Origin: a bacterium
Lineage (GTDB): Bacteria > UBP15 > UBA6099
Assembly: GCA_029564595.1 (NCBI GenBank)
Contig: JAKQPS010000025.1
Coordinates: 1 to 62,980, forward strand
Length of the DNA stretch: 62,980 bases
Direction of reading: 5' to 3'
The translations under genes were made by a program, and so were the position numbers. Within the stretch, counting starts at the first letter, position 1, and each line of letters starts with the position of its first letter. This document shows positions 1-62,980 of this stretch, piece by piece. Under the pieces are notes generated by a model. It saw only the letters and a program-made list of their open reading frames with translations, was not told the origin of the DNA and ran no database searches.

Positions 1-51
1 CCTAAAAAAGCCCCGTTTCACTTAACAAATATCTTCTCGAGGCGCATTGAT

Positions 52-177
52 TTTGGAGTGCGGCGATTCATCGCCGCTTTAATCGCGATCAACGCTGACA
101 AGAGCCGGGAATTAATTCCCGGCTCCGGGATGGTTCACATCGCTGGGAAAAGCGGCGATGAATCGCCGCACTCCAAA
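52..177. repeat. Nested inverted-repeat element
   Basis: A 29-base arm at 52-80 is the exact reverse complement of 149-177. Each arm is itself palindromic around GCGGCGATTCATCGCCGC. Between the arms lies a separate perfect 24-base palindrome at 102-125 centred on GGGAATTAATTCCC. The structure is that of a REP/BIME-like or small non-autonomous mobile element. No gene is visible in bases 1-401; the ORFs there are unsupported. Confidence 0.75.
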
Positions 178-329
178 GTCCCGCTCGCCGCGATAAATAT
201 CTGAGTTTCAGGGGGACTCAGAAAAACTTTTGCTCAAGAGACGCCGGGGGAATAATGCGCAATGTGGGGTTTTGAGCGGGGCTTCTTGTTGTATGTCGCT
301 GCGAGAGGGTGAAACCGATTGGTTTTTGG

Positions 330-335
330 TATAAT
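330..335 (+). promoter_or_regulatory. -10 box upstream of URO-D family gene
   Basis: A perfect TATAAT lies about 65 bases before the chosen ATG at 402. The -35 region 17 bases upstream is poor. It supports a transcription start near 342, downstream of the GTG at 309 that would otherwise extend the gene, so it argues for the shorter protein. Confidence 0.4.
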
Positions 336-401
336 AAACTTTCATTGGAGAAATGCCGACGAGCCGCAGGCCGATGTGAAACAAACGAAAGGCGCGCGAA
401 T

Positions 402-1544
402 ATGAAAATGACATCCAAACAAAGAGTGAGGGCCGCCGTCGAGAGAAAACCCCTCGACAGGCTTCCGGTCATGTTGTGGTTCGAGCCTCAGATGCTGTTG
501 AAATGCGCGTCCGAAATCGAGCCTCCCCGCAGCCTGCTCGACAAGGCGGTGTTAGGCGGATTCGAGCTTATCCGCAGGAACGCTCCCTCTGAACAACTGG
601 CAAACGCCGCCGCGCTTTTCGCGTACACTGCCCAGCATGATTATCTGCGACAACTCGGTTCCGACATCGTAGATTTCCACTGGTTCTTCGGGCCGTCCAT
701 CATCAAATCCGTGAACATCAAGGACGGCAATCTCAATATCACGGACAGATACGGAATAAAACGGAGCGTGGTCGGGCTTTATCTGGAGACGGTGGAGCCG
801 CCCTGTAAAACAATAGAAGACGTCGCGTCATACGAGTTTCCCGACCTGACGCATCCCGCGCTGTACGCCCAGATAAGGATGTACCGAGCGCTGAGGCCCG
901 GAGCATCCATCGCGTGCTGGGTCCCCGGCGTTCAGGACTCGTCTCAGCACTGGATGGGATTGCAGAACCTATACACATGGATGATAGAGCGGCCGGATGT
1001 CATAATGAATTTCTTTGCCGCCATGGCGCGGCATTCTCTGGATGTCATCAGGGGGGCGGTCGCCGCCGGCGCGGATGTCATCATCATCATGGACGACTAC
1101 GGCTCGCAGAAAAATCTATTGATGTCGAAAAAGATGTGGGAGCGGTTCACTTTCCCGTTCCTTAAAATGCAGGTTGAAGAGATACACAGGCTGGGCGCGC
1201 TGGCGATGCTGCATTCATGCGGCCACGTAGAGCCTCTGCTGGACAAAATAGTCGAAGCCGGAGCCGACATGCTTCACCCGTTTCAGCCCACCGCAGGCAA
1301 CAACCTTGCTCTAGCCAAGCAAAAATACGGCGGCGAACTTTGTTTCGTCACAGGGATAGACGCTCAGAGCATGTCAATGATGACTCCCGCCCAAGTGTCC
1401 GACTCCATTCGCGAGAATGCCGATGTCGGAAGAAAAGGCGGCGGATTCGTCCTTAGCTGCACCCATTACCTGCAGGAAGACATCCCCGAACAAAACATCA
1501 GAACGATGTTCAAAACCATCAAAAAAGAAACCGCGTTGACTTAA
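402..1544 (+). CDS. URO-D/MtaA-type methyltransferase family protein
   Basis: A 380-residue protein of the uroporphyrinogen decarboxylase superfamily, in the branch that includes corrinoid:cofactor methyltransferases (MtaA/MtbA/CmuA-like) rather than true HemE. The early segment DRLPVMLWFEP is typical. His271-x-Cys273 (in LHSCGH) followed by Cys353 (in LSCTHY) matches the H-x-C-xn-C zinc site of the methyltransferase branch. I start at the ATG at 402 because the upstream GTG at 309 precedes the likely transcript start, and the extra 31 residues look unrelated to the family. In the cell it would move a methyl group from a corrinoid protein to a thiol or other acceptor, which would fit the MttB/corrinoid operon near 20 kb. 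It is not linked to that operon, so the partnership is inferred. Confidence 0.8.
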   Translation: MKMTSKQRVRAAVERKPLDRLPVMLWFEPQMLLKCASEIEPPRSLLDKAVLGGFELIRRNAPSEQLANAAALFAYTAQHDYLRQLGSDIVDFHWFFGPSIIKSVNIKDGNLNITDRYGIKRSVVGLYLETVEPPCKTIEDVASYEFPDLTHPALYAQIRMYRALRPGASIACWVPGVQDSSQHWMGLQNLYTWMIERPDVIMNFFAAMARHSLDVIRGAVAAGADVIIIMDDYGSQKNLLMSKKMWERFTFPFLKMQVEEIHRLGALAMLHSCGHVEPLLDKIVEAGADMLHPFQPTAGNNLALAKQKYGGELCFVTGIDAQSMSMMTPAQVSDSIRENADVGRKGGGFVLSCTHYLQEDIPEQNIRTMFKTIKKETALT

Positions 1545-1640
1545 TATTCGCGTCAATCTTTTATTATCCGGTATCATAGGGAACAATTCAGGGCGGAAAT
1601 TTTTAGTCTTATTGTGGTTCAAAAAGACCAAAATACTTGA

Positions 1641-1670
1641 TTGACATGTTTGTCATCTGTTTGTTAATAT
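1641..1670 (+). promoter_or_regulatory. Sigma-70-type promoter for lipoprotein gene
   Basis: TTGACA at 1641-1646 and TAATAT at 1665-1670 are separated by 18 bases. The -35 box is embedded in a short inverted repeat, TGACA-tgtt-TGTCA (1642-1654), which could be an operator. The gene starts about 120 bases downstream. Confidence 0.55.
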
Positions 1671-1791
1671 TCCACAAGAAATAGACCTATTATTCGAATA
1701 TTTTGAGCATGTCTGACATGAAATGTGCGGCAGCCAGATATGCTCATTTATATAGAACGAATTCGGCCAAGGAGCGAGAGGAGAAAAGAAC

Positions 1792-2673
1792 ATGAAAAGA
1801 ATTATTTCGGTAGTCGTATGTTTTGCGGTGGCGGCTCTTGTTTCCGGATGCTCAGGAGGGGCGGGCAAAGGAACGCAATATGAAAAGTATTCGAGCATGG
1901 CTCACAAATTCAGCGTTGAGGTTCCTAAAGGGGCTGAGAATTTTGAAGTTGAAACAAGAGACGCGGTCACTTCAGGCGGCAATGCTGTGACGACAACTCT
2001 GTATTCTTCGTCATTGAAAGACATAATGTTCATGGTGGCCGCCACGCCGGTAAACATAGTGAGCGACAACGTTAAGGAATCGTTGGAAAAAGGGCGAGAC
2101 GCGGTGGCGAATAACGGAGAAGTGATAAGCAAGGGAGAATCCACGCTTGCCGGACAACCGGCGCTGACATTGGTCTACAAAACACAGTCGCAGGGCATGG
2201 ATGTTTATTACAGCGGCGTTTTCGCTTATGTGGAAGGCACACAGTTCCAAGTCTTATTCGGCTCGACAGACCAGAAAAAGCTTGAGGGAGCCGACGCAAA
2301 GCGCTTCTTCGAATCTTTCAAGTATGATCCTGAAGCTGCCGCGCAGAAAGAAGCCCCCGCAGCGGCGGAAGGCAAAAAATCCTCCGCAGGCAAAGGGCAA
2401 ACACTGGAATCGCTCTGCAACAAGCTGACGCTTGAGACGAAGAACACGGTGGGAGCCGCATATACGAGCGAGTTGGAAAACCAGACTCGAACTTCATGTT
2501 TGTCGGCAGCGGACGCTTACAAGTCATCTCCCAAAGCAGACGCCGCTATCAGCGTTTTCGTGGGCTACATCATGGACGCGTGCGACGGAAAAAGCGGGCA
2601 AGACTGGATAGCTTGCTATAGCAGTCAAGCCGCTGCCGCAGGTCAGGCCGCCGCCAATGAGATGATGAAATAG
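1792..2673 (+). CDS. Lipoprotein with PsbP/DcrB-like region
   Basis: A 293-residue protein with a type II signal peptide and lipobox LVSGC (lipidated Cys20), so probably anchored in the inner or outer membrane. Residues about 35-180 run through FSVEVP, a long alternating beta pattern and FFESFKYD, which resembles the PsbP/DcrB-like fold seen in many small bacterial lipoproteins. An Ala/Lys-rich linker (about 185-205) leads to a C-terminal segment of about 85 residues with four cysteines, likely two disulfides in the periplasm. A promoter at 1641-1670 and a terminator at 2811-2838 suggest a single-gene transcript. I do not recognise a specific family and cannot assign a function. Confidence 0.75.
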   Translation: MKRIISVVVCFAVAALVSGCSGGAGKGTQYEKYSSMAHKFSVEVPKGAENFEVETRDAVTSGGNAVTTTLYSSSLKDIMFMVAATPVNIVSDNVKESLEKGRDAVANNGEVISKGESTLAGQPALTLVYKTQSQGMDVYYSGVFAYVEGTQFQVLFGSTDQKKLEGADAKRFFESFKYDPEAAAQKEAPAAAEGKKSSAGKGQTLESLCNKLTLETKNTVGAAYTSELENQTRTSCLSAADAYKSSPKADAAISVFVGYIMDACDGKSGQDWIACYSSQAAAAGQAAANEMMK

Positions 2674-2810
2674 CGGTTGTTTTTTGCCTTTGATCAACAG
2701 CTCCTGAAAGCATACGAAGACGCAGTCTCGCGATATCGCTTGCGTGAATAGTTGCGCTGGTTAGGGCGCGGATTCATGTTTATTGTAGAATTCAGTAAAA
2801 AAGAGCAAAT

Positions 2811-2838
2811 AAAAAGCCTCCGATGAGGAGGCTTTTTT
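2811..2838. terminator. Rho-independent terminator, bidirectional
   Basis: An 11-base-pair stem (AAAAAGCCTCC / GGAGGCTTTTTT) with the 5-base loop GATGA gives a T-run on both strands. It can end the lipoprotein transcript, and would also sit directly behind the tRNA fragment on the minus strand. Confidence 0.85.
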
Positions 2839-2842
2839 GCTT

Positions 2843-2872
2843 TGCCGAAGAAGGGAATCGAACCCCCACGAG
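2843..2872 (-). pseudogene. 3' fragment of a tRNA (Leu-like)
   Basis: Read on the minus strand this stretch contains a T-arm with loop TTCGATT flanked by GGGGG and CCCTT, then an acceptor 3' strand CTTCGGC and discriminator A. The acceptor would pair with GCCGAAG, typical of bacterial tRNA-Leu. Nothing further upstream (2873-2960) can be folded into a D-arm or anticodon arm, so only the 3' end is present. Such remnants are typical of attachment sites left by elements that integrate into tRNA genes. A second copy was not found in the window. Confidence 0.5.
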
Positions 2873-2991
2873 GAGTTGATGGGTAAGCCAAAAAAGAATT
2901 GGAATAATAATAAAAGTCACGCTGGATTCTTTACGAGAAAAATTCGCAATAGGAATGAGTTCGAATTCTATTGAATGATTCTAAACTATTC

Positions 2992-3759
2992 TTATGCCAT
3001 GTCGAAAGCGAAAAGAGCGGCTCCGAGAGCGCCTATGTGCTGCGGGTGATCGGGGGTCTTGATGCTCTTTCCGGAAGCTGATTCCAGAGCGCGTTTCACG
3101 CCTGAATTAAGGGCGACTCCGCCTGTGAAAGCGACTTCGTCCTCGATGCGCAATCTTTTCGCCATAGCAATGACGCGGGCAGCGATCGCTTTGTGGAGTC
3201 CGGCGATGATGTTTTCTTTGGATTCCCGTCTGGCCATAAGGGAGATTACTTCCGATTCGGCGAAGACGGTGCATGTGTTGGAAATATCGACGGAGCGGTC
3301 GGCTTTGAGAGAGACGTCTCCGAAATCCACGAGCGGGACTTGAAGGGCCTGCGCCATGACTTCCAAGAAGCGCCCGGTTCCGGCGGCGCATTTGTCGTTC
3401 ATCACGAAATCTATCACCTTGCCGTTGTCTGAGAGGCTAATCGCTTTGCTGTCCTGCCCGCCGATGTCGATGACCGTTCTTGCGCCCTGCATCGAAAAAT
3501 ACGCGCCGCGGCCGTGACAGCTTATCTCGCTGATTTCCTTGTCGGCTATCTTGCAACTGACGCGCCCGTATCCGGTCGCCACGATTTTGTCGGGCTTCTC
3601 GCCGGAAGCGGCGGAGTAAACTTCCTCCAAGCACTCGTTCATGACGGTTTCCATGTCGTGCCCGCCTTTGCGCAAAGACCTTGCTATCACTTGAGAGCCG
3701 TCGCGCAGAAGGACTGTTTTTACTGTGTTAGAGCCGAGGTCTATTCCGAGAGTGATCAA
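2992..3759 (-). CDS. 2-hydroxyacyl-CoA dehydratase activator (BadF/BadG/HgdC ATPase)
   Basis: A 255-residue ASKHA-fold ATPase. It carries an N-terminal phosphate loop GIDLGSNTVK, a second phosphate motif DIGGQDSK, the two cysteines that hold the dimer-bridging [4Fe-4S] cluster in NDKCAAGTGRF and NTCTVFAE, and the adenosine motif FTGGVALN. These activators use ATP hydrolysis to inject one electron into their dehydratase. I place the start at a TTG (3759-3757) overlapping the TGA of the upstream subunit gene, because MITLGIDLG is the normal family N-terminus; a longer reading adds 29 unrelated residues. The length then fits the family. It is the last gene of a three-gene operon, so its partner is the adjacent dehydratase. 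Confidence 0.93.
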   Translation of the reverse strand: MITLGIDLGSNTVKTVLLRDGSQVIARSLRKGGHDMETVMNECLEEVYSAASGEKPDKIVATGYGRVSCKIADKEISEISCHGRGAYFSMQGARTVIDIGGQDSKAISLSDNGKVIDFVMNDKCAAGTGRFLEVMAQALQVPLVDFGDVSLKADRSVDISNTCTVFAESEVISLMARRESKENIIAGLHKAIAARVIAMAKRLRIEDEVAFTGGVALNSGVKRALESASGKSIKTPDHPQHIGALGAALFAFDMA

Positions 3760-5024
3760 GCTGTGGCTTTCCTTTCCTTGAGAGTTTCGATGAAAGCCTG
3801 AATTCTGGTGGCTATCTGTTCGTCCGAGTACGCGCGCGGATCGCACATGTCAGCCTCTATCATCAGAGCCGGTTTGCCCGTCCTTCTGGAAACCTCGTCT
3901 TTGATGTCTAGCTGCCCGAACGAATAAGGTTTGCAACTCCTGTTGGAGTGAATGAGGAATCCGTCGGCTTTGAACCTGTTCATCAGGTTCACCATGTTTT
4001 TTATTTTGGTTTCGGTGTTTCTGTTCAGGTAGGCGGTGGCGTAAACTCGCGCCATGCTTTCGATAGGTTTCTCCACGCTGATATCGTTGTCCGCCCACGC
4101 GTTGGTATAAGTGTCCGCGACCAGCACCGCGCCGTAGTTCGCCAGAGTTTTTGACAGACGCCGCATCTTGAACCATATCGGCAGGTTGTCCCATACAAGC
4201 CTGAACTTCTCTTCAGGAACGGGCGATATTTTTCTGTCCGCAAGACTCTGAAGCTCAACCTTGAGTTGCTTGTAATAATCGACGACTTCCTGCGTTCCTC
4301 TGAGGGTGACGATGGGTGCAAGATACATGAACGCGTCGAAGCAGGTCATGGGGGCAGGCACGTTCTCGCAGATGCTGAGCACTTCGTTCCAAAGGTTTAC
4401 GGCTTCGTCGGAAAGTTCGCCGACGCGGATAAATTCTTTTTCGCTGAATCTCTTGCCGGTGGCTTTTTCGATTTGAGTTATCATCTCGCCGAACTGAGCC
4501 GTGACGTATTCGATAATCTCGGTGGTTTCGCCGTCATAGTTATACGGCGTGTCCACGATAATGAGCGGGACGTTGAAGAATCTGGCTTGAACTTCGTACC
4601 ATTTGAGGACGGTTCCGCAGATGTTATTGCAGCAGACAAGCAGGTCGGGCTTCGGGAGTCCGCCGCCGAACACGGCGCGACCGCCGAGGAATTTCGGCCT
4701 GATGTCGATAGGGCTTTTCTTGAGGACGGCCGAGCCGACATCGCACCTGAAGTACGAGCAGAGGTCGCGCGAGTAGCCGAGGTCTTCGGCGGCGTCGGAG
4801 AGTTCGGGCCCCATCTTGCGCGCGCCTATCATCGCTCCGTGGTTCTCGGGATAGATGGGGGTAATGCCCATCGATATTAGAGGCTCCACAGGGCCGCCGC
4901 TCGTTATCCACGCTATTTTCTTTCTCGTCAGCCACGAGAACTTCGCCTTCATGTAATAGCCGACCATCAGCTTGCGAAGCCGCTCGTTGCTGGATATCTC
5001 GCTTAATTGGTTGTACTGTTCCAT
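3756..5024 (-). CDS. 2-hydroxyacyl-CoA dehydratase subunit (HgdA/B family)
   Basis: A 422-residue subunit of the HgdB/FldBC/BcrBC superfamily. Cysteines that can ligate a [4Fe-4S] cluster are visible in LVCCNNICG, SNRSCKPYS and EADMCDP, the spacing expected for this family. With the 372-residue partner encoded just upstream (19-base gap) and the ATPase activator just downstream (overlapping), it should form an oxygen-sensitive complex that removes water from an (R)-2-hydroxyacyl-CoA, or reduces an aromatic CoA ester, by a ketyl-radical mechanism. Which substrate cannot be read from the sequence: no dedicated CoA-transferase, ligase or ferredoxin gene adjoins it. A single activator and only two subunits favour a dehydratase over four-subunit benzoyl-CoA reductase. 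Confidence 0.88.
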   Translation of the reverse strand: MEQYNQLSEISSNERLRKLMVGYYMKAKFSWLTRKKIAWITSGGPVEPLISMGITPIYPENHGAMIGARKMGPELSDAAEDLGYSRDLCSYFRCDVGSAVLKKSPIDIRPKFLGGRAVFGGGLPKPDLLVCCNNICGTVLKWYEVQARFFNVPLIIVDTPYNYDGETTEIIEYVTAQFGEMITQIEKATGKRFSEKEFIRVGELSDEAVNLWNEVLSICENVPAPMTCFDAFMYLAPIVTLRGTQEVVDYYKQLKVELQSLADRKISPVPEEKFRLVWDNLPIWFKMRRLSKTLANYGAVLVADTYTNAWADNDISVEKPIESMARVYATAYLNRNTETKIKNMVNLMNRFKADGFLIHSNRSCKPYSFGQLDIKDEVSRRTGKPALMIEADMCDPRAYSDEQIATRIQAFIETLKERKATA

Positions 5025-5043
5025 GTTCGCGTTCTCCAGAGTG

Positions 5044-6162
5044 TCAGGAAATCATTTCCACAAACGCCTGCAGCTTGGTGCGCAACTGTCCGGACTGCGC
5101 GACGGACTGCTCCATCTCAATGAGCTGAGTCGGAACCTTTTTTCCCTCGATGGCTTTTCTGAGGTCCGGGTAGTCGAAGCAGTGCGGGTCGCAGAACTTG
5201 AGGTAAAGGAAAATTACGCCGTCGATGGAGCGCTTCTCGATAAGCTCAAGCAGCCAACGCTCGCGGGAGTGCACGTCGCGGTGTTTCGCCGCGCAGTGCG
5301 GGCGGCTCAGGTATCTGCGCGTCACTCCTTCGACCGTCGGTTCCGACACCTGCGTCGAGAAATATCTTCTTCCCGTGCACAGATCGTCGTCCGCTATCAT
5401 CGCCCCGAACTCGTCGGCGAGGTCGTACACTTCCTCGTTGATGTTCACGCTTCCGACGAGCATTATTCTTTTCCGCTTCGAGTCCTCAGGAGCCTTTTCG
5501 TCGAAGGAGGAAAGGAATTGTTCCAGCCATTTGTTCGCCTCGCGCTTGTCCACGCATTGAGACATTATCACCGACTGGAGCAGGAGACGGCTGGGAATAT
5601 CGACAGGGTATTTAAGATGCAGTCCGTAAAGCTTTTCAAGCAGCGTTCGATTCTTGTTGTACGCGGTCACGCTTTCCTTGAGGCTGTCCGAACTGAGCGG
5701 CCTGCCGGTGAACTCTTCGACGGATTTGAGAAACCGTTTCGTCTCGGCGAGCGCGTAGTTGTATGGAATCTCCCCGTCGAGCCGCGAGGGGAAATTTATG
5801 TTCTTTACAAACGCCTTGGGGAAATTCTTTTTATAGATATCATGGAACTGCTGCATGGTGTCGCATGTGTGAGCGAAGAGCAGTCCGTCGAGAGAGGAGT
5901 AAACCCCGTCGATGAACTCCTCCATAAGGCTGCGCACCTGAGAACAGCAATAAGACTGAAAATGCCGCTCCGCCGACTGGATTGTCTGAGCGCGGCCCAG
6001 CATCCTCACCGGGATTATCCCCATCGCGTCAATCAGTTCTTCCGGCACATAACTGCACGTGTAGCCGAACACCGGCCTTTCCTGTCTCTTGTAACTGTTT
6101 ATCTGCTCGACAGGATTGCGGCTGACCGATTCGACGAATTTGATGTAATCGGCTCTATCCAT
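5044..6162 (-). CDS. 2-hydroxyacyl-CoA dehydratase second subunit
   Basis: A 372-residue protein of the same superfamily as its downstream neighbour and first gene of the operon. Recognisable elements are the N-terminal GYTCSYVPEELIDAMGIIP (substrate and cluster region), SYCCSQVRS, FAHTCDTMQ and KFCDPHCFDYP, supplying the cluster cysteines. It pairs with the 422-residue subunit to make the heterodimer that holds substrate and [4Fe-4S] clusters. A promoter (6242-6270) lies 80 bases upstream. The start at 6162 fits the family because the conserved GYTCSYVP motif then falls at about residue 33. Confidence 0.88.
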   Translation of the reverse strand: MDRADYIKFVESVSRNPVEQINSYKRQERPVFGYTCSYVPEELIDAMGIIPVRMLGRAQTIQSAERHFQSYCCSQVRSLMEEFIDGVYSSLDGLLFAHTCDTMQQFHDIYKKNFPKAFVKNINFPSRLDGEIPYNYALAETKRFLKSVEEFTGRPLSSDSLKESVTAYNKNRTLLEKLYGLHLKYPVDIPSRLLLQSVIMSQCVDKREANKWLEQFLSSFDEKAPEDSKRKRIMLVGSVNINEEVYDLADEFGAMIADDDLCTGRRYFSTQVSEPTVEGVTRRYLSRPHCAAKHRDVHSRERWLLELIEKRSIDGVIFLYLKFCDPHCFDYPDLRKAIEGKKVPTQLIEMEQSVAQSGQLRTKLQAFVEMIS

Positions 6163-6241
6163 GTTGAAAACCTCGCCTGCGTTTGTTAATCATTCAAAAA
6201 AGCGCTACAGGCGCTTCCCGCGCCCATTTCAACGCCATATA

Positions 6242-6270
6242 TAGATAACACATAAATGTGCGGGTATCAA
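6242..6270 (-). promoter_or_regulatory. Promoter of the dehydratase operon
   Basis: On the minus strand TTGATA (6270-6265) and TATCTA (6247-6242) are spaced by 17 bases. They lie upstream of the first dehydratase gene (start 6162) in the divergent 240-base intergenic region. Confidence 0.45.
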
Positions 6271-6366
6271 CAAATAATTTAATCCGTGTTATTGCCAGAA
6301 AGACGCTATACGCGATGAACGAAGCGTTATTCGCGCTAATATGCCGGATGGATGGAAATATTTGTT

Positions 6367-6396
6367 TTGATTCGGCAATATTCGTGATGTTATAAT
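6367..6396 (+). promoter_or_regulatory. Promoter placing the start site at the ATG
   Basis: TTGATT (6367-6372) and a perfect TATAAT (6391-6396) are 18 bases apart. The -10 box ends only six bases before the ATG at 6403, so the transcript would be leaderless or nearly so. No Shine-Dalgarno sequence is visible. Confidence 0.5.
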
Positions 6397-6402
6397 AACT
6401 TC

Positions 6403-8721
6403 ATGAAAACAACATACGGACTTAGGATTGCAGTGGTCGTGGCTGTATTATCAGGGAGCTTGATGTGGTTCGGAGCAGCCGGGGCAAGGCAGCCGAGGAC
6501 GTCTTTTCAGACATCCCGGGAATGGCTTCCGGAACTGCATCTTCCGGCTGACATCGCCATCGTGTACGGGACCAATCCCGGCCTGATTGAAACATGGAAA
6601 TCGAGAGGCTTCATGCCGTTCGCCATGTTCAGCGCGAGTTGGCTCGGCAAGGACGCCGAGATTGTCAAAAACAACCCCGGAATAGTGCAGATGATGGCTG
6701 GGGGACAGCCTTTCGAGATGATACCGGGCAGGGCATGGGTGTCTCCCACGGAGCCTTGGCGGGAATACATGAAATCGCTTGCGGACGCTCACATAGAGGC
6801 CGGAGCGAGAGCGATTCTTCCTGAAGAGCCAGAATATTTCGCTTCGACCGGCTATGAAGACGCATTCAAAAAAGAATGGCGGAAGTTTTACGGCGAGCCG
6901 TGGCGCGGGCCATATACCACTCCGGCATCCGTTTTTAAGGCCAACAGGCTAAAAGCCTCGTTGTTCGAGGAGTTTTACAGAGACCTGTGCGGCCACGTGA
7001 AGGAGAAAGCCGCCGATGTCCTCTGTATCGTTCCAATGCACAGCAATTTGAACTACGCCCAATGGGGCATTGTGTCTCCGCATCACGCGATAAGCGCGCT
7101 CGATGCCGTTGACGGCTTTGTAGGGCAGGTCTGGACGGGAACAGCCAGAGGCATGCAGAAGGTCGGCGGAAAAATTGAAAGCGACGTTTTTTCATACGCG
7201 CTTCTCGAATACAATTATTTTGAGAATCTCACCGCCGGCACAGGCAAAAGCCTGATACTGCTCACTGACCCGGTTGACGACAGGGAAGGGGACAGTTGGG
7301 CAAAGCTGAGGGACTGGCACGAGGACACGCTCGCTGCGGCTCTGATGCAAATGAGGGCATCTTACTACGAGGTCGTTCCGTGGCCTGAACGGGTTTTCCT
7401 GTCGACGGACAAATACGGGGCGGCGGGCGAAAGCGCTATCCCGCAGGAGCACGCGTCCGCGCTCATGACAATGTGGTCGGCACAGAGGAGAATGCCCGGA
7501 GGCGGGCGGTATGCGGGCGGCACGACTGTTATAGGAGCGTTGACCGCCGACACGCTGATGTGGCAGAAAGGCGCAGGCTCCGACAGGCTTGCCGGACATC
7601 TCGCTCCCATGCTTTCACTCGCGCGGTTAGGCGTGAACATGAAGGTTGTCCCAGCCGAACGAATGGCCGAACCCGACTATATGCCGCCCGGCATAAGGCT
7701 CCTAATCGCGTCTTTTGACGCATGGAAACCGCAGACTCCCGGAATCGTTGACGGCATCGCCGAGTGGGTGAAAAAAGGCGGAATCCTATTCCTGACGGGC
7801 GGAGAGGACGCTTTCAACAACATCGAAGGCGCTTGGTGGAAACAGGCGGGTTATGACACTCCGACCGACGCATTGCTCGAAAAGCTGCTGCCGGGCGTGA
7901 AGTCCGCTAAAAAAGTCGTTTTGTCCGGAGCGCCGGATGCGGATGGAAAACCGGCATCTAAAGATGTCTCGCTGACCGCCGCGCCTCAGGCCCCAGCGAA
8001 CATATTGTATCTGGGCGATCCGGCAGCGCCCGCGCCCGCCGTTATTTACGATGCGGTTGCGGCGGGAGCCGATGTCTGGATGACTGTCGATGGGCAACCG
8101 GCTGTGTGGGCCGCAGGGTGCGGCGAAGGCGTTCTCGTTTACTCCGGCGTTCCCGGCGAATTTGTTGCCGAAAAAAAATCAGGCGAGGATTTTCTCGCAA
8201 CGATTTTGGAGGCGGCGCTCGCAAGAGGCGGCAAAAATTCTTTCATCACCACTGACATTCATCAGGTTTCCAGAGGGCCTTTCCTTATCGTTCACTCGTT
8301 GCGCGGGTCGCATAAGCTCAAAGGCAGTTTTATAGACGCGATGAAGCCGTATCAGCCAGTGACAGACGAGACAGTGGTCGAAGAGGGCGGCAACGCGATT
8401 CTTATTGATGTGTTCGACGCGTCGGTGGACTGGTGCAACCTTGAAGCTTCGGCGTGCGTGGTGTTCGCGGGCGGAAACGTGTACGGCGCGCGCTCTGCCG
8501 CCGATTCATACGAATTCCTGCTGTCCGGCCCGGAGGGCGTGTACGGGGCCGCATGGGTCATGATTGCCTCTCAAACTCCTCCGTCAAAAGCCTTCTATAA
8601 GCTTCCCGGCGGCGAAGAATCGAAAATCGACCTAGGCAAAGGATGGCATGGACTCACAGGCGTTCAACATCTCATAGCCCCTCTTCATCCCGACGGAACG
8701 CTCGTCAGGCTGGAGTTTTGA
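6403..8721 (+). CDS. Large secreted protein, glycosidase-like architecture, function unknown
   Basis: A 772-residue protein with an N-terminal signal peptide (residues 1-28, ending GAAGA). Residues about 45-340 alternate beta strands and helices in a way that suggests a TIM-barrel hydrolase, with acidic residues in LPEEPEYF and aromatic-rich FYGEPWRGPY. Residues about 420-500 (LLIASFDAW, WVKKGGILFLTGGEDAF) resemble the class-I glutaminase-like beta-galactosidase trimerisation domain. The C-terminal part is beta-rich. That order (barrel, trimerisation-like domain, beta domain) is common in extracellular glycoside hydrolases, but I do not recognise a family and no catalytic pair can be assigned. 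It is monocistronic; the gene behind it is galactokinase. Confidence 0.6.
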   Translation: MKTTYGLRIAVVVAVLSGSLMWFGAAGARQPRTSFQTSREWLPELHLPADIAIVYGTNPGLIETWKSRGFMPFAMFSASWLGKDAEIVKNNPGIVQMMAGGQPFEMIPGRAWVSPTEPWREYMKSLADAHIEAGARAILPEEPEYFASTGYEDAFKKEWRKFYGEPWRGPYTTPASVFKANRLKASLFEEFYRDLCGHVKEKAADVLCIVPMHSNLNYAQWGIVSPHHAISALDAVDGFVGQVWTGTARGMQKVGGKIESDVFSYALLEYNYFENLTAGTGKSLILLTDPVDDREGDSWAKLRDWHEDTLAAALMQMRASYYEVVPWPERVFLSTDKYGAAGESAIPQEHASALMTMWSAQRRMPGGGRYAGGTTVIGALTADTLMWQKGAGSDRLAGHLAPMLSLARLGVNMKVVPAERMAEPDYMPPGIRLLIASFDAWKPQTPGIVDGIAEWVKKGGILFLTGGEDAFNNIEGAWWKQAGYDTPTDALLEKLLPGVKSAKKVVLSGAPDADGKPASKDVSLTAAPQAPANILYLGDPAAPAPAVIYDAVAAGADVWMTVDGQPAVWAAGCGEGVLVYSGVPGEFVAEKKSGEDFLATILEAALARGGKNSFITTDIHQVSRGPFLIVHSLRGSHKLKGSFIDAMKPYQPVTDETVVEEGGNAILIDVFDASVDWCNLEASACVVFAGGNVYGARSAADSYEFLLSGPEGVYGAAWVMIASQTPPSKAFYKLPGGEESKIDLGKGWHGLTGVQHLIAPLHPDGTLVRLEF

Positions 8722-8865
8722 GTCGCATTGGTAAAAATACGCGGGTTCGATTCGACATGCGTTGTCTCATATTGCGGTTCAAAGATTGAACTTGTTGTGG
8801 AAATTAGCGCCGGTTAGGGTGTATTTTATGTGTTGAAACGGCAATGCGATATCGGAGAGTTCAAA

Positions 8866-10032
8866 TTGGCGACAGTGGCTGAAACAAGAGGCGTTTTTGA
8901 AGAAGTCTTCGGCGGCGGCGGGAATGTTATCGCCGCCAAAGCTCCCGGCAGAGTCAATCTTATCGGCGAGCACACGGACTACAATGACGGGTTCGTGCTG
9001 CCTATGGCCATCAGCCACGGAGTCACAATAGTCGGACGCCTGAGAGAAGACCGGAAGGTACGACTCCGCTCGCTGGACTACGGGGAGAGCGCGGAATTCA
9101 ACCTTGATGAAAGATATGACGCGCGCGGCCCCAGATGGAGCCAGTACGTGGAAGGAGTGGCGAGAACCTTCGACGAGGAGTACGACGGAGAGATTCGCGG
9201 ATTCGAAGCGGCGTTGACGGGAGACGTGCCGCAAGGTTCGGGGCTGAGTTCATCCGCCGCTCTCGAAGTGGCCGCAGGGTTGCTCATCGACGAACTGAAC
9301 GGGCTTGGTACTGGCAGGGTGGAAATCGCGCTTTTCGGACAGAAGGCCGAGCATAACTATCTAGGCGTGAAATGCGGGATAATGGACCAGTTCGCCTCCT
9401 GTCTCTGCCGGGAGGATCACGCGCTTTTTCTCGACTGCCGGAGCTTGGAGCATAAACACGCGCCTCTGAAACTCAGGGACGAAGTCGCGCTGATTCTCGA
9501 CTCCGGAAAGTCTCGCGGGCTTGCGGACTCGAAATACAACGAGAGGCGCGCGGCGTGCGAAGAAGGGGTGAGGATTCTGAGCGGGGCGCTGCCCGGAATC
9601 CGCGCGCTACGGGACGTTTCCGAAGCTCAGTTCGAGGAATTCTCCGGACTGCTGCCGGAAGTGGTCAAAAAACGATGCCGTCACGTGGTGACGGAGAACC
9701 AGAGGACGCTGGACAGCATGCAGGCTTTGCTGAAAGGGGACATGGAGCGCTTCGGGGCGCTGATGTTCGCCTCGCATGATAGCCTCCGTTTCGACTATGA
9801 AGTGAGTTGCGATGAACTTGACGTTCTGAACGAGTTGGCAAAGGAATCGCCTGCGGTTATCGGCGAGAGGATGACGGGAGCCGGGTTCGGCGGTTGCGCC
9901 GTGGCTCTGGCTCGACGGGACGGATTGGATGATTTGAAAGCTTATCTTTCCGAAGAGTACTTTAAAAAAACCGGCCGCCGGTTGAAAATCTATGAGACAT
10001 CGCCCGCGCGCGGCGCGGCGATTGTGGATTGA
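8866..10032 (+). CDS. galK: Galactokinase
   Basis: A GHMP kinase that phosphorylates galactose at C1 (Leloir pathway). All three family motifs are present: KAPGRVNLIGEHTDYNDG (galactose-binding signature), PQGSGLSSSAALE (ATP loop) and GAGFGGCAVAL. I start at a TTG at 8866, which has GGAGAG six bases upstream and puts APGRVN at residue 26, as in Escherichia coli GalK (25). A GTG at 8830 would add 12 residues. No galT, galE or galM is nearby. Some GHMP paralogues phosphorylate other sugars such as N-acetylgalactosamine, so specificity is likely but not certain. Confidence 0.9.
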   Translation: MATVAETRGVFEEVFGGGGNVIAAKAPGRVNLIGEHTDYNDGFVLPMAISHGVTIVGRLREDRKVRLRSLDYGESAEFNLDERYDARGPRWSQYVEGVARTFDEEYDGEIRGFEAALTGDVPQGSGLSSSAALEVAAGLLIDELNGLGTGRVEIALFGQKAEHNYLGVKCGIMDQFASCLCREDHALFLDCRSLEHKHAPLKLRDEVALILDSGKSRGLADSKYNERRAACEEGVRILSGALPGIRALRDVSEAQFEEFSGLLPEVVKKRCRHVVTENQRTLDSMQALLKGDMERFGALMFASHDSLRFDYEVSCDELDVLNELAKESPAVIGERMTGAGFGGCAVALARRDGLDDLKAYLSEEYFKKTGRRLKIYETSPARGAAIVD

Positions 10033-10103
10033 CTCGGAGAATAGCGCTCTTGCTCTTTTATCAGCGCGGGCATGAAATCGAAATTTTTCGGAGGACGATA
10101 TAA

Positions 10104-11117
10104 ATGCCGAAGGCGCGGGCAACGGATGACAGTCAGAAGAAATGGCTAGACATGCTCGAAAGCTTCAAGAAACTCAGGATTCTTGTCGTCGGAGACGTGA
10201 TGCTGGACGAATACGCTTGGGGATCGGCGACTCGGATATCCCCAGAAGCTCCCGTCCCTGTGGTGGTGGTGAAGGAAAGGACTTTCAACGCGGGCGGCGC
10301 GGCGAATACTGTGGCCAACATTATGTCGCTTGGCGCGAAAGCCGATCTGATGGGCGTGGCGGGGCGAGACCCCAATGGAAACATCCTCAAGGGCATTCTC
10401 GCAAAAAAGGGAATCGACACGAAGAACCTCGCCATAGACCCTTCGAGGCCGACGACTTCCAAAGTCAGGATTATCGCTCAGGGCCAGCAGGTCATGAGGG
10501 CGGATCAGGAATTCACCGGGGCGGTGAACGAAAGCGTCACTTCCAAGATGCTTCGCAGAATCGAACGGATGATTGCCGAAGTTGACGGGATAGCGATCTC
10601 TGACTACGACAAAGGGGTTATCCGCCCGAAGCTGATGAGCGGGCTGATAAACCTTGCCAAACAGCACGGAAAAATCGTTGCCGCCGACCTTAAACCTAAA
10701 AACGCGGAGTGGTTCAGGGGCGTAAGCATTCTCACTCCGAACAGAATGGAAGCCACGCAGCTATCGGGGATTGAAATCACGGACAAGAAGTCGCTTTTCG
10801 ACGCCGGACAGGCAATCAGGGACAGGCTGAACGCCGCGTCAGTGCTGATAACGCTTGGCGAGGGCGGCATGGCGCTCATAACCGACAGTTCAGAAATGCT
10901 TATGATCCCGGCTATGAGCACTCAGGTGTACGACGTCACCGGCGCGGGCGACACCGTGCTTTCGGTCGTCGCGCTCGGACTGAGCGGCGGGCATTCGGTC
11001 TCAGACTCCGTCAGGCTTGCGAACTACGCCGCTGGCGTGGTGGTGCGCAAACGCGGCACAACGGCTGTCGACGCCGGCGAACTCTCAGATTTCATAAGGA
11101 GAAAAGCTTCATCGTGA
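10104..11117 (+). CDS. rfaE1: D-glycero-beta-D-manno-heptose-7-phosphate kinase
   Basis: A 337-residue PfkB-family kinase corresponding to the N-terminal half of HldE. It shows GDVMLDEYAWG near the N-terminus, the glycine-rich GGAANTVANIMSLGA, and the C-terminal anion-hole signature YDVTGAGDTVLSV with its catalytic Asp. It makes heptose-1,7-bisphosphate for ADP-heptose and LPS inner core. A GGAGGA sequence precedes the ATG. The adenylyltransferase half is a separate gene immediately downstream, overlapping by four bases, so this genome carries the split RfaE1/RfaE2 arrangement. Confidence 0.92.
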   Translation: MPKARATDDSQKKWLDMLESFKKLRILVVGDVMLDEYAWGSATRISPEAPVPVVVVKERTFNAGGAANTVANIMSLGAKADLMGVAGRDPNGNILKGILAKKGIDTKNLAIDPSRPTTSKVRIIAQGQQVMRADQEFTGAVNESVTSKMLRRIERMIAEVDGIAISDYDKGVIRPKLMSGLINLAKQHGKIVAADLKPKNAEWFRGVSILTPNRMEATQLSGIEITDKKSLFDAGQAIRDRLNAASVLITLGEGGMALITDSSEMLMIPAMSTQVYDVTGAGDTVLSVVALGLSGGHSVSDSVRLANYAAGVVVRKRGTTAVDAGELSDFIRRKASS

Positions 11118-11614
11118 AGGCTGTGAGCAGGGAACAAATAGGCGAACTTTGCGCCGGATACCGCAGAGACGGAAAACATATCGTTTTCACGAACGGGTGT
11201 TTCGATATAATTCATCCCGGCCACATATACAATCTTTACAGCGCGAGGCGGGAGGGCGACATCTTGGTGGTCGGCCTCAACAGCGACGATTCGGTGCGCA
11301 GGCTGAAAGGGCCGAGGCGGCCCATCTTCTCTGCGGAAGAGCGCGCCGAGCTTCTTATGTCTTTTTTCTTTGTGGACCATGTTTCGATTTTCGACGAGGA
11401 CACCCCGCTTGAGCTTGTGTTGCGCGTCAGGCCGCACGTGCTTGTGAAAGGCGGCGACTACGCTCCTGAAAACATCGTCGGGCGCGCCGAGGTCGAAGGG
11501 TGGGGCGGCAGGCTTGTCATTATCCCCGAAATACCCGGCTTCTCCAGCAGCGATATCATCGGAAGGGTGGAAGGGGATCGCCCGCCCGGCGGAACGCAAC
11601 CGCCTGCCGTTTAA
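11114..11614 (+). CDS. rfaE2: D-glycero-beta-D-manno-heptose 1-phosphate adenylyltransferase
   Basis: A 166-residue cytidylyltransferase-fold enzyme matching the C-terminal half of HldE. VFTNGCFDIIHPGHIYNL contains the HxGH nucleotide-binding motif. It transfers AMP to heptose-1-phosphate, giving the precursor epimerised by HldD. The GTG start overlaps the stop of rfaE1 (GTGA), indicating translational coupling. gmhA, gmhB and hldD are not in the window. The last dozen residues are Gly/Pro-rich and probably disordered. Confidence 0.92.
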   Translation: MKAVSREQIGELCAGYRRDGKHIVFTNGCFDIIHPGHIYNLYSARREGDILVVGLNSDDSVRRLKGPRRPIFSAEERAELLMSFFFVDHVSIFDEDTPLELVLRVRPHVLVKGGDYAPENIVGRAEVEGWGGRLVIIPEIPGFSSSDIIGRVEGDRPPGGTQPPAV

Positions 11615-11634
11615 CGATGTCGCGGCGGTCTTGA

Positions 11635-12369
11635 ATGCTTTTTCTCCAAAACGCCATATCAAACCTGCGCGAGGCGGCGGCGATATTCCTGCCTGTAAAG
11701 TGTCTGTGCTGCGGCGAATCCTGCGGAAAAATCGTGTGCGATAAATGCGACGGAAAGACCGTCGCCGTGACGCCCCCATACTGCGGCTTGTGCGGCCGCC
11801 CGCTTCCTCCCGGCGTCAGGTTCGCGGACGACTGCTCGGAATGCAGGGACGGAACTCCGCTCGACTCCTGCCGTTCTCCTTTTGTCTACGCTCCTCCAGT
11901 CGACGAGCTTGTTAAGCATTTTAAATTCAACGGCAACTACGCTGCTGGCGATTACCTGCTTAAAGCGGCGCTCGCGCGCGCTGAGGCGGACAGAGAATTA
12001 TTCGCGCTCTTCCCGGAATGCGATGCGATTGTTCCCGTTCCCCTGCACCCGATAAGAAGGATTCGCAGAGGCTTCAACCAGTCGGAGCACATCGCGCGGG
12101 GATTCTCGCGGCTCTGGGGAATGCCTGTTTCCAAATCGCTCGCGCGGCTCAGAAACACGCCGCCGCAATCAAAACTGTCGAAACAGGAACGGATGCGAAA
12201 CGTCAGCGGGGCGTTCGCCGTCAGAAAGAGTTCGGACGCGCGCGGAAAAAAGGTTATACTTGTTGACGATGTCATGACGACAGGCTCTACGATGAAAGAA
12301 TGCGCGAGGATTCTCAAGGAAGGCGGAGCGGCCGAGGTTCACGGGCTTACTCTGGCGAGACGGGTTTGA
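11635..12369 (+). CDS. comF: ComF family phosphoribosyltransferase-like protein
   Basis: A 244-residue ComF/GntX homologue. The N-terminal half has zinc-finger cysteines (CLCCGESC, CDKC, CGLCG, CSEC). The C-terminal half has a type I phosphoribosyltransferase fold with the PRPP-binding loop VILVDDVMTTGST. ComF proteins are needed for DNA uptake in naturally competent bacteria, but the gene is also common in non-competent ones. It follows rfaE2 by 20 bases in the same operon and overlaps the next gene as TGATG. Confidence 0.9.
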   Translation: MLFLQNAISNLREAAAIFLPVKCLCCGESCGKIVCDKCDGKTVAVTPPYCGLCGRPLPPGVRFADDCSECRDGTPLDSCRSPFVYAPPVDELVKHFKFNGNYAAGDYLLKAALARAEADRELFALFPECDAIVPVPLHPIRRIRRGFNQSEHIARGFSRLWGMPVSKSLARLRNTPPQSKLSKQERMRNVSGAFAVRKSSDARGKKVILVDDVMTTGSTMKECARILKEGGAAEVHGLTLARRV

Positions 12370-12794
12370 TGACGGACGGCTTTGTTTTCATAGCGATAGA
12401 CCCCGGACGGCAGAAATGCGGTCTGGCGGCTCTAGACTCTTCGGGAAAAACGCTCCGCCGCGCTGTCTGCCCCGCCGACTCGGTGCTAGAAGCCGCGCTC
12501 GAATTTCTGAAAGAGTTCCCGTCCGCGGACAGAATAGTCGTCGGCTCAGGAACAGGCGGCGCTTCGGTTGTGGAGAAGCTTCAGAAATCCGGCTCGATGC
12601 CGGGCAGCATACTGTCGGTTGCCGAAAAAAACACGACACTTGAAGCCGTCAGGTTGTATGACGAACAGAACCCGCTTCCGTTTCCATTCGGTTTTATTCC
12701 GCGCAGTTTTTTATTCAAACCTCGCGAGATTGATTCATACGCCGCCGCCGCGATAGGAAAACTTTACTTAAATTCGCTTTCGGAGAAACAATGA
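12369..12794 (+). CDS. RuvX/YqgF-like RNase H-fold protein
   Basis: A 141-residue protein with the RNase H-like fold of the YqgF/RuvX and RuvC group: FIAIDPGRQKCGLAALD supplies the first acidic strand, IVVGSGTGG and SIYLSVAEK-like segments follow, and DSYAAAAIG ends with a candidate acidic residue. YqgF proteins act in pre-16S rRNA processing or Holliday-junction resolution. Similarity is only at motif level, and some homologues in this operon context are uncharacterised. The ATG overlaps the comF stop, and the gene's own end overlaps the next ATG. Confidence 0.6.
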   Translation: MTDGFVFIAIDPGRQKCGLAALDSSGKTLRRAVCPADSVLEAALEFLKEFPSADRIVVGSGTGGASVVEKLQKSGSMPGSILSVAEKNTTLEAVRLYDEQNPLPFPFGFIPRSFLFKPREIDSYAAAAIGKLYLNSLSEKQ

Positions 12795-14947
12795 CGCTCG
12801 ACTCTCCCGCCGTAAGAATCGGAATAGATGTCGGAGGGACGTTCACCCACGCGGTGGCCGTCGACAACCGCTCCCTGACCATGCTCGCCAAAGTCTGCCG
12901 CCCTACCACTCACAACTCAAAGAACGGCGTCGCCGAAGGCATCTGGCAGTGTCTGGACGACCTTCTGGCCGTCGGCGTCTTCAAGGCCGAGGATGTGGTG
13001 TTCGTCGCACACAGCACGACGCAGGCGACGAACGCGCTCCTCGAAGGAGACGTCGCGCCGGTCACTCTAATCGGCATAGTGGAAGGCGTGTCGGGCGCTC
13101 AGGCGAAGAGGGAGCTTTCTCTTGGAGACGTGGAGATTGCGGCGGGCAGGAAGATTCCAGTCAAAAATCTTTTTTTCAGCCCGTCCGAGGCGGCGCAGGG
13201 AATCCGCGCCCATCTGGATGAGTTGCGCAATAGCAATGCTCATGGCGCGGGCGCGTCTTTCGTCGTCGCGGAGCCGTTCTCGGTCGACGACCCCGAAAGA
13301 GAAAAGCGCGCGGCGGAAGCGATAGCCGACGCGGGATTCCCTGTGACCGCCAGCAGCGAGGTGTCCGGGCTTTACGGCCTGCGCGCGCGCGCCCGAACAT
13401 CCGTGGTGAACGCAAGCATTCTGCCTAAAATGACGGATGTCGCGGACAAAACGAAAGAAGCAGCGTCGAAACTCGGTCTCGCGCCCGTCCTCATGATTAT
13501 GCGCAGCGACGGCGGCGTTATGGCGGTGGACAACATGCGCCGCTCTCCGATTCTAACCATACTCTCAGGCCCTGCGGCGGGCGTTTCTGCCGCCATCCTA
13601 TATGAAAAAATGGCAAACGGATACTTCGTCGAAGTCGGCGGCACGAGCACGGATATCAGCATAATCATTGACGGGAAACCTCAACGCAAACAGGCGGCTG
13701 TCGGCGGCAATATCCTTTATCTAAAAACTCTCGACGTGCGCACAATCGGCGTAGCCGGCGGTTCCATGCTACGCGTGTCTGGCGGCAAAATAAAAGATGT
13801 AGGCCCCAGAAGCGCGCACATCGCCGGGCTGCCTTACGCCTGTTTCGCGGCTCCCGAAGATTTGGCCGGAGCTAAAGCGAAACTGGCCGCGCCCCGCGAC
13901 GGAGACCCCGGCGACTACGCGGTCATAGAGACCGGCGCGGGAGGCTCTTTCGCTATCACCGCCACTTGCGCCGCAAACGCTCTGGGAACCTTGGCGGACG
14001 GCGACTATTCCTCCGGCTCGAAGGAATCCGCAAAAATCGCTTTCGAGGCGCTTTCCGCCTTGACCGGCAGGCCCGCCGAGGCTCTTGCGCGCGACGCTCT
14101 GGATATCGCCGCCCTCCGGATATCCTCCGTCTGTGAAAAACTCGGCGAGGAATACAAACCTGCCGCCGCGATGTCCGTCATTGGCGGCGGTGGCGGCGCT
14201 TCGGTCGTCGCTCCTCCGGCGGCGGATAAACTCCGCCTGCCTTACCGCCACGCAAAAGACGCGGAAGTGATTTCAGCCGTCGGCGCGGCTATGGCGATGC
14301 TGAAAAACGTCATCGAAAAAAGCGTCGTGGACGCGACGGACGACGATGTCGCCGCCATAAGAGCGGAAATGCACGCCGCTATGATTGGCTCCGGCGCGGA
14401 CCCTGATTCAATCGAGATCGAAGTCGAAATAGATAAACAGAGAAACACGCTGCGCGCTTCAGGCTCCGGATCCGCGTCTCTGGTGGCTTCGCGCGGCTCG
14501 GAAAAGATAACCCTTGAAGAAGCGAAGCGAGCCGCGACGGCTGCTCTGGGCGCTGAGACGAACGACGTGTCTCTTGTTTACGAGGATTCGGCCTCGCGCG
14601 TTTTCTCCGCAAAAAACCGAAAAAAAGGCATCTTCGGTCTGGGCGGCAAAACGCTCTCTCCGGCGGTGGTCGTAGATATGTACGGCTTGGCCAGACTGAC
14701 CATTCCGGACGCCTTCATTGTTCTTGGCGCTAGAAGCAATATGTCGCAAGACCTTTCCGACGCCTTATCGCGCGCGACGACTTTCGGCGACGGCGGGGCG
14801 ATAGTCAAACAGACATATCTCGTGTTTGCAGGAAAAGTCATCGAACTTTCCAAGCTCGGCGACCCCGAAAAAATGAAATCATTCGCCGAAATGGAAATAT
14901 CCGCTTTCCCCGGCATCGACACTTTCTGCGTCGTGTATAAGAAGTGA
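12791..14947 (+). CDS. Hydantoinase/oxoprolinase family protein (HyuA-like)
   Basis: A 718-residue member of the HyuA/AcxA ATP-dependent amidase and carboxylase family. It starts RIGIDVGGTFTHAVAVD (ASKHA phosphate loop), then AHSTTQATNALLEGD, a second phosphate motif FVEVGGTSTDIS, and a late GGGGGAS. Family members use ATP to open hydantoin or 5-oxoproline rings or to activate acetone. The usual partner HyuB is absent, and the gene sits at the end of a housekeeping operon (rfaE1, rfaE2, comF, RuvX-like), coupled by an ATGA overlap. The C-terminal 250 residues look less conserved. The substrate is unknown. Confidence 0.8.
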   Translation: MTLDSPAVRIGIDVGGTFTHAVAVDNRSLTMLAKVCRPTTHNSKNGVAEGIWQCLDDLLAVGVFKAEDVVFVAHSTTQATNALLEGDVAPVTLIGIVEGVSGAQAKRELSLGDVEIAAGRKIPVKNLFFSPSEAAQGIRAHLDELRNSNAHGAGASFVVAEPFSVDDPEREKRAAEAIADAGFPVTASSEVSGLYGLRARARTSVVNASILPKMTDVADKTKEAASKLGLAPVLMIMRSDGGVMAVDNMRRSPILTILSGPAAGVSAAILYEKMANGYFVEVGGTSTDISIIIDGKPQRKQAAVGGNILYLKTLDVRTIGVAGGSMLRVSGGKIKDVGPRSAHIAGLPYACFAAPEDLAGAKAKLAAPRDGDPGDYAVIETGAGGSFAITATCAANALGTLADGDYSSGSKESAKIAFEALSALTGRPAEALARDALDIAALRISSVCEKLGEEYKPAAAMSVIGGGGGASVVAPPAADKLRLPYRHAKDAEVISAVGAAMAMLKNVIEKSVVDATDDDVAAIRAEMHAAMIGSGADPDSIEIEVEIDKQRNTLRASGSGSASLVASRGSEKITLEEAKRAATAALGAETNDVSLVYEDSASRVFSAKNRKKGIFGLGGKTLSPAVVVDMYGLARLTIPDAFIVLGARSNMSQDLSDALSRATTFGDGGAIVKQTYLVFAGKVIELSKLGDPEKMKSFAEMEISAFPGIDTFCVVYKK

Positions 14948-15011
14948 ATCATATAGAAGAAAATAATCGCGGTTTTTTAATCGCCGTGAGTTTTTAACAT
15001 CGGACATCTTA

Positions 15012-15017
15012 TATAAT
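15012..15017 (+). promoter_or_regulatory. -10 box of the ATPase/PIN module
   Basis: TATAAT lies 20 bases before the ATG at 15038, with a purine-rich ribosome-binding site (GGAGAGTGAAGAG) between. No good -35 box is visible. Confidence 0.4.
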
Positions 15018-15037
15018 AGTGTTCGGAGAGTGAAGAG

Positions 15038-16375
15038 ATGCCTACTCAAAGACCAATAAGCAGTGTTCCCATTTCTGACATAACAGTCGGTGGATTTAAG
15101 TCGATATGTGAAAAACAGCAAGTCGAAATAAAGCCTCTTACATTGCTTGCCGGAGCGAATAGTTCAGGCAAGTCAAGCATAATGCAACCTGTTTTACTAT
15201 TGAAACAGACTATTGAAGCCGACTATGATCCGGGAGCTTTGCTTCTTGATGGGCCGAACGCGAAATTCACATCTTTCGATCAATTTTCTTGCAAAGGCGG
15301 AGTCGCAGGTAATTCTCAGTTTGTCGTAGGAACAGGTTTGACAAACGGGATGTCTACAGAAATCACTTTCGAAAAGATTCCCAGAAAAGGAATAAATGTT
15401 AATGAAGTAAAGTATAAGCTTGAAGGAAGAGAATATTGTTTACGCTTAGGTATGCCATCAGAAGAAATCGCAAAAATGGCAAAAATGGCCGATTTGGATA
15501 AAGAAATGCCTTTGAATTATTCCTTGAAACTAGCGTCCCTCTTCAATCCCAAAGGCAATCTTAGAGTCTTTCGCTATCGATGTTTCTTAACGACAACATC
15601 TAATTCGGCATCAATTGGGATGTTTAATGAAATTGTTGAAGTAACGATCAACTTTCAACATGCGATTAGAAACATCATCCATCTTCCCGGACATCGAGGC
15701 AATCCTGAGCGCAACTATATGATGTCTGCGTCCGGGCCTGATTTCCCCGGTGATTTCACAGATTATGTAGCGAGCGTATTGTATGATTGGAACAAAAATG
15801 AGGCTAAACAAAAGTCTAAACTAGAAAAGATGCTGAATGATCTAGGACTGACGAACCGGGTCTCTGTTAATCAGATCGATGATTCAAAGTTGGAGATCAA
15901 GGTCGGGAGAATGCCCGTAGAATCTAAATCTAAATCAAAATTAAAAGACATGGTAAGCATAGCGGATGTCGGATTCGGTGTTTCTCAAACACTACCTGTG
16001 CTCGTGGCGCTTCTTGCAGCTCAAAAGGGACGCACTGTATATATCGAACAACCTGAGATACATTTGCATCCTCGCGCACAGCTAGCTATGGCTGACATGC
16101 TTATCGACGCGGCAAAGCGAGGCGTGAATGTTATCGCTGAAACTCATAGCGCAATGATCCTGTTGGGCATAAAAAAACGAATTGCCCAAGGCAACATCGA
16201 TCCGAAATTAGTAAAAATGCATTGGTTTGAGAGAAGCCCGAACACCGGGTTCACTAATATAACAAGCGTGGGCTTCGATAAAAAAGGCTCTTATGACGCA
16301 GATACTCCGGAGGATTTCGGCAAAGTCACCATGAAGGCACAGAGAGAGTATCTTGATGCCGCAGATGGGTTTTAA
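15038..16375 (+). CDS. AAA ATPase of the RecF/OLD-like (ABC-type) group
   Basis: A 445-residue ATPase. VGGFKSI near the N-terminus, then the Walker A GANSSGKSSIMQP, mark the RecF/SMC-like 'predicted ATPase' families. Late in the protein come a signature-like FGVSQTLPVLVAL, Walker B VYIEQPEIHLHPRAQ and the H-loop AETHSAM. There is no TOPRIM nuclease domain as in OLD or GajA. Such ATPases are the sensor half of several two-gene phage-defence systems. The gene and its partner are clearly AT-richer than the surrounding operons and use different third-position codons, consistent with horizontal acquisition. The partner PIN-like gene starts eight bases after the stop. Confidence 0.85.
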   Translation: MPTQRPISSVPISDITVGGFKSICEKQQVEIKPLTLLAGANSSGKSSIMQPVLLLKQTIEADYDPGALLLDGPNAKFTSFDQFSCKGGVAGNSQFVVGTGLTNGMSTEITFEKIPRKGINVNEVKYKLEGREYCLRLGMPSEEIAKMAKMADLDKEMPLNYSLKLASLFNPKGNLRVFRYRCFLTTTSNSASIGMFNEIVEVTINFQHAIRNIIHLPGHRGNPERNYMMSASGPDFPGDFTDYVASVLYDWNKNEAKQKSKLEKMLNDLGLTNRVSVNQIDDSKLEIKVGRMPVESKSKSKLKDMVSIADVGFGVSQTLPVLVALLAAQKGRTVYIEQPEIHLHPRAQLAMADMLIDAAKRGVNVIAETHSAMILLGIKKRIAQGNIDPKLVKMHWFERSPNTGFTNITSVGFDKKGSYDADTPEDFGKVTMKAQREYLDAADGF

Positions 16376-16383
16376 CTCAGGAA

Positions 16384-16959
16384 ATGTCTCAAAAAGAATC
16401 GAAAACATTAATCATCGATGCTTCTGTGGCTCGCGCGGCAGGCACTTTGGCTATAGGGCCAGATACTCCTGAAACAAAGAAAAAATGTCGAGCTTTTCTA
16501 GATAACGTTTATGAGATTTGTCACAAAATAGGCTGGACGGAAGCAATAAAAAATGAATGGAAAAAGCATGAGACTGAAAGCTCTCTATTGTGGTTGGCGA
16601 GTATGCAAGACAGAGGAAAATTAAAAGTAATCACATCTAGAAAGAATATGGCGTTCCGAAAAAAAGTTGCATCGGCAAAATTGGGCAAACAAGTTCAAGA
16701 AGCTGTTGAGAAAGATATCATTCTCATTGAAGCTGCATGGAGTTCTGATAAAACAATTGTTTCTTTGGACGATAAGGCAAAAAACAATTTCGCTTCATTT
16801 TGCGCTCAGGAAAAAGGGCTTTCAGACATCTGTTGGGTAAATCCTTCAAATAAAACAGAGAAACCTATAGAATGGCTTGAAAACGGAGCTTTAAAAGAAA
16901 AGGAAAGATTGTTGGGATATAACAGGAGTATTCAAAAACAGATAAGAAAACGCAAATGA
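16384..16959 (+). CDS. PIN-like putative nuclease, partner of the ATPase
   Basis: A 191-residue protein I do not recognise by family name. Its layout resembles a PIN domain: first acidic residue in LIIDASV (Asp12), acidic Glu58 in AIKNEW, Asp111, and a terminal cluster TIVSLDD (Asp122, Asp129, Asp130) followed by an NF dipeptide as in canonical PIN 'TxDxxF' ends. The C-terminal 50 residues are Lys/Arg-rich and could contact nucleic acid. It is co-transcribed with the ATPase (8-base gap, AGGA just before the ATG). The inferred role is an effector nuclease gated by the ATPase. Confidence 0.65.
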   Translation: MSQKESKTLIIDASVARAAGTLAIGPDTPETKKKCRAFLDNVYEICHKIGWTEAIKNEWKKHETESSLLWLASMQDRGKLKVITSRKNMAFRKKVASAKLGKQVQEAVEKDIILIEAAWSSDKTIVSLDDKAKNNFASFCAQEKGLSDICWVNPSNKTEKPIEWLENGALKEKERLLGYNRSIQKQIRKRK

Positions 16960-17076
16960 CACATGACAAGCTTGCTATAATCGCGTTGTTTTCAAAAATA
17001 CAACTTTTAATACACAACAAAGGCCGCTATTCAAAGACATAGTGTGATTTCAATTGACCGGTTATGAGGGTTAACC

Positions 17077-17442
17077 ATGCACATAGCTTTAATCAAGCAA
17101 AATAATGGCTTAACAAAAAGTATAATAGCTGAAAGAGCGATTTTGGCGAGGTCGTTTTGGGAAAGATTTTCGGGATTGATGCTGAAAAGGAGTTTTGACG
17201 GGTTTGACGGGATGATTTTCAGGAGATGCAATTCGATTCATACGTTTTTCATGATGTTTTATATCGATGTGGTGTGTTTAAATGCGTCTGGGGCGATTTG
17301 CAATTTGAAGGAAAACATGGCTCCGGGAAGGATTTTCATAGCTGGATCAGAGACAAATACATTAATAGAACTGCCGAAAGGAACAATCGAAAAATTCAAA
17401 ATCAGCGTTGGAGATCGATTGGAATTTATAGAAATGTCATGA
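17077..17442 (+). CDS. DUF192 domain protein
   Basis: A 121-residue protein matching the DUF192 family from WERFSGLMLK through the conserved CNSIHTFFMMFYIDVV and NTLIELPKGTIEKF to GDRLEF at the end. Members are small, often secreted beta-barrel proteins of unknown function; this copy has no signal peptide. It is AT-rich like the ATPase/PIN pair just upstream, and may belong to the same island. Confidence 0.85.
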   Translation: MHIALIKQNNGLTKSIIAERAILARSFWERFSGLMLKRSFDGFDGMIFRRCNSIHTFFMMFYIDVVCLNASGAICNLKENMAPGRIFIAGSETNTLIELPKGTIEKFKISVGDRLEFIEMS

Positions 17443-17738
17443 ACAACGCATCATAATCACAACGATGTGCGGACTAACTCGATAGAGAAAGATAATATAT
17501 GTAAATATTGAAGAAAAAGCACTCATTTCAAACTTATACAAGTAAATATCGTTGTTAATAAAGGCATATATGGCAATTCTGCCGATACGCGCTATTGCAA
17601 CATAATATATATTATGCGACGTTGTATAATATTCTTGTACTGCTTCTATAGGGCTTGCATTCGCTGTGTCGCTGTCTTCCCCCTGCTTGGTGTCGGCCAC
17701 AAAGGGATTATCAACTCACATTCTATGTAAATATCGGG
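17443..17738. other. AT-rich intergenic stretch
   Basis: No convincing gene, RNA or terminator is visible. An 87-codon open frame on the minus strand (17437-17700) has no ribosome-binding site and an implausible composition, and is not annotated. Confidence 0.5.
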
Positions 17739-18929
17739 TTAGATTTTTGATAGCGCGCGGTCTAGGTCGCGGACAAGGTCGCGGACGTCTTCGAGTCCGA
17801 CGGAGAGCCGGATTAGATTGTCCGTGATGCCGAGACGTTTTCTTCTTTCTTCATCGACAGTGATATGGGTCATTGTGGCGGGATGCTCTATTAGCGTGCA
17901 AGCGTCGCCGAGGCTGACCGCCACGTTGCAGACTTTAACATTGGCGAGCAGCTTTGAAGCGGCCTCGTACCCGCCCTTCAGCCAGAAAGCTATCATGCCG
18001 GAGTAATCGGACATTGTTTTCTTCGCCACATCATGTTGCGGATGGCTTTTGAGGCCGGGATAATTCACTTTCAAAATTTTGGGATGGTTTTCGAGGAATT
18101 TGGCGACTTCCAAAGCGTTCGAGCAATGCCTGTCCATGCGGACGTGGAGAGTGCGCATTCCCCGCCAAGAAAAGAAAGCGTGCAACGGACTCATCGAACC
18201 GCCGAGAACGAGCATATAGTTGTCGACAGCCGCGACCAGTTCGGCTCCTCCCGCGACATAGCCGCCGAGCGCGTCGTCGTGTCCGCTGATGTATTTAGTC
18301 GAACTGGAGGCGACGAGGTCCGCCCCAAGCTCAAGCGGGCGCATGAGATAAGGCGACGCCCATGTGCTGTCCACAACCGTGACGCAGCCGGAAGCGCGCG
18401 CGAGTTTCGCCGCCGCCGGAATATCTATTATCTCGACCATCGGGTTTGCCGGAGTCTCTATGAAAAGGACTTTGGCGGGCCGTGAGAGCGCATTTTTCAT
18501 CTTTGCGGGATCCGTCAAATCCGTCATATCGACCTCTATGCCGAGGCCCGGAAGATACTGTCCGAAAAGCGTGTCGGACGCGCTGTACATCTTGCTGTGA
18601 GCGACCACTCTGTCGCCCGCTCTCAAAAGAGAGAGCAAGGCGGTTGAAATTGCGGCCATGCCGCTGGCGAAAGCGACGGCGCGCTCGCCCCCTTCAAGTT
18701 CCGCGATTTTCTCTTCGAACATTGCGTTCGTGGGATTGCCCGTTCTGGTGTAGAAGTACCGCCCTCCCCCGCCGAGCATCTGTTCGGAGCCGGCCTCCAT
18801 GAAATCTTCAAGCGAGTCGTAAACGTAAGTCGTGCTCTGGTAGATCGGTGGATTGACCGGTCTTGGCTCCCGCGACGAAGATTTCCATCCGGATACGACG
18901 CGGCTGCCGAATCTTAGCTTGGAGTCCAT
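17739..18929 (-). CDS. Trans-sulfuration family PLP enzyme
   Basis: A 396-residue Cys/Met metabolism PLP-dependent enzyme (cystathionine gamma-synthase, cystathionine lyase, methionine gamma-lyase and O-acetylhomoserine sulfhydrylase family). Visible are VNPPIYQSTTYVYDS at the N-terminus, YTRTGNPT (phosphate and PLP contact), ASGMAAI, and the PLP lysine in SSSTKYISGHDD. The C-terminus SVGLEDVRDLVRDLDRAL is standard. Which reaction it catalyses cannot be fixed by eye. It follows the corrinoid methyltransferase operon on the same strand but is separated from it by about 300 bases containing repeats. Confidence 0.92.
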   Translation of the reverse strand: MDSKLRFGSRVVSGWKSSSREPRPVNPPIYQSTTYVYDSLEDFMEAGSEQMLGGGGRYFYTRTGNPTNAMFEEKIAELEGGERAVAFASGMAAISTALLSLLRAGDRVVAHSKMYSASDTLFGQYLPGLGIEVDMTDLTDPAKMKNALSRPAKVLFIETPANPMVEIIDIPAAAKLARASGCVTVVDSTWASPYLMRPLELGADLVASSSTKYISGHDDALGGYVAGGAELVAAVDNYMLVLGGSMSPLHAFFSWRGMRTLHVRMDRHCSNALEVAKFLENHPKILKVNYPGLKSHPQHDVAKKTMSDYSGMIAFWLKGGYEAASKLLANVKVCNVAVSLGDACTLIEHPATMTHITVDEERRKRLGITDNLIRLSVGLEDVRDLVRDLDRALSKI

Positions 18930-18994
18930 TGGGGCGTCCTTTCTTTACAGAAAAATATTGCTTCCGCGCAAAGCGAGTTTTTTGCATGGCGCAT

Positions 18995-19080
18995 TTGTTG
19001 AAAATGGGTTCCCGCTTTCGCGGGAATGACGGCAAAAAAATAAAAAAGAATGACGGCAAAAAAATAAAAAGGAATGACGG
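18995..19080 (+). repeat. dRS3-like hairpin repeat plus short tandem units
   Basis: 18995-19035 holds a hairpin unit, TTCCCGC-tttc-GCGGGAA, flanked by TTGTTGAAAATGGG and TGACGGCAAAAA. It runs into direct repeats of 24 bases beginning GAATGACGGCAAAAAAATA (19024-19047, 19048-19071, then a partial third). The same hairpin with the same flanks appears inverted at 29371-29411 and 29511-29552, so this is an interspersed family. Confidence 0.85.
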
Positions 19081-19228
19081 CATGGAGAAAATAACGACGG
19101 GAGAAAGAAGTGATTAGTGACTGTGGGAAAAGCAAATTCCACTCCATGCAATAGTATCGGATTCAATGAACAAAGCGTCGAATCCGGGTTTATCGGTCGA
19201 AGGCTGGACGAAAAACTCGTCTCAAGTA

Positions 19229-19864
19229 TCAGCTTGCCAACAGGCTTTTGACGAGGTCGACGGCTTCGCCCGCGTCTTCGCCGTAACCGTCAGCCCCTAT
19301 CTCTTTGGCGAAATCGGCGGAAACGGGAGCGCCGCCGACTATTATCTTCAGCGAATCCCTCAGTCCGGCGTCTTTCAGCGCGGACACGGTGTCTCTCATA
19401 AACGCCATAGTAGTCGTCAACAGCGCGGACATCCCGACCACGTTGGGTTTAATCTCTCTGACCATATCGACGAATCTCTCCGGAGGAGCGTCCACGCCGG
19501 CGTCGTGAACTTCGTAGCCGTTGCCCTGCAGCAGGGCTATAACGATGTTTTTGCCGATGTCGTGGATGTCGCCTTTCACCGAGCCGATGAGGACGCGGCC
19601 CTTAGGCTCGTAACCGGAATCTTTCAGTTTCGGCGAGACCGCCGCAAACCCGTCTTTGAAGGCTTTAGCGCTCATCATTACCTCGGGCAGAAACACCTCG
19701 TCGTTCTTGAATTTCACGCCGACGATTTCAATGCCGGAGATGAGGCCGCCCGCGACGATTTCCATCGGGGCAATTCCTTCCGCCAGAGCCGATTGCGTCA
19801 GTTCTACCGTAAGTTCCGGCTCCATCTCGATAATCGAATTCTTGATTTTTTCCAACAGCGACAT
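19229..19864 (-). CDS. Corrinoid (B12-binding) methyltransferase protein, MttC/MtbC type
   Basis: A 211-residue cognate corrinoid protein. Residues 1-85 form the helical cap (B12-binding 2 type). The cobalamin-binding domain has the lower-ligand motif D-x-H-x-x-G at GDIHDIGKN (His101), VVGMSALLTTTM and a closing IIVGGAPVS. It carries the methyl group as methyl-Co(III) after demethylation of a substrate by an MttB-type enzyme. It is the last gene of the TetR-headed operon, 58 bases behind the second mttB-like gene. No reductive activase (RamA-type) is present nearby. Confidence 0.93.
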   Translation of the reverse strand: MSLLEKIKNSIIEMEPELTVELTQSALAEGIAPMEIVAGGLISGIEIVGVKFKNDEVFLPEVMMSAKAFKDGFAAVSPKLKDSGYEPKGRVLIGSVKGDIHDIGKNIVIALLQGNGYEVHDAGVDAPPERFVDMVREIKPNVVGMSALLTTTMAFMRDTVSALKDAGLRDSLKIIVGGAPVSADFAKEIGADGYGEDAGEAVDLVKSLLAS

Positions 19865-19922
19865 TATGAGACCTCCAGATTTTTATTCATTAATAAACGA
19901 CTATCCGCGACAGGCGGGAGTC

Positions 19923-21326
19923 TTATTGCAGACCTGCGGCTTTCACTCTTCGCGACACGATCCTGTCGATCTCAGCCGCGACATCTTCAGAGACCTGAAG
20001 TTCGAGACTGTTTTCTGTAAGAATCTTTTCGACCCGCTCGCGCGCCCTCTGCTCGATAGGTTTGGGTTCCGACCAGTATTTGTCGAAGGTGTCCTGAGTG
20101 AAGACGCCCGGCTGCCAGAAATCGCGCGCGTGCCGCATGGTATGTTTTTCCATCAGGTAGTTGCCGCCGATTCCGACCTTTTCAATGACATCGAGCGCGA
20201 GAGTGTCGTCGTTGACGAGGATGCCCTCTGAGAGGACTCTGAGCATGCCGCCCATTTCGTTTTCGACCACGAGCGATTCGAGGCAAAAACCTTCGCCGCC
20301 GCCGATTTCGCCGCGCATGCCGATGCTTTCGGAGCCGGCCGCCCAGAGGAGCATCATGCTCAGACCGCGGTCCCATCCGCTCTGAAAATCCATGCAGTTG
20401 GAATCTGTCAGGCCGGATGTGCAGCCGGACATGAAACCGAGGTGATGAGCGCAGGCGACCAGAGCGAGATGAATGAGTGATAGTTCCGGCGCGGCGTAGA
20501 GGCATCTGCCGGTGCGCATGTCGCTGGTCTGCATCGGCCCGCCGAGCGCCATCGGAGAGTTCGAGCCTAAACAATAAAGATAGACGAGGCCCGCGAGATT
20601 TTCGGCCATCTGCAGAGCCACCGACCCCGCGAGAGTCGCCGGGCCGGTCGTTCCCACCTGCACCATCGGCCCCATGTTTATCGGCTGATCCAGTTCGCCG
20701 TACACTTTCATTATTTCCAGCGAATGCTTGGAAAGCTTCAGAGGGCTGACCGGTTCGGCAAGATAGTTGATCATGCGCGAGCCGCGAAGCTCGTCCTCGC
20801 CGCCAGTCACCGCTTTCGCCATCTCGACCAGATCGTGAGCCGATTCTATGGTGTACGTCCACGTCGTTACTATCTTCTCGGAATACTTGAACAGCAACTC
20901 CGCCATGTAGATGTCGGATATCTCGATAGGCACATCCTGAGGAACCACGCCGGTCGACGACACGGATATGTTTTCGAGGTGGTTGACCAGATTTATAACG
21001 TTCCGGCAATCGTTGAGAGTTCCCGCGCGCTTGGTTTTCGTTTCGAAATCGATGATGTTCATGCCGATCCACGGAGCCCAGAAAATCTTCGGATAGTCCT
21101 GCGGAGACGCGAGCGGTTTCATATTGGCGACGGCTTCGAGAGTTAGCGAGCGCGGGACGCAGGCGATTTGTTTCGCCATGTCAACCTTGCAGCCGCGTTT
21201 CTCAAGAAGTTCCAACGCCCAGTCCCATTCATATTTGAACCCGACTTCCTCCAGTATCCTGTAAGAAGTGTCGAGAATCCTTTCGATTTCCTGAGTTGAA
21301 ACGACGTCGAGTTTATTGAAAATCAT
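19923..21326 (-). CDS. MttB-family (non-pyrrolysine) corrinoid methyltransferase, copy 2
   Basis: A 467-residue TIM-barrel methyltransferase of the trimethylamine methyltransferase superfamily. The frame is continuous and contains no in-frame amber codon, so it belongs to the non-pyrrolysine branch whose known members demethylate glycine betaine, proline betaine, carnitine or gamma-butyrobetaine. Landmarks are ILEEVGFKYE, RAGTLNDCRNVINLVNHLENI, GPATLAGSVALQMAENLAG and NDDTLALDVIEKVGIGGNYL. I start at the ATG at 21326, one base after the previous stop; an upstream start would add 19 residues inside the neighbouring gene. About 470 residues is the usual length. Confidence 0.92.
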   Translation of the reverse strand: MIFNKLDVVSTQEIERILDTSYRILEEVGFKYEWDWALELLEKRGCKVDMAKQIACVPRSLTLEAVANMKPLASPQDYPKIFWAPWIGMNIIDFETKTKRAGTLNDCRNVINLVNHLENISVSSTGVVPQDVPIEISDIYMAELLFKYSEKIVTTWTYTIESAHDLVEMAKAVTGGEDELRGSRMINYLAEPVSPLKLSKHSLEIMKVYGELDQPINMGPMVQVGTTGPATLAGSVALQMAENLAGLVYLYCLGSNSPMALGGPMQTSDMRTGRCLYAAPELSLIHLALVACAHHLGFMSGCTSGLTDSNCMDFQSGWDRGLSMMLLWAAGSESIGMRGEIGGGEGFCLESLVVENEMGGMLRVLSEGILVNDDTLALDVIEKVGIGGNYLMEKHTMRHARDFWQPGVFTQDTFDKYWSEPKPIEQRARERVEKILTENSLELQVSEDVAAEIDRIVSRRVKAAGLQ

Positions 21327-21327
21327 G

Positions 21328-22737
21328 TCAGCAGGCTCCCTTCTCGGCGACGGCCGCGACTCTTCGCGCGACAATATCGTCAATCGCCTTGGCTTGGTCT
21401 TCAGGTATCTGCAGCGAAAGCTCTTTCGAGGAAAGGATTTCGTTCACTTTGTCGTGGGCGTGGGCGATAATGCGCATTCCGCCGCTCTTGGCCCAATGCT
21501 CGAAGCTGACTCTCTGGAAAATGGAGGGCCGCCATGCGTCCCTCGCGTGAGCCATAGTGTGTTTCTCGCCGAGGAAGTTGCCTCCCGGCCCGACGCTCTT
21601 AATCACATCCAGCGCCAGAGTGTCGTCGTTCACCAGAACGCCCTCGCCCACCTTGCTGAGCATGCCGAGCGCCTCGTTGTCCAGCACAAGCTGCTCCATA
21701 GAAAAACCGTCGAAGAGGAATCCGGCCTGACCGAACATGTCGCATCCTGCCGCCCAGCACATCACGCCCGACAGCGCCTTTTCCCAGCCGTTCTGCATGT
21801 CAAAGTCGCAGGAATCCGTCTCGAAGCTGGTGTTCCCGCTGCAGTATCCGAAATAGCGGATTATCTGGTGCGCGCCGAGGAACATAAGGGTTTGTTCCGG
21901 AGAAGCGTACAACTGCCTCCCGGTGCGCATCTGCATCACCTGAGTCAACGCGCCGAGAGCCACTTCAGTTTTCGTCCGGAGAGACCTGACCCAGACCAGC
22001 CCGGCGAGCAACTCGGCGGCGCACAACACGAGGCATCCGGCGGGAGTTGCCGGAGACACGCTTCCCGCCTGCGTCATTGACGCGACGGCTATCGGCAAAT
22101 CCCTTTCTGCGTACATGCGGGATATCGCTAGCTGTTTCGGCGGAAACCTCAATGGAGAAACCGAATTGAGCATGTAGCTGAGGAACTTCGAGCCGCGCAG
22201 TTCCTCCGAGCCTCCCGTTATAACTTCCGCCATCTCCATTACGACAGGCACGTTTTCCGTCTCATAAATCCATTGGTTGAAAAGTTTCTCGGAATATTTC
22301 ATGAGCAGGCCGATATTAAAAACTTCGACCGCCTGCACGGGCACGTCGGACGAGACGATTCCCGCCGAAGCGAGAGTGATGTTGTCCAGCGAGTTGCACA
22401 GCTTAATCACGTTGCGCGCGTCCTCGGTCGTGCCCGGTCTCATCTTCTTCGTTTTGCAGTCGAGAATCATTCCCTTGTTGGCGCTGGCCACGCGAACTTT
22501 GGGAAGGTCGTCCGGCGGCGTCACCGACGGCACGTTGTCCAGCGCGTCGAAAATCACATCCTCGCTGAACTTTACGACCATCGTCGAGCGGTCAACGTCG
22601 CAACCGGCGGACTCCAGCTCGTCCATACACTTCTCGTCCTCGAACCGGCAGCCCGTCGTTCTCAGTATCCGGAACGCTCCCTCGACTATCTTTACCACTT
22701 CGTCGTCCGATAGAACCTTAAGTTTTCTGAATATCAT
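21328..22737 (-). CDS. MttB-family (non-pyrrolysine) corrinoid methyltransferase, copy 1
   Basis: A 469-residue paralogue of the following gene, sharing the same landmarks (ILRTTGCRFEDE, RPGTTEDARNVIKLCNSLDNI, NDDTLALDVIKSVGPGGNFLGEKHTMAHAR). The two are clearly diverged, so this is an old tandem duplication and they may act on different substrates or form a hetero-oligomer. No in-frame amber codon is present. It lies 18 bases behind the SCP2 fusion gene and one base before copy 2, so all are translated from one transcript. Confidence 0.92.
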   Translation of the reverse strand: MIFRKLKVLSDDEVVKIVEGAFRILRTTGCRFEDEKCMDELESAGCDVDRSTMVVKFSEDVIFDALDNVPSVTPPDDLPKVRVASANKGMILDCKTKKMRPGTTEDARNVIKLCNSLDNITLASAGIVSSDVPVQAVEVFNIGLLMKYSEKLFNQWIYETENVPVVMEMAEVITGGSEELRGSKFLSYMLNSVSPLRFPPKQLAISRMYAERDLPIAVASMTQAGSVSPATPAGCLVLCAAELLAGLVWVRSLRTKTEVALGALTQVMQMRTGRQLYASPEQTLMFLGAHQIIRYFGYCSGNTSFETDSCDFDMQNGWEKALSGVMCWAAGCDMFGQAGFLFDGFSMEQLVLDNEALGMLSKVGEGVLVNDDTLALDVIKSVGPGGNFLGEKHTMAHARDAWRPSIFQRVSFEHWAKSGGMRIIAHAHDKVNEILSSKELSLQIPEDQAKAIDDIVARRVAAVAEKGAC

Positions 22738-22755
22738 TTTCGCCTCCCAGTGCGG

Positions 22756-24420
22756 TCAAGCGGAAAGTTCTTCTTCATAATCGACATCCATCCCGCCAAG
22801 CCCAACCATATCCACTCCTAGAGATATCTTGTGTCTGCCCGGAGTTATCCCCCCGGCGCGTTTCACCCTGATTGTCAACTCGTCTCCGAAAGAGACCGAT
22901 AACGGGGCCTTGTCGGACACTTCGGAAGCGGCTACCTTACGCGAGCCTTTCGTAATTTCTATCAAATCAAGACCGAAAGATTCTCCGTCCACTTTCACAT
23001 CCGTGAATCCGATGACAGTGGCAACCCCAAGCTTGTTTTTCAGTTTCACCTCAAAACCGGCGACCTCGCCGTCAGCAACAAAATTTTTGAAACTCCCGGG
23101 AACGACTAAGCGTTTGACAAGGTAGCCCGACACCGAACTGCGGGACATTTCTATTACTGCGGTTTCGATGACGGAAGAGATGCGGTCCCTGAGCCTGTCC
23201 TGCAGTGATTTTGCCGGAGCGGCGGAAGCCGCGGATTTCTTTGCGACCGGAGCGGCCGCGCGCGGTTTGGCGGCTTTCGGCTCTTCTTCCGCTTCCTCCC
23301 GCCCGAATGAAAGCATCCTTCTCATTTCCTTATCGAGCGCGTCCCATACGAGTTCTATCCTGTTTAAGGATTTTTCATAGAAAAATTTCATGCCGAACGC
23401 GCCGAGAGCTTTGTCCAGCCCCTTGAGAACCTCGTCGAACACAGAGAAAGCCGCGCCGAGCGCCTGCTCCAGAATCCCGCCTTCAATGCTTTCGGGAACC
23501 GAATCGAATTCAACTCCGTCCGACGCCGCCCTGTAGCCTCTGAATATCGCGGTTATCAGCTTGTCCATCCCGCGCAGTTTCAAAAGAGGAATCCCTTCGA
23601 GCTTGATGTCCCCTCTGGCATACGCGATTCCGGCGTTCAGTTTGCCGTGCGCCATGTCGTGGAAAGCCGTCTTGGTGGTCTTGATTACCAGAACGGAACC
23701 GCCGGCCGCTGCGCCTTCGACGAATTCCGCGCGGCCGTCGGATGTCAATTTCACAGAATATTTCTCGTCCGCGTCTTTCATATCAAGAACAATGGCGTCG
23801 AGAGTTTTCGCGCACTCGGCCAGAGACGCGGCTCCGATATGCCCAGCGGCCATTTCCACCGTCCGGCGCAACAGTTCGGAGTAAGAGCCGCCCTCCCCAG
23901 CCGATTCGGCGGCGGCGGTTTTCTTTTTCACCCTCGGAGCCGCCGCGCCGTCGCCTGTCAGCTTGTCCTTATATTTCGCTTGCACAAGACCCAGCCCGAC
24001 CATCTTCAAAGCAAGCTCGATATCGTGCTCGCCGGACTCCAGTCCCTGCGCGTCCTGTACAGTTATCGTCAGTTCGTCGCCGAAAGAAACTCCCAGAGGA
24101 AGAGTCTCAGACAACTCAGCCGCGCAATAAGATTTTCTGTTCTTTTCTATCGTTATCACGCCCGGATCGAAAGTCTCTCCGTCGATTTTCAAAGGGTCGC
24201 AACCCACGATGGTCGCCACGCCCAGCCTGTTTTTTACTTTCACCCTGAAACCGGTCGTCGCGCCGGCAGCGTCTTTCACATTTGTAAAAGAGCCCTCCTG
24301 AATAAGCCTTTTCACTAGATAGCCTGAGACCGCCTGAGTCGAAACACTTTCAGCCGCCTGTGTGACAGCCTCCGCAAGCCTCGACCTCAGCCTTTCTTCC
24401 AACGACTGCGCCATTGTCAT
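22756..24420 (-). CDS. SCP2 lipid-binding domain flanked by duplicated beta-sandwich domains
   Basis: A 554-residue protein with an unusual three-part plan. Residues about 5-154 and 405-551 are two copies of one domain (shared VSGYLVKRL, GSFxNF/V, KNxLGVAT, VSFGDELTI, GxHxISL/DIEL). Between them, residues about 183-295 look like a sterol carrier protein 2 domain (DEKYSVKLTSDGR, IKTTKTAFHDMAHGKLNAGIAYARGD, LLKLRGM). An Ala/Lys/Glu-rich linker (372-404) precedes the second copy. The duplicated domain resembles, by my reading, the small DUF6379/C-glycoside deglycosidase beta-subunit fold, which partners larger catalytic subunits. No signal peptide. It is the first structural gene after tetR and probably binds a hydrophobic substrate for the methyltransferases. 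Function is inferred. Confidence 0.75.
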   Translation of the reverse strand: MTMAQSLEERLRSRLAEAVTQAAESVSTQAVSGYLVKRLIQEGSFTNVKDAAGATTGFRVKVKNRLGVATIVGCDPLKIDGETFDPGVITIEKNRKSYCAAELSETLPLGVSFGDELTITVQDAQGLESGEHDIELALKMVGLGLVQAKYKDKLTGDGAAAPRVKKKTAAAESAGEGGSYSELLRRTVEMAAGHIGAASLAECAKTLDAIVLDMKDADEKYSVKLTSDGRAEFVEGAAAGGSVLVIKTTKTAFHDMAHGKLNAGIAYARGDIKLEGIPLLKLRGMDKLITAIFRGYRAASDGVEFDSVPESIEGGILEQALGAAFSVFDEVLKGLDKALGAFGMKFFYEKSLNRIELVWDALDKEMRRMLSFGREEAEEEPKAAKPRAAAPVAKKSAASAAPAKSLQDRLRDRISSVIETAVIEMSRSSVSGYLVKRLVVPGSFKNFVADGEVAGFEVKLKNKLGVATVIGFTDVKVDGESFGLDLIEITKGSRKVAASEVSDKAPLSVSFGDELTIRVKRAGGITPGRHKISLGVDMVGLGGMDVDYEEELSA

Positions 24421-24458
24421 ATCCTCCCTAGACGGACTCCCGATCCACGCCGCTCCCG

Positions 24459-25184
24459 CTAACTTCTCGGATCCGGCGTCGGACGTATCCCTCTGTTCTG
24501 CATTTCTGATATCTCTTTTATCACATGTTCGACATCGACATCTTCGACTCTGTCTATCAGTTCAAACACCACGCTCTCTATCATCCCCACCAACGCCACC
24601 CCTGCTATGCGCGCGTCCATCTCCCTTACCGCTCCGAGTTTCATGCCTAAAAGAAGCGCAAACTCTGCCTGCCTGTATAAATAATTATGGAATTCTTTTA
24701 TAAGCAACCTGATTTCCGGGTCGGGATTGTTCGTTTCATTCCTGATTATCTGACCGAGACAGGTGTTTTTCCTGAGCAAGTCCGCTACATTTCGCGAAAA
24801 CACCAGAGCCATATCGGCGCTCGTATCCGTTGTGGCGGCCCAATTTGCGACAAGTTTCTTCATTGCGTCAAAAAAACTATTCAGCAATTCGACAAGCGCC
24901 GTTTTCTTGTCTTTAAAGTGATAGTAAAAAGTGCCCTGCGCGACTCCCACCTCGCGCACGATATCGGACACGTTGGCTTTGTCGTAACCTTTCTGGGAAA
25001 AAACAATCAGCGCGGCGTCCAGTATTCTTTTTCTAGTCAACTCCTTCTTCGATAACTTCCCGGCGATCTCCGCTATTTCATTTTTCGCTTTTTTGCTTAG
25101 GGAAATGGAAGATACCGGGATATCCGACGATGATGCAAAAGCATCCTGTGAAATATTTTTCAAGTTTGTCTGTTTCACAATCAA
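24459..25184 (-). CDS. TetR-family transcriptional regulator
   Basis: A 241-residue regulator. Residues about 46-100 form the TetR DNA-binding domain (RKRILDAALIVFSQKGYDKANVSDIVREVGVAQGTFYYHF). The remaining all-helical region is the ligand-binding and dimer domain. The 40-residue N-terminal extension is longer than usual and Ser/Lys-rich. Translation probably starts at a TTG (25184) or a GTG six bases on, both behind a GGAGG. A perfect palindrome (25199-25214) sits over the start site of its own promoter, so it most likely represses itself and the downstream SCP2/MttB/corrinoid genes until a ligand binds. The gap to the next gene is 38 bases. Confidence 0.93.
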   Translation of the reverse strand: MIVKQTNLKNISQDAFASSSDIPVSSISLSKKAKNEIAEIAGKLSKKELTRKRILDAALIVFSQKGYDKANVSDIVREVGVAQGTFYYHFKDKKTALVELLNSFFDAMKKLVANWAATTDTSADMALVFSRNVADLLRKNTCLGQIIRNETNNPDPEIRLLIKEFHNYLYRQAEFALLLGMKLGAVREMDARIAGVALVGMIESVVFELIDRVEDVDVEHVIKEISEMQNRGIRPTPDPRS

Positions 25185-25198
25185 TGCGCCTCCAAACC

Positions 25199-25214
25199 GA
25201 CTGACTAGTCAGTC
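25199..25214. promoter_or_regulatory. TetR operator palindrome
   Basis: GACTGACTAGTCAGTC is a perfect 16-base palindrome directly downstream of the tetR -10 box, covering the expected transcription start and ending 14 bases before the start codon. Its form is typical of TetR-family operators. Confidence 0.8.
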
Positions 25215-25215
25215 A

Positions 25216-25245
25216 ATATTACCGCGACTCTCCTTCGATTGTCAA
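25216..25245 (-). promoter_or_regulatory. Promoter of the tetR-SCP2-mttB-corrinoid operon
   Basis: On the minus strand a consensus TTGACA (25245-25240) and TAATAT (25221-25216) are spaced by 18 bases, one base upstream of the operator palindrome. This is one of the best sigma-70 promoters in the window. Confidence 0.8.
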
Positions 25246-25341
25246 TACGATTTCTCGCTTTTTTGGCCTGAACATATCCGATAAATCCGTTTTGAAGCGC
25301 ATTATATCTTTGACAGCTCGTTCGTATCCGGTATTTCGCGC

Positions 25342-25370
25342 TTGATTTAGGGTTGGTTTGCAGATAGAAT
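25342..25370 (+). promoter_or_regulatory. Divergent promoter for the START-like gene
   Basis: TTGATT (25342-25347) and TAGAAT (25365-25370) are 17 bases apart and face the gene at 25407. A GGAGAGG ribosome-binding site follows. The promoter lies about 130 bases from the TetR operator, so control by that repressor is possible but not shown. Confidence 0.45.
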
Positions 25371-25406
25371 CAATGACAACTAAACAGTGTCCGGAGAGGC
25401 TCTTTT

Positions 25407-25916
25407 ATGAAATTAGGAATGACCCACGAGTACGACCACCCGCTCGATCTGGTATTAAAAGTTACGCATTACGACATCATCGAAAACCCGTCCATATACG
25501 AGGATATGCCGAATGTGACGAGCATAAAAAGGTCTCACTTCACGCAGCATCCGGATGGAAGACAGGATATCGAGTACACATATTGTGCGCACGGACAAAT
25601 CCCGAAGATAGCGCAGAAGATACTGACGCCGGACATGCTTTCATGGCGGGAAGTAAGCCGCTGGGACCCTTCTTCGCTTGTTTATCATTATGAAATCATC
25701 CCCTTTCACCTGCGAAACGTGTTTCACTGCAAAGGGAAATGGACGTATGCCGCGAAGAACGGCCGAGTGTTTCAGACGCTGGACGGAACCGTAAACGTGA
25801 AACTACCGCTTATAGGGCCGATAATCGAACAGCGCATCGCCGAGGAACTGTATAAGAACCAGAAAGACATGTACAAGGTGAACCTCAAGAAACTGGCGGG
25901 GATGTCCAAGAGCTAA
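25407..25916 (+). CDS. DUF2505/START-like lipid-binding-fold protein
   Basis: A 169-residue cytoplasmic protein. The pattern of an early helix and EYDHPLDLV, KVTHYDIIENP, a run of antiparallel strands (SHFTQHPDGRQDIEYTY, SLVYHYEIIPF, GTVNVKLPLIGPIIEQ) and a long C-terminal helix with Lys/Glu is that of the START/Bet v1-like superfamily, closest in feel to DUF2505. Members bind hydrophobic ligands in a cavity. Its position, divergent from a TetR operon that encodes an SCP2 protein, suggests both handle the same lipid-like compound. The family assignment is by pattern only. Confidence 0.65.
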   Translation: MKLGMTHEYDHPLDLVLKVTHYDIIENPSIYEDMPNVTSIKRSHFTQHPDGRQDIEYTYCAHGQIPKIAQKILTPDMLSWREVSRWDPSSLVYHYEIIPFHLRNVFHCKGKWTYAAKNGRVFQTLDGTVNVKLPLIGPIIEQRIAEELYKNQKDMYKVNLKKLAGMSKS

Positions 25917-25984
25917 CCCGGCGTTCTCGCCGACGCGGTTAAAGCTCGCCGGGATTTTTACCGGCGCTCCGCGACGGGACGGAT

Positions 25985-26098
25985 ATGAATTTTTCGCTGT
26001 ATGTCATTCTCGAGTTCGGGTTGCTGGCGCTTGTGGGGGCGGCGGTCTGGGCGGCGCTGCGGGAAACGACCGGCGATGAATCGGACGGTCCCTTCTGA
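25985..26098 (+). CDS. 37-residue single-pass membrane peptide
   Basis: A small frame (MNFSLYVILEFGLL...) with one predicted transmembrane segment (residues about 3-25) and a charged tail RETTGDESDGPF. GGGACGG precedes the ATG. The stop TGA is immediately followed by the ATG of the phosphohexomutase-like gene at 26099, an arrangement that suggests translational coupling. The codon pattern matches its GC-rich neighbours. No function is known; chance cannot be excluded at this size. Confidence 0.5.
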   Translation: MNFSLYVILEFGLLALVGAAVWAALRETTGDESDGPF

Positions 26099-27460
26099 AT
26101 GAATCCTCTTAAAATCGGAATAACCGGAGTAAGAGGCGTGGTCGGGGAAACCTTCACGCCTCATCTTGTCGCGCAGTTTGCCGAAGCGTTCGCCACGTGC
26201 GTCGGCCGGGGAAAAGTTTATATCTGCGACGACGCGCGGCGATCAGGCTCGATGGCTCGCGGGGCGGCGATATCCGGGCTTCTTGCCGCCGGTTGCAAAA
26301 CATACGACTTGGGCGTATGCCCCATACCTTCCATGCAAAGGACTATCGCGGCTTCCGGCGCGGTCGGCGGAATAGCCGTTTCAGCCGGCCATAACTCGGA
26401 GGACTGGAACGCTCTGAAGTTCATCCGCGCCGACGGGTTCTACTTCAACGCGCGGGAGGCGGACGAACTGCTGGACGTGTACCACGCCGGGGAGTTCGAA
26501 AGAGCGGGATGGGACAAGATAGTTCCTCTTGAAAAGACAGGCTCTAGCGGGGCCGTATCTGAACATATCGCGGCGATAGTCGGCATGACGGATGTCCGGC
26601 GCATAAAAAAAGCCGGATTGAAAGTGGCCGTCGACACCTGCAACGGGGCATGCTCGGAGGCGGCGTCAGAACTGCTTGACGCTCTCGGTTGCAAAACGGT
26701 CGCGATAAACGCGGAGCCGGGAGAGCCTTTCCCGCACGACCCCGAACCCAACGCGGCCAATATGCGGCAGACACGGTCGATCGTTAGGGCGGTTGGCTGC
26801 GACGCGGGCTTCATGCTCGACACCGCCGGAGAAAGACTCGGCATTGTTACGGATGATGGAACCATCCTTCCGGAAGACTACACGCTCGCTTTATGCGTTT
26901 CGATATGGCTTTCAAGCAATCCCGGCGGGTTGGTCGTCACTAATCTGTCAACCACCGGAGCGATAGACGCAGTGGCTAAAAAGCACAAAGCGTCGGTGAT
27001 GAGAACCCGCATCGGGCAGGCGTACGTCGCGGAGGCGGCAGCCAAACACAAGGCGGCCATAGCGGGCGAAGGCAGCGGCGGGGTCATATTCCCCCGGCTC
27101 CATTACGCTTGCGACGGCATGGCGGCGATGGCTTTCATACTGGATTTCATCGCAAGGACAGGCTCGACGGTATCGGCGGCCGCGGCTGCGATTCCGAAGT
27201 TCGTGACTCTGAAAAAAAACGCGCAACTGGATTTTTCGGTGATTCACCGAGCGATTCACCACGCAAGAACAGAAGCTAAAACAAGATATTCAAACGCGAA
27301 CGTTGACCTGTCGGACGGAGTGAAGCTTGGCTGGGCGAACTCATGGCTGCACATCAGGCCGTCCAACACCGAGCCGATAATCCGGGTCATGGCCGAAGCG
27401 AGGTCGGAAAAGCGGGCGCGGGAGCTTATTGCCATCGGAGAGGAGCTTATCGGGGGATGA
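26099..27460 (+). CDS. Degenerate phosphohexomutase (probable pseudoenzyme)
   Basis: A 453-residue alpha-D-phosphohexomutase homologue (GlmM, PMM/PGM family) keeping all four domains: KIGITGVRGVVGE at the start, GEGSGGVIFP sugar loop and the C-terminal phosphate loop RPSNTEPIIRV. The catalytic parts are lost. The phosphoserine loop, normally TASHNP, reads SAGHNS with Gly97 in place of the serine. The metal loop, normally DxDxDR, reads DTAGER (241-246), leaving one of three aspartates. The reading frame is intact and selection seems maintained. It overlaps an intact paralogue by four bases, so a regulatory or structural role beside that enzyme is the likely explanation. Confidence 0.85.
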   Translation: MNPLKIGITGVRGVVGETFTPHLVAQFAEAFATCVGRGKVYICDDARRSGSMARGAAISGLLAAGCKTYDLGVCPIPSMQRTIAASGAVGGIAVSAGHNSEDWNALKFIRADGFYFNAREADELLDVYHAGEFERAGWDKIVPLEKTGSSGAVSEHIAAIVGMTDVRRIKKAGLKVAVDTCNGACSEAASELLDALGCKTVAINAEPGEPFPHDPEPNAANMRQTRSIVRAVGCDAGFMLDTAGERLGIVTDDGTILPEDYTLALCVSIWLSSNPGGLVVTNLSTTGAIDAVAKKHKASVMRTRIGQAYVAEAAAKHKAAIAGEGSGGVIFPRLHYACDGMAAMAFILDFIARTGSTVSAAAAAIPKFVTLKKNAQLDFSVIHRAIHHARTEAKTRYSNANVDLSDGVKLGWANSWLHIRPSNTEPIIRVMAEARSEKRARELIAIGEELIGG

Positions 27461-28827
27461 AGGGCGTGCGCTCTCTTAAGATAAGCATTTCCGGCGTGCG
27501 GGGCGTCGTCGGCGAGTCTTTGACTCCGGGACTGCTCGTGCGTTTCGCGGAAAGTTTCGGCACATACGTCGGCGGCGGCAAGGTGGTCGTAGGGCGCGAC
27601 ACCCGCACGAGCGGCGAAATGGCGCAGCACGCCGCGCTGGCCGGCCTCACATCCGCGGGCTGCCAAGCCGTTCTGGTAGACATAAGCCCTGTCCCGACCA
27701 TACAGCTTGCCGTTCGTCAACTCCGAGCCGCCGGAGGCATTGCCATTACCGCAAGCCACAATCCCGCCGAATGGAACGCTTTCAAATTCATCCGGGAAGA
27801 CGGTTGTTTCCTGAATTCATTTCAGGCGCGCGAACTGCTCGACATCTACCATCAGGGAGACTACGCGAAAGCGCGCAGCGACGCGATGAAAGAGCCGAAA
27901 ACGCACAGGCGCGCCGTTGAAAAACATATAGACGCGATTATGAACAGTTTCGGGCCTCTGCCCGTTTCGCGCCGCCGGCCGGTCAAAGTCGTGGTGGACT
28001 GCGTCAACGGCGCAGGCTCCGTTATGTCTCCTTTCCTGCTCAAGAAACTCGGTTGCGATGTCGTGGCGATTAACGCGACGCCTGACGGGATATTCCCGCG
28101 CCCGCCCGAGCCTTTGCCTGAAAATCTCGCGATGCTTTCGGATGCCGTGCTTAAACACAAAGCCGACATAGGATTCGCTCAGGACGCGGACGCGGACAGG
28201 CTGGCCATCGTATCCGAACTGGGCGCGCCTATCGGCGAAGATTACACTCTCGGCGTGGCGGTCGACCACATACTGTCAAAAACGGCGGGGACGGTTGTGA
28301 CGACGCTTGCCACTTCAAGCGCCGTTGACGATATCGCTATCGCGCGCGGATGCAGGGTCGTCAAAAGCATGATCGGGGAGATAAACGTCACCGAGACCAT
28401 GAAATCCGAGAACGCCGTCATCGGCGGCGAGGGCAACGGCGGAGTGATATACCCCGAAGTGAATTTCGCGCGAGACAGCTTTGTCGGGATGGCTATAGCG
28501 CTTCATTATTTTGCTGGGAAAAAGGGGCCTGTCTCCGAAGTTGTGGCCGCCCTGCCCCGCTATCACATGGCGAAAACGGCGACGCCATGCCCTGCGGGCA
28601 AAGCCCTCGAAGTCCTTGAGTTGCTCATCGAAAAAAACAAAAACCGAAAGATTGATTTAACCGAAGGCATCAAAATCAGCGACGGAAAAAAATGGACGCT
28701 CGTGCGGCCCTCTAACACCGAGCCGATTATGAGGATTATTTCCGAAGCTCCCACGGCGGACGAAGCGCGCCGCCTGAACGAAAAACTCGTCTCCCAAGTC
28801 AACAATTTTATAAACGGCAACGACTGA
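27457..28827 (+). CDS. Phosphoglucosamine/phosphomannomutase (GlmM-like)
   Basis: A 456-residue active member of the phosphohexomutase family. The phosphoserine loop ITASHNPAEWN (Ser100), metal loop QDADADRLA, sugar loop GEGNGGVIYPE and phosphate loop RPSNTEPIMRI are all intact. It interconverts sugar 1- and 6-phosphates, feeding cell-wall or LPS nucleotide sugars; glucosamine, mannose and glucose phosphates are all possible substrates. The ATG at 27457 overlaps the stop of the degenerate copy (ATGA), and the N-terminal ISISGVRGVVGES matches that copy closely, indicating tandem duplication. Confidence 0.9.
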   Translation: MKGVRSLKISISGVRGVVGESLTPGLLVRFAESFGTYVGGGKVVVGRDTRTSGEMAQHAALAGLTSAGCQAVLVDISPVPTIQLAVRQLRAAGGIAITASHNPAEWNAFKFIREDGCFLNSFQARELLDIYHQGDYAKARSDAMKEPKTHRRAVEKHIDAIMNSFGPLPVSRRRPVKVVVDCVNGAGSVMSPFLLKKLGCDVVAINATPDGIFPRPPEPLPENLAMLSDAVLKHKADIGFAQDADADRLAIVSELGAPIGEDYTLGVAVDHILSKTAGTVVTTLATSSAVDDIAIARGCRVVKSMIGEINVTETMKSENAVIGGEGNGGVIYPEVNFARDSFVGMAIALHYFAGKKGPVSEVVAALPRYHMAKTATPCPAGKALEVLELLIEKNKNRKIDLTEGIKISDGKKWTLVRPSNTEPIMRIISEAPTADEARRLNEKLVSQVNNFINGND

Positions 28828-28861
28828 CGCGCCTGTTGCCGTAGCGCGCGACGATATTTTA

Positions 28862-29086
28862 CCCGAATCCTTCATTAGGATTCGGTAGCGATTGTTCAGG
28901 GCGGATGAAATGCGAGGCGCAAAGCGCATTTTTGCAGTAGGGGCGGGGTTGCCCCGCCCCAAATTGTCGTAGTTATAGGGCGCGGAAACCGCGCCCCTAC
29001 AGAACAAAAAATGCTGGGGCAACGAAGCAGTTTGCCGCTATGAAAATCTCCACTGTACGTCGGCTCTATCGACGAATCCGAGATTA
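28862..29086 (+). repeat. Interspersed repeat family, copy A
   Basis: About 225 bases from CCCGAATCCTTCATTAGGA to CGACGAATCCGAGATTAA. The same element lies inverted at 37680-37895 and, without the central 64-base cassette, twice at 52898-53268. The shared outer parts include GCGATTGTTCAGxGCGGATG, the segment around GCGAGGCGCAA, and GCAACGAAGCAG..CGCCGCTATG. It contains no gene and has short inverted motifs (GAATCC/GGATTC) at each end. Confidence 0.85.
28937..29000. repeat. 64-base GC-rich cassette inside repeat A
   Basis: Bounded by GTAGGGGCG and CGCCCCTAC (inverted), with two internal hairpins GGGGCGGGG-tt-GCCCCGCCCC and GGGCGCGG-aaa-CCGCGCCC. An equal-length copy is at 37757-37820. In the repeat copy at 52898 the same position holds unrelated sequence, so the cassette is a separate nested element. 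Confidence 0.8.
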
Positions 29087-29253
29087 AGTTGAATCTCCTA
29101 CCTTGTATATGATTTTATTTGTGGCACATACAGGCTTTTGATTAGATAATTAGTCAAACATCTGTGCGCCATGCAAAGAAAAAAACATTGCGCACATCAC
29201 AAAAATGCCTTCATTCCTTATTTCTCCACAGCTTTTGTTCCATTTTCTCCGTG

Positions 29254-29411
29254 CCGTCATTCCTTTTTCTTCTTTTTGCCGTCATTCCTTTTTCTTCCTT
29301 GCCGTCATTCCTTTTTCTTCCTTGCCGTCATTCCTTTTTCTTCCTTGCCGTCATTCCTTTTTCTTCCTTGCCGTCATTCCCGCGAAAGCGGGAACCCATT
29401 TTCAACAACCC
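29254..29411. repeat. 23-base minisatellite ending in a dRS3-like hairpin
   Basis: One 25-base unit (29254-29278) and four perfect 23-base units CCGTCATTCCTTTTTCTTCC-TTG (29279-29370) are followed at 29371-29411 by the hairpin repeat with GTCATTCCCGCGAAAGCGGG and ACCCATTTTCAACAAC. It is the inverted, expanded counterpart of the array at 18995-19080. ORFs across it are low-complexity artefacts. Confidence 0.9.
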
Positions 29412-29510
29412 TCCCGCGTTAACATCTTTTAACTTCATAGCCTTCATTCCTTTTTCTTTTTGCCGTCATTCAATATTCTTCTTCACCCTCATTCCTTTTT
29501 CTTCTTTTTG

Positions 29511-29552
29511 CCGTCATTCCCGCGAAAGCGGGAACCCATTTTCAACAACCCT
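29511..29552. repeat. Second dRS3-like hairpin copy
   Basis: Identical hairpin unit (CCGTCATTCCCGCGAAAGCG onwards, ending TTTTCAACAACCC) about 140 bases after the first, separated by degenerate CATTCCTTTTTC units. Confidence 0.9.
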
Positions 29553-30047
29553 TCCGCTCAGAATCATCGACTCTAACTCGCGCACATACGTAACGGCGCG
29601 CTTTCTCGTTCTTGCCGCATGTTTCTTGTGACTCATCCTTTCTTCGTTTCAGCCGACGTTGTTGGAAAATGCGCGATAAAAAAGCTGCTTTTTCATTGTC
29701 TGTTTCTATTAGAAGCTGTCAAAATAGTCGCCACATTATTGAATTATCATTAAAAAGAAGCTATATACATATCCCAATGGAGATGTTAAAAATTGAAAAA
29801 TTGAACAGAATGTGGATAGGGAAACGTTCCCGCAAGAGCATCCTAGAATGCGCATTTCATGGCAACAGCAGCGGGATAACAAAGCGGTTCAATCGGGTTT
29901 TCCCTCGAATTACCAGCGAATACAATAGTTTCGCAGGCTCCACAGGAATATAGCGTCTGTAGTTCTTCCGGAAGCGGCAGCGTACGGAATAACAATCCGG
30001 CGCGAGTTTACGCGCGATGTATATGCGATGAAAACGATGTTGATGCC
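29553..30047. other. Intergenic region before prfC
   Basis: No supportable gene or RNA was found. A 113-codon open frame at 29612-29953 (+) has basic, low-quality composition and no ribosome-binding site. Confidence 0.4.
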
Positions 30048-31658
30048 ATGAGTATACAAACAACAGATCACGCAATAAAGACTCACAAATCGGAAGTGAA
30101 CATCCGGCGCACGTTCGGCATCATCAGCCACCCGGACGCCGGGAAGACCACCCTGACTGAAAAGTTGCTGCTGTTCGGCGGCGCCATTCAAATTGCGGGA
30201 TCGGTCAAAGCGCGCAAAGCGACCCGCCATGCCACCAGCGACTGGATGCCTTTCGAGAAAGAGTCCGGGATTTCAGTAACCAGTTCCGTGATGTCGTTTA
30301 GCTATAAAGATTATAGAATCAATCTTCTCGACACGCCCGGACACAGGGATTTTTCCGAGGACACATACCGTGTGCTTACCGCCGCAGACAGCGCCATCAT
30401 GGTGATCGACAGCGTCAAGGGCGTGGAGACCCAGACACGGAAGCTGATGGAAGTCTGTCGGATGAGAAACACGCCGATCCTGACTTTTATCAACAAGCTG
30501 GATCGGGAGGGCATGGCTCCTCTCGACCTGCTGAATGATATTGAAAGGACCCTGAAGATTGAATGCGCGCCGCTTACATGGCCCATCGGCATGGGCAAAA
30601 GCTTTAAAGGCGCTTACAACCTCTACCGCAAGGAACTTACCTTGTTTACCCCCGGCAAGGAGCGCCTGACCGATGACGCCATAACCATAAGAGATATCGA
30701 TGACCCTCTTCTGGATGAAATTATCGGAAGCCAAGCCGTAGAACTGCGAGAGGATTTGGCTCTGCTGGAAGGCGCGGCGGCTCCATTCGACATTCAGGGT
30801 TTTCTCAAAGGCGAGCAGACGCCTGTTTTTTTCGGCAGCGCCATCAACAATTTCGGCGTGCAGGAACTGCTAGACACATTTGTGGAAATCGCTCCATCTC
30901 CACAGCCCAGACTTTCAGCCACCCGAATAGTTTTTCCGGACGAAGAAAGCTTTTCGGGGTTCGTTTTCAAGATACAGGCCAACATGGACCCCGCGCATCA
31001 TGATCGGATCGCTTTTCTGCGCGTCTGTTCGGGGCGCTTTCTTCGCGGCATGCGGATTCGCCACCATCGCATCGGCAAGGATATCCAAGTCTCCAATCCG
31101 ATAATCTTCATGGCTCAAGACCGCGCGTCTGTGGAAGAGGCTTGGCCGGGCGACATTATCGGCATCCACAACCACGGCATAATCCGGATCGGCGATACCT
31201 TCACGGAAAAGGAACCTCTTAATTTCGTCGGGATTCCGAATTTCGCGCCAGAGCATTTTCGCCGGGTGCGGCTGAAATCTCCACTCAAAAGGAAACAACT
31301 CCATAAAGGAGCGCTCCAGTTGGTGGAGGAAGGCGCGGTGCAGTTGTTTACTCCTTTGACGGGAAACGACCTGATCATGGGAGCTGTGGGCGTGCTGCAA
31401 TTCGAGGTTACCATGGCGCGGCTTAAATCAGAATACGATGTCGACGCCACGTATGAACACATGAATTATTCCGTTGCCCGCTGGATACTCTGCGATGATA
31501 AAAAAAAGCTGTCCGAATTCGAAAGGCGACACCATCCCAACATGGCGCGTGATTCGGAAGGCAATTTGGTCTATATGGACGAAAGCGAATGGACTATGAA
31601 TTACACAGAGCAGAAATGGCCGGAGATACAGTTTCTAAAAATTCGCGAACGTCAATAA
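30048..31658 (+). CDS. prfC: Peptide chain release factor 3
   Basis: A 536-residue translational GTPase that recycles RF1/RF2 from the ribosome. G1 is [19 protein letters not shown]2 lies in [13 protein letters not shown]3 is [11 protein letters not shown] and G4 is NKLDRE, all canonical for RF3. The RF3-specific [12 protein letters not shown] sequence distinguishes it from EF-G. Length equals that of typical RF3 (about 530). It stands alone between a repeat-rich spacer and a convergent dehydrogenase gene. Confidence 0.96.
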
Positions 31659-31665
31659 TCAGTTT

Positions 31666-31688
31666 GGATATTTTTTAGCAAAAAATCC
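31666..31688. terminator. Possible bidirectional terminator between convergent genes
   Basis: GGAT-a-TTTTTT-agc-AAAAA-ATCC forms a hairpin of about nine pairs with a bulge, located between the prfC stop and the end of the opposing dehydrogenase gene. The A/T tracts could act as U-runs on both strands. The stem is AT-rich and therefore weak. Confidence 0.4.
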
Positions 31689-31714
31689 GATTCAGCTTTT
31701 GTCGAATGCTATTA

Positions 31715-32671
31715 TCAATCGAACTTGACGAGGAATTTAAGGGAGCCGGGTTTCTGCGCGGCCTCGAACGCTTCCGCAATCTGATTGAAAGGGAATATTC
31801 CGTCGATGAGAGGCGACGGGTTAATTTCTCCCGACGCAAGAGCTTCAAGCGCCGGATCGAAAGGCCCGCAGCGCGAGCCGACTATCGTTATTTCGTTTAC
31901 CACCCAGAGCGAAACGTCGATCGACGGTTTTTCATGGTATGTGCTTTTCAAGACAATCCGGCCTCGCGGTCTGACGAGCCTTGTCGCAAGTTCCAGCCCG
32001 GAGGGTTTTCCGGAACATTCCACCACTATGTCGTACTGCTCGTCTCCGATAGAGTCTTCGGTTATCGCTTCAACTTTAAATTTCTTGGAGGCGATAGCCA
32101 TGTTGCGCTCATGTTTGCCGATCAGAGTGAGGTTGAACGCCTTGTCGCGGAGGACGCGGGCGGCCAGAAGGCCGAGTTTGCCGTCGCCTATGACGCAAAC
32201 TAGAGCGTCAGGCGGAAACTCGACCTGTCCGACTATCTCGAAACAGGCGGCGAGCGGCTCGACGAAAACCGCCTTCTCGTCCGGCAGCGAATCCGGAACG
32301 ATTCTAAGGTTGCCCGCCGGGAGCGTCAGGTATTCGGCGAACGCTCCGTTGCGTTTCAATATGCCGAGAACGTCGCGTTGAAAACAATGCCGCTCCATCC
32401 CCGCATTGCACCAACAGCATTCCCCGCAGGCGCAATTTATCTCTCCGACGACTCTTTTGCCGATTTGCTTCTTATTGGGAGACGATTCTACGACGCCCAC
32501 AAATTCATGTCCCGGAACGCCGTTGAACTTCATGTAGCCTTTTAGAATCTCGACATCCGTGTTGCAGATGCCGGCAGTGGAGACCTTGATTAAAGCCTCT
32601 CCGGAACCGGGAACAGGAGCGGGAACGTCCCTTATCTCAAGTTCTCCGGCGTTGAAGCGTAGAGCCTTCAT
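31715..32671 (-). CDS. Zinc-dependent MDR alcohol dehydrogenase
   Basis: A 318-residue medium-chain dehydrogenase/reductase. Catalytic-zinc residues are in AGICNTDVE (Cys) and GHEFVGVV (His-Glu); the structural zinc loop is CACGECCWCNAGMERHC. The nucleotide-binding turn reads VIGDGKLGLLAARV. It is about 20 residues shorter than most relatives, and the Rossmann part is compact. It would oxidise an alcohol or polyol with NAD(P). It is transcribed just behind the DRE-TIM gene with a 38-base gap, probably in one operon. Confidence 0.88.
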   Translation of the reverse strand: MKALRFNAGELEIRDVPAPVPGSGEALIKVSTAGICNTDVEILKGYMKFNGVPGHEFVGVVESSPNKKQIGKRVVGEINCACGECCWCNAGMERHCFQRDVLGILKRNGAFAEYLTLPAGNLRIVPDSLPDEKAVFVEPLAACFEIVGQVEFPPDALVCVIGDGKLGLLAARVLRDKAFNLTLIGKHERNMAIASKKFKVEAITEDSIGDEQYDIVVECSGKPSGLELATRLVRPRGRIVLKSTYHEKPSIDVSLWVVNEITIVGSRCGPFDPALEALASGEINPSPLIDGIFPFNQIAEAFEAAQKPGSLKFLVKFD

Positions 32672-32709
32672 AATATTTCAACCGGCGTCCTCGAACCGAG
32701 GAGCGCGCA

Positions 32710-34533
32710 TTAGAAGTCAATCTTCATCTCGTCGCGTCCGGCCTTCATCAGGTCTTCATACTTGCAGTCGATTCTCAGGACGCCCATGACCGCTCCGTCT
32801 TTTACAATCGGCGCGGAAACGGTGACTCCGAGCAACTCGGTCAGCTTCGACTTGAATATGCTGGTGATGTGCATGTGTTCGTTTTCCAGAGGAATGATGA
32901 ACCACGCTCGCTTGGAGTAGTTCTTGTCCAGTTTCGCTTCGTCGTCCGGGGTAATCCTTCCGGAGCGTATGAAGATGTCCGTATTCTTGTTGCCGTCTTT
33001 GTCCGCGATGACCGCGAGTTGAGCGAACGGGTTCTCCTTGAAGAGAGCTTCGAGGATTTTTTCCTGTCTGGCCGCGTCCATGGAGATTATATCTTCGTGC
33101 GCGACAAGCTTCTGAATCGTGTCGCTCATCAGGCGGCGGGCCGCTTTCTGGATGTACTCGGTGTCGATGTCGAAATATTCCGGCAGGTGGCGCACCGACT
33201 GTTCGAGAAGTTCCTCGTGAGATATCGAAGTGATTCTTCCCTCCTCGTACTCCTTCTGAATCCATTCGTTGATTTTGATGATTCCGGGATGCCTTTTGTC
33301 AATTCGCGACCGAGGCTCCAGTTCCAGATAGCTGTTGAGCCAGTGCGCGATGCCGGCAGCGCCCGACTTGTCCGTTATAGCTATCCCGACCGGCCGGTTG
33401 AGAATGGACGCGGTGTCGAATATGTTGTATATCTCCTCGTCCTTCTGAAGGCCGTCGAGATGTATCCCCGCTCGCGTTATGTTGAAATCCTCACCGACGA
33501 ACGGCTGGTGTTTGGGGATGTGATATCCGATTTCCGTTTCATAATACTCGGCAATTTCGGATATCACGGTCGTGTCTATCTCGTCTGTGTGTCCCTTAAG
33601 CTCGATGTATTCCATGATGGCCGCTTCGATGGGCGGGTTTCCTGTCCGCTCTCCGATTCCGAGAACGGAAGTATTCACAGCCGCGCATCCGTAGAGCCAT
33701 GCTGCCATCGCGTTCGCGTGCACGTGGCAGAAATCGTTGTGGCCGTGCCATTCCAGCATCCTGAAAGGCAACCCTACATCGTTCAAAAACGCGGACACAA
33801 GTTTGGGAACCGACCTCGGCAGCACAGCGTTCGGATAGCTCACCCCGAACCCCATCGTGTCGCACAACCTTATCTTCACGGGTATGCCGGATTTCCGGTA
33901 GCGTTTCACAAGCTCTATCGCGAATGGAACGCAGAAACCGTACACGTCGGCGCGGGTGACGTCCTCAAAATGGCATCTGGGCCTGATCCCAAGCTCTATA
34001 GCCGCGTCCACTATCGAAAGATAACTCTCCATAGCCTGTCGCCGGGTCATTCCCATCTTCAAAAATATGTGGTAGTCCGAGACCGATGTGAGTATTCCAG
34101 TCTCCCTCAACCCCATCGCCTTCACCAGCTTGAGGTCTTCTTTGTTAGCGCGTATCCAGCCTGTCACCTCGGGGAAGTCGTAGTTGAGTTCAAGGCATTT
34201 CTCGACGGATTCCTTGTCCTTTTTGCTGTACAGGAAAAATTCGCTCTGTCTCACAACGCCGTTGGGGCCGCCGAGCCTGTGCAGCATCTTGTATATATCG
34301 ACTATCTGCTTGACGGTATACGGAGGCCTCGCCTGCTGACCGTCCCTGAATGTGGTGTCCGTGATAAAAATATCGCTCGCAGGGTTAAGTTCCGGACTTT
34401 CTCCGTCAAATAGAAGTTTCGGAATTTCCGTGTACGGAAATTGTTCTCTATACAGGTTAGGCTCGTCAACGTCCTGAAGCGGAAAAAACTTCTTCTTCTC
34501 GAACAAGAGTCTGCCTGTTGTCGCTTCGCTCAT
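32710..34533 (-). CDS. DRE-TIM acyltransferase/lyase fused to a Cache-like domain
   Basis: A 607-residue protein. Residues about 50-330 form a DRE-TIM metallolyase barrel of the isopropylmalate/homocitrate/citramalate/Re-citrate synthase type: ITDTTFRDGQQA (the DRE-like motif, Arg and Asp present) and the metal-binding EWHGHNDF..H. A helical region follows to about 485. Residues about 487-600 (PFAQLAVIADKDGNK, SKRAWFIIP, TSIFKSKLTELLGVTVSAPI, GVLRIDCKYEDL) have the pattern of a single-Cache/PDC-type sensor domain, which is normally extracytoplasmic; here there is no signal peptide or membrane segment. It may be an allosteric domain replacing the usual LeuA regulatory domain. The exact substrate is unknown. 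Confidence 0.8.
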   Translation of the reverse strand: MSEATTGRLLFEKKKFFPLQDVDEPNLYREQFPYTEIPKLLFDGESPELNPASDIFITDTTFRDGQQARPPYTVKQIVDIYKMLHRLGGPNGVVRQSEFFLYSKKDKESVEKCLELNYDFPEVTGWIRANKEDLKLVKAMGLRETGILTSVSDYHIFLKMGMTRRQAMESYLSIVDAAIELGIRPRCHFEDVTRADVYGFCVPFAIELVKRYRKSGIPVKIRLCDTMGFGVSYPNAVLPRSVPKLVSAFLNDVGLPFRMLEWHGHNDFCHVHANAMAAWLYGCAAVNTSVLGIGERTGNPPIEAAIMEYIELKGHTDEIDTTVISEIAEYYETEIGYHIPKHQPFVGEDFNITRAGIHLDGLQKDEEIYNIFDTASILNRPVGIAITDKSGAAGIAHWLNSYLELEPRSRIDKRHPGIIKINEWIQKEYEEGRITSISHEELLEQSVRHLPEYFDIDTEYIQKAARRLMSDTIQKLVAHEDIISMDAARQEKILEALFKENPFAQLAVIADKDGNKNTDIFIRSGRITPDDEAKLDKNYSKRAWFIIPLENEHMHITSIFKSKLTELLGVTVSAPIVKDGAVMGVLRIDCKYEDLMKAGRDEMKIDF

Positions 34534-34578
34534 CTGTTTGTTCTCCCCTCCTCGCCGACATTTACAATTAAGTTAACA

Positions 34579-34606
34579 ATTATAGGAAAAAATCCGATGT
34601 TTACAA
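34579..34606 (-). promoter_or_regulatory. Promoter of the DRE-TIM gene
   Basis: On the minus strand TTGTAA (34606-34601) and TATAAT (34584-34579) are 16 bases apart, about 45 bases upstream of the ATG at 34533. A GGAGGGGAG ribosome-binding site lies between. Confidence 0.5.
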
Positions 34607-34703
34607 TAACACGGATTCTGCCGGGCGATTCCGGCGGCGCTTATGGCATTACGGCAAAATCCTCTTCGGCGACGCGGCGCAAGAGACTTGACCGATATGA
34701 GAT

Positions 34704-34732
34704 TTGAAAATCGAACTGAACGAGTACATAAT
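34704..34732 (+). promoter_or_regulatory. Promoter of the YkgJ-like gene
   Basis: TTGAAA (34704-34709) and CATAAT (34727-34732) are spaced by 17 bases, 50 bases before the ATG at 34783. Confidence 0.4.
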
Positions 34733-34782
34733 ATAGTCGATTCTTTGAAATAGTTGGATACGGCTGTCATAGGAGTGGCCTA

Positions 34783-35163
34783 ATGAGCAATCCTTGTCTG
34801 TCGTGCGGCGCGTGTTGCGCCAAGTTCAGAGTGTCTTTTTATTGGAGGGAAGCCGACGACGAGACGCCCGGGGGCGTTCCTTTGATATTGACGGAAGATT
34901 TGTCTGAAATGAAACGGATTATGAAAAACACGGGGGGGACGAACCCGCGTTGCGCGGCTCTTGTCGGGAATATCGGCGAAAGCGTCCGCTGCGTAATATA
35001 TGACAAAAGACCGGGCGTTTGCAGGGATTTTATGCCATCGTATCAATTCGGCGTCCCGGAAACGGCCTGCGACAATGCGCGGGCAAGCCATGGGCTTCCT
35101 CCGCTGAAACCCGAAGACTGGCGCTTTGAAGCTGAAACATTCCCCCCTGTTCGCTCCGCATGA
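34783..35163 (+). CDS. YkgJ-family cysteine cluster protein
   Basis: A 126-residue protein of the CxxCxxCC family: NPCLSCGACCAKF at residues 3-15, then RCAAL, RCVIYDKRPGVCRDF and ETACDNAR. These conserved cysteines probably bind zinc or an iron-sulfur cluster; the family's function is unknown. AGGAG precedes the ATG by seven bases. It stands alone between two divergently and co-directionally transcribed neighbours. Confidence 0.88.
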   Translation: MSNPCLSCGACCAKFRVSFYWREADDETPGGVPLILTEDLSEMKRIMKNTGGTNPRCAALVGNIGESVRCVIYDKRPGVCRDFMPSYQFGVPETACDNARASHGLPPLKPEDWRFEAETFPPVRSA

Positions 35164-35230
35164 AGCGATAATTTCCACTTTTTTCTCATTGTTTAGAGTA
35201 TTATATCGAAGAACCTCCACAAATAAAAAG

Positions 35231-35259
35231 TTGACAACGCGGGGCGCTCTGGATAATAT
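35231..35259 (+). promoter_or_regulatory. Consensus sigma-70 promoter for the EMO-like gene
   Basis: TTGACA (35231-35236), 17-base spacer, TAATAT (35254-35259). The gene starts some 255 bases downstream, leaving a long AT-rich leader (35270-35513) in which no known riboswitch is recognisable. Confidence 0.6.
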
Positions 35260-35513
35260 GTGCTTTAATTCACAATCAGAATTGTTATATTTATAGTTTT
35301 TTCTGATGAGTGAACGTGAATCTTGAAATATGAATAATCTCTAATGCACGGACCGGTTTTTTCTTTTTTACGCCATGAGGCGTATTAAAAATAGAAAACG
35401 GATTCGGAACATCGGGTCCTAAAAAGGTCCGCAGCCGGGACGCGGCAATGAACACGCATTGCCATATCCCAGATGGCGCGGAACCAAAAATCAAACAAGG
35501 TAGGTTGCGAAAA

Positions 35514-37559
35514 ATGGAGCACATGGTATTAACCCCGACCGCTCATCCGGCATTGAAAGTCCTGTTTATTCTGTTGTTCATAGGCTCGCTGGCGATATTT
35601 GCCAAGAGAGCCTTGTTCCTATTTAACTGCATAAAGCTCGGCCAGCCCGACGTTCGGCCAAGGACCAACGATGTTGTCAAACGCGTCCTCGGCGTGATTG
35701 TTCTGGTGTTCGGCCAGAAGCGCGTCGTGATGTTCCTCGGAGGACTAGGCCATTTCATTATCTTCTGGGGATTCCTCATGATAGGCTTCGCCACAATGGA
35801 ACTGTGGACGAACGCCCTGTTCCCCAGCGTGACATTCTGGACGATCCCCGGCTTCAACTTCGTGGGACTCGTCGTCGATCTCATCAGCCTGCTGGTTCTT
35901 GTCGCCATCGCCATCTCGATATTCAGACGGATTATAATTAAACCCGTTAGGCTCGAAGGCCCGGTCTCCGGCAAAATCGACGCTTTCATAATCCTCGGAT
36001 TAATCACCGCTCTGATTCTCAGCTATTATGTGATGGGCGGCATCAGGATTCACGCCGGCGAGATTCCCGCCGCATGGGCTCCGATCTCCAATTTATTCGC
36101 CTCATTTGTTCCCAATCCGCATATAAGCGACGCCGCGAGACCCGTGTTCCACATCGCATGGTGGATTCACGTGATGGTGCTGTTCGCTTTCATCTCCTAC
36201 ATACCTCATTCCAAACATTTGCACCTGCTCGGCTCCATCCCCAATATTTTCCTGCGCGACCTCGGCCCCTCCGGCGTCGTAAACAAGATGGACCTCGAAG
36301 ACGAGAACCTCGAAACCTTCGGCGTGAACGCCGTCGAACAGTTCTCATGGAAACAGATGCTCGACTTCTACGCCTGCACCGAGTGCGGACGCTGCCAAGA
36401 ACAATGCCCGGCTTACAACACCCAGAAGCCTCTCTCCCCGAAAGCTCTTGTGCACGAGCTTAAAGAGCATCTGTTCGAGCGCGGCGAAGTCCTTTTAAAA
36501 GAAGGGAAGATAACCGCCGAGAACCTCGAAGAGCTTCAGAAGAAACACGAAATCCTCAACAAGAACATGATCGGCGATGTCTTCAGCGAAGACATCATCT
36601 GGGCCTGCACGTCATGCCAAGCCTGCCAGACTGTCTGCCCGGTCATGATAGAGCATACACAACTCATATTCGACATGCGCAGGTATCTGGTTCTCACCGA
36701 ATCGAAGATGAGCCCCGAAGTGCAGCTCGTGCTGAAAAACATCGAAAAGAACTCCAACCCGTGGGGCATCGGCGCGCACAAGAGAGCCGAATGGGCGCAG
36801 GAATTGGGAGTTAAGACTTTCGCAGAAAAACCCGACGCCGAATATCTTCTCTATCTCGGCTGCTCGGCTTCTCTCGACGAAGACAACAAAGTCATCGCGC
36901 AAAGCACGGCTAAGGCGCTCATGGCCGCCGGCGTCGATTTCGCCATCCTCGGCGAAGAAGAATGCTGCTGCGGCGACTCCGCTAGGCGCATAGGCAACGA
37001 GTACCTGTTCGCCGCGATGGCTGAGGCGAACGTTGAAATCTTCAAAGCCTATAACATCAAGAAAGTTATCTGCGTGTGCCCGCACGGCTACAACTCCTTC
37101 AAGAACGACTATCCGCAGTTCGGCGGAAACTACGAAGTTTGGCACCACTCGGAGTTCTTCAAAAAGCTCATCGACGAGGGCAAACTGAAACTGTCCAAGA
37201 AATTCGACGGCGGCAAAATCACGTGGCACGATTCCTGTTATCTGGGCAGATACCACGACATCTACAGCCAGCCGCGCTCAGTCATACAAGCTGCCACAGG
37301 CAGCGCGCCTGTCGAAATGGCCAAGCATCACAAGACCAGCTTCTGCTGCGGCGCGGGCGGCGGCAGAATGTGGATGGAAGAAGACCTCGGCAAACGCATC
37401 AACGAAGAACGCGGCAAAATGGCTGTAGAAGCCGGCGCAAACGCCGTCTGCACCGCCTGCCCGTTCTGCAGAACCATGTTCTTGGACGCTTTCAAGAACC
37501 TCGAAAAAGAGGAAATCAAGACTCTCGACATCAGCCAGATAGTTGAAAAAGCCATCTGA
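35514..37559 (+). CDS. Membrane heterodisulfide-reductase-like Fe-S oxidoreductase (EMO type)
   Basis: An integral membrane electron carrier of about 680 residues. The N-terminal 240 residues hold roughly six transmembrane helices of NarI type with candidate haem histidines (GGLGHFIIFWGF, VFHIAWWIHVMVL, PHSKHLHL). Two [4Fe-4S] motifs follow (CTECGRCQEQCP and CTSCQACQTVCP), then two CCG domains (EECCCGDSARR, CCGAGGGRMW) as in HdrD/GlpC. This fusion is typical of ETF:(mena)quinone oxidoreductases found beside etfAB in anaerobes, feeding electrons from acyl-CoA oxidation to the quinone pool. No etfAB is adjacent. I prefer the ATG at 35514 (AGG nine bases upstream) over one at 35448. Confidence 0.9.
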   Translation: MEHMVLTPTAHPALKVLFILLFIGSLAIFAKRALFLFNCIKLGQPDVRPRTNDVVKRVLGVIVLVFGQKRVVMFLGGLGHFIIFWGFLMIGFATMELWTNALFPSVTFWTIPGFNFVGLVVDLISLLVLVAIAISIFRRIIIKPVRLEGPVSGKIDAFIILGLITALILSYYVMGGIRIHAGEIPAAWAPISNLFASFVPNPHISDAARPVFHIAWWIHVMVLFAFISYIPHSKHLHLLGSIPNIFLRDLGPSGVVNKMDLEDENLETFGVNAVEQFSWKQMLDFYACTECGRCQEQCPAYNTQKPLSPKALVHELKEHLFERGEVLLKEGKITAENLEELQKKHEILNKNMIGDVFSEDIIWACTSCQACQTVCPVMIEHTQLIFDMRRYLVLTESKMSPEVQLVLKNIEKNSNPWGIGAHKRAEWAQELGVKTFAEKPDAEYLLYLGCSASLDEDNKVIAQSTAKALMAAGVDFAILGEEECCCGDSARRIGNEYLFAAMAEANVEIFKAYNIKKVICVCPHGYNSFKNDYPQFGGNYEVWHHSEFFKKLIDEGKLKLSKKFDGGKITWHDSCYLGRYHDIYSQPRSVIQAATGSAPVEMAKHHKTSFCCGAGGGRMWMEEDLGKRINEERGKMAVEAGANAVCTACPFCRTMFLDAFKNLEKEEIKTLDISQIVEKAI

Positions 37560-37582
37560 CATTTTTCTATCGGACCGAATCG

Positions 37583-37616
37583 AAGCCCCGCATTCCCACG
37601 AATGCGGGGCTTTTTT
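37583..37616 (+). terminator. Strong Rho-independent terminator
   Basis: A perfect 13-base-pair stem, AAGCCCCGCATTC / GAATGCGGGGCTT, with a 4-base loop CCAC and a T-run, 24 bases after the EMO-like stop codon. Confidence 0.95.
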
Positions 37617-37679
37617 ATAGGCGTAAAAAGCAACTATTCGATAGTCGCTTTGTTGAGCTTCTTTCATTTTTAACCCTAA

Positions 37680-37895
37680 TTCGTTGATATATCTGACGAA
37701 CCGGGGCGATTTTCATATTGGCGAACTGCTTCGTTGCCGCCGCATTTTTTTGTTCTGTAGGGGCGCGGTTTCCGCGCCCAATAACTACGACAATTTGGGG
37801 CGGGGCAACCCCGCCCCTACTGCAAAAATGAGTCTTTCGCCTCGCATTTCATCCGCCCTGAACAATCGCTCCCGAATCCTAATGAAGGATTCGGG
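37680..37895 (-). repeat. Interspersed repeat family, copy B (inverted)
   Basis: Reverse-complement copy of the element at 28862-29086, including the 64-base GC-rich cassette (37757-37820) in the same relative place. It fills most of the 470-base gap between the EMO-like and AsmA genes. Confidence 0.85.
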
Positions 37896-37984
37896 TTTAA
37901 ATCGGTTATTATCTGATTGTGAATAAACTGCAGGATGCGAATTTGTAAGACGCGCGTTTGCTGTAATATCCGACTCAAGTTTAA

Positions 37985-37990
37985 TATAAT
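37985..37990 (+). promoter_or_regulatory. -10 box for the AsmA-like gene
   Basis: TATAAT 38 bases upstream of the ATG at 38029; the -35 region is not clear. AGGATTAGG provides the ribosome-binding site. Confidence 0.4.
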
Positions 37991-38028
37991 AAGTCGATAC
38001 GGATTATGTTTTTCGAAGCAGGATTAGG

Positions 38029-40101
38029 ATGGGCATGAAGATTGCAATAAAAAAGAATCGCACGGCAATCATTGTTTCTTCATTTTCTCTCGCCGTTCTT
38101 TTCGTGGTCGCCACAATTCTGGCTCAATCGCCTGCTGAGAAGCTGAAAAACCACATGCTCAAGGCCGCCTCAGAAAGGATTGGCCGGGACGTCTCCGCCG
38201 GAACTTTCGGCGGCAACCCATTCACCGGGTTCTCAGTCAGGCATATTACTGTGGCTTCGGCTGATCCGGGCAAGCAGGACACTGTAAAGATTGACGCGAT
38301 GAGATTTAGGATAAGTTTCAGAGAATTGCTTAGAGGCAGAATAACCGTTTCGAGGGTCAATTTGATACGTCCCAGCGTATCAATAAATATCGACGAGTCA
38401 GGTCATAGCGATATTGACGACATCATAGAATCGTTTTCCGAATCCGCCCCGAAACCTAAAGGCCCTTCGGTTTTAATAAATAAGATTACTATCCAAGACG
38501 GCGATGTCATGGCGACAATAAATCGAGATTCCGCCGAGGCGGTCGTCATCAACGCGACGAACATTAACGCGTCATTGATTTCGAAGGGCAAGGATCCGAC
38601 TCTTGCGGAAACCTCCGTCAGGCTGAACGCCGACATTGAAGGCGTTCAAACAAACGCGAAAGGGAAAGTAAAACAGAGCGCTGGCGGCGCTGCTGTGCGT
38701 TTCAACATCGAGACCGACACGATTGAATTGTCTAAGCCTCCGGCGGCTTTAGCGGCGTTTATAGACGCAGAGATAATCAAAAAACTCAAAATCAGCGGGG
38801 ACGCAAAACTGTCTGCCGTCATTAATGGAGATTTTGCGGCTCCTGATCTCGAATTCAAAGCCGACATGAAGATGCTTCGCGCGTTGGATCATGATTTAGG
38901 CGCGGGCGTCGCGGCAACAAAAATGAATAGAAGCGGCGCGTCGTTCAATGCGTCTGTTGAATCGTCAGAAGCGTCTTTAGACGCGACTGGCACAATCGGA
39001 GCGGATGAGTCGCGCGCGTTTTCGTCCGAGATTTCATTTGCCGGAATATATCCTGACGCGCTTGCGGCGGCGCTTGCGCCTGAAGCTCCGAAGATTCTTC
39101 TCGGAGTGGCGGATGGAAAAATCTCTCTCGAAGGCTCCGCAAATGAATGGAGCGCGTTGTCCGCCCGCGCATCCGCGACAGTGAAGGAAGGCTCGATCAG
39201 ATACCCCTCCCCCGCCCTGCGCGGCGGACAGGGGACATGGGCGGATATCCCTTTTAAGACATTGACTGTTTCCGCGAGGCACAAACAGCCTGACATTTTT
39301 ATTGATTCCGTCAAACTGGACGGAGCGACGCTAAACGCTTCGGCGTCAGGCTGGATAAAATACACGCTTGACGCTCTCACAAACGCGCCCGCCTCTCCCG
39401 CGCGCTATGATTTCTCCATCGTCGCCAATTCGAAAAACATCGGAGAAGTTCTCAAACACAATCCAAGTTTTGCGGGGACATTGACCGGCGAGTTCGCAGC
39501 GTCGGCCCGCATTAACGGACGCTCCGACTCTCTCCGCAAATTGAATGCGGACGCCGCTATTTCCATCTTTGCAGGCATCGTTGCGAATCCATACGACGTC
39601 GATTCCATCTCGATGCCGGCTGACCTTAATCTTTCTAAATTCAGTTTTCATTCTTTCGACGGACAGTTTCATGTCGGCAACGAAACCGTCGGCATCAATC
39701 GCGCCGCCTTGAGGTCGCCGATGATAAACGCTGATGTCGCCGGAGCGATAGGTTTCAACGGCGACCTAAATCTCAGGGCAACCGCCTCTCTGCCGCCCGC
39801 CGTGCTGAAAACTATTAAAGACTTCAAACCGGTCGCTTCAAAACTCGGAAAACTTTCTGAACTTAAAGATATCGAAACATCTTTCGACGTGACCGGAAAC
39901 GTAAACGATCCGAAAGTTTATTGGGATGTCGAACGACTGCTTAGAGGCGAGGCGGAAAGGTTGATAAGCAAAGAGGCCGAGAAGCTGTTGGATAAAGCAA
40001 AACAGAAGCTTGGCGGTTCTTCCTCTGAAAACAAGGATTCAGGGGATGGAGAGAAATTGAAGGACGCGGTCAAAAACCGTATCAAAGATATTCTTCGCTA
40101 G
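38029..40101 (+). CDS. AsmA family envelope protein
   Basis: A 690-residue protein with a single N-terminal membrane anchor (residues 13-34) and a large periplasmic part made of repeating beta strands. The start of the periplasmic region (ASERIGRDVSAGTFGGNPFTGFSVRHITV) and the segment RGRITVSRVNLIRPSVSINID are characteristic of AsmA/TamB/YhdP-like bridge proteins, which are thought to carry phospholipids between inner and outer membrane. The C-terminal 80 residues are a charged helix (GEAERLISKEAEKLLDKAKQ), a common ending of bacterial AsmA proteins. Its presence supports a diderm envelope. Monocistronic. Confidence 0.85.
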   Translation: MGMKIAIKKNRTAIIVSSFSLAVLFVVATILAQSPAEKLKNHMLKAASERIGRDVSAGTFGGNPFTGFSVRHITVASADPGKQDTVKIDAMRFRISFRELLRGRITVSRVNLIRPSVSINIDESGHSDIDDIIESFSESAPKPKGPSVLINKITIQDGDVMATINRDSAEAVVINATNINASLISKGKDPTLAETSVRLNADIEGVQTNAKGKVKQSAGGAAVRFNIETDTIELSKPPAALAAFIDAEIIKKLKISGDAKLSAVINGDFAAPDLEFKADMKMLRALDHDLGAGVAATKMNRSGASFNASVESSEASLDATGTIGADESRAFSSEISFAGIYPDALAAALAPEAPKILLGVADGKISLEGSANEWSALSARASATVKEGSIRYPSPALRGGQGTWADIPFKTLTVSARHKQPDIFIDSVKLDGATLNASASGWIKYTLDALTNAPASPARYDFSIVANSKNIGEVLKHNPSFAGTLTGEFAASARINGRSDSLRKLNADAAISIFAGIVANPYDVDSISMPADLNLSKFSFHSFDGQFHVGNETVGINRAALRSPMINADVAGAIGFNGDLNLRATASLPPAVLKTIKDFKPVASKLGKLSELKDIETSFDVTGNVNDPKVYWDVERLLRGEAERLISKEAEKLLDKAKQKLGGSSSENKDSGDGEKLKDAVKNRIKDILR

Positions 40102-40128
40102 TTATTCCCGCCGAAACAATCAAAAACA

Positions 40129-41136
40129 TCATAGAGAAGCGTCCATAACGATTTTCGTCTGCTCTTTAGATTTGAGCAGTTCGTCGAAAGCAGCGGGGAG
40201 TTGTTCGATCGAAACCCTTTTAGTTATAAGTTTGCCCGCCGGAGCGCCTGCGGCCATGATATCCATGCATTCCCTGCATTCGTCCTGAGTGTTGCCGAAG
40301 CAGCCGATAATCGTGAGATGTTTTTGGAAGACCAACATCGGTATGAACGTCGCCGGTGCGGAGGCCATGCCGACAAGACCTATCCTGCCGCCAAACGGAG
40401 CAGTCTGTATAGCGGCCTCGACAGCTTTTGAATTCCCGGAGCATTCCAGAATGATATCCGGGCCGTCCGCGCCGAAATGCTCTCTGGAAGCGGATTGAAT
40501 AGAGCCGGTTGATACGGCTGCGTCCGCGCCGAACTCCAGAGCCGTGGAAGCGCGGCTTTCGTCGGGGTCGAACACGACGACTTTGGAAGCGCCTTTGTGT
40601 TTGAGAAGGATGACGGCGCTCAAACCTATCGGTCCCGCTCCCGTGACAAGAACCTTCTCGCCTTTCCTGAAACCGACCGCGTTCATCCCGTGAAGAGCGG
40701 AGCCGAACTGATCCGCCATGCAGGCCTGTTCAAGCGGCAGCCCTTCCGGCGCCGGGATAATCATGTCAAGATCGGCGACCATGAACTCAGCGAATCCGCC
40801 GGGTCTGCCTCCCAGCCCGATTGAACGCCTCTTGTTGCAAATATTCTCTTTGCGTTCGAGACACCACTTGCATTCGCCGCATCCCTGCGGGCGCGCGATA
40901 ACCTTGTCGCCGGGTTTGCAACCGGACGCACCCTCCCCCATTTCCTCGACAACCCCGCTCAGCTCGTGGCCCATTACCGTTCCGTCTCTGAGGATGCCGT
41001 TCTTGAAAAGAAACAAGTCGCTGCCGCAAATGCCGCAATTGCTTATCCGCAATAATACTTGTCCCGGAGCGGGAATTGGTTTCGGAGTCTCTTCGCAAAC
41101 CAATCCGAGCTTGCCTCTGTAAACCAAAGATTTCAT
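40129..41136 (-). CDS. Zinc-dependent MDR dehydrogenase (sorbitol/threonine dehydrogenase-like)
   Basis: A 335-residue enzyme. Catalytic zinc ligands are in NCGICGSDLF and GHELSGVV; the structural zinc loop is CGECKWCLERKENIC; the cofactor turn is VTGAGPIGLSAV. It would oxidise a secondary alcohol group of a polyol or hydroxy acid. It is last in the seven-gene minus-strand run and overlaps the DHH gene by four bases. The C-terminus is short of the usual 345-350 residues but complete. Confidence 0.9.
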   Translation of the reverse strand: MKSLVYRGKLGLVCEETPKPIPAPGQVLLRISNCGICGSDLFLFKNGILRDGTVMGHELSGVVEEMGEGASGCKPGDKVIARPQGCGECKWCLERKENICNKRRSIGLGGRPGGFAEFMVADLDMIIPAPEGLPLEQACMADQFGSALHGMNAVGFRKGEKVLVTGAGPIGLSAVILLKHKGASKVVVFDPDESRASTALEFGADAAVSTGSIQSASREHFGADGPDIILECSGNSKAVEAAIQTAPFGGRIGLVGMASAPATFIPMLVFQKHLTIIGCFGNTQDECRECMDIMAAGAPAGKLITKRVSIEQLPAAFDELLKSKEQTKIVMDASL

Positions 41137-42254
41137 ATCGAGTCGCCTTTCTTTTTCGCCGTTGTTTCATTTCCGCTCAGAGAGCCAACGCCAGACTTGG
41201 CGCGCTTCTCAATCAACGGATGCGCCGTGAAGGAATCTTTTCTGATAATAGCGGCTCGGATTCTTTCAATTGTTTTCGCTATTTCCGTCTCGATTGAATC
41301 ATTGTCGTGTTTGGACGGAAACACGATGCCGCCGGCAATCTGTCCGTGTCCGCCGGCGACGCCCCTCGCGCCGACGATTTTCCTAATCACTGCGGCGGCG
41401 TTGCGCTTCCTCTCCCGTGTTCGGATGGAGATATGAATTCCGTCGCGCATTGCGCCGAGAGCCACCGTCCATTTGACGGATTTAAGAGTATAAAGCCAAT
41501 CGGCGACTTCGGCGGCGATGTCCGGCGATTCGAGGTTTCTTATCACAGTCGTCACCACATCGTCGGCGACGACCGCGTTCTCCAAAGCCTCGTGCAACTT
41601 TGCGAAATATTCGCGTTCATGCAAAGGCCTTTCGATTCTACCGAGTTTTGCGCGGCTTATCTTTTCGAGAAGGAACTTGTACGCCTCTATGTCGTCTTTG
41701 ATAAAATCCCTGCCGAGGTCGTAGGTGTCGGTTTTGATTCCATAGAATAGAGCCGTCGCCAGATCTTTGTTTATTCTTATGTCCGCCGCGCGAAGATACC
41801 CAAGAACAATCGTCGAAGTGGCTCCCGTCGTGTCTCTCACATCCTTGAACGACGCTTTGTGAGTTTGTTTTCTAACCGGCAGGTGGTGGTCTATCACAAT
41901 GTCAGGGATGATTTTTGACGGGAGCTGATTGTTGCCTGCCGAAGGTTGAGTGTCCACCATCGCGATCGTCCGAAAAATCCGCATATCAAGCTTGTCAAAA
42001 CTGTTCATGGGGATGCACAACTCGCGAACCATCGCGCGGTTTTCCGCTCTGCCTATAATACCGCCGTAGAAAATCTTTGCCTCGGCCTTGAACTTGCGTT
42101 TAATCAACAATGACAATCCGAACGCGGACGCGATTGAATCTGGGTCGGGATTGTTGTGAACGATTATGGCGACGTGTTTGGATTTAATCGCCGCTCCGAG
42201 CAGCTCCAGCAAAATGTTGTTGTCCGCCGCGCTCATCTTCCCGCCGTGTGTCAT
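41133..42254 (-). CDS. DHH/DHHA1 phosphoesterase (NrnA-like)
   Basis: A 373-residue DHH-family phosphoesterase. Motif I is HNNPDPDSIASAFG, motif II the DTQ of MVDTQPSAG, motif III VIDHHLP, and the DHHA1 domain ends in GGHGQIAGG. Relatives degrade nanoRNA, pAp or cyclic dinucleotides. The N-terminal DHH motif reads HNNPDPDS rather than the frequent HxxPDGD, but all acidic residues are present. It is tightly embedded (four-base overlaps on both sides) between a TRAP binding protein and a dehydrogenase, an odd context for a housekeeping enzyme. Confidence 0.88.
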   Translation of the reverse strand: MTHGGKMSAADNNILLELLGAAIKSKHVAIIVHNNPDPDSIASAFGLSLLIKRKFKAEAKIFYGGIIGRAENRAMVRELCIPMNSFDKLDMRIFRTIAMVDTQPSAGNNQLPSKIIPDIVIDHHLPVRKQTHKASFKDVRDTTGATSTIVLGYLRAADIRINKDLATALFYGIKTDTYDLGRDFIKDDIEAYKFLLEKISRAKLGRIERPLHEREYFAKLHEALENAVVADDVVTTVIRNLESPDIAAEVADWLYTLKSVKWTVALGAMRDGIHISIRTRERKRNAAAVIRKIVGARGVAGGHGQIAGGIVFPSKHDNDSIETEIAKTIERIRAAIIRKDSFTAHPLIEKRAKSGVGSLSGNETTAKKKGDSI

Positions 42255-43318
42255 TTGACCGGCCTTTTCTTTCCGGAACGGTACGCTTCCCTAGCCGACA
42301 ATACGCTGTCGAGGAAACTTCCGCCTATAACATTTCTCATCTCTGAATATACTTTTTTTGAATTCTTCTCGAACACCGCTTTTTCCTTGTCGGACATCTC
42401 GCTGACATTGTAACCCATAGCGGCGAGCTGTTTTAGAGATTCCGGCTCCGATCGCTTCAACTGGGAGCGAAGAACGCCTGTCATAGAATCAAGTTCCGAC
42501 ATTAATATCCCTCGCGAATCAGAGTCCAGAGAATTGTAGAATCTTTTGTTAATCACGAGAATGCCCGCCTGATATGTAAAGGCGGAGCGCGTTATGAAAA
42601 TCTTGTCCCTCTTCAATCCGGTTCCGAACAATTTATCCCACGCTATGAGCGCGTTGGCGGAGTTCGCTCCGCTGTCCACCATCCCTCGCGCGTAGGCGTT
42701 GAAAACCTCCGTTGCCGGTATCGGAATCGGCGACGCTCCTTGCGACTTCCAGAAAGCGATGTGAACCGGACTTTCCCATGAGCCGATTTTCATTGATTTC
42801 AAATCTTCAGGCTTCCTCACAGGGCCGCTCATCACGAAATCCATGAAGCCTGTTTCCATAATCGCCGATGTGACCAGCCCCTTTTCATCGAATTTTTTTT
42901 TCAAGACAGGCGATATCACATTGTCTATAAGGTAGTACGCCTCGTCGTGGTTTTCGAACAGGTACGGCAACTCTATTATGTTCACTTCCGGGACTATCGA
43001 GGCAAGCGTTGCGGTGTCCACTCCCGCGCCCTGAATCCCGCCGATGAGAACCTGATCCAGCATGTTCTTTCCGCTGCCTAAAGTTCCCGAATGAAGGTGG
43101 GTTATCTTAATCTCTCCGTCCGTGCGTTTTTCTATGTTCTTGATGGTTTTTGCGACAGTTTTTCCCCATACGCTTTGAGGCGTCACGAAAGAGCCGATTT
43201 TTACCGCGGTCTGTTTCTTTTTAGAAAGCGCGGTAGCCGCGTGAAAAAACAACGCCGCCGAAAAAGCCGCAATAACAGCCGTTATAATTAGGATTTTTTT
43301 ATTCATCGCGATGCTCAC
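42251..43318 (-). CDS. TRAP transporter solute-binding protein, DctP family
   Basis: A 355-residue periplasmic binding protein with an N-terminal signal segment (KKILIITAVIAAFSAALFFHA). Family features are KIGSFVTPQSVWGK, the GEIKITHLHSGTLGSGKNMLDQV region, LPYLFENHDEAYY, the carboxylate-binding arginine region VRKPEDLKSMKIG and a conserved AYARGMVD. It should deliver an organic acid or similar solute to a DctQM permease. No dctQ or dctM gene is in the window, so it either works with a distant permease or has been recruited for another role. Overlaps neighbours at both ends. Confidence 0.9.
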   Translation of the reverse strand: MSIAMNKKILIITAVIAAFSAALFFHAATALSKKKQTAVKIGSFVTPQSVWGKTVAKTIKNIEKRTDGEIKITHLHSGTLGSGKNMLDQVLIGGIQGAGVDTATLASIVPEVNIIELPYLFENHDEAYYLIDNVISPVLKKKFDEKGLVTSAIMETGFMDFVMSGPVRKPEDLKSMKIGSWESPVHIAFWKSQGASPIPIPATEVFNAYARGMVDSGANSANALIAWDKLFGTGLKRDKIFITRSAFTYQAGILVINKRFYNSLDSDSRGILMSELDSMTGVLRSQLKRSEPESLKQLAAMGYNVSEMSDKEKAVFEKNSKKVYSEMRNVIGGSFLDSVLSAREAYRSGKKRPVK

Positions 43319-44496
43319 TTCCGTATCACGCCTTTTTCTTTGAGCCTTTCGATTTCATCGAGATCGACTCCCGCCTCTGAGAATATTTCGGCGTTGTTTT
43401 CTCCAATTGCCGGAGGCGGAGCCGCCGGTTCCATTGCGGAACGAGACAACTTAAAAGGAATGCCGACCTGTCTCATGGTTTTTCCTGAAGCCAGAGGAGC
43501 TTGCACGATAAGGCCTCTGGAAACTAGCTGAGGGTCTTCAAGAGCCTCTTCCAGACTGTTCACCGGCCCGACGCACACATCCTGAGATTCAAGCAGCGCC
43601 ATCCATTCGGCGCGAGTTTTGCTGATAAACAACTTCTCCATCTCGGATTTAAGAATTTCTTTTTTTTCGCCCTCGGCAAAATGCAGAGGGATCAAATCCG
43701 GGCGACCTATCAACGCGCAGAATTTATTGAAGAATTTCGGCTCGATGGCTCCGATGCAGATATATTTTCCGTCGGAAGTTTCGTAAGTGTTATAGACCGG
43801 GCTGCCGCCGGTAAGATGAGCTTCGCCCCTGCGTTCGGGAGGCGCGCCGGCCTCGATCCCGGACACTGCCATCGGCAACATGCAGAAAGCGGCGTCCGCA
43901 AGAGCGACATCCACGCTCTGCCCGCGTCCGCTCGCGGCGCGTTCGATGAGCGCCGCTTGAATGCCAATCAGCGCGTTCAATGCGCCCCCGATGTCGCCTA
44001 TCTGAACGCCCGGAGGCACCGGCTTTCCGTTCTTCAGCCCTGTCAAATCCAAGGCTCCGGAATACCCGATGAAATTGATGTCATGCCCGGCGAACGACGC
44101 GTATGGGCCGGTCTGGCCGTATCCTGCCAGAGAGCAATAGATAATCCTCGGATTGATTTTTTCCGCCGTCGCGTAGTCCACTCCGAGCTTGGACATCACG
44201 CCCGGCCTGAAGCTTTCCACCACAACGTCGAATTTCTTCACAAGCTCAAGGAAAATCTCTCGCCCGCGATCATCCTTCAAGTCCAACGTCACGCTTTTTT
44301 TGTTCCGGTTCAGAGCAAGGAACATAGCTCCCGCGCCGTCGATATAAGGAGGAATCCATCTCAGGTAGTCGCCCTGCTGCGGGTCTTCCACTTTGACGAC
44401 TTCCGCGCCCATGTCCGCCATCATCATCGTGCAGTACGGTCCGGGCAACAATCTGGACAAGTCCAGAACTCTTACGCCTTTCAAAGCTCCCGCCAT
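43315..44496 (-). CDS. CaiB/BaiF family CoA-transferase
   Basis: A 393-residue family III CoA-transferase. LKGVRVLDLSRLLPGPYCTMMMADMGAEVVKVE is the standard N-terminus; the catalytic aspartate is expected in SVDVALADA; the C-terminus carries the usual GxDLDEIE-L ending. It moves CoA from a thioester to an organic acid, as in carnitine, bile acid, oxalate or 2-methyl-branched acid metabolism. Co-transcribed with the DctP gene (four-base overlap), so the acid taken up may be activated by this enzyme. Confidence 0.92.
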   Translation of the reverse strand: MAGALKGVRVLDLSRLLPGPYCTMMMADMGAEVVKVEDPQQGDYLRWIPPYIDGAGAMFLALNRNKKSVTLDLKDDRGREIFLELVKKFDVVVESFRPGVMSKLGVDYATAEKINPRIIYCSLAGYGQTGPYASFAGHDINFIGYSGALDLTGLKNGKPVPPGVQIGDIGGALNALIGIQAALIERAASGRGQSVDVALADAAFCMLPMAVSGIEAGAPPERRGEAHLTGGSPVYNTYETSDGKYICIGAIEPKFFNKFCALIGRPDLIPLHFAEGEKKEILKSEMEKLFISKTRAEWMALLESQDVCVGPVNSLEEALEDPQLVSRGLIVQAPLASGKTMRQVGIPFKLSRSAMEPAAPPPAIGENNAEIFSEAGVDLDEIERLKEKGVIRK

Positions 44497-44604
44497 TATT
44501 TATCTCCGCATATTATGATTGAGTCATCTATTTGCAAACTTTCACGCCGGGTCGAAACAACCAAAGCTGTCAGTTAAACAAATCGCGGCGAAACCAAATC
44601 GCTG

Positions 44605-45228
44605 TCAGTCGTCGCTTTTTTCCTCGCCGAGAACGCCTTTCTCAACTTCTTTCCCGGCGTAGATCACGGCGACGATAATCGTTTCCTTATCGTCAACGCA
44701 TTCGACGCGGTGCGGCATAATCGAATCGAAATATATGCTGTCGCCGGGTTCGAGAATGTCGGTGTGATCCCCCAGTTGGACGCTCATCTTTCCTTCAAGA
44801 ACAAAAATGAATTCCTCGCCTTCGTGCGAGTAGAGGTGCTGGTCTTTTACCGTCGAGGGTTCGAGCGTGACGAGGAAAGGCTCCATGTGCCTGCCCTTTT
44901 TGTCGAACGCAAGCGACTCGTATGAATAACCGTATTTCTTGCCCATCTTCGAGGCGACGCGGGAGATGTTCTTCCTCTCGTTGTGCCTTACAAGCGTATA
45001 AGGGGCTTCCCGAACGTCTTCGAAGAAATAGCCGATCTCCACTTCGAGAGCTTTAGAAAGTTTGATGAGAGTGCCTAGCGGCGGCGACACCATGTGGTTT
45101 TCGATCTGTGAGAGGAGCGCGGACGAGAAGCCGGATTTCTCCGCGAATTCCTGCAGTGAAACGCCCTTTTCCTCTCTAAGTTTCTTTATCTTTTCGCCTA
45201 CCGGAATTTCTTTCACTTCGTCGTTCAT
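44605..45228 (-). CDS. XRE-family regulator with cupin domain
   Basis: A 207-residue regulator. Residues about 10-65 form the HTH (IKKLREEKGVSLQEFAEKSGFSSALLSQIENHMVSPPLGTLIKLS). The C-terminal half is a cupin (PFLVTLEPS, HSHEGEEFIFVLEGKM, PGDSIYFDSIMPHRVE) that probably binds a small-molecule effector. Such proteins commonly control catabolic genes for amines and organic acids. It lies inside the run of catabolic genes and likely controls it. Confidence 0.92.
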   Translation of the reverse strand: MNDEVKEIPVGEKIKKLREEKGVSLQEFAEKSGFSSALLSQIENHMVSPPLGTLIKLSKALEVEIGYFFEDVREAPYTLVRHNERKNISRVASKMGKKYGYSYESLAFDKKGRHMEPFLVTLEPSTVKDQHLYSHEGEEFIFVLEGKMSVQLGDHTDILEPGDSIYFDSIMPHRVECVDDKETIIVAVIYAGKEVEKGVLGEEKSDD

Positions 45229-45300
45229 CTCTATGCCTTCTTTCTTAAGTTTTCGATTTAATAGGCGCGAGATTGAAGCGCCTCATTCATATCGCGGCAG

Positions 45301-46329
45301 TCATTTCTGCGGCTCTATAATCACCTTTATCGACTCCTCAGCGCCCGCCACCAATCTGAACCCTTTTCCCGTGTCGCTCAATGGCAAACGATGAGTTATC
45401 AGGTCTTCGACGGAAATCCTGCGCGCGCGGATCAACTCCGTCGCTTGAGCGATGTCGCAGGCGTTTCCCGCATAACTTGTTGTGAGCGTGATTTCGTTGG
45501 GCCAAAGGTCGTTCACCGACACCGGGATAGTTTCTCCCGGAGAGGAGGGAGCGAAAAAGAGAACGGTTCCGCCGCGCCCCACGCAGAGAAGAGCTGCGCG
45601 CATGGCGTCTGACGAACCCGCGCACACGATAACGATATCGGCGAGCCTGCCGTCATTGGCGGAACGCAGCCATGCGGGCAAATCCTCCCGCGCGTCTATG
45701 GCGGCGTCCGCCCCGCATCTGAGCGCGGCGTTTATTCTGAACGGATTGATGTCTGCGGCAAACACCCTGCCCGCTCCGAGCGCGCAGGCGAGCTTTATGT
45801 GCAGCAGCCCTGATATACCGCTGCCGATAACAAAAACGCTGTCTCCGGGTTCAAGGCCAGCCTGCCTCTGCCCCCTTACGACGCAGGACACCGGCTCTAT
45901 GAAAGTGCCCTCCTCGTAAGTCATTCCGTCGGGAAGCTTAACCACGCCGCCGTTTTTTATATTAATTTCGGGAACTCTCACGAATTCCGCAAAACCGCCG
46001 GGATCGAACCTAGTGGAGCGAAGCAAGTCGCACGCCGAATGATGGCCTTTCAGACAGTAGTGGCAGATTCCGCACGGCACGTGATGGATGGCGCAGACGC
46101 GGTCGCCGACAGCGAACCCGGCGACATTGCCGCCGACCGCCGTTACTTCGCCCGCAATTTCGTGTCCGAGCACAATGGGAGCTTTATTGATTCTGTACCA
46201 CTCCATCGCGTCGCTGCCGCAAACCCCGCTCGCCTCTATGCGGACTAGAAGGTCGCCGTCGCCGATTTCAGGAACGCAGGCTTCCTCCAGCCTGACATCG
46301 CTGTTGTTGTAGTACATAGCGACGCGCAA
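45301..46329 (-). CDS. Zinc-dependent MDR dehydrogenase
   Basis: A 342-residue enzyme of the threonine/sorbitol dehydrogenase type. Zinc ligands in ASGVCGSDAMEW and GHEIAGEV, structural zinc loop HHVPCGICHYCLKGHHSACD, cofactor loop VIGSGISGLLHI. It shares its family but not close identity with the two other MDR genes of the window (31715-32671, 40129-41136). It follows the aldolase gene by about 70 bases and may act on the same carbohydrate-derived substrate. Confidence 0.9.
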   Translation of the reverse strand: MRVAMYYNNSDVRLEEACVPEIGDGDLLVRIEASGVCGSDAMEWYRINKAPIVLGHEIAGEVTAVGGNVAGFAVGDRVCAIHHVPCGICHYCLKGHHSACDLLRSTRFDPGGFAEFVRVPEINIKNGGVVKLPDGMTYEEGTFIEPVSCVVRGQRQAGLEPGDSVFVIGSGISGLLHIKLACALGAGRVFAADINPFRINAALRCGADAAIDAREDLPAWLRSANDGRLADIVIVCAGSSDAMRAALLCVGRGGTVLFFAPSSPGETIPVSVNDLWPNEITLTTSYAGNACDIAQATELIRARRISVEDLITHRLPLSDTGKGFRLVAGAEESIKVIIEPQK

Positions 46330-46398
46330 TGTGACGCCTCACAATAAAAGTGTCGCGAACGAGAGCATTTGGCTCGGCGCGAGATTTAAAACAATACT

Positions 46399-47214
46399 TT
46401 ATTTCTTTTTCGCCGCAGACTTCTTCAAGTTCTTTTCGCTCTCGTACAGCTTGAGAGCCTCCTGCGGCTTCATGTTCTCATGAACGATGGCTCGAATCGC
46501 CTTTATCATCGCCACAGGCTTCGGATTCTGCCAGATGTTTCTGCCCATATCGACGCCTACAGCGCCTTTTTTTATGGCGTTGAAAGTCATTTCGAACGCG
46601 TCTAGTTCGGTTTCCAGCTTCGGCCCTCCGGCGATAACGCACGGAACCGGACATGTCGAGGCAACCTTCTCGAATCCGTCGCAGTAGTAAGTTTTCACTA
46701 TCCGAGCGCCGAGTTCGGCGGCTATCCTGCACGAGAGCGACAAAAACCTCTGATCCCTCTTTCCGAGTTCCTTGCCTACGGCGGTCACGGCCAGAACGGG
46801 CACGCCCACCCTCTCGCCCTGATTCACCAGTTCCGCCATGTTCAGCAGATTCTGTTTCTCATATTGCGTGCCGACAAAGATGGAAATGGCCACAGCCACA
46901 GCGTTCAGCCGTATCGCGTCTTCCATCGAAGTAATCAAGCCCTCGTTCGCTAGGCTTTCGCCTATGACGCTTGAGCCGCCGGACACGCGCAGGACAATCG
47001 GCGTAGTTGTCTGGCTGTCCACAGACGAGCGCAGCGCGCCGCGAGTCAACATCAGCGAATCCGCGTATGAAATTAAGGGAGAAATCGTCTTTCTCAAGAC
47101 TTCCAAGTCGCGCGTTGGCCCGAGAAAATATCCGTGATCCACAGCCAGCATAACCGCTCTGCCGGTTTCCGGTCTGATAATCTTTGAAATCCTGTTCTTC
47201 ATGCCCCAATCCAT
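46399..47214 (-). CDS. DeoC/LsrF/FbaB-type class I aldolase
   Basis: A 271-residue Schiff-base aldolase of the LsrF/FBA-Ib/ADH-synthase family. AVDHGYFLGPTRDL, the GGSSVIGESLANEGLI loop, the catalytic lysine in RIVKTYYCDGF and PCVIAGGPK, followed by GVDMGRNIWQNPKP, are the characteristic phosphate-binding and active-site segments. Possible substrates include fructose-1,6-bisphosphate, 3-hydroxy-5-phosphooxypentane-2,4-dione (LsrF) or the aromatic-precursor heptulosonate. It is first gene of the minus-strand run with a GGAGG-like site before the ATG. Confidence 0.88.
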   Translation of the reverse strand: MDWGMKNRISKIIRPETGRAVMLAVDHGYFLGPTRDLEVLRKTISPLISYADSLMLTRGALRSSVDSQTTTPIVLRVSGGSSVIGESLANEGLITSMEDAIRLNAVAVAISIFVGTQYEKQNLLNMAELVNQGERVGVPVLAVTAVGKELGKRDQRFLSLSCRIAAELGARIVKTYYCDGFEKVASTCPVPCVIAGGPKLETELDAFEMTFNAIKKGAVGVDMGRNIWQNPKPVAMIKAIRAIVHENMKPQEALKLYESEKNLKKSAAKKK

Positions 47215-47513
47215 GATGCGCCTCCCTTTTAAATATACTGAATATTATCAATATATAAGAGCACGGTCAACATCGACGATGCGCAGACACGGCATTTTCT
47301 TCGAAAAACAGAGATTAGCGCGGCCAGGAGATGCAAAAGGACAGCGCAGCTTCGCTCCTTAAAAATATTGGTTATATCTATCAAAATATCCCCAATTTGT
47401 GATAATATGAGCTAAATCTGAATGGCAACCATAGTGAAATGACGCGCCATGACACAAACAAAACAGCACATTTTGAAGCCGGAATTTTTTCAGAACCTAG
47501 AAACCGCGCGGCA

Positions 47514-50105
47514 ATGAAGTCTGTTGAAAATAACTTTTTCTTCAAGCTTAACCGCGCTTCAGGCATTATTATTGCCCTGACTACGGCCTTGCTGCTAACC
47601 GCTTCATTTTCAGGATGCCGGAGAGACAAAAAGCCGGCGGAATACGAAATCAAATACGAGGCCGTCACGCCTGAATCCGACGCTGAATCTCCTGTCCCAT
47701 CTCCTCCCGATTCAATCAAAGACATGTACGTTGATTCTGTCAAATACGAAGGAGGACACGTCTGGTTCGGACTTAGAAGCTTCGGGCTTGCCCGCCTTAA
47801 CCCCAAAACGGGGGAATGGTCGTTGTTTGACTCAGGCGGAGCATACAAAAGACTTGAAATACTCGATGTCGAAGCGGTGGGCGACATTGTTTACATCGGG
47901 ACAGGAGGCAACGGGCTTCTCAAACTCGACACCCTCTCCAACCGATGGACTAGTGTAGGTCCTGACATTTTCGATGGCCTCAAAAGCGCGGTCGAACTGG
48001 TTAAAGATGGAGACGACATTTATGTCTCAGGGCACAGCGGCTTTTTCGTGTATAACATTGTCTCGAACAAACTCGAAAAACTCCTCGACGGAAAATTTTC
48101 CGGGCTTGTTTCATCCAAGGATAGAATTATCGCGAGCCATGTGAAAGAAGAAGGACTTAGGCTCTGCGTCGTCAATCCTGACATACGTCCTCGAAAAGTG
48201 GAATGTTTAATCAAGAAGGAGTTTGAGCTTGCGGGTTTTGTCGCTGTGATGGACGGCTCGGATGTGCTTGTTTCCTGCTTCGACGGCTATCTGATTTTCA
48301 ACTCAAAGAACAGCTCTTTCAAGCGTATAAGGCAAAAAACAGGCGTGGAAAGCTTTCAGACAAGCAGAATTATGAAATATCAAGGCGGACGGCTTATCGT
48401 CACCACTTCAGGAAGTCTGGTTTTCGAGGATATCGAAAAAGACAAATGGACTTTCATAGACGTGGAAACCGGATTGCCTGATTTTGCGTTGACTTCGGCG
48501 GTCACGGACGGCAAAAATCTATATTTCGGCTCCGACCAAGGAATTCGCATCATCGGCCCTGAAAGATTCGAGTTGATGAAAAGCATGGCGGACAATAAAG
48601 GCGGAGAGGGTAGCGCGGCGAACGAAAAATCCATTCTTACCGGCGGCGCAAAGGCTTCTTCTCCGTGGAGAAGGTTTACTGTCAGAGACGGACTTTTGAG
48701 CGATAAAGTGTTTTCATTGACAACAGTGTCCGATGAAGTCTGGGTGGGAACCGATTTCAACGGCCTCTCCCGGATTTCAATTAATGATTTTTCCCTAAAA
48801 ACCTATCTGCCTGAAGATAGAGCCGCAAGAACAGACAAAATATTCCGAGCCGTCACGAAAATGGCGTCCGAAGGAGACGAAATTTGGCACGGCGGATACG
48901 GATATTACGCGGTTTTCGACAGAAAACTTGAGAAATGGACTGATTATGTCACCCTGCAGGACGCTCCCGAACACGCCAATGTCGAAGCGATTATGATTGA
49001 TCCCGACTCGATATGGATCGGAGTCAGGAAAATCGGATACTTGACTATAGACCGCAACACGAAGAAACAAAGAACGTTTCAAGGCGACTACATGAGATTC
49101 TCGCCGTTCATGACGTTCATCATCCGGGCAAGAGATTCAGTATGGGCCGGGATGGACACCGGGCTAAGGAAGTTCAACGAGTCATCCGGAGCGTTCAACC
49201 ATGTAGGAGTCGATATATTCGACACGCAGGCGGCGCACTCTGACGGAGACACCATGTGGATCGGCTGCCGGGAGCGCACTTTTCCTCCGGGGCCTAACAA
49301 TTCCGGCGTTTACAGATTCGACACCCGCACAAGGCATCTAGTCTCCTACAACGATGCCGGGTGTGTGTGCGGAACTCATGTGAACGACCTTTTCGTTGAC
49401 GGGCCGAATGTCTGGGTGGCCACCAAACAGGGTCTTTACAAACACAGCAGGCTGACAGGAAGGTGGGAACGCGTCGGCAAGGAATCCGGCCTTGAGGCGT
49501 CCAACATCAACGCAGTCGCGGTAAACTCCGACATGCTGTTTTTGGGCACGAATCAAGGCGTATTCGCAATGCCCACTGTTCAGTTCAGTTCGCGCAAAGG
49601 CCGCGAATCATACGCAAAAGCGTGGAAACTGTACAACGTCGGCAGATGGCCTCAAGCCGCTCAGTCATTTAAAAAAGCTCTAGACTGCGCAGACCCCGGC
49701 GGAAAAGAAGATATACTTTACAGGATCGCTCGCAGTCACGAGTTGAACGGAAACAAGGAGGCCGCGCTTGATATTTACAATTCGCTGTTAAAGACGCGCC
49801 CGCTCCTTTTTCTCGACATGCAAAGCGTTTACACCGACCTGCGCGGATACGGACCCTACATCAACGAGGTCAAACAACTCTGCGACAAGCTTAAGAAAGG
49901 CTCCAAAGACAAAAAGTATTGCGAAACCTTCCTTTCCCGCTCTGAGCCGTCGATACAAAGATACGCGTCGAATCAGGAGCGCGGCGGCGATATCGAAGGC
50001 GCGTCAAGGAGTTGGAAAATCATCGCCGAGATAACGAAAGACAAATTCTGGCGCGGCGAAGCCGAAGAAAACTCCGCTAGGCTGGCCGCCGCCAAGAAAC
50101 GTTGA
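47514..50105 (+). CDS. Beta-propeller lipoprotein with C-terminal TPR, sensor-like
   Basis: An 863-residue lipoprotein. The start at 47514 gives a signal peptide ending in the lipobox SFSGC; an upstream ATG at 47439 would add 25 residues and spoil it. Two long arrays of blades repeat the pattern V-W-x-G-T-x-x-G-L-x-x-x-x (for example VWFGLRSFGLARLNPKTGEW, EVWVGTDFNGLSRI, DSIWIGVRKIGYL), matching two-component regulator propellers. Residues near the end (YAKAWKLYNVGRWPQAAQSFKKALD, YRIARSHELNGNKEAALDIYNSLL) form tetratricopeptide repeats. The hybrid histidine kinase gene follows after 12 bases, so this is probably its extracytoplasmic input subunit. Confidence 0.82.
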   Translation: MKSVENNFFFKLNRASGIIIALTTALLLTASFSGCRRDKKPAEYEIKYEAVTPESDAESPVPSPPDSIKDMYVDSVKYEGGHVWFGLRSFGLARLNPKTGEWSLFDSGGAYKRLEILDVEAVGDIVYIGTGGNGLLKLDTLSNRWTSVGPDIFDGLKSAVELVKDGDDIYVSGHSGFFVYNIVSNKLEKLLDGKFSGLVSSKDRIIASHVKEEGLRLCVVNPDIRPRKVECLIKKEFELAGFVAVMDGSDVLVSCFDGYLIFNSKNSSFKRIRQKTGVESFQTSRIMKYQGGRLIVTTSGSLVFEDIEKDKWTFIDVETGLPDFALTSAVTDGKNLYFGSDQGIRIIGPERFELMKSMADNKGGEGSAANEKSILTGGAKASSPWRRFTVRDGLLSDKVFSLTTVSDEVWVGTDFNGLSRISINDFSLKTYLPEDRAARTDKIFRAVTKMASEGDEIWHGGYGYYAVFDRKLEKWTDYVTLQDAPEHANVEAIMIDPDSIWIGVRKIGYLTIDRNTKKQRTFQGDYMRFSPFMTFIIRARDSVWAGMDTGLRKFNESSGAFNHVGVDIFDTQAAHSDGDTMWIGCRERTFPPGPNNSGVYRFDTRTRHLVSYNDAGCVCGTHVNDLFVDGPNVWVATKQGLYKHSRLTGRWERVGKESGLEASNINAVAVNSDMLFLGTNQGVFAMPTVQFSSRKGRESYAKAWKLYNVGRWPQAAQSFKKALDCADPGGKEDILYRIARSHELNGNKEAALDIYNSLLKTRPLLFLDMQSVYTDLRGYGPYINEVKQLCDKLKKGSKDKKYCETFLSRSEPSIQRYASNQERGGDIEGASRSWKIIAEITKDKFWRGEAEENSARLAAAKKR

Positions 50106-50117
50106 TCTCGAAAGGAC

Positions 50118-52838
50118 ATGCGGATGAACAACCGCGAACAGACGCCTGAAAGACCGCCTTTAAGGCTGCAAACCAAAATAATCGTTTTCGTGGTCGCGTT
50201 GCTTTTCGTCAGCATGGCCGTCTTTTCGTACATAAGCCTCAACTCCGGATTAAGATTAAGAGAGAAGCAAGCCCGCTACGAAATGGCTCGGATGGCCTCT
50301 CTCATTGCCTCCGCTCACACTCTCGGCTCTCAGCCTGATTGGAAGCGGACCGACAGCTATGTGAAAAATGTTCTTCGGCTGTACACCAAAGACGAAGGGC
50401 CTGAAATTCTTCAGCTTCTGTATGTTTTGGTTTTTAATGAAGAAGGGCAGCCCGCCGCCTTCGCCTTCAACTATGAGCTTGCCAGAAAGCGCGGCCTCGA
50501 AATCCCCAACATCGAGCAGTTATCCAGCATCGCTGACGGAGCAGACATTAGCTTCAGATCGCCTCAATCGCGGCTGTTCGGAAAAATCTCCATGCCTATG
50601 ACCGTCGACGGCGCCGACTGGGGACGCATTGAGACGGGCTACTTCGTAAGCATGTTCATCGAAGAAGAACGCGCCAATCTCGCTCGCAATCTCGCTTCGC
50701 TGGCGTTGCTCTGCCTGTTGGGAGCCATCGTTGCCGTCTTGTTGACCCGCCTTACAGTCCGACCCATTCTCGACGTCGTATCAGCCATGCGCGGCATCTC
50801 CAGAGGCGACTTGGACGCTCGCGTGAGGGTTTCCTCTCTCGACGAAGCGATGCTTCTGGCCAACGGCTTCAACCGCATGGCTGCTGAACTGAAAAATTTC
50901 AAGCTTGAAGTCGACGAAAAGACCGCGAAACTGCTCGAATCAGAAGAAAAATACCGCCTCCTCGCCGAATCTTCGAGCGATTTTATCTGCCTCATCGGCA
51001 TGGACGGCTCCGTCAAATATGTCAACGAATCCATCCTCAAAATAATGAATATGCCCGCCAAAGACATATTAGGCCAAAGAGTCGCTACCATCCCCTCCGG
51101 CTTTTCATATCGAATGGTCTTCGATCTCTTCAAAACGGCCATTGAAAAAGGAGAGCCGTTCAGACGCGAAATTAACATCGTTGATTTCGCCGGGATGGAA
51201 TGGTTCGATTGCGTGGCGGTCCCTCTTAAGTCGAACGGCTCCGTCAAATCCGTTCTCTTTGTCGCCAGAGACATCACAGACAAGAAAAACGCGGAAATGG
51301 AATTGATAAAGTTCAAAGCTCTGGTGGAAAACAGCGTCGATTTGATCGGCATGTCCGACATCGACGGCAAACTGCTGTTCTTAAATAAAAACGGAAAAAA
51401 ACTAATCGGACTCGAAGAGGATTTCGACATATCTGATTTGTCGGTCTTCGACATAGCCGCCGACGAAGAACACGAATTGATTCGAGAAGATATATTTCCA
51501 ACTCTAATCTCAAAAGGAACGTGGACGGGCCAATCAAAAATCAGGAATATGAACACGGGCGAAGTGAAAGACGCTCTTGTGACGAAGTTCGTATTAAAAA
51601 ACAACGAAGACGGCAGCGATATGTGCATGGCGGCGGTGATACGAGACATCACAGATCTTGTTAAAAAGCAACGAGAAAATGAAATGTTGCAGCATCAGTT
51701 GTTCCAGTCAAAGAAGCTTGAGGCTATAGGAACGATGACAGGAGGCGTGGCGCACGATTTCAACAACATGCTGGCCGTCATAATGGGCACTTGCGACTTG
51801 GCTCTAGCCCAGTATCCCGACGCGCCCGGCGCGGATAGATTCAACAAAATCAAGGATATCACTAAACGAGCAAAAGAACTCACGATGAGGCTGCTTACTT
51901 TCTCGCGAAAAGAGAAACTGAATGTGCGTCCTATTTCCGCGGAAGCGTTAATCAATGATCTGACGGACATACTCTCAAGGACAGCGCCGATAAGCGTAAA
52001 GGTTAAGCTCGAAATGCAGCGTCCTTCGCCTGTGGTGAACGTCGATTCAAACCAAGTCAATCAAGCTTTGTTGAACATCTGCATGAATGCGTCGGACGCG
52101 ATGATGGGCGCTGGCGAAATAGTAATAACGTGTTGCGGCATCAGTATTGATGTGAAGACAATGGGAGCCGGCGAGGCGGTTCTGCCTCCCGGAGACTATT
52201 GCAAGATATCCATAGCCGACACCGGTCACGGCATGAATGAAGAGACTCTTTCGAAGGTTTTCGAGCCGTTTTTTACGACCAAAGAGGCGGGAAGCGGAAC
52301 AGGGCTGGGATTGTATATAGCGCACGGAGTGATAACCAACCACAATGGGCATATAAGAGTCGAAAGCAGAATTGGCAAGGGAACTACGGTCACGATGCTG
52401 CTGCCAGTGAGCGGATCGGAGGAAACGATTGTTTCAGACGCCGCTCCGACTGTGTTTGATCAAAAAAGCTGCTCCATTCTATTAATAGACGACAACAAGG
52501 ATTTTCTATCAATGTCGGCGCGTCTGTTGCGCGTAGCCGGATGTTCTGTCGTAACCGCGTCGACGGGAGCCGAGGGCGTCGATTATTTCAGGATAAGACG
52601 CTCCGAGATAGACGTTGTGATACTGGACATGATAATGCCTGAAATGAACGGCACAGAAGTTTTCGATGAGCTTAAAAGGATTGATCCTCGCGTCAAGATC
52701 GTGCTCTGTTCCGGATACAGCAAGGACGGGGCGGCGGCTTCGCTCATTGAGAAAGGCGCAATCGCTTTCCTCCAGAAGCCGTTCGACCTGCAAGAAATGA
52801 AGCAGATACTGTGTCAGGCTCTAAATATTGCAGAATAA
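50118..52838 (+). CDS. Hybrid sensor histidine kinase (TM-HAMP-PAS-PAS-HisKA-HATPase-REC)
   Basis: A 906-residue kinase. TM helices at about residues 18-38 and 190-213 enclose a periplasmic domain; a HAMP segment follows (TVRPILDVVSAM, MLLANGFNRMAAEL). PAS domains lie at about 278-395 and 397-515 (VEDITDKKN-like ends). The phosphoacceptor is His546 in TGGVAHDFNN, with N- and G-boxes (NQALLNICMNASDAM, ADTGHGMNEETLSKVFEPFFTTK, GTGLGLYIAHGV). The receiver has Asp837 in VVILDMIMPEMNG and KPF at the end. No output domain is encoded next to it. A start at the next ATG (50124) has better ribosome-binding spacing. Confidence 0.93.
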   Translation: MRMNNREQTPERPPLRLQTKIIVFVVALLFVSMAVFSYISLNSGLRLREKQARYEMARMASLIASAHTLGSQPDWKRTDSYVKNVLRLYTKDEGPEILQLLYVLVFNEEGQPAAFAFNYELARKRGLEIPNIEQLSSIADGADISFRSPQSRLFGKISMPMTVDGADWGRIETGYFVSMFIEEERANLARNLASLALLCLLGAIVAVLLTRLTVRPILDVVSAMRGISRGDLDARVRVSSLDEAMLLANGFNRMAAELKNFKLEVDEKTAKLLESEEKYRLLAESSSDFICLIGMDGSVKYVNESILKIMNMPAKDILGQRVATIPSGFSYRMVFDLFKTAIEKGEPFRREINIVDFAGMEWFDCVAVPLKSNGSVKSVLFVARDITDKKNAEMELIKFKALVENSVDLIGMSDIDGKLLFLNKNGKKLIGLEEDFDISDLSVFDIAADEEHELIREDIFPTLISKGTWTGQSKIRNMNTGEVKDALVTKFVLKNNEDGSDMCMAAVIRDITDLVKKQRENEMLQHQLFQSKKLEAIGTMTGGVAHDFNNMLAVIMGTCDLALAQYPDAPGADRFNKIKDITKRAKELTMRLLTFSRKEKLNVRPISAEALINDLTDILSRTAPISVKVKLEMQRPSPVVNVDSNQVNQALLNICMNASDAMMGAGEIVITCCGISIDVKTMGAGEAVLPPGDYCKISIADTGHGMNEETLSKVFEPFFTTKEAGSGTGLGLYIAHGVITNHNGHIRVESRIGKGTTVTMLLPVSGSEETIVSDAAPTVFDQKSCSILLIDDNKDFLSMSARLLRVAGCSVVTASTGAEGVDYFRIRRSEIDVVILDMIMPEMNGTEVFDELKRIDPRVKIVLCSGYSKDGAAASLIEKGAIAFLQKPFDLQEMKQILCQALNIAE

Positions 52839-52897
52839 AAGATTCATCCCGGATTCTTTGACGAAAATCTCTCGTTAACCCCGATTTATTGATTTAA

Positions 52898-53268
52898 CCC
52901 GAATCCGTCATTAGGATTCGGAAGCGATTGTTCAGAGCGGATGAAATGCGAGGCGCAAGACGCGTTTTTGCAGTGAATAGAACATTGGGTTCATGAACAA
53001 AAAAATGCGGCGGCAACGAAGCAGTTCGCCGCTATGAAAATCGCCCCGGTTCGTCGGCTCTATCGACGAATCCGGGTTTAAGGTTCGTAAGCGATTGTTC
53101 GGTGCGGATGAAAGGCGGAACGCAAGGCGCGCTTTTCAGCGAATAGAGCATGGCATCCATGAAAAAACATGGATGGCTTTCATGAATTCATTTCCGCGCG
53201 AGATGAAACAATTTAGTCCTATGAAAGACGCCCCGGTTCGTCGGCTCCATCGACGAATCCGAGTTTAA
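52898..53268 (+). repeat. Interspersed repeat family, tandem copies C1 and C2
   Basis: C1 (52898-53080) starts GAATCCGTCATTAGGATTCG and ends CGACGAATCCGGGTTTA. C2 (53081-53268) is a more diverged copy with the same order of blocks. Neither has the 64-base GC-rich cassette of copies A and B; the corresponding gap in C1 holds about 20 unrelated bases, and C2 has a CATCCATG/CATGGATG hairpin there. Together they fill the gap between the kinase and binding-protein genes. Confidence 0.8.
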
Positions 53269-53318
53269 TCCGAACCGTCGGGCGTTCATCAAATATGGCC
53301 TTATTCAAAACAAGGTTG

Positions 53319-53324
53319 TATAAT
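53319..53324 (+). promoter_or_regulatory. -10 box immediately before the PhnD-like gene
   Basis: A perfect TATAAT ends five bases before the ATG at 53330. With a normal start site the transcript would begin at or just after that ATG, giving a leaderless mRNA, or one using the second ATG at 53336 or 53342. Confidence 0.45.
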
Positions 53325-53329
53325 ACTGA

Positions 53330-54205
53330 ATGCTTATGAAAATGAGAGCCGTATTTTCTGCGATTGTGACGCTTGCGGCGGTTTTTATAACCGCGCGCGC
53401 ATCAGCTCAGAATTACATATTCAGCGTGGTTCCATGGGGTTCAGAGGCTGAAATGAAGGCCATGTTCGAGCCGCTTTTAGACTATATCGATTTGCAGACA
53501 GGCGAAACATTCGACATAGTGCTTTATCAGTCATACGACGAATTAGTCAGGGAGATATCGCTGGGAAGGGTTCATTTCGCCTGTCTTAACGCGATTTCAT
53601 ACCTAAAAGCGCGTCGCGCAAATGCTAATATACGCTACATCGCCACTTCCATCCGCGATTATGAAGGCAAAGACAGCGACCATTATCTGGGTTATGTGAT
53701 AACGCACAAGGACTCAGGCATCAAGGATTTTTCAGGGCTTAAGAACAAGGTTTTCGCTTTCGTGGATCAGACTTCGAGTTCCGGATATAAAATGCCTGTG
53801 GCTTATATGAGGGAACAAGGACTGGAGCCAAAGACATTTTTCAAAAAATACTTTTATCTGGGCGACCACGACGAGGTGGCAAAGGCAGTGAAGAACAGGG
53901 TCGTGGACGGCGGGGCCACATGGGAAACCAGCTACAGGATAAATAAGAAGCGGTATGGAGATGTCTACAGGATAATTCACACTACGCCGCCGATTCCGAA
54001 CGACGCGTGGGTGGTGTCCAACAGGCTCCCGAAAAGGATTTCGGACAAGTTGAAAGAAGTTCTGTTGTCGTTGGACAGGAACGCCACGACGCCGCTCGGC
54101 GCGCCGGTGCTCAATCCGGCCACAGGCATCCCGGAAGTCGGGTTTGCCGAACGCGATCCGGGTTTTTACGAGCAGGCCGCGTCCGTGCTCCTATTTAAAG
54201 AATGA
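53330..54205 (+). CDS. PhnD-like periplasmic binding protein
   Basis: A 291-residue binding protein of the phosphate/phosphonate (PhnD) family with an N-terminal signal peptide ending ARASAQ. FSVVPWGSEAEMKAMFEPLLDYI, the SYDELVREISLGRVHFACLNA segment and VDQTSSSGYKMPVAYM (ligand loop, conserved serines) are typical. No ABC permease or ATPase genes adjoin it. A methyl-accepting protein gene follows after 89 bases, so it probably works as a ligand-binding subunit for sensing rather than uptake. Confidence 0.88.
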   Translation: MLMKMRAVFSAIVTLAAVFITARASAQNYIFSVVPWGSEAEMKAMFEPLLDYIDLQTGETFDIVLYQSYDELVREISLGRVHFACLNAISYLKARRANANIRYIATSIRDYEGKDSDHYLGYVITHKDSGIKDFSGLKNKVFAFVDQTSSSGYKMPVAYMREQGLEPKTFFKKYFYLGDHDEVAKAVKNRVVDGGATWETSYRINKKRYGDVYRIIHTTPPIPNDAWVVSNRLPKRISDKLKEVLLSLDRNATTPLGAPVLNPATGIPEVGFAERDPGFYEQAASVLLFKE

Positions 54206-54294
54206 CATATTGAATATGGTCGTCCGGCGCATGGCCGGATGATAGAGCGGCAAGAGCCGTTAAACAAAATTGCTCCGGCAGAGGTGCCAGCCAG

Positions 54295-56898
54295 ATGAAT
54301 ATCAGCGCCAGAGTGTTCAGGTCCTCAATTATCCCGCCGGTGGCCATAGCGGCCGCCTCGCTGTTCATCGTCATTGTTTTTTTCTGGATGAATCAGAGCA
54401 CGATTCAGCGGGAGAACAGGATAAAGGCGTCGAGCGCCAAGTCGAACTATGAGGATTTGAAGCGCGGCTCCATGGCGTTCGCGACGATGATATCTTCTTA
54501 CAACGATGTGCGGCTAGGCGTGGACGACAGCCGCCGTCACCTCGTTTTGGGCGTTATAACGCCGCTATTCAAGAATATGAACGTGGACATAATAACCGTG
54601 CATGAGCGGGACGGCTTTGTGATCGCAAAGGGTCACGCGCCGGACGTGTTCGCCGAACAGGAAGGCGGAGTCGATTATGTGGCCGCGGCGCTTTCAGGCG
54701 AGTCATCTCAATCTATAACGGCGGTTGACGGGAAACCGGCTCTGATTAGCACGTCTCCTGTCGTCTTCAACAACAATAACGTCGGCGCGGTCACGGTCGG
54801 CTATTTTTTAGACAATAACTTCGCCAAAAGGCTGTCTTCTCTCATCGGCGCGGAAATAATGATAACGCGTAACGGCGAAGTCATAGCGTCTTCTCTTGCG
54901 GACAAGGAAGTCAAAAGAAAAAAGAAAGCCGGAGTCCCGGAAAAGATAGAAAAAGCCAGAAAAAAGATTCGATTCGTAGGCAAGCGGCTGGACCTCTCGC
55001 ATGTCGAGTTGCAAAAGACGGACGAGGAAACCATTTCGCTGATAATAGCGACGGACAACAATGCTGTGCGCCGGGCGCTGGTTCTGATATTTTTCGCGTG
55101 TGTCGGATTCACGGGTCTGATGCTGGCGGCGGTGTACACGCGAGCGCGGAAGTTCACGGAGGAATTGACCGCTCCGATAATCAAGATGGCGCAGAGCGCG
55201 GACCGCGTCGCGTCAGGAGCGTTGGATGTCGAGCCTCTTCCAGTGGATTCAAAAGACGAAGTGGGCCGCTTGACTCACGCCTTCAACGTTATGGTGTCCA
55301 ACTTGCGCCTGATGGTGGACAAAGACAAGAAACAGCGCGCGTATCTAGAGTCCCAAGTGGCTAAGCTTACGACCACCATCGACGCCGCCGCCAAAGGGGA
55401 TTTCTCGGCGCGGTTCGAATGCTCGGACGACGACGCGGAGTTCACCGCCATCGCCAACTCGCTCAACCAGATGATTTCCGACCTTGACGCGATGATAGCC
55501 CGCGACAATTCCCAAAGATTGTATCTGGAACAGAAAGTCACCGAACTGCTTGAGATAATCAGCGCGGCGGCTCAGGGCGATTTCACGAAGGTTTATTCCG
55601 GGGACGACAAAGACGAAATCGGCAGGCTGGGCGTCGCCCTCTCGGAAATGATTGTCGACCTGCAAAGCATGATAGAGATGAACAAATCGAGGAGGAGCTA
55701 TCTCGAAGGAGAAGTCTCCCAGCTTTTGAAAGTTATCGAAGCCGCGTCCGAAGGGGATTTCACGGTGGTGTTCGAGACGCGCAGATCGGACGAAATCAGC
55801 AGGGTCGGACGCGCGTTGAATCAAATGACGTCGGACCTCAAGGTGAAGATAGAACAGATAGAGGCGATGAAGCAGAACGACTCCGAACAGAAGGAGACGC
55901 TCGAAAGGCAGGTTCGCGAGATTCTCGTCACAGTGGCGCAGGCGACGGACGGCGACCTTTCGGTTCAACTGCCCGTCAGGAGCGACGAACAGGGCATAAT
56001 CGCGGACCTCAAGAAGAATCTCAACCACATGTTCAAGAGGCTGAGGCTTCTCGTGTCTAAGGTTCGCGAAAGCTCCGCTTCCGTCGACAGCACGTGCGCG
56101 AACATCAGGGTCATTACCGAGCAACTTCAGGAAGGCGCTTTGAGACAGGCGGAATCCATAAGAAAGACCTCGCGTTTCGTGGACGATATGGCGGCTTCGG
56201 TGGTGGCGGTGGTGACTCGCTCCAAAGATATGCTGAGCCTCTCGGAACGGACCAACGAGGACGCCGCCTCCGGAGGCGACACCACGCGCAAGGCCGTTGC
56301 CGGTATGCGGCAGGTCGGCGAGGCGATGGAGGAAATCAATTCGGTCATGCAGGACCTCGAAGTGAGCGCGGACGAAATCGACGAGATTGTGAAAGCCATC
56401 GACGAGATTTCCGACCAGACCAACCTGCTCTCTCTTAACGCTTCCATCGAGGCGGCGCGCGCGGGAGATTACGGACGAGGCTTCTCGGTGGTCGCAAAGG
56501 AAATCAGCTCGCTGGCGGTGAAAAGCGTCGAGTCCACGCGGGAAATCACCACTATCGTCAGGCGAATACAGGAGCGCGTCAAGAAAGCGAACGAATCGAC
56601 CGACCGGGCGAGGAACAGGGTTGTCGAAGGAAGCGCATTGTCCGACAGAGCCGGATTGGCGCTCGATAAAATCCTCGAATCCATCAACGGAGTCACTGTT
56701 CTTATAAAACAGACCACTGAATCAATCGAACAGCGCAGAGGCGAGATAAAACAAGTCGAATCTTCAATGAAGGACATACTGACGTTTTCAGAGGAGACTT
56801 CCAATTTGGCGGCCAACGCGGCGGACGCCGTGCAGACCCTCAAAAACCTTTCCGCCGAACTCGACAACTTGGTGAAGAAACTCCAAACCGGAAGCTGA
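54295..56898 (+). CDS. Methyl-accepting signalling protein with poly-HAMP array
   Basis: An 867-residue transducer. TM helices at about residues 14-34 and 257-280 bracket a periplasmic Cache-type sensor (residues 40-250). Then come about five HAMP-like units, each with the repeat G-D-F-x-x-x-F and I-x-x-L-x-x-x-L-N-x-M ([47 protein letters not shown]). The C-terminal half is the signalling coiled coil with the conserved hairpin tip [22 protein letters not shown] and [11 protein letters not shown]. No CheA, CheW or flagellar genes are present nearby. It is preceded by a PhnD-like binding protein gene. Confidence 0.93.
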
Positions 56899-56950
56899 AG
56901 ATATCGCTCTTGATTGATTTGCCGATTTTATTAGACGACACCGGAATTAT

Positions 56951-58144
56951 TCAACGGTCGCCATTGTAGGCTTCGCCGGGTTTCTTGATTGAGAAAGCGC
57001 ATGCGGCCATGCACACAAGCATGGCGGATGCGAAGAGCAAGCCGATTCTGATGCTGCCCGTTCTCTGGGCCACTTCCCCTACCCCATAGTTGAAGAGCAC
57101 GTTTCCAAGTCCTGAGAAACCTATGACGATGCCGCTTATCATGCCGAGCCTTTCGGGAAACCTGTTGCCGCCGATAGCCACGGAGGTGGCGAATATGCCG
57201 GAGAAGAAAAGGCCGGTGAGGCCTATGAAAAGCCCGGCGGCGAGTGGGCTTCTCACTAAGAATGCGGTCACCGCCGACGCCGCGGACAGCGCGGTCACTA
57301 CTCTCAACAAAATGTAGTCCGGAACCACCTTTCCCGCGAAGGTCGCAACGAGCCTGCCGACGGTCATGGTGAACCAGAAGAACGAGAGAACGAAGCTGGG
57401 GGTCACCAGTATTCCTATGACGGGAGCAGCGGCGGATTTGAATTGCAGCTCCTGTTCGAAATATCTGACTACCCACGTGTTGATGCCCATCTCGCCGCCG
57501 ACGTAGAAAGCGACGACGCCTCCGACGAGAAGCACGGTCGGTTTTTTTATCATGCCGAACACGTCGCCGAGTTTCACCGCCTGCCCCGCTTCGGCTTCAG
57601 GGTACTTCTGCGCGGCGACGATAAGAGCCATCGCGAATGAGAAAGCGCCGATCATGTGATAGAGAGGCCGCCACGACATGCCTGTTTCAAGGAGATAGCC
57701 CGCTATCATCGGCCATGTGAACGCTCCCACGCCGAAAAAAACGTGCAACAGATTGAGAGAGTACACTCGCGTGTCTTTGTGAATGGCGGAAACAAGCGCG
57801 TTGACCGAGCTTTCCACCGCGCCGCCGCCGACTCCCATGATAAACATTACAACAAATAGAGCCGTGAGCGACCGGGACAGGCCGAACGCGACTAGCATCG
57901 CGCCAAGCAATGAGACTCCGGCGACCATGACCGGCTTAAGGCCTATACGGTCGATGAGATATCCCGCATAGAGGGTTGTGACGATGAATCCTATGAAATG
58001 AACTGAAACAAGCGCCCCCATAGCGCGCTCGCCCGCATGGAAATCCGCGTCTATCCCAGCGTTGCACGGACCGATTATGGTGACGGCGAAAGCGTATGAC
58101 ATCAGGTAGAAATAACTGGTAAATGTGAGGGTCTTGATATTCAA
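56951..58144 (-). CDS. Major facilitator superfamily transporter
   Basis: A 397-residue polytopic protein with about 12 predicted transmembrane helices. The family signature GYLIDRIGLKPVM (loop 2-3) is present, and a second, VGRLVATFAGKVVP, occupies the loop after helix 8. The central cytoplasmic loop is short. Related proteins export or import sugars and drugs; substrate unknown. It converges with the chemoreceptor gene, and the gene upstream of it (58213) is on the same strand with a 68-base gap. Confidence 0.88.
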   Translation of the reverse strand: MNIKTLTFTSYFYLMSYAFAVTIIGPCNAGIDADFHAGERAMGALVSVHFIGFIVTTLYAGYLIDRIGLKPVMVAGVSLLGAMLVAFGLSRSLTALFVVMFIMGVGGGAVESSVNALVSAIHKDTRVYSLNLLHVFFGVGAFTWPMIAGYLLETGMSWRPLYHMIGAFSFAMALIVAAQKYPEAEAGQAVKLGDVFGMIKKPTVLLVGGVVAFYVGGEMGINTWVVRYFEQELQFKSAAAPVIGILVTPSFVLSFFWFTMTVGRLVATFAGKVVPDYILLRVVTALSAASAVTAFLVRSPLAAGLFIGLTGLFFSGIFATSVAIGGNRFPERLGMISGIVIGFSGLGNVLFNYGVGEVAQRTGSIRIGLLFASAMLVCMAACAFSIKKPGEAYNGDR

Positions 58145-58212
58145 ATATCCTCCGGCGGCGCCGCGAGCCGCGCCGCCATTATGCGCCTTCGTCGGATTTC
58201 AGTCTTCGGCTT

Positions 58213-59478
58213 TCATCTGGTCAGGCACACAATAACAGGAATAAGTTTGGCTATGCGCGAGTAAATTCGCAACTTTTTCTTTTCAGGATGGTAAAACCTG
58301 TATGCGTCCAGAGCGGCGGGCGCGGCGACCATCGCGTTCACCTGCCATCTGTCCAGCCCCGAACTCTTCTGCAACAACAGCAAATCGCTGTTAGGGTCCG
58401 AGTAGCCGTGCGCTATATAGAACACGGGCAGAACGACATTAATGAAGAAAACGCCTTTCGCAAATGGATCGTCATGCTCTATAAGGTCGGGCCGCCGCGT
58501 AAGGATTATCTCGTTGGCGAAAGTCTGGAACATCACGCCGGAATACGAGAGCAGAGAGTGATCCCTCGCGCCGTTCGATATCGGAGCTCCGTTCTTGTCC
58601 GCGTATTCAAGTCCAGCCGAAGTCTCGAACACGTCGAAGTCGTAAACGACGTCCGGCAGCAGCGGCAGAAGCATGTCTTTTCCAGTCCTATGTGAGAACA
58701 GTAGAGAGGCGAAAAGCGAAAGCTCAGGGCCTGCTGTGAATGTGCGGGAATCGTTTCCCTTGAACCGCGCGTTGTGTCCGGTCAACGCGGCGCCTGCGAA
58801 ATGCCCCGCTTCATGAATCGCTATTCCCGCGAATCCTCCCGCCACAAACGACCAGACATCGCTGTCTTTCGTGAGAAGATCGCTTGGCGGAGACGCGGGC
58901 CTGTTTAGTTTTTTTCCATTTTCCATCCATTCTGATTCGACGATGAAATCCGAAGCCAGTTCGAAAGCCGCATACTCGGAGGCGCGTTTTTTTGTTCCTT
59001 CCGCGCGCCGCCACGCCGAATATATCTCTTGCGGATTGTTTTCGTATTCCGCTTCTTTGCTGAAAGAAGATTGTCCGCCTGAGACCGCTTCAAGGCGGGC
59101 TGAAACTGTCACGGAGTTGACGTAAGCGGATGAAATGCCGCCCGCCAGCAAAGCGCCCTTCGGGTTGATTTTCTTCTTGGTCTTAAATCTTTCAATGGTA
59201 TAAATGAATTCAACGACATCGCGTTCAGAGAGCGGCGCGGAGTCAGAGGCGTCGACAGTTTCGCAACCGTTCAGCCTCAGGATTTCAGATAGTGCGGCTT
59301 GAGCGGCGTACCCGAAACCGGAGCCGGCCTCGTCATTGACCCTAACGACGCAGGTTCTTTTATCTTGAGCCGCTGAACCGTCTATGTCGTTTTGAGCGCA
59401 TACGGCGAAACTAACGGCGAACACTGCGAATGACAATGAGAAGAAAAATAAAGTTAAGGCGCGGCGCGCGGTTTTCAA
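58213..59478 (-). CDS. Secreted protein with HExxH motif, unknown family
   Basis: A 421-residue protein with a signal peptide (ending FAVCAQ). The N-terminal third looks like a stand-alone domain (CVVRVNDEAGSGF, RDVVEFIYTIERFKT). Near the middle GGFAGIAIHEAGHFAGAAL combines a hydrophobic helix with a HEAGH zinc-binding motif, as in M50/site-2-type or other membrane metalloproteases. A later segment (NEIILTRR, HDDPFAKGVFFINVVLPVFYI) is hydrophobic. I do not recognise the family and cannot locate a third zinc ligand. It overlaps the zinc-ribbon gene by four bases. Confidence 0.6.
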   Translation of the reverse strand: MKTARRALTLFFFSLSFAVFAVSFAVCAQNDIDGSAAQDKRTCVVRVNDEAGSGFGYAAQAALSEILRLNGCETVDASDSAPLSERDVVEFIYTIERFKTKKKINPKGALLAGGISSAYVNSVTVSARLEAVSGGQSSFSKEAEYENNPQEIYSAWRRAEGTKKRASEYAAFELASDFIVESEWMENGKKLNRPASPPSDLLTKDSDVWSFVAGGFAGIAIHEAGHFAGAALTGHNARFKGNDSRTFTAGPELSLFASLLFSHRTGKDMLLPLLPDVVYDFDVFETSAGLEYADKNGAPISNGARDHSLLSYSGVMFQTFANEIILTRRPDLIEHDDPFAKGVFFINVVLPVFYIAHGYSDPNSDLLLLQKSSGLDRWQVNAMVAAPAALDAYRFYHPEKKKLRIYSRIAKLIPVIVCLTR

Positions 59479-59966
59479 AGCGATAGTTCCAGTTTTTCCC
59501 TGATAACGCGCGCTATTGTCTCAACAAGTTTGATTTCGTTTATAAGGTTTTCTTTGGGAGTAGAATCGTCGTTGATGTCGCGCTCGAAGCGGTCTAAAGC
59601 CGCGCGCAGCCTTTCGAGCGTGTCGATGCCGATCTCAATCTCAATCTCGTCGGCGTTCTTGAGTTTGTCGATTTCGTGCTCCTCGACGCGTTTCTGGCGG
59701 GAGAAGACAATTATTTCATCGGCGACGCATGCGGGAATGGTTTTGAATTCGCATTTGGAATCGATTTCATCGGGAGCGATCATAGGCGTGTCGCCATGAT
59801 CCAGAAAGAAGACTTCGATGAGGCGCATCTTCATGCGGATTCTGTCGTCGTCGACGCCGGCAAGAGTGTAGGTGGAATAGCATTCGCCCATGCACTCGAA
59901 CACTTTGTCGCGGGTGGGATAAGGCGTTTCATAATTGCAGAACGGGCATTTGACACTTTCGGGCAT
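59475..59966 (-). CDS. Small zinc-ribbon protein, unknown function
   Basis: A 163-residue protein starting MPESVKCPFCNYETPYPT, with further cysteines in FECMGEC, a likely zinc ribbon. The rest is acidic and helical, with long charged helices (EEHEIDKLKNADEIEIE, TLERLRAALDRFERDIND). I start at 59966 (GGAGG nine bases upstream); a longer frame to 60050 adds 28 residues without support. It is co-transcribed with and overlaps the HExxH gene. Confidence 0.65.
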   Translation of the reverse strand: MPESVKCPFCNYETPYPTRDKVFECMGECYSTYTLAGVDDDRIRMKMRLIEVFFLDHGDTPMIAPDEIDSKCEFKTIPACVADEIIVFSRQKRVEEHEIDKLKNADEIEIEIGIDTLERLRAALDRFERDINDDSTPKENLINEIKLVETIARVIREKLELSL

Positions 59967-60106
59967 CAGCCGCCACCTCCGAGAATAGAGAGAGTCGCTC
60001 CCGCGACAGAGACGCGCGTTGCTCGCCGCGCGCTCGGTCGTCAGCGTCATTATACATTAATGCGGGTCTCTTTGACAAAAAGATTGGCTCCGGCCATAAT
60101 TTTCGC

Positions 60107-61129
60107 ATGTTATGGGAATATCTGGTCAGATCGATCGACGAAATGTCCTATATGTATATGGGCAAGCAGAAGAACGCCGCCGAGGTGGCGGCTGCTATCG
60201 GCAGCCTTGAAGAATACGTCGAGAACGAAAACGCGCGAGAGCCTCTCGAATACTTTAAGAATCCCGGTTATGTGCCGGATATGAAGATATCCTCGCCTTC
60301 GGCGCGCCGCAACTATAACATTATGCGTTTTCAGTTCGACAGTCCGGTGTACACGAGGCATCGCGCGAACAATGTCGTTCACGGGCGGTATTACGAGCGT
60401 CACGGTCGGCCCGACCTGCCGATGGTGATACTTCTTCACGGTTGGCGGATGGAGTCTTACCTGCTGTTCGACAGGTATTGCAGATTGCTGGTGCGCGACG
60501 GTATCAACTGCGCGATGCCCGACCTGCCCTATCACATGAACCGAACGCCGAAGGACTCTTTCGCTGGCGAACACACATTCAAAGAAGACGCCATTCACAC
60601 GATGGAGACGATGCGGCAGTCGCTTTTCGACGTGATGTCGGTGGCAAACTGGGCGAAAAAGAAAAAAGGCGCGCGGCTGGTCGGCGTCATGGGCGTTTCT
60701 TTCGGCGGCCTGTTAAGCGGCCTGATGGCGTGCGTAGAGCCGCTGGTGGACTTCGCGGTGCTGGTATGCCCCGCCTCCGACCTCGGCGAGATTTTCAAAA
60801 CAAGCAGGCTCGGAAGGCTGTTCGAAAAAGAGAATCCGAGGGCCGCCCGCCTCATCACTAAATACAAGGACACTTTGGCGGGCATGTCTTTGCCGAATCT
60901 GAAACCTTTGCTGCCGCCGGAAAGAATTTTTATCGCTCACGGAATCTACGACGCTATGGTTCCGGAGGAAGTGACAGAAAACCTCTGGCATTCTTGGGAC
61001 AAACCTGTTCTGAAGCGATACCCTCACGGCCACCTCAGCATCATTCTTCTAAATCCTCAACTCGAATCTGATCTAAAAGAATGGCTTAAATCCGTGTACA
61101 ACCTTCCTCCGGCCAGCGAACTGCGCTAG
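60107..61129 (+). CDS. Alpha/beta hydrolase
   Basis: A 340-residue serine hydrolase. VILLHGWRMES provides the oxyanion region, VGVMGVSFGGLLSG the nucleophile elbow (GxSxG, Ser in GVSFG), HGIYDAMVPEE the acid and YPHGHLSII the histidine. The N-terminal 90 residues contain an extra segment (MYMGKQKNAAEVAAAIGSLEEYVEN). No signal peptide. It could be an esterase, lipase or dienelactone-type hydrolase. Transcribed divergently from the zinc-ribbon gene. Confidence 0.85.
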   Translation: MLWEYLVRSIDEMSYMYMGKQKNAAEVAAAIGSLEEYVENENAREPLEYFKNPGYVPDMKISSPSARRNYNIMRFQFDSPVYTRHRANNVVHGRYYERHGRPDLPMVILLHGWRMESYLLFDRYCRLLVRDGINCAMPDLPYHMNRTPKDSFAGEHTFKEDAIHTMETMRQSLFDVMSVANWAKKKKGARLVGVMGVSFGGLLSGLMACVEPLVDFAVLVCPASDLGEIFKTSRLGRLFEKENPRAARLITKYKDTLAGMSLPNLKPLLPPERIFIAHGIYDAMVPEEVTENLWHSWDKPVLKRYPHGHLSIILLNPQLESDLKEWLKSVYNLPPASELR

Positions 61130-61269
61130 CTATCAGATCGGAACAACATTGTAGGTTTCATAACTTTGCGGATGCGCGAATAAGTCAATTCAAATCCGTT
61201 AAACAATTCGGGAAATGTTTGCGATAAGACCCGCGCATGGCGATTGACCGCATTAACGCTAAGGCGCAG

Positions 61270-61398
61270 CTACTGTCTGTCGGTTTCGACCCAGACGTTG
61301 CTCTCGCCGAAAATTCTTCTGGCGATACGCAAGAGTTCAGGGCTGTAACGCGCGCCGCTATTGCCGGAGTAAATATTGGGGTCATAAATATTGGGATC
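61270..61398 (-). pseudogene. Possible coding remnant beyond the MITE
   Basis: On the minus strand a continuous reading (DPNIYDPNIYSGNSGARYSPELLRI... to a TAG at 61272) follows directly after the MITE-like element and has protein-like composition. It could be the displaced 3' end of the gene that the orphan Rhs fragment once belonged to. It has no start of its own, and no family is recognised. Confidence 0.3.
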
Positions 61399-61514
61399 AG
61401 GCCGAGACTATTGACACATATTTGCATTCCCGATGACCTTTGTCGTTTTTGTTGCCCCTTACGCCTCTTAAACTCTTTCAACATCGGCTTAACCTGTCAA
61501 TAGTCTCGGCCTGA
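61397..61514. mobile_element. MITE/REP-like element with 20-base terminal inverted repeats
   Basis: TCAGGCCGAGACTATTGACA (61397-61416) is the exact reverse complement of 61495-61514. The 78 bases between contain a second, shorter inverted pair (CCGATG / CATCGG). There is no coding sequence. Ends of this sort are common near REP-associated tyrosine transposases, but no transposase gene is present in the window. Confidence 0.75.
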
Positions 61515-61526
61515 CCCTAACTTTGT

Positions 61527-61666
61527 CGAGGGTGTCTGTGTGGAAATAGTAAGAACCGTCTAATCTATAAACAGCCAGAGGTTCGTCTATTCCCGCGCCC
61601 ATGAGGAACCTTTCAACAACCACATTGTCCTTCACTGTATACATCGCGTCCGATCCGTCGTGAAAG
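61527..61666 (-). pseudogene. Orphan fragment of an Rhs gene
   Basis: These 140 bases match 62791-62930 with a single difference (61586 versus 62850). Read on the minus strand they encode the Rhs segment FHDGSDAMYTVKDNVVV through YYFHTDTL, with one substitution (Asp for Val in GAGI-V/D-EPL). At the 3' end the reading frame leaves Rhs sequence a few bases before the MITE-like element. The fragment lacks a start and a core C-terminus. Displaced cores of this type mark sites where Rhs tips have been exchanged. Confidence 0.8.
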
Positions 61667-61728
61667 CTCTGAACCCCATTTGCGCCACTCCATTTCTGTT
61701 TGCCATAAAACCATCAATATGGTTGGCG

Positions 61729-62004
61729 TCACCAGAAAAAGATCCAGTAGAATATCATTGCTACAAATGATAATGCAACCAATATATAACACGATTTTGC
61801 ATATGCTGTATATTTTTTTATGGTCGAATCATTCTTTGCCAATTCTGATTCTGCCCACAATTGATTTCTCTTCCAGAATTTTTTAGGATCATTTAATTCT
61901 TTCCAAAATTCAGGATAGTTATTCTTGGTGTAATCATCTGTTTTATATGAAATAAATATAAAAATGAAACCCAATGTCATAGCAAATCCCATTATGATCC
62001 ACAT
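61729..62004 (-). CDS. Two-helix membrane protein, candidate immunity protein
   Basis: A 91-residue protein with transmembrane helices at about residues 3-20 and 71-90 and a charged loop (YKTDDYTKNNYPEFWKELND) between. AAGGAG lies eight bases before the ATG, and the Rhs stop is 19 bases upstream. It is AT-rich, like the variable Rhs tip. In polymorphic toxin loci the gene directly behind the toxin tip usually encodes its immunity protein, and membrane immunity proteins often match pore-forming or membrane-acting toxins. No homologue recognised. Confidence 0.7.
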   Translation of the reverse strand: MWIIMGFAMTLGFIFIFISYKTDDYTKNNYPEFWKELNDPKKFWKRNQLWAESELAKNDSTIKKYTAYAKSCYILVALSFVAMIFYWIFFW

Positions 62005-62023
62005 GATTCGAACTCCTTAATAG

Positions 62024-62980
62024 CTATTTAGGCATTCCAACTTCGGAACAAAAGTTTGAATACATAACAGTAAAATAAGAAACAGCTTTTTCTTTAATAG
62101 TCTTAGTTGTTATGACTCGTGTTTCTGTAACATACACATGTCCTTCAGCTGGTCCGAAACCAGTACCAACTGTACCAGCGACTCCTTCATACCCACTCCC
62201 TGCAACGAATTCAACAGTAACGTTTGCACCACCCAATGCACCGAATGTACCAGAACCGCCCGCCTCAGTTCCTAGTCCACCAATATCAGTACTGTTCTTG
62301 GCATTGGTTACTGTAAGTTGAATTCCTACAGATGCTGTAGGAGTTGTCGATTTTTGTGCGCCAGCTCCATAGGTATAAAAAACACCAGAGCCACCGTTTC
62401 GATCCACTATTACTCCAAATGCAACGGTTCCTCCCCCTCCAGAGCTCCCTCCAGACGCTGCAAGACCTATTTGCCCAGTGCCTTTTTTCTTCAATCCGAA
62501 TGGATCCGCGTAATCTATAGGATTATTATCAACATAGAAATAATTGTTTCTATAACTATTTATCGGGTCTTCCTGATTAAACCTTCCTAAAATCGGGTCC
62601 TGCCAGCGGAAACGATAATTATATAGTTGCAGGTCATCGTCCCATTCGCGGGCTGTGTAGGTGGAGGCGTTTGGAATGCATGACTTGCCAAATGAATGCG
62701 ACGGACACGATACTAAATGTTTGCCGAAAGATTCGTAAGCGTACTGGTTTCTTGTCTCGCTGTCTTCGTCTGTGATGGCGGCGACGCTGCCGAGGGTGTC
62801 TGTGTGGAAATAGTAAGAACCGTCTAATCTATAAACAGCCAGAGGTTCGACTATTCCCGCGCCCATGAGGAACCTTTCAACAACCACATTGTCCTTCACT
62901 GTATACATCGCGTCCGATCCGTCGTGAAAGTATATCTCCGTTTCCGGTTTCTGCGCGCCGACGACCGTTTTCTTTCTCCA
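62024..62980 (-). CDS. Rhs repeat-associated protein, C-terminal part (runs off the window)
   Basis: The frame remains open to the end of the window, so the N-terminal part lies outside; the visible 318 residues are the C-terminal end. HTDTLGSVAAITDED, TAREWDDDLQLYNYRFRWQDPILGRFNQEDPI and NNPIDYADPFGL form the Rhs core closure; DPFGL marks the point where the variable tip begins (about 62492). The 155-residue tip is Gly/Ser/Thr-rich (GSSGGGGTVAFGV, GGSGTFGALGGANVTVEF) and ends in a Lys-rich segment with NFCSEVG. I cannot assign the tip to a toxin class. Membrane-spanning beta or pore-type activity is a guess based on the adjacent two-helix protein. Confidence 0.85.
   Translation of the reverse strand, partial: WRKKTVVGAQKPETEIYFHDGSDAMYTVKDNVVVERFLMGAGIVEPLAVYRLDGSYYFHTDTLGSVAAITDEDSETRNQYAYESFGKHLVSCPSHSFGKSCIPNASTYTAREWDDDLQLYNYRFRWQDPILGRFNQEDPINSYRNNYFYVDNNPIDYADPFGLKKKGTGQIGLAASGGSSGGGGTVAFGVIVDRNGGSGVFYTYGAGAQKSTTPTASVGIQLTVTNAKNSTDIGGLGTEAGGSGTFGALGGANVTVEFVAGSGYEGVAGTVGTGFGPAEGHVYVTETRVITTKTIKEKAVSYFTVMYSNFCSEVGMPK

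Follow-up and report, generated by a model that had tools for sequence, protein, structure and literature searches.

Genes of the MttB family are widespread, many of them without a known substrate, and to our knowledge every characterized member lacking pyrrolysine (Pyl) acts on a small quaternary amine. MttB folds as a TIM barrel, and the corrinoid of its partner, MttC, enters the barrel cavity (PMC9842639); small quaternary amines are the substrates given for the non-Pyl enzymes MtgB, MtcB, and MtyB (PMC8604678). The portion of the Ruegeria pomeroyi report considered here describes MtgBCDE as an aerobic system with glycine betaine as its substrate, in which a stand-alone corrinoid protein, MtgC, is common to betaine demethylation and methionine synthesis; that portion describes no SCP2 or CGDB partner (PMC12478193). 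Two further kinds of protein are relevant. In the C-glycoside deglycosidases (CGDs), the active site forms at the interface between a β-sandwich and a TIM barrel, and residues of the β-subunit contact the substrate (PMC8563793). UbiJ is an SCP2 scaffold of the Ubi metabolon for which a role with hydrophobic substrates has been proposed (PMC9499169).

We analyzed a contig of 62,980 nucleotides (the whole of this stretch is called the window), which is part of a 4.4-Mb draft genome (G000; 97% complete) of the candidate phylum UBP15. An earlier note on this DNA had placed tetR, an SCP2 fusion gene, two diverged non-Pyl mttB genes, and a corrinoid protein gene behind one promoter with short gaps between them. 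All of these were found where they had been located, on the minus strand, with gaps of 18 bp (fusion to mttB_A), 1 bp (mttB_A to mttB_B), and 58 bp (mttB_B to mttC). The operon content had been described only in part, however, since two CGDB domains, a PLP enzyme gene, and, in other genera, a homocysteine methyltransferase gene were overlooked; the operon extends downstream at least to 17739. The most likely start of tetR, as judged by comparison with sister genomes, is GTG 25178, and that of mttB_B is ATG 21326. An Rfam search of the window gave no match.

Table 1. Features of the locus, in window coordinates, in the order of transcription from the shared promoter, followed by the divergent gene
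Feature	Position	Strand	Remark
Promoter, -35 TTGACA and -10 TAATAT, 18-bp spacing	25245-25216	-	
18-bp palindromic operator TGACTGACTAGTCAGTCG, predicted	25215-25198	-	Abuts the promoter
tetR	24459..25178	-	TetR_N, Pfam E 1.2e-15
554-aa fusion gene	22756..24420	-	CGDB at both ends, SCP2 fold in the middle
mttB_A, non-Pyl MttB-superfamily methyltransferase (predicted)	21328..22737	-	Glu at the Pyl column
mttB_B, non-Pyl MttB-superfamily methyltransferase (predicted), sister paralogue of mttB_A	19923..21326	-	Leu at the Pyl column
mttC/mtgC-type corrinoid protein	19229..19864	-	DxHxxG...SxL...GG motif intact
mttC-PLP spacer, 299 bp	18930..19228		With 24-nt repeats
PLP enzyme, methionine gamma-lyase/O-succinylhomoserine sulfhydrylase family	17739..18929	-	Last conserved gene
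Divergent DUF2505 (START-like) gene, 169 aa	25407..25916	+	Probably not core

Two stretches on the far side of the divergent gene were also recorded. Two tandem phosphomannomutase/phosphoglucosamine-mutase-like genes (26099-28827; about 40% mutual identity) are found directly next to the locus in each of the four genomes of the genus, and short tandem repeats at 29171-29600 form repetitive coding frames.

The locus resembles the MttB-superfamily quaternary-amine systems (MtgB/MtgC, MtcB, and MtyB) in combining a non-Pyl MTTB protein, an MtgC-type corrinoid protein, and a RACo/RamA-type activator. Both mttB genes match MTTB (PF06253) over nearly the whole profile (Pfam E 1e-68 and 1.7e-77), and the genome has no further PF06253 copy. 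Neither frame contains an in-frame TAG, and the Pyl column holds the residues given in Table 1, in agreement with the non-Pyl assignment of the earlier note. MttC carries both B12-binding domains (Pfam E 2.7e-29 and 3.8e-18), and a RACo-type activator gene was present in 7/7 genomes, that of the window's genome being of the RACo/AcsV type. By their domain, the absence of UAG, the corrinoid partner, and the activator, the pair thus falls in the non-Pyl branch of the superfamily, methyl transfer itself being predicted from sequence. MttB_A can be aligned with MtgB over the full length (E 8e-47), and MttC is closest to MtgC models, scoring below their cut-offs (212 of 310 and 208 of 370). On the curated score and the transporters, the locus does not match the glycine betaine MtgB/MtgC system.

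Four features set the locus apart from those systems: a tandem of paralogous MttB proteins in a clade of their own, a CGDB-SCP2-CGDB subunit, the absence of BCCT and OpuAC transporters, and, in the UBP15 operon, a homocysteine methyltransferase/PLP acceptor side. MttB_A and MttB_B are 43% identical and no more than about 31% identical to the other MttB proteins compared; they form sister clades whose split predates the genera, the joint clade being supported at 100/99 in a tree whose deeper part is unsure owing to long outgroup branches. Plasmid records held no relative of the fusion and only distant MttB proteins (about 30% identity), and a profile search of the MttB neighborhoods in six other genomes revealed no CGDB or SCP2 domain nearby.

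The fusion protein consists of a helix and CGDB domain (residues ~5-156), an SCP2 fold (~178-305), two long helices (316-378), and a second helix and CGDB domain (~404-554). CGDB (PF19906, C-glycoside deglycosidase β-subunit) scored 94.3 bits over the protein against a cut-off of 27.6 (E 5.4e-27). The two end units are 47% identical to each other, both are kept in 6/6 fusion homologues, and their match to the solved CGD β-subunits DfgB and DgpB extends from Pfam profile and sequence to the fold (Foldseek E 6e-8 to DfgB). The ends thus resemble the CGD β-subunits DgpB, DfgB, and AgCGD2 β by profile and fold, and the known proteins partner a TIM-barrel catalytic subunit, whereas the fusion has two CGDB copies in one chain with SCP2 between them. 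No CGD α-subunit (a sugar-isomerase-like TIM barrel) was recognized among the genes translated around the loci; the neighboring barrels are MttB.

The SCP2 domain claimed in the earlier note held up by fold and not by sequence score. The middle of the protein scored 13.2 bits against the PF02036 gathering cut-off of 21.3 (Pfam E=0.11), and a profile search of PDB sequences with it gave no SCP2 match. A model of this domain alone (137 aa; built from five sequences; pLDDT 80) matched Thermus SCP2 (Foldseek E 5.5e-6 to 9.1e-6) as well as UbiJ and the SCP2 domains of SdsA1-type alkylsulfatases, and its 38 PDB matches at E<=0.001 were all SCP2 proteins or SCP2-bearing alkylsulfatases. The model of the full-length fusion was poor outside the domains (pLDDT 58.5), but these still matched DfgB/DgpB and SCP2. 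The assignment of the middle to SCP2 is therefore well supported as a modeled fold, below threshold by sequence. UbiJ and the SdsA1-type alkylsulfatases share with the fusion an SCP2 fold in a protein serving enzymes with hydrophobic substrates, and UbiJ also has helices after this domain; the likeness is one of fold (8-21% identity), and the partners and chemistry differ. The hydrophobic moment of the two long helices exceeds that of most shuffles, which is weak evidence.

Other CGDB-like matches came from G000 (contig C131), G046, and G048. Those of G000 and G046 were rejected as relatives of the fusion, being proteins of 537 aa (L019:8147-9760) and 508 aa (L017:8740-10266) with the domain at the N terminus. 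Judging by PF25653, a family related to PF19906, they are probably HMG-CoA-reductase-like, a hint that the CGDB module has been put to use in many proteins. Beside the HMG-CoA-reductase-like gene of G046 lies a corrinoid-protein fragment (L017:7890-8387), 62% identical to the window's mttC product over 115 residues, and no MttB was recognized near it.

The earlier note had named co-occurrence of the fusion with MttB as a check on its proposal, and the proposal withstood it. The fusion adjoins the MttB pair in 6/6 genomes carrying it (G000 to G004 and G006; three genera of UBP15), and none was found apart from the pair among 386 genomes, no full-length relative being found in the other 380. A contig scan with two short patterns likewise found no fusion beyond the known loci. 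Gene order is kept across the three genera; in G001 and G004 two contigs share the locus, each of them ending inside the operon, and their ends fit together. Named, metagenome-assembled relatives of the locus are ADurb.Bin236, UBP15_UBA6099, USCA_metabat.19_sub, RA.bin91, and DeMMO6_30. Between sister genomes, dN/dS was lowest in the MttB genes and mttC (0.004-0.026), intermediate in the PLP gene (~0.05), and highest in the fusion (0.09-0.10), and this strong purifying selection (0.004-0.10) indicates that the conservation of the operon is not due to chance.

The promoter and palindrome recur upstream of tetR in 6/6 loci, the palindrome being imperfect in one (L015). The operator of the earlier note held up: the palindrome directly follows the -10 element, and at <=3 mismatches it is a single site in the 4.4-Mb genome. 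The best curated match of TetR is the Bacillus-type FadR (fatty-acid) regulator family (72 bits against a cut-off of 200), and the palindrome presumably resembles the FadR consensus. The START-like neighbor proposed in the earlier note is present as a divergent gene, but it offers weak support for a hydrophobic substrate. Its product matches DUF2505 (E 1.2e-8) and only very weakly Polyketide_cyc2 (START-like; Pfam), the divergent arrangement is limited to the genus, the locus of the two other genera lacks the gene, and the window's genome has DUF2505 paralogues elsewhere. We accordingly rejected the gene as a core part. G004 has a 4-kb stretch (L059:593-4366) that encodes a DUF2505 relative (32% identity), a transporter of the MFS type, and a second homocysteine S-methyltransferase.

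A PLP gene lies downstream of mttC in every locus readable there, at 94 bp in G001, G002, and G003 and 299 bp in the window. Part of the longer spacer consists of 24-nt GAATGACGGCAAAAAAATAAAAA-type repeats (18980-19095), an array present there in the window's genome only. The active site of methionine gamma-lyase (MGL) has a catalytic Cys and a Lys-Asp pair. The PLP protein scored 409 bits with the MGL model (cut-off, 549.7) and lacks the catalytic Cys, Lys, and Asp, with Ala at the Cys position and YML replacing LKD. Two genomes from a single unrelated family carry an MttB-family gene with an MGL-like PLP gene after it (L085:9508-12527 and L088:9396-12687), and the PLP products are 39-40% identical to that of the window; the MttB-PLP pairing thus recurs outside UBP15.

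In G004 and G006, belonging to the two other genera, a homocysteine S-methyltransferase gene (PF02574; GGCCG motif) sits between mttC and the PLP gene, and homocysteine is probably the methyl acceptor there because this gene lies inside the operon. Such a step gains credibility from Ruegeria, where MttB-type demethylation is linked to methionine synthesis; that system resembles the UBP15 operon in its MttB-family enzyme, stand-alone corrinoid protein, and homocysteine methyltransferase tied to methionine synthesis, and differs in being aerobic, in using glycine betaine, and in having its genes scattered over the genome (PMC12478193). Neither a PF02574 nor a PF01717 protein was found in the four genomes of the window's genus, one of which is 67% complete. 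The window's genome encodes a CODH/ACS cluster that includes an AcsE-type methyltransferase and a corrinoid Fe-S protein, as well as a second, stand-alone methyl-THF:corrinoid methyltransferase-type protein on contig C78. A separate MetX-MetW fusion lies beside MetY in the same genome, yet the four genomes of the genus showed no PF02574/PF01717 enzyme to methylate homocysteine. MetX gave a strong match in three genomes (G000, G001, and G003), and none of that strength was found in the others, the opposite of the PF02574 pattern, in drafts that are incomplete.

The explanation that we prefer, and offer tentatively, is that the locus is an inducible corrinoid-dependent MttB/MttC demethylation operon with a dedicated substrate-presenting subunit, in which CGDB would cap MttB and SCP2 would bind a hydrophobic or bulky methylated substrate. 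The domain make-up, gene content, gene order, conservation, and operator that it builds on are observed. TetR would keep its own operon repressed in the absence of a ligand, which is perhaps acyl or hydrophobic in nature. With two CGDB domains to two MttB barrels, the numbers suggest a cap for each barrel: each β-sandwich would pack on one barrel and complete its substrate pocket, as CGDB does with its CGD partner. The central SCP2 domain would hold the hydrophobic or bulky part of the substrate, whose nature this domain suggests, as proposed for UbiJ, and the helices may promote assembly or contact with the membrane, as also proposed for UbiJ (PMC9499169). MttB_A and MttB_B would each pass a methyl group to Co(I) of MttC, from two positions or two successive products, with the RACo-type activator keeping Co(I) reduced. 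In G004 and G006 the methyl group would go to homocysteine via the operon's own methyltransferase; in the window's genus, where the gene for that methyltransferase is missing, it would probably go to tetrahydrofolate via an AcsE/MtgA-type enzyme and on to the Wood-Ljungdahl pathway. With acceptors that change from genus to genus, the methyl group would have no single, fixed sink. The PLP enzyme is a candidate for supplying or consuming homocysteine or methionine.

Several points speak against this explanation. The CGDB-MttB contact is drawn by analogy only: we know of no kinship between MttB and the CGD α-subunit other than the shared barrel fold, MttB assembles into oligomers of its own, and the barrel mouth has to stay accessible to MttC as well. 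The low confidence of the full-length model outside its domains, the SCP2 score short of the Pfam cut-off, and the change of acceptor between genera also count against it. We regard a hydrophobic substrate as plausible; it is indirectly favored by SCP2, by CGDB, which helps to bind the aglycone in its known complexes, by the FadR-like TetR, and by the lack of BCCT/OpuAC. The alternative that both MttB proteins demethylate ordinary, soluble small quaternary amines or betaines, with the fusion as a mere structural scaffold, has behind it the substrates of MtgB, MtcB, and MtyB, the nearness of MttC to MtgC models, and a Leu at the Pyl column of MttB_B, as in MtgB. We consider it unlikely in view of the separate clade of the pair, its low identity to the other MttB proteins compared, and its strict linkage with the SCP2/CGDB protein. 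Moreover, no BCCT or OpuAC transporter was found in seven genomes in which control profiles matched, other betaine uptake families being possible, and no betaine genes were recognized beside the operon.

The acceptor-side genes could also be the core of the operon, which would then serve methionine biosynthesis by methylating homocysteine from an unusual donor; the PLP enzyme and homocysteine methyltransferase would stand at its center, and the MttB pair and the fusion would form its donor module. The PLP enzyme is always present where readable, no PF02574 protein besides that of the operon was found in G006, PF01717 is absent from 7/7 genomes, and the sharing of MtgC with methionine synthesis in Ruegeria is a precedent (PMC12478193). 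This too is unlikely, as the window's genus lacks the homocysteine methyltransferase with everything else kept, G000 has its separate MetXW-MetY locus for homocysteine, and the PLP enzyme lacks the key MGL residues. Most improbable among these alternatives is a detoxification rather than a nutritional module, in which the pair would demethylate a foreign hydrophobic compound, such as a methylated lipid or a methoxylated aromatic, that TetR senses. The autoregulated TetR with its single genomic site would suit this, as would the activity of CGDB relatives on plant polyphenol glycosides (PMC8563793), but nothing in the locus was recognized as an efflux pump or another gene for detoxification, and the homocysteine/PLP gene linkage points to one-carbon metabolism.

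The system is real and conserved; its MttB/MttC part is of a known kind, and its fusion protein is more unusual than the earlier note saw. In our literature search no paper brought MttB together with C-glycoside deglycosidase, and for MttB with SCP2 the ten best matches were all on SCP2, none naming MttB. It is rather doubtful, but conceivable, that this would be the first MttB-family system to demethylate a hydrophobic (lipid-, quinone-, or polyphenol-like) substrate, with active sites completed by CGDB, fed by SCP2, and passing methyl groups to homocysteine. The homocysteine methyltransferase, kept in two genera and missing in the third, offers a natural comparison of a methyl-acceptor swap. 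If the proposed capping is true, CGDB would be a subunit that can be reused to complete the active sites of TIM barrels, and the conserved partner with lipid-carrier and CGDB folds is a testable clue that the MttB superfamily may reach beyond small soluble amines.
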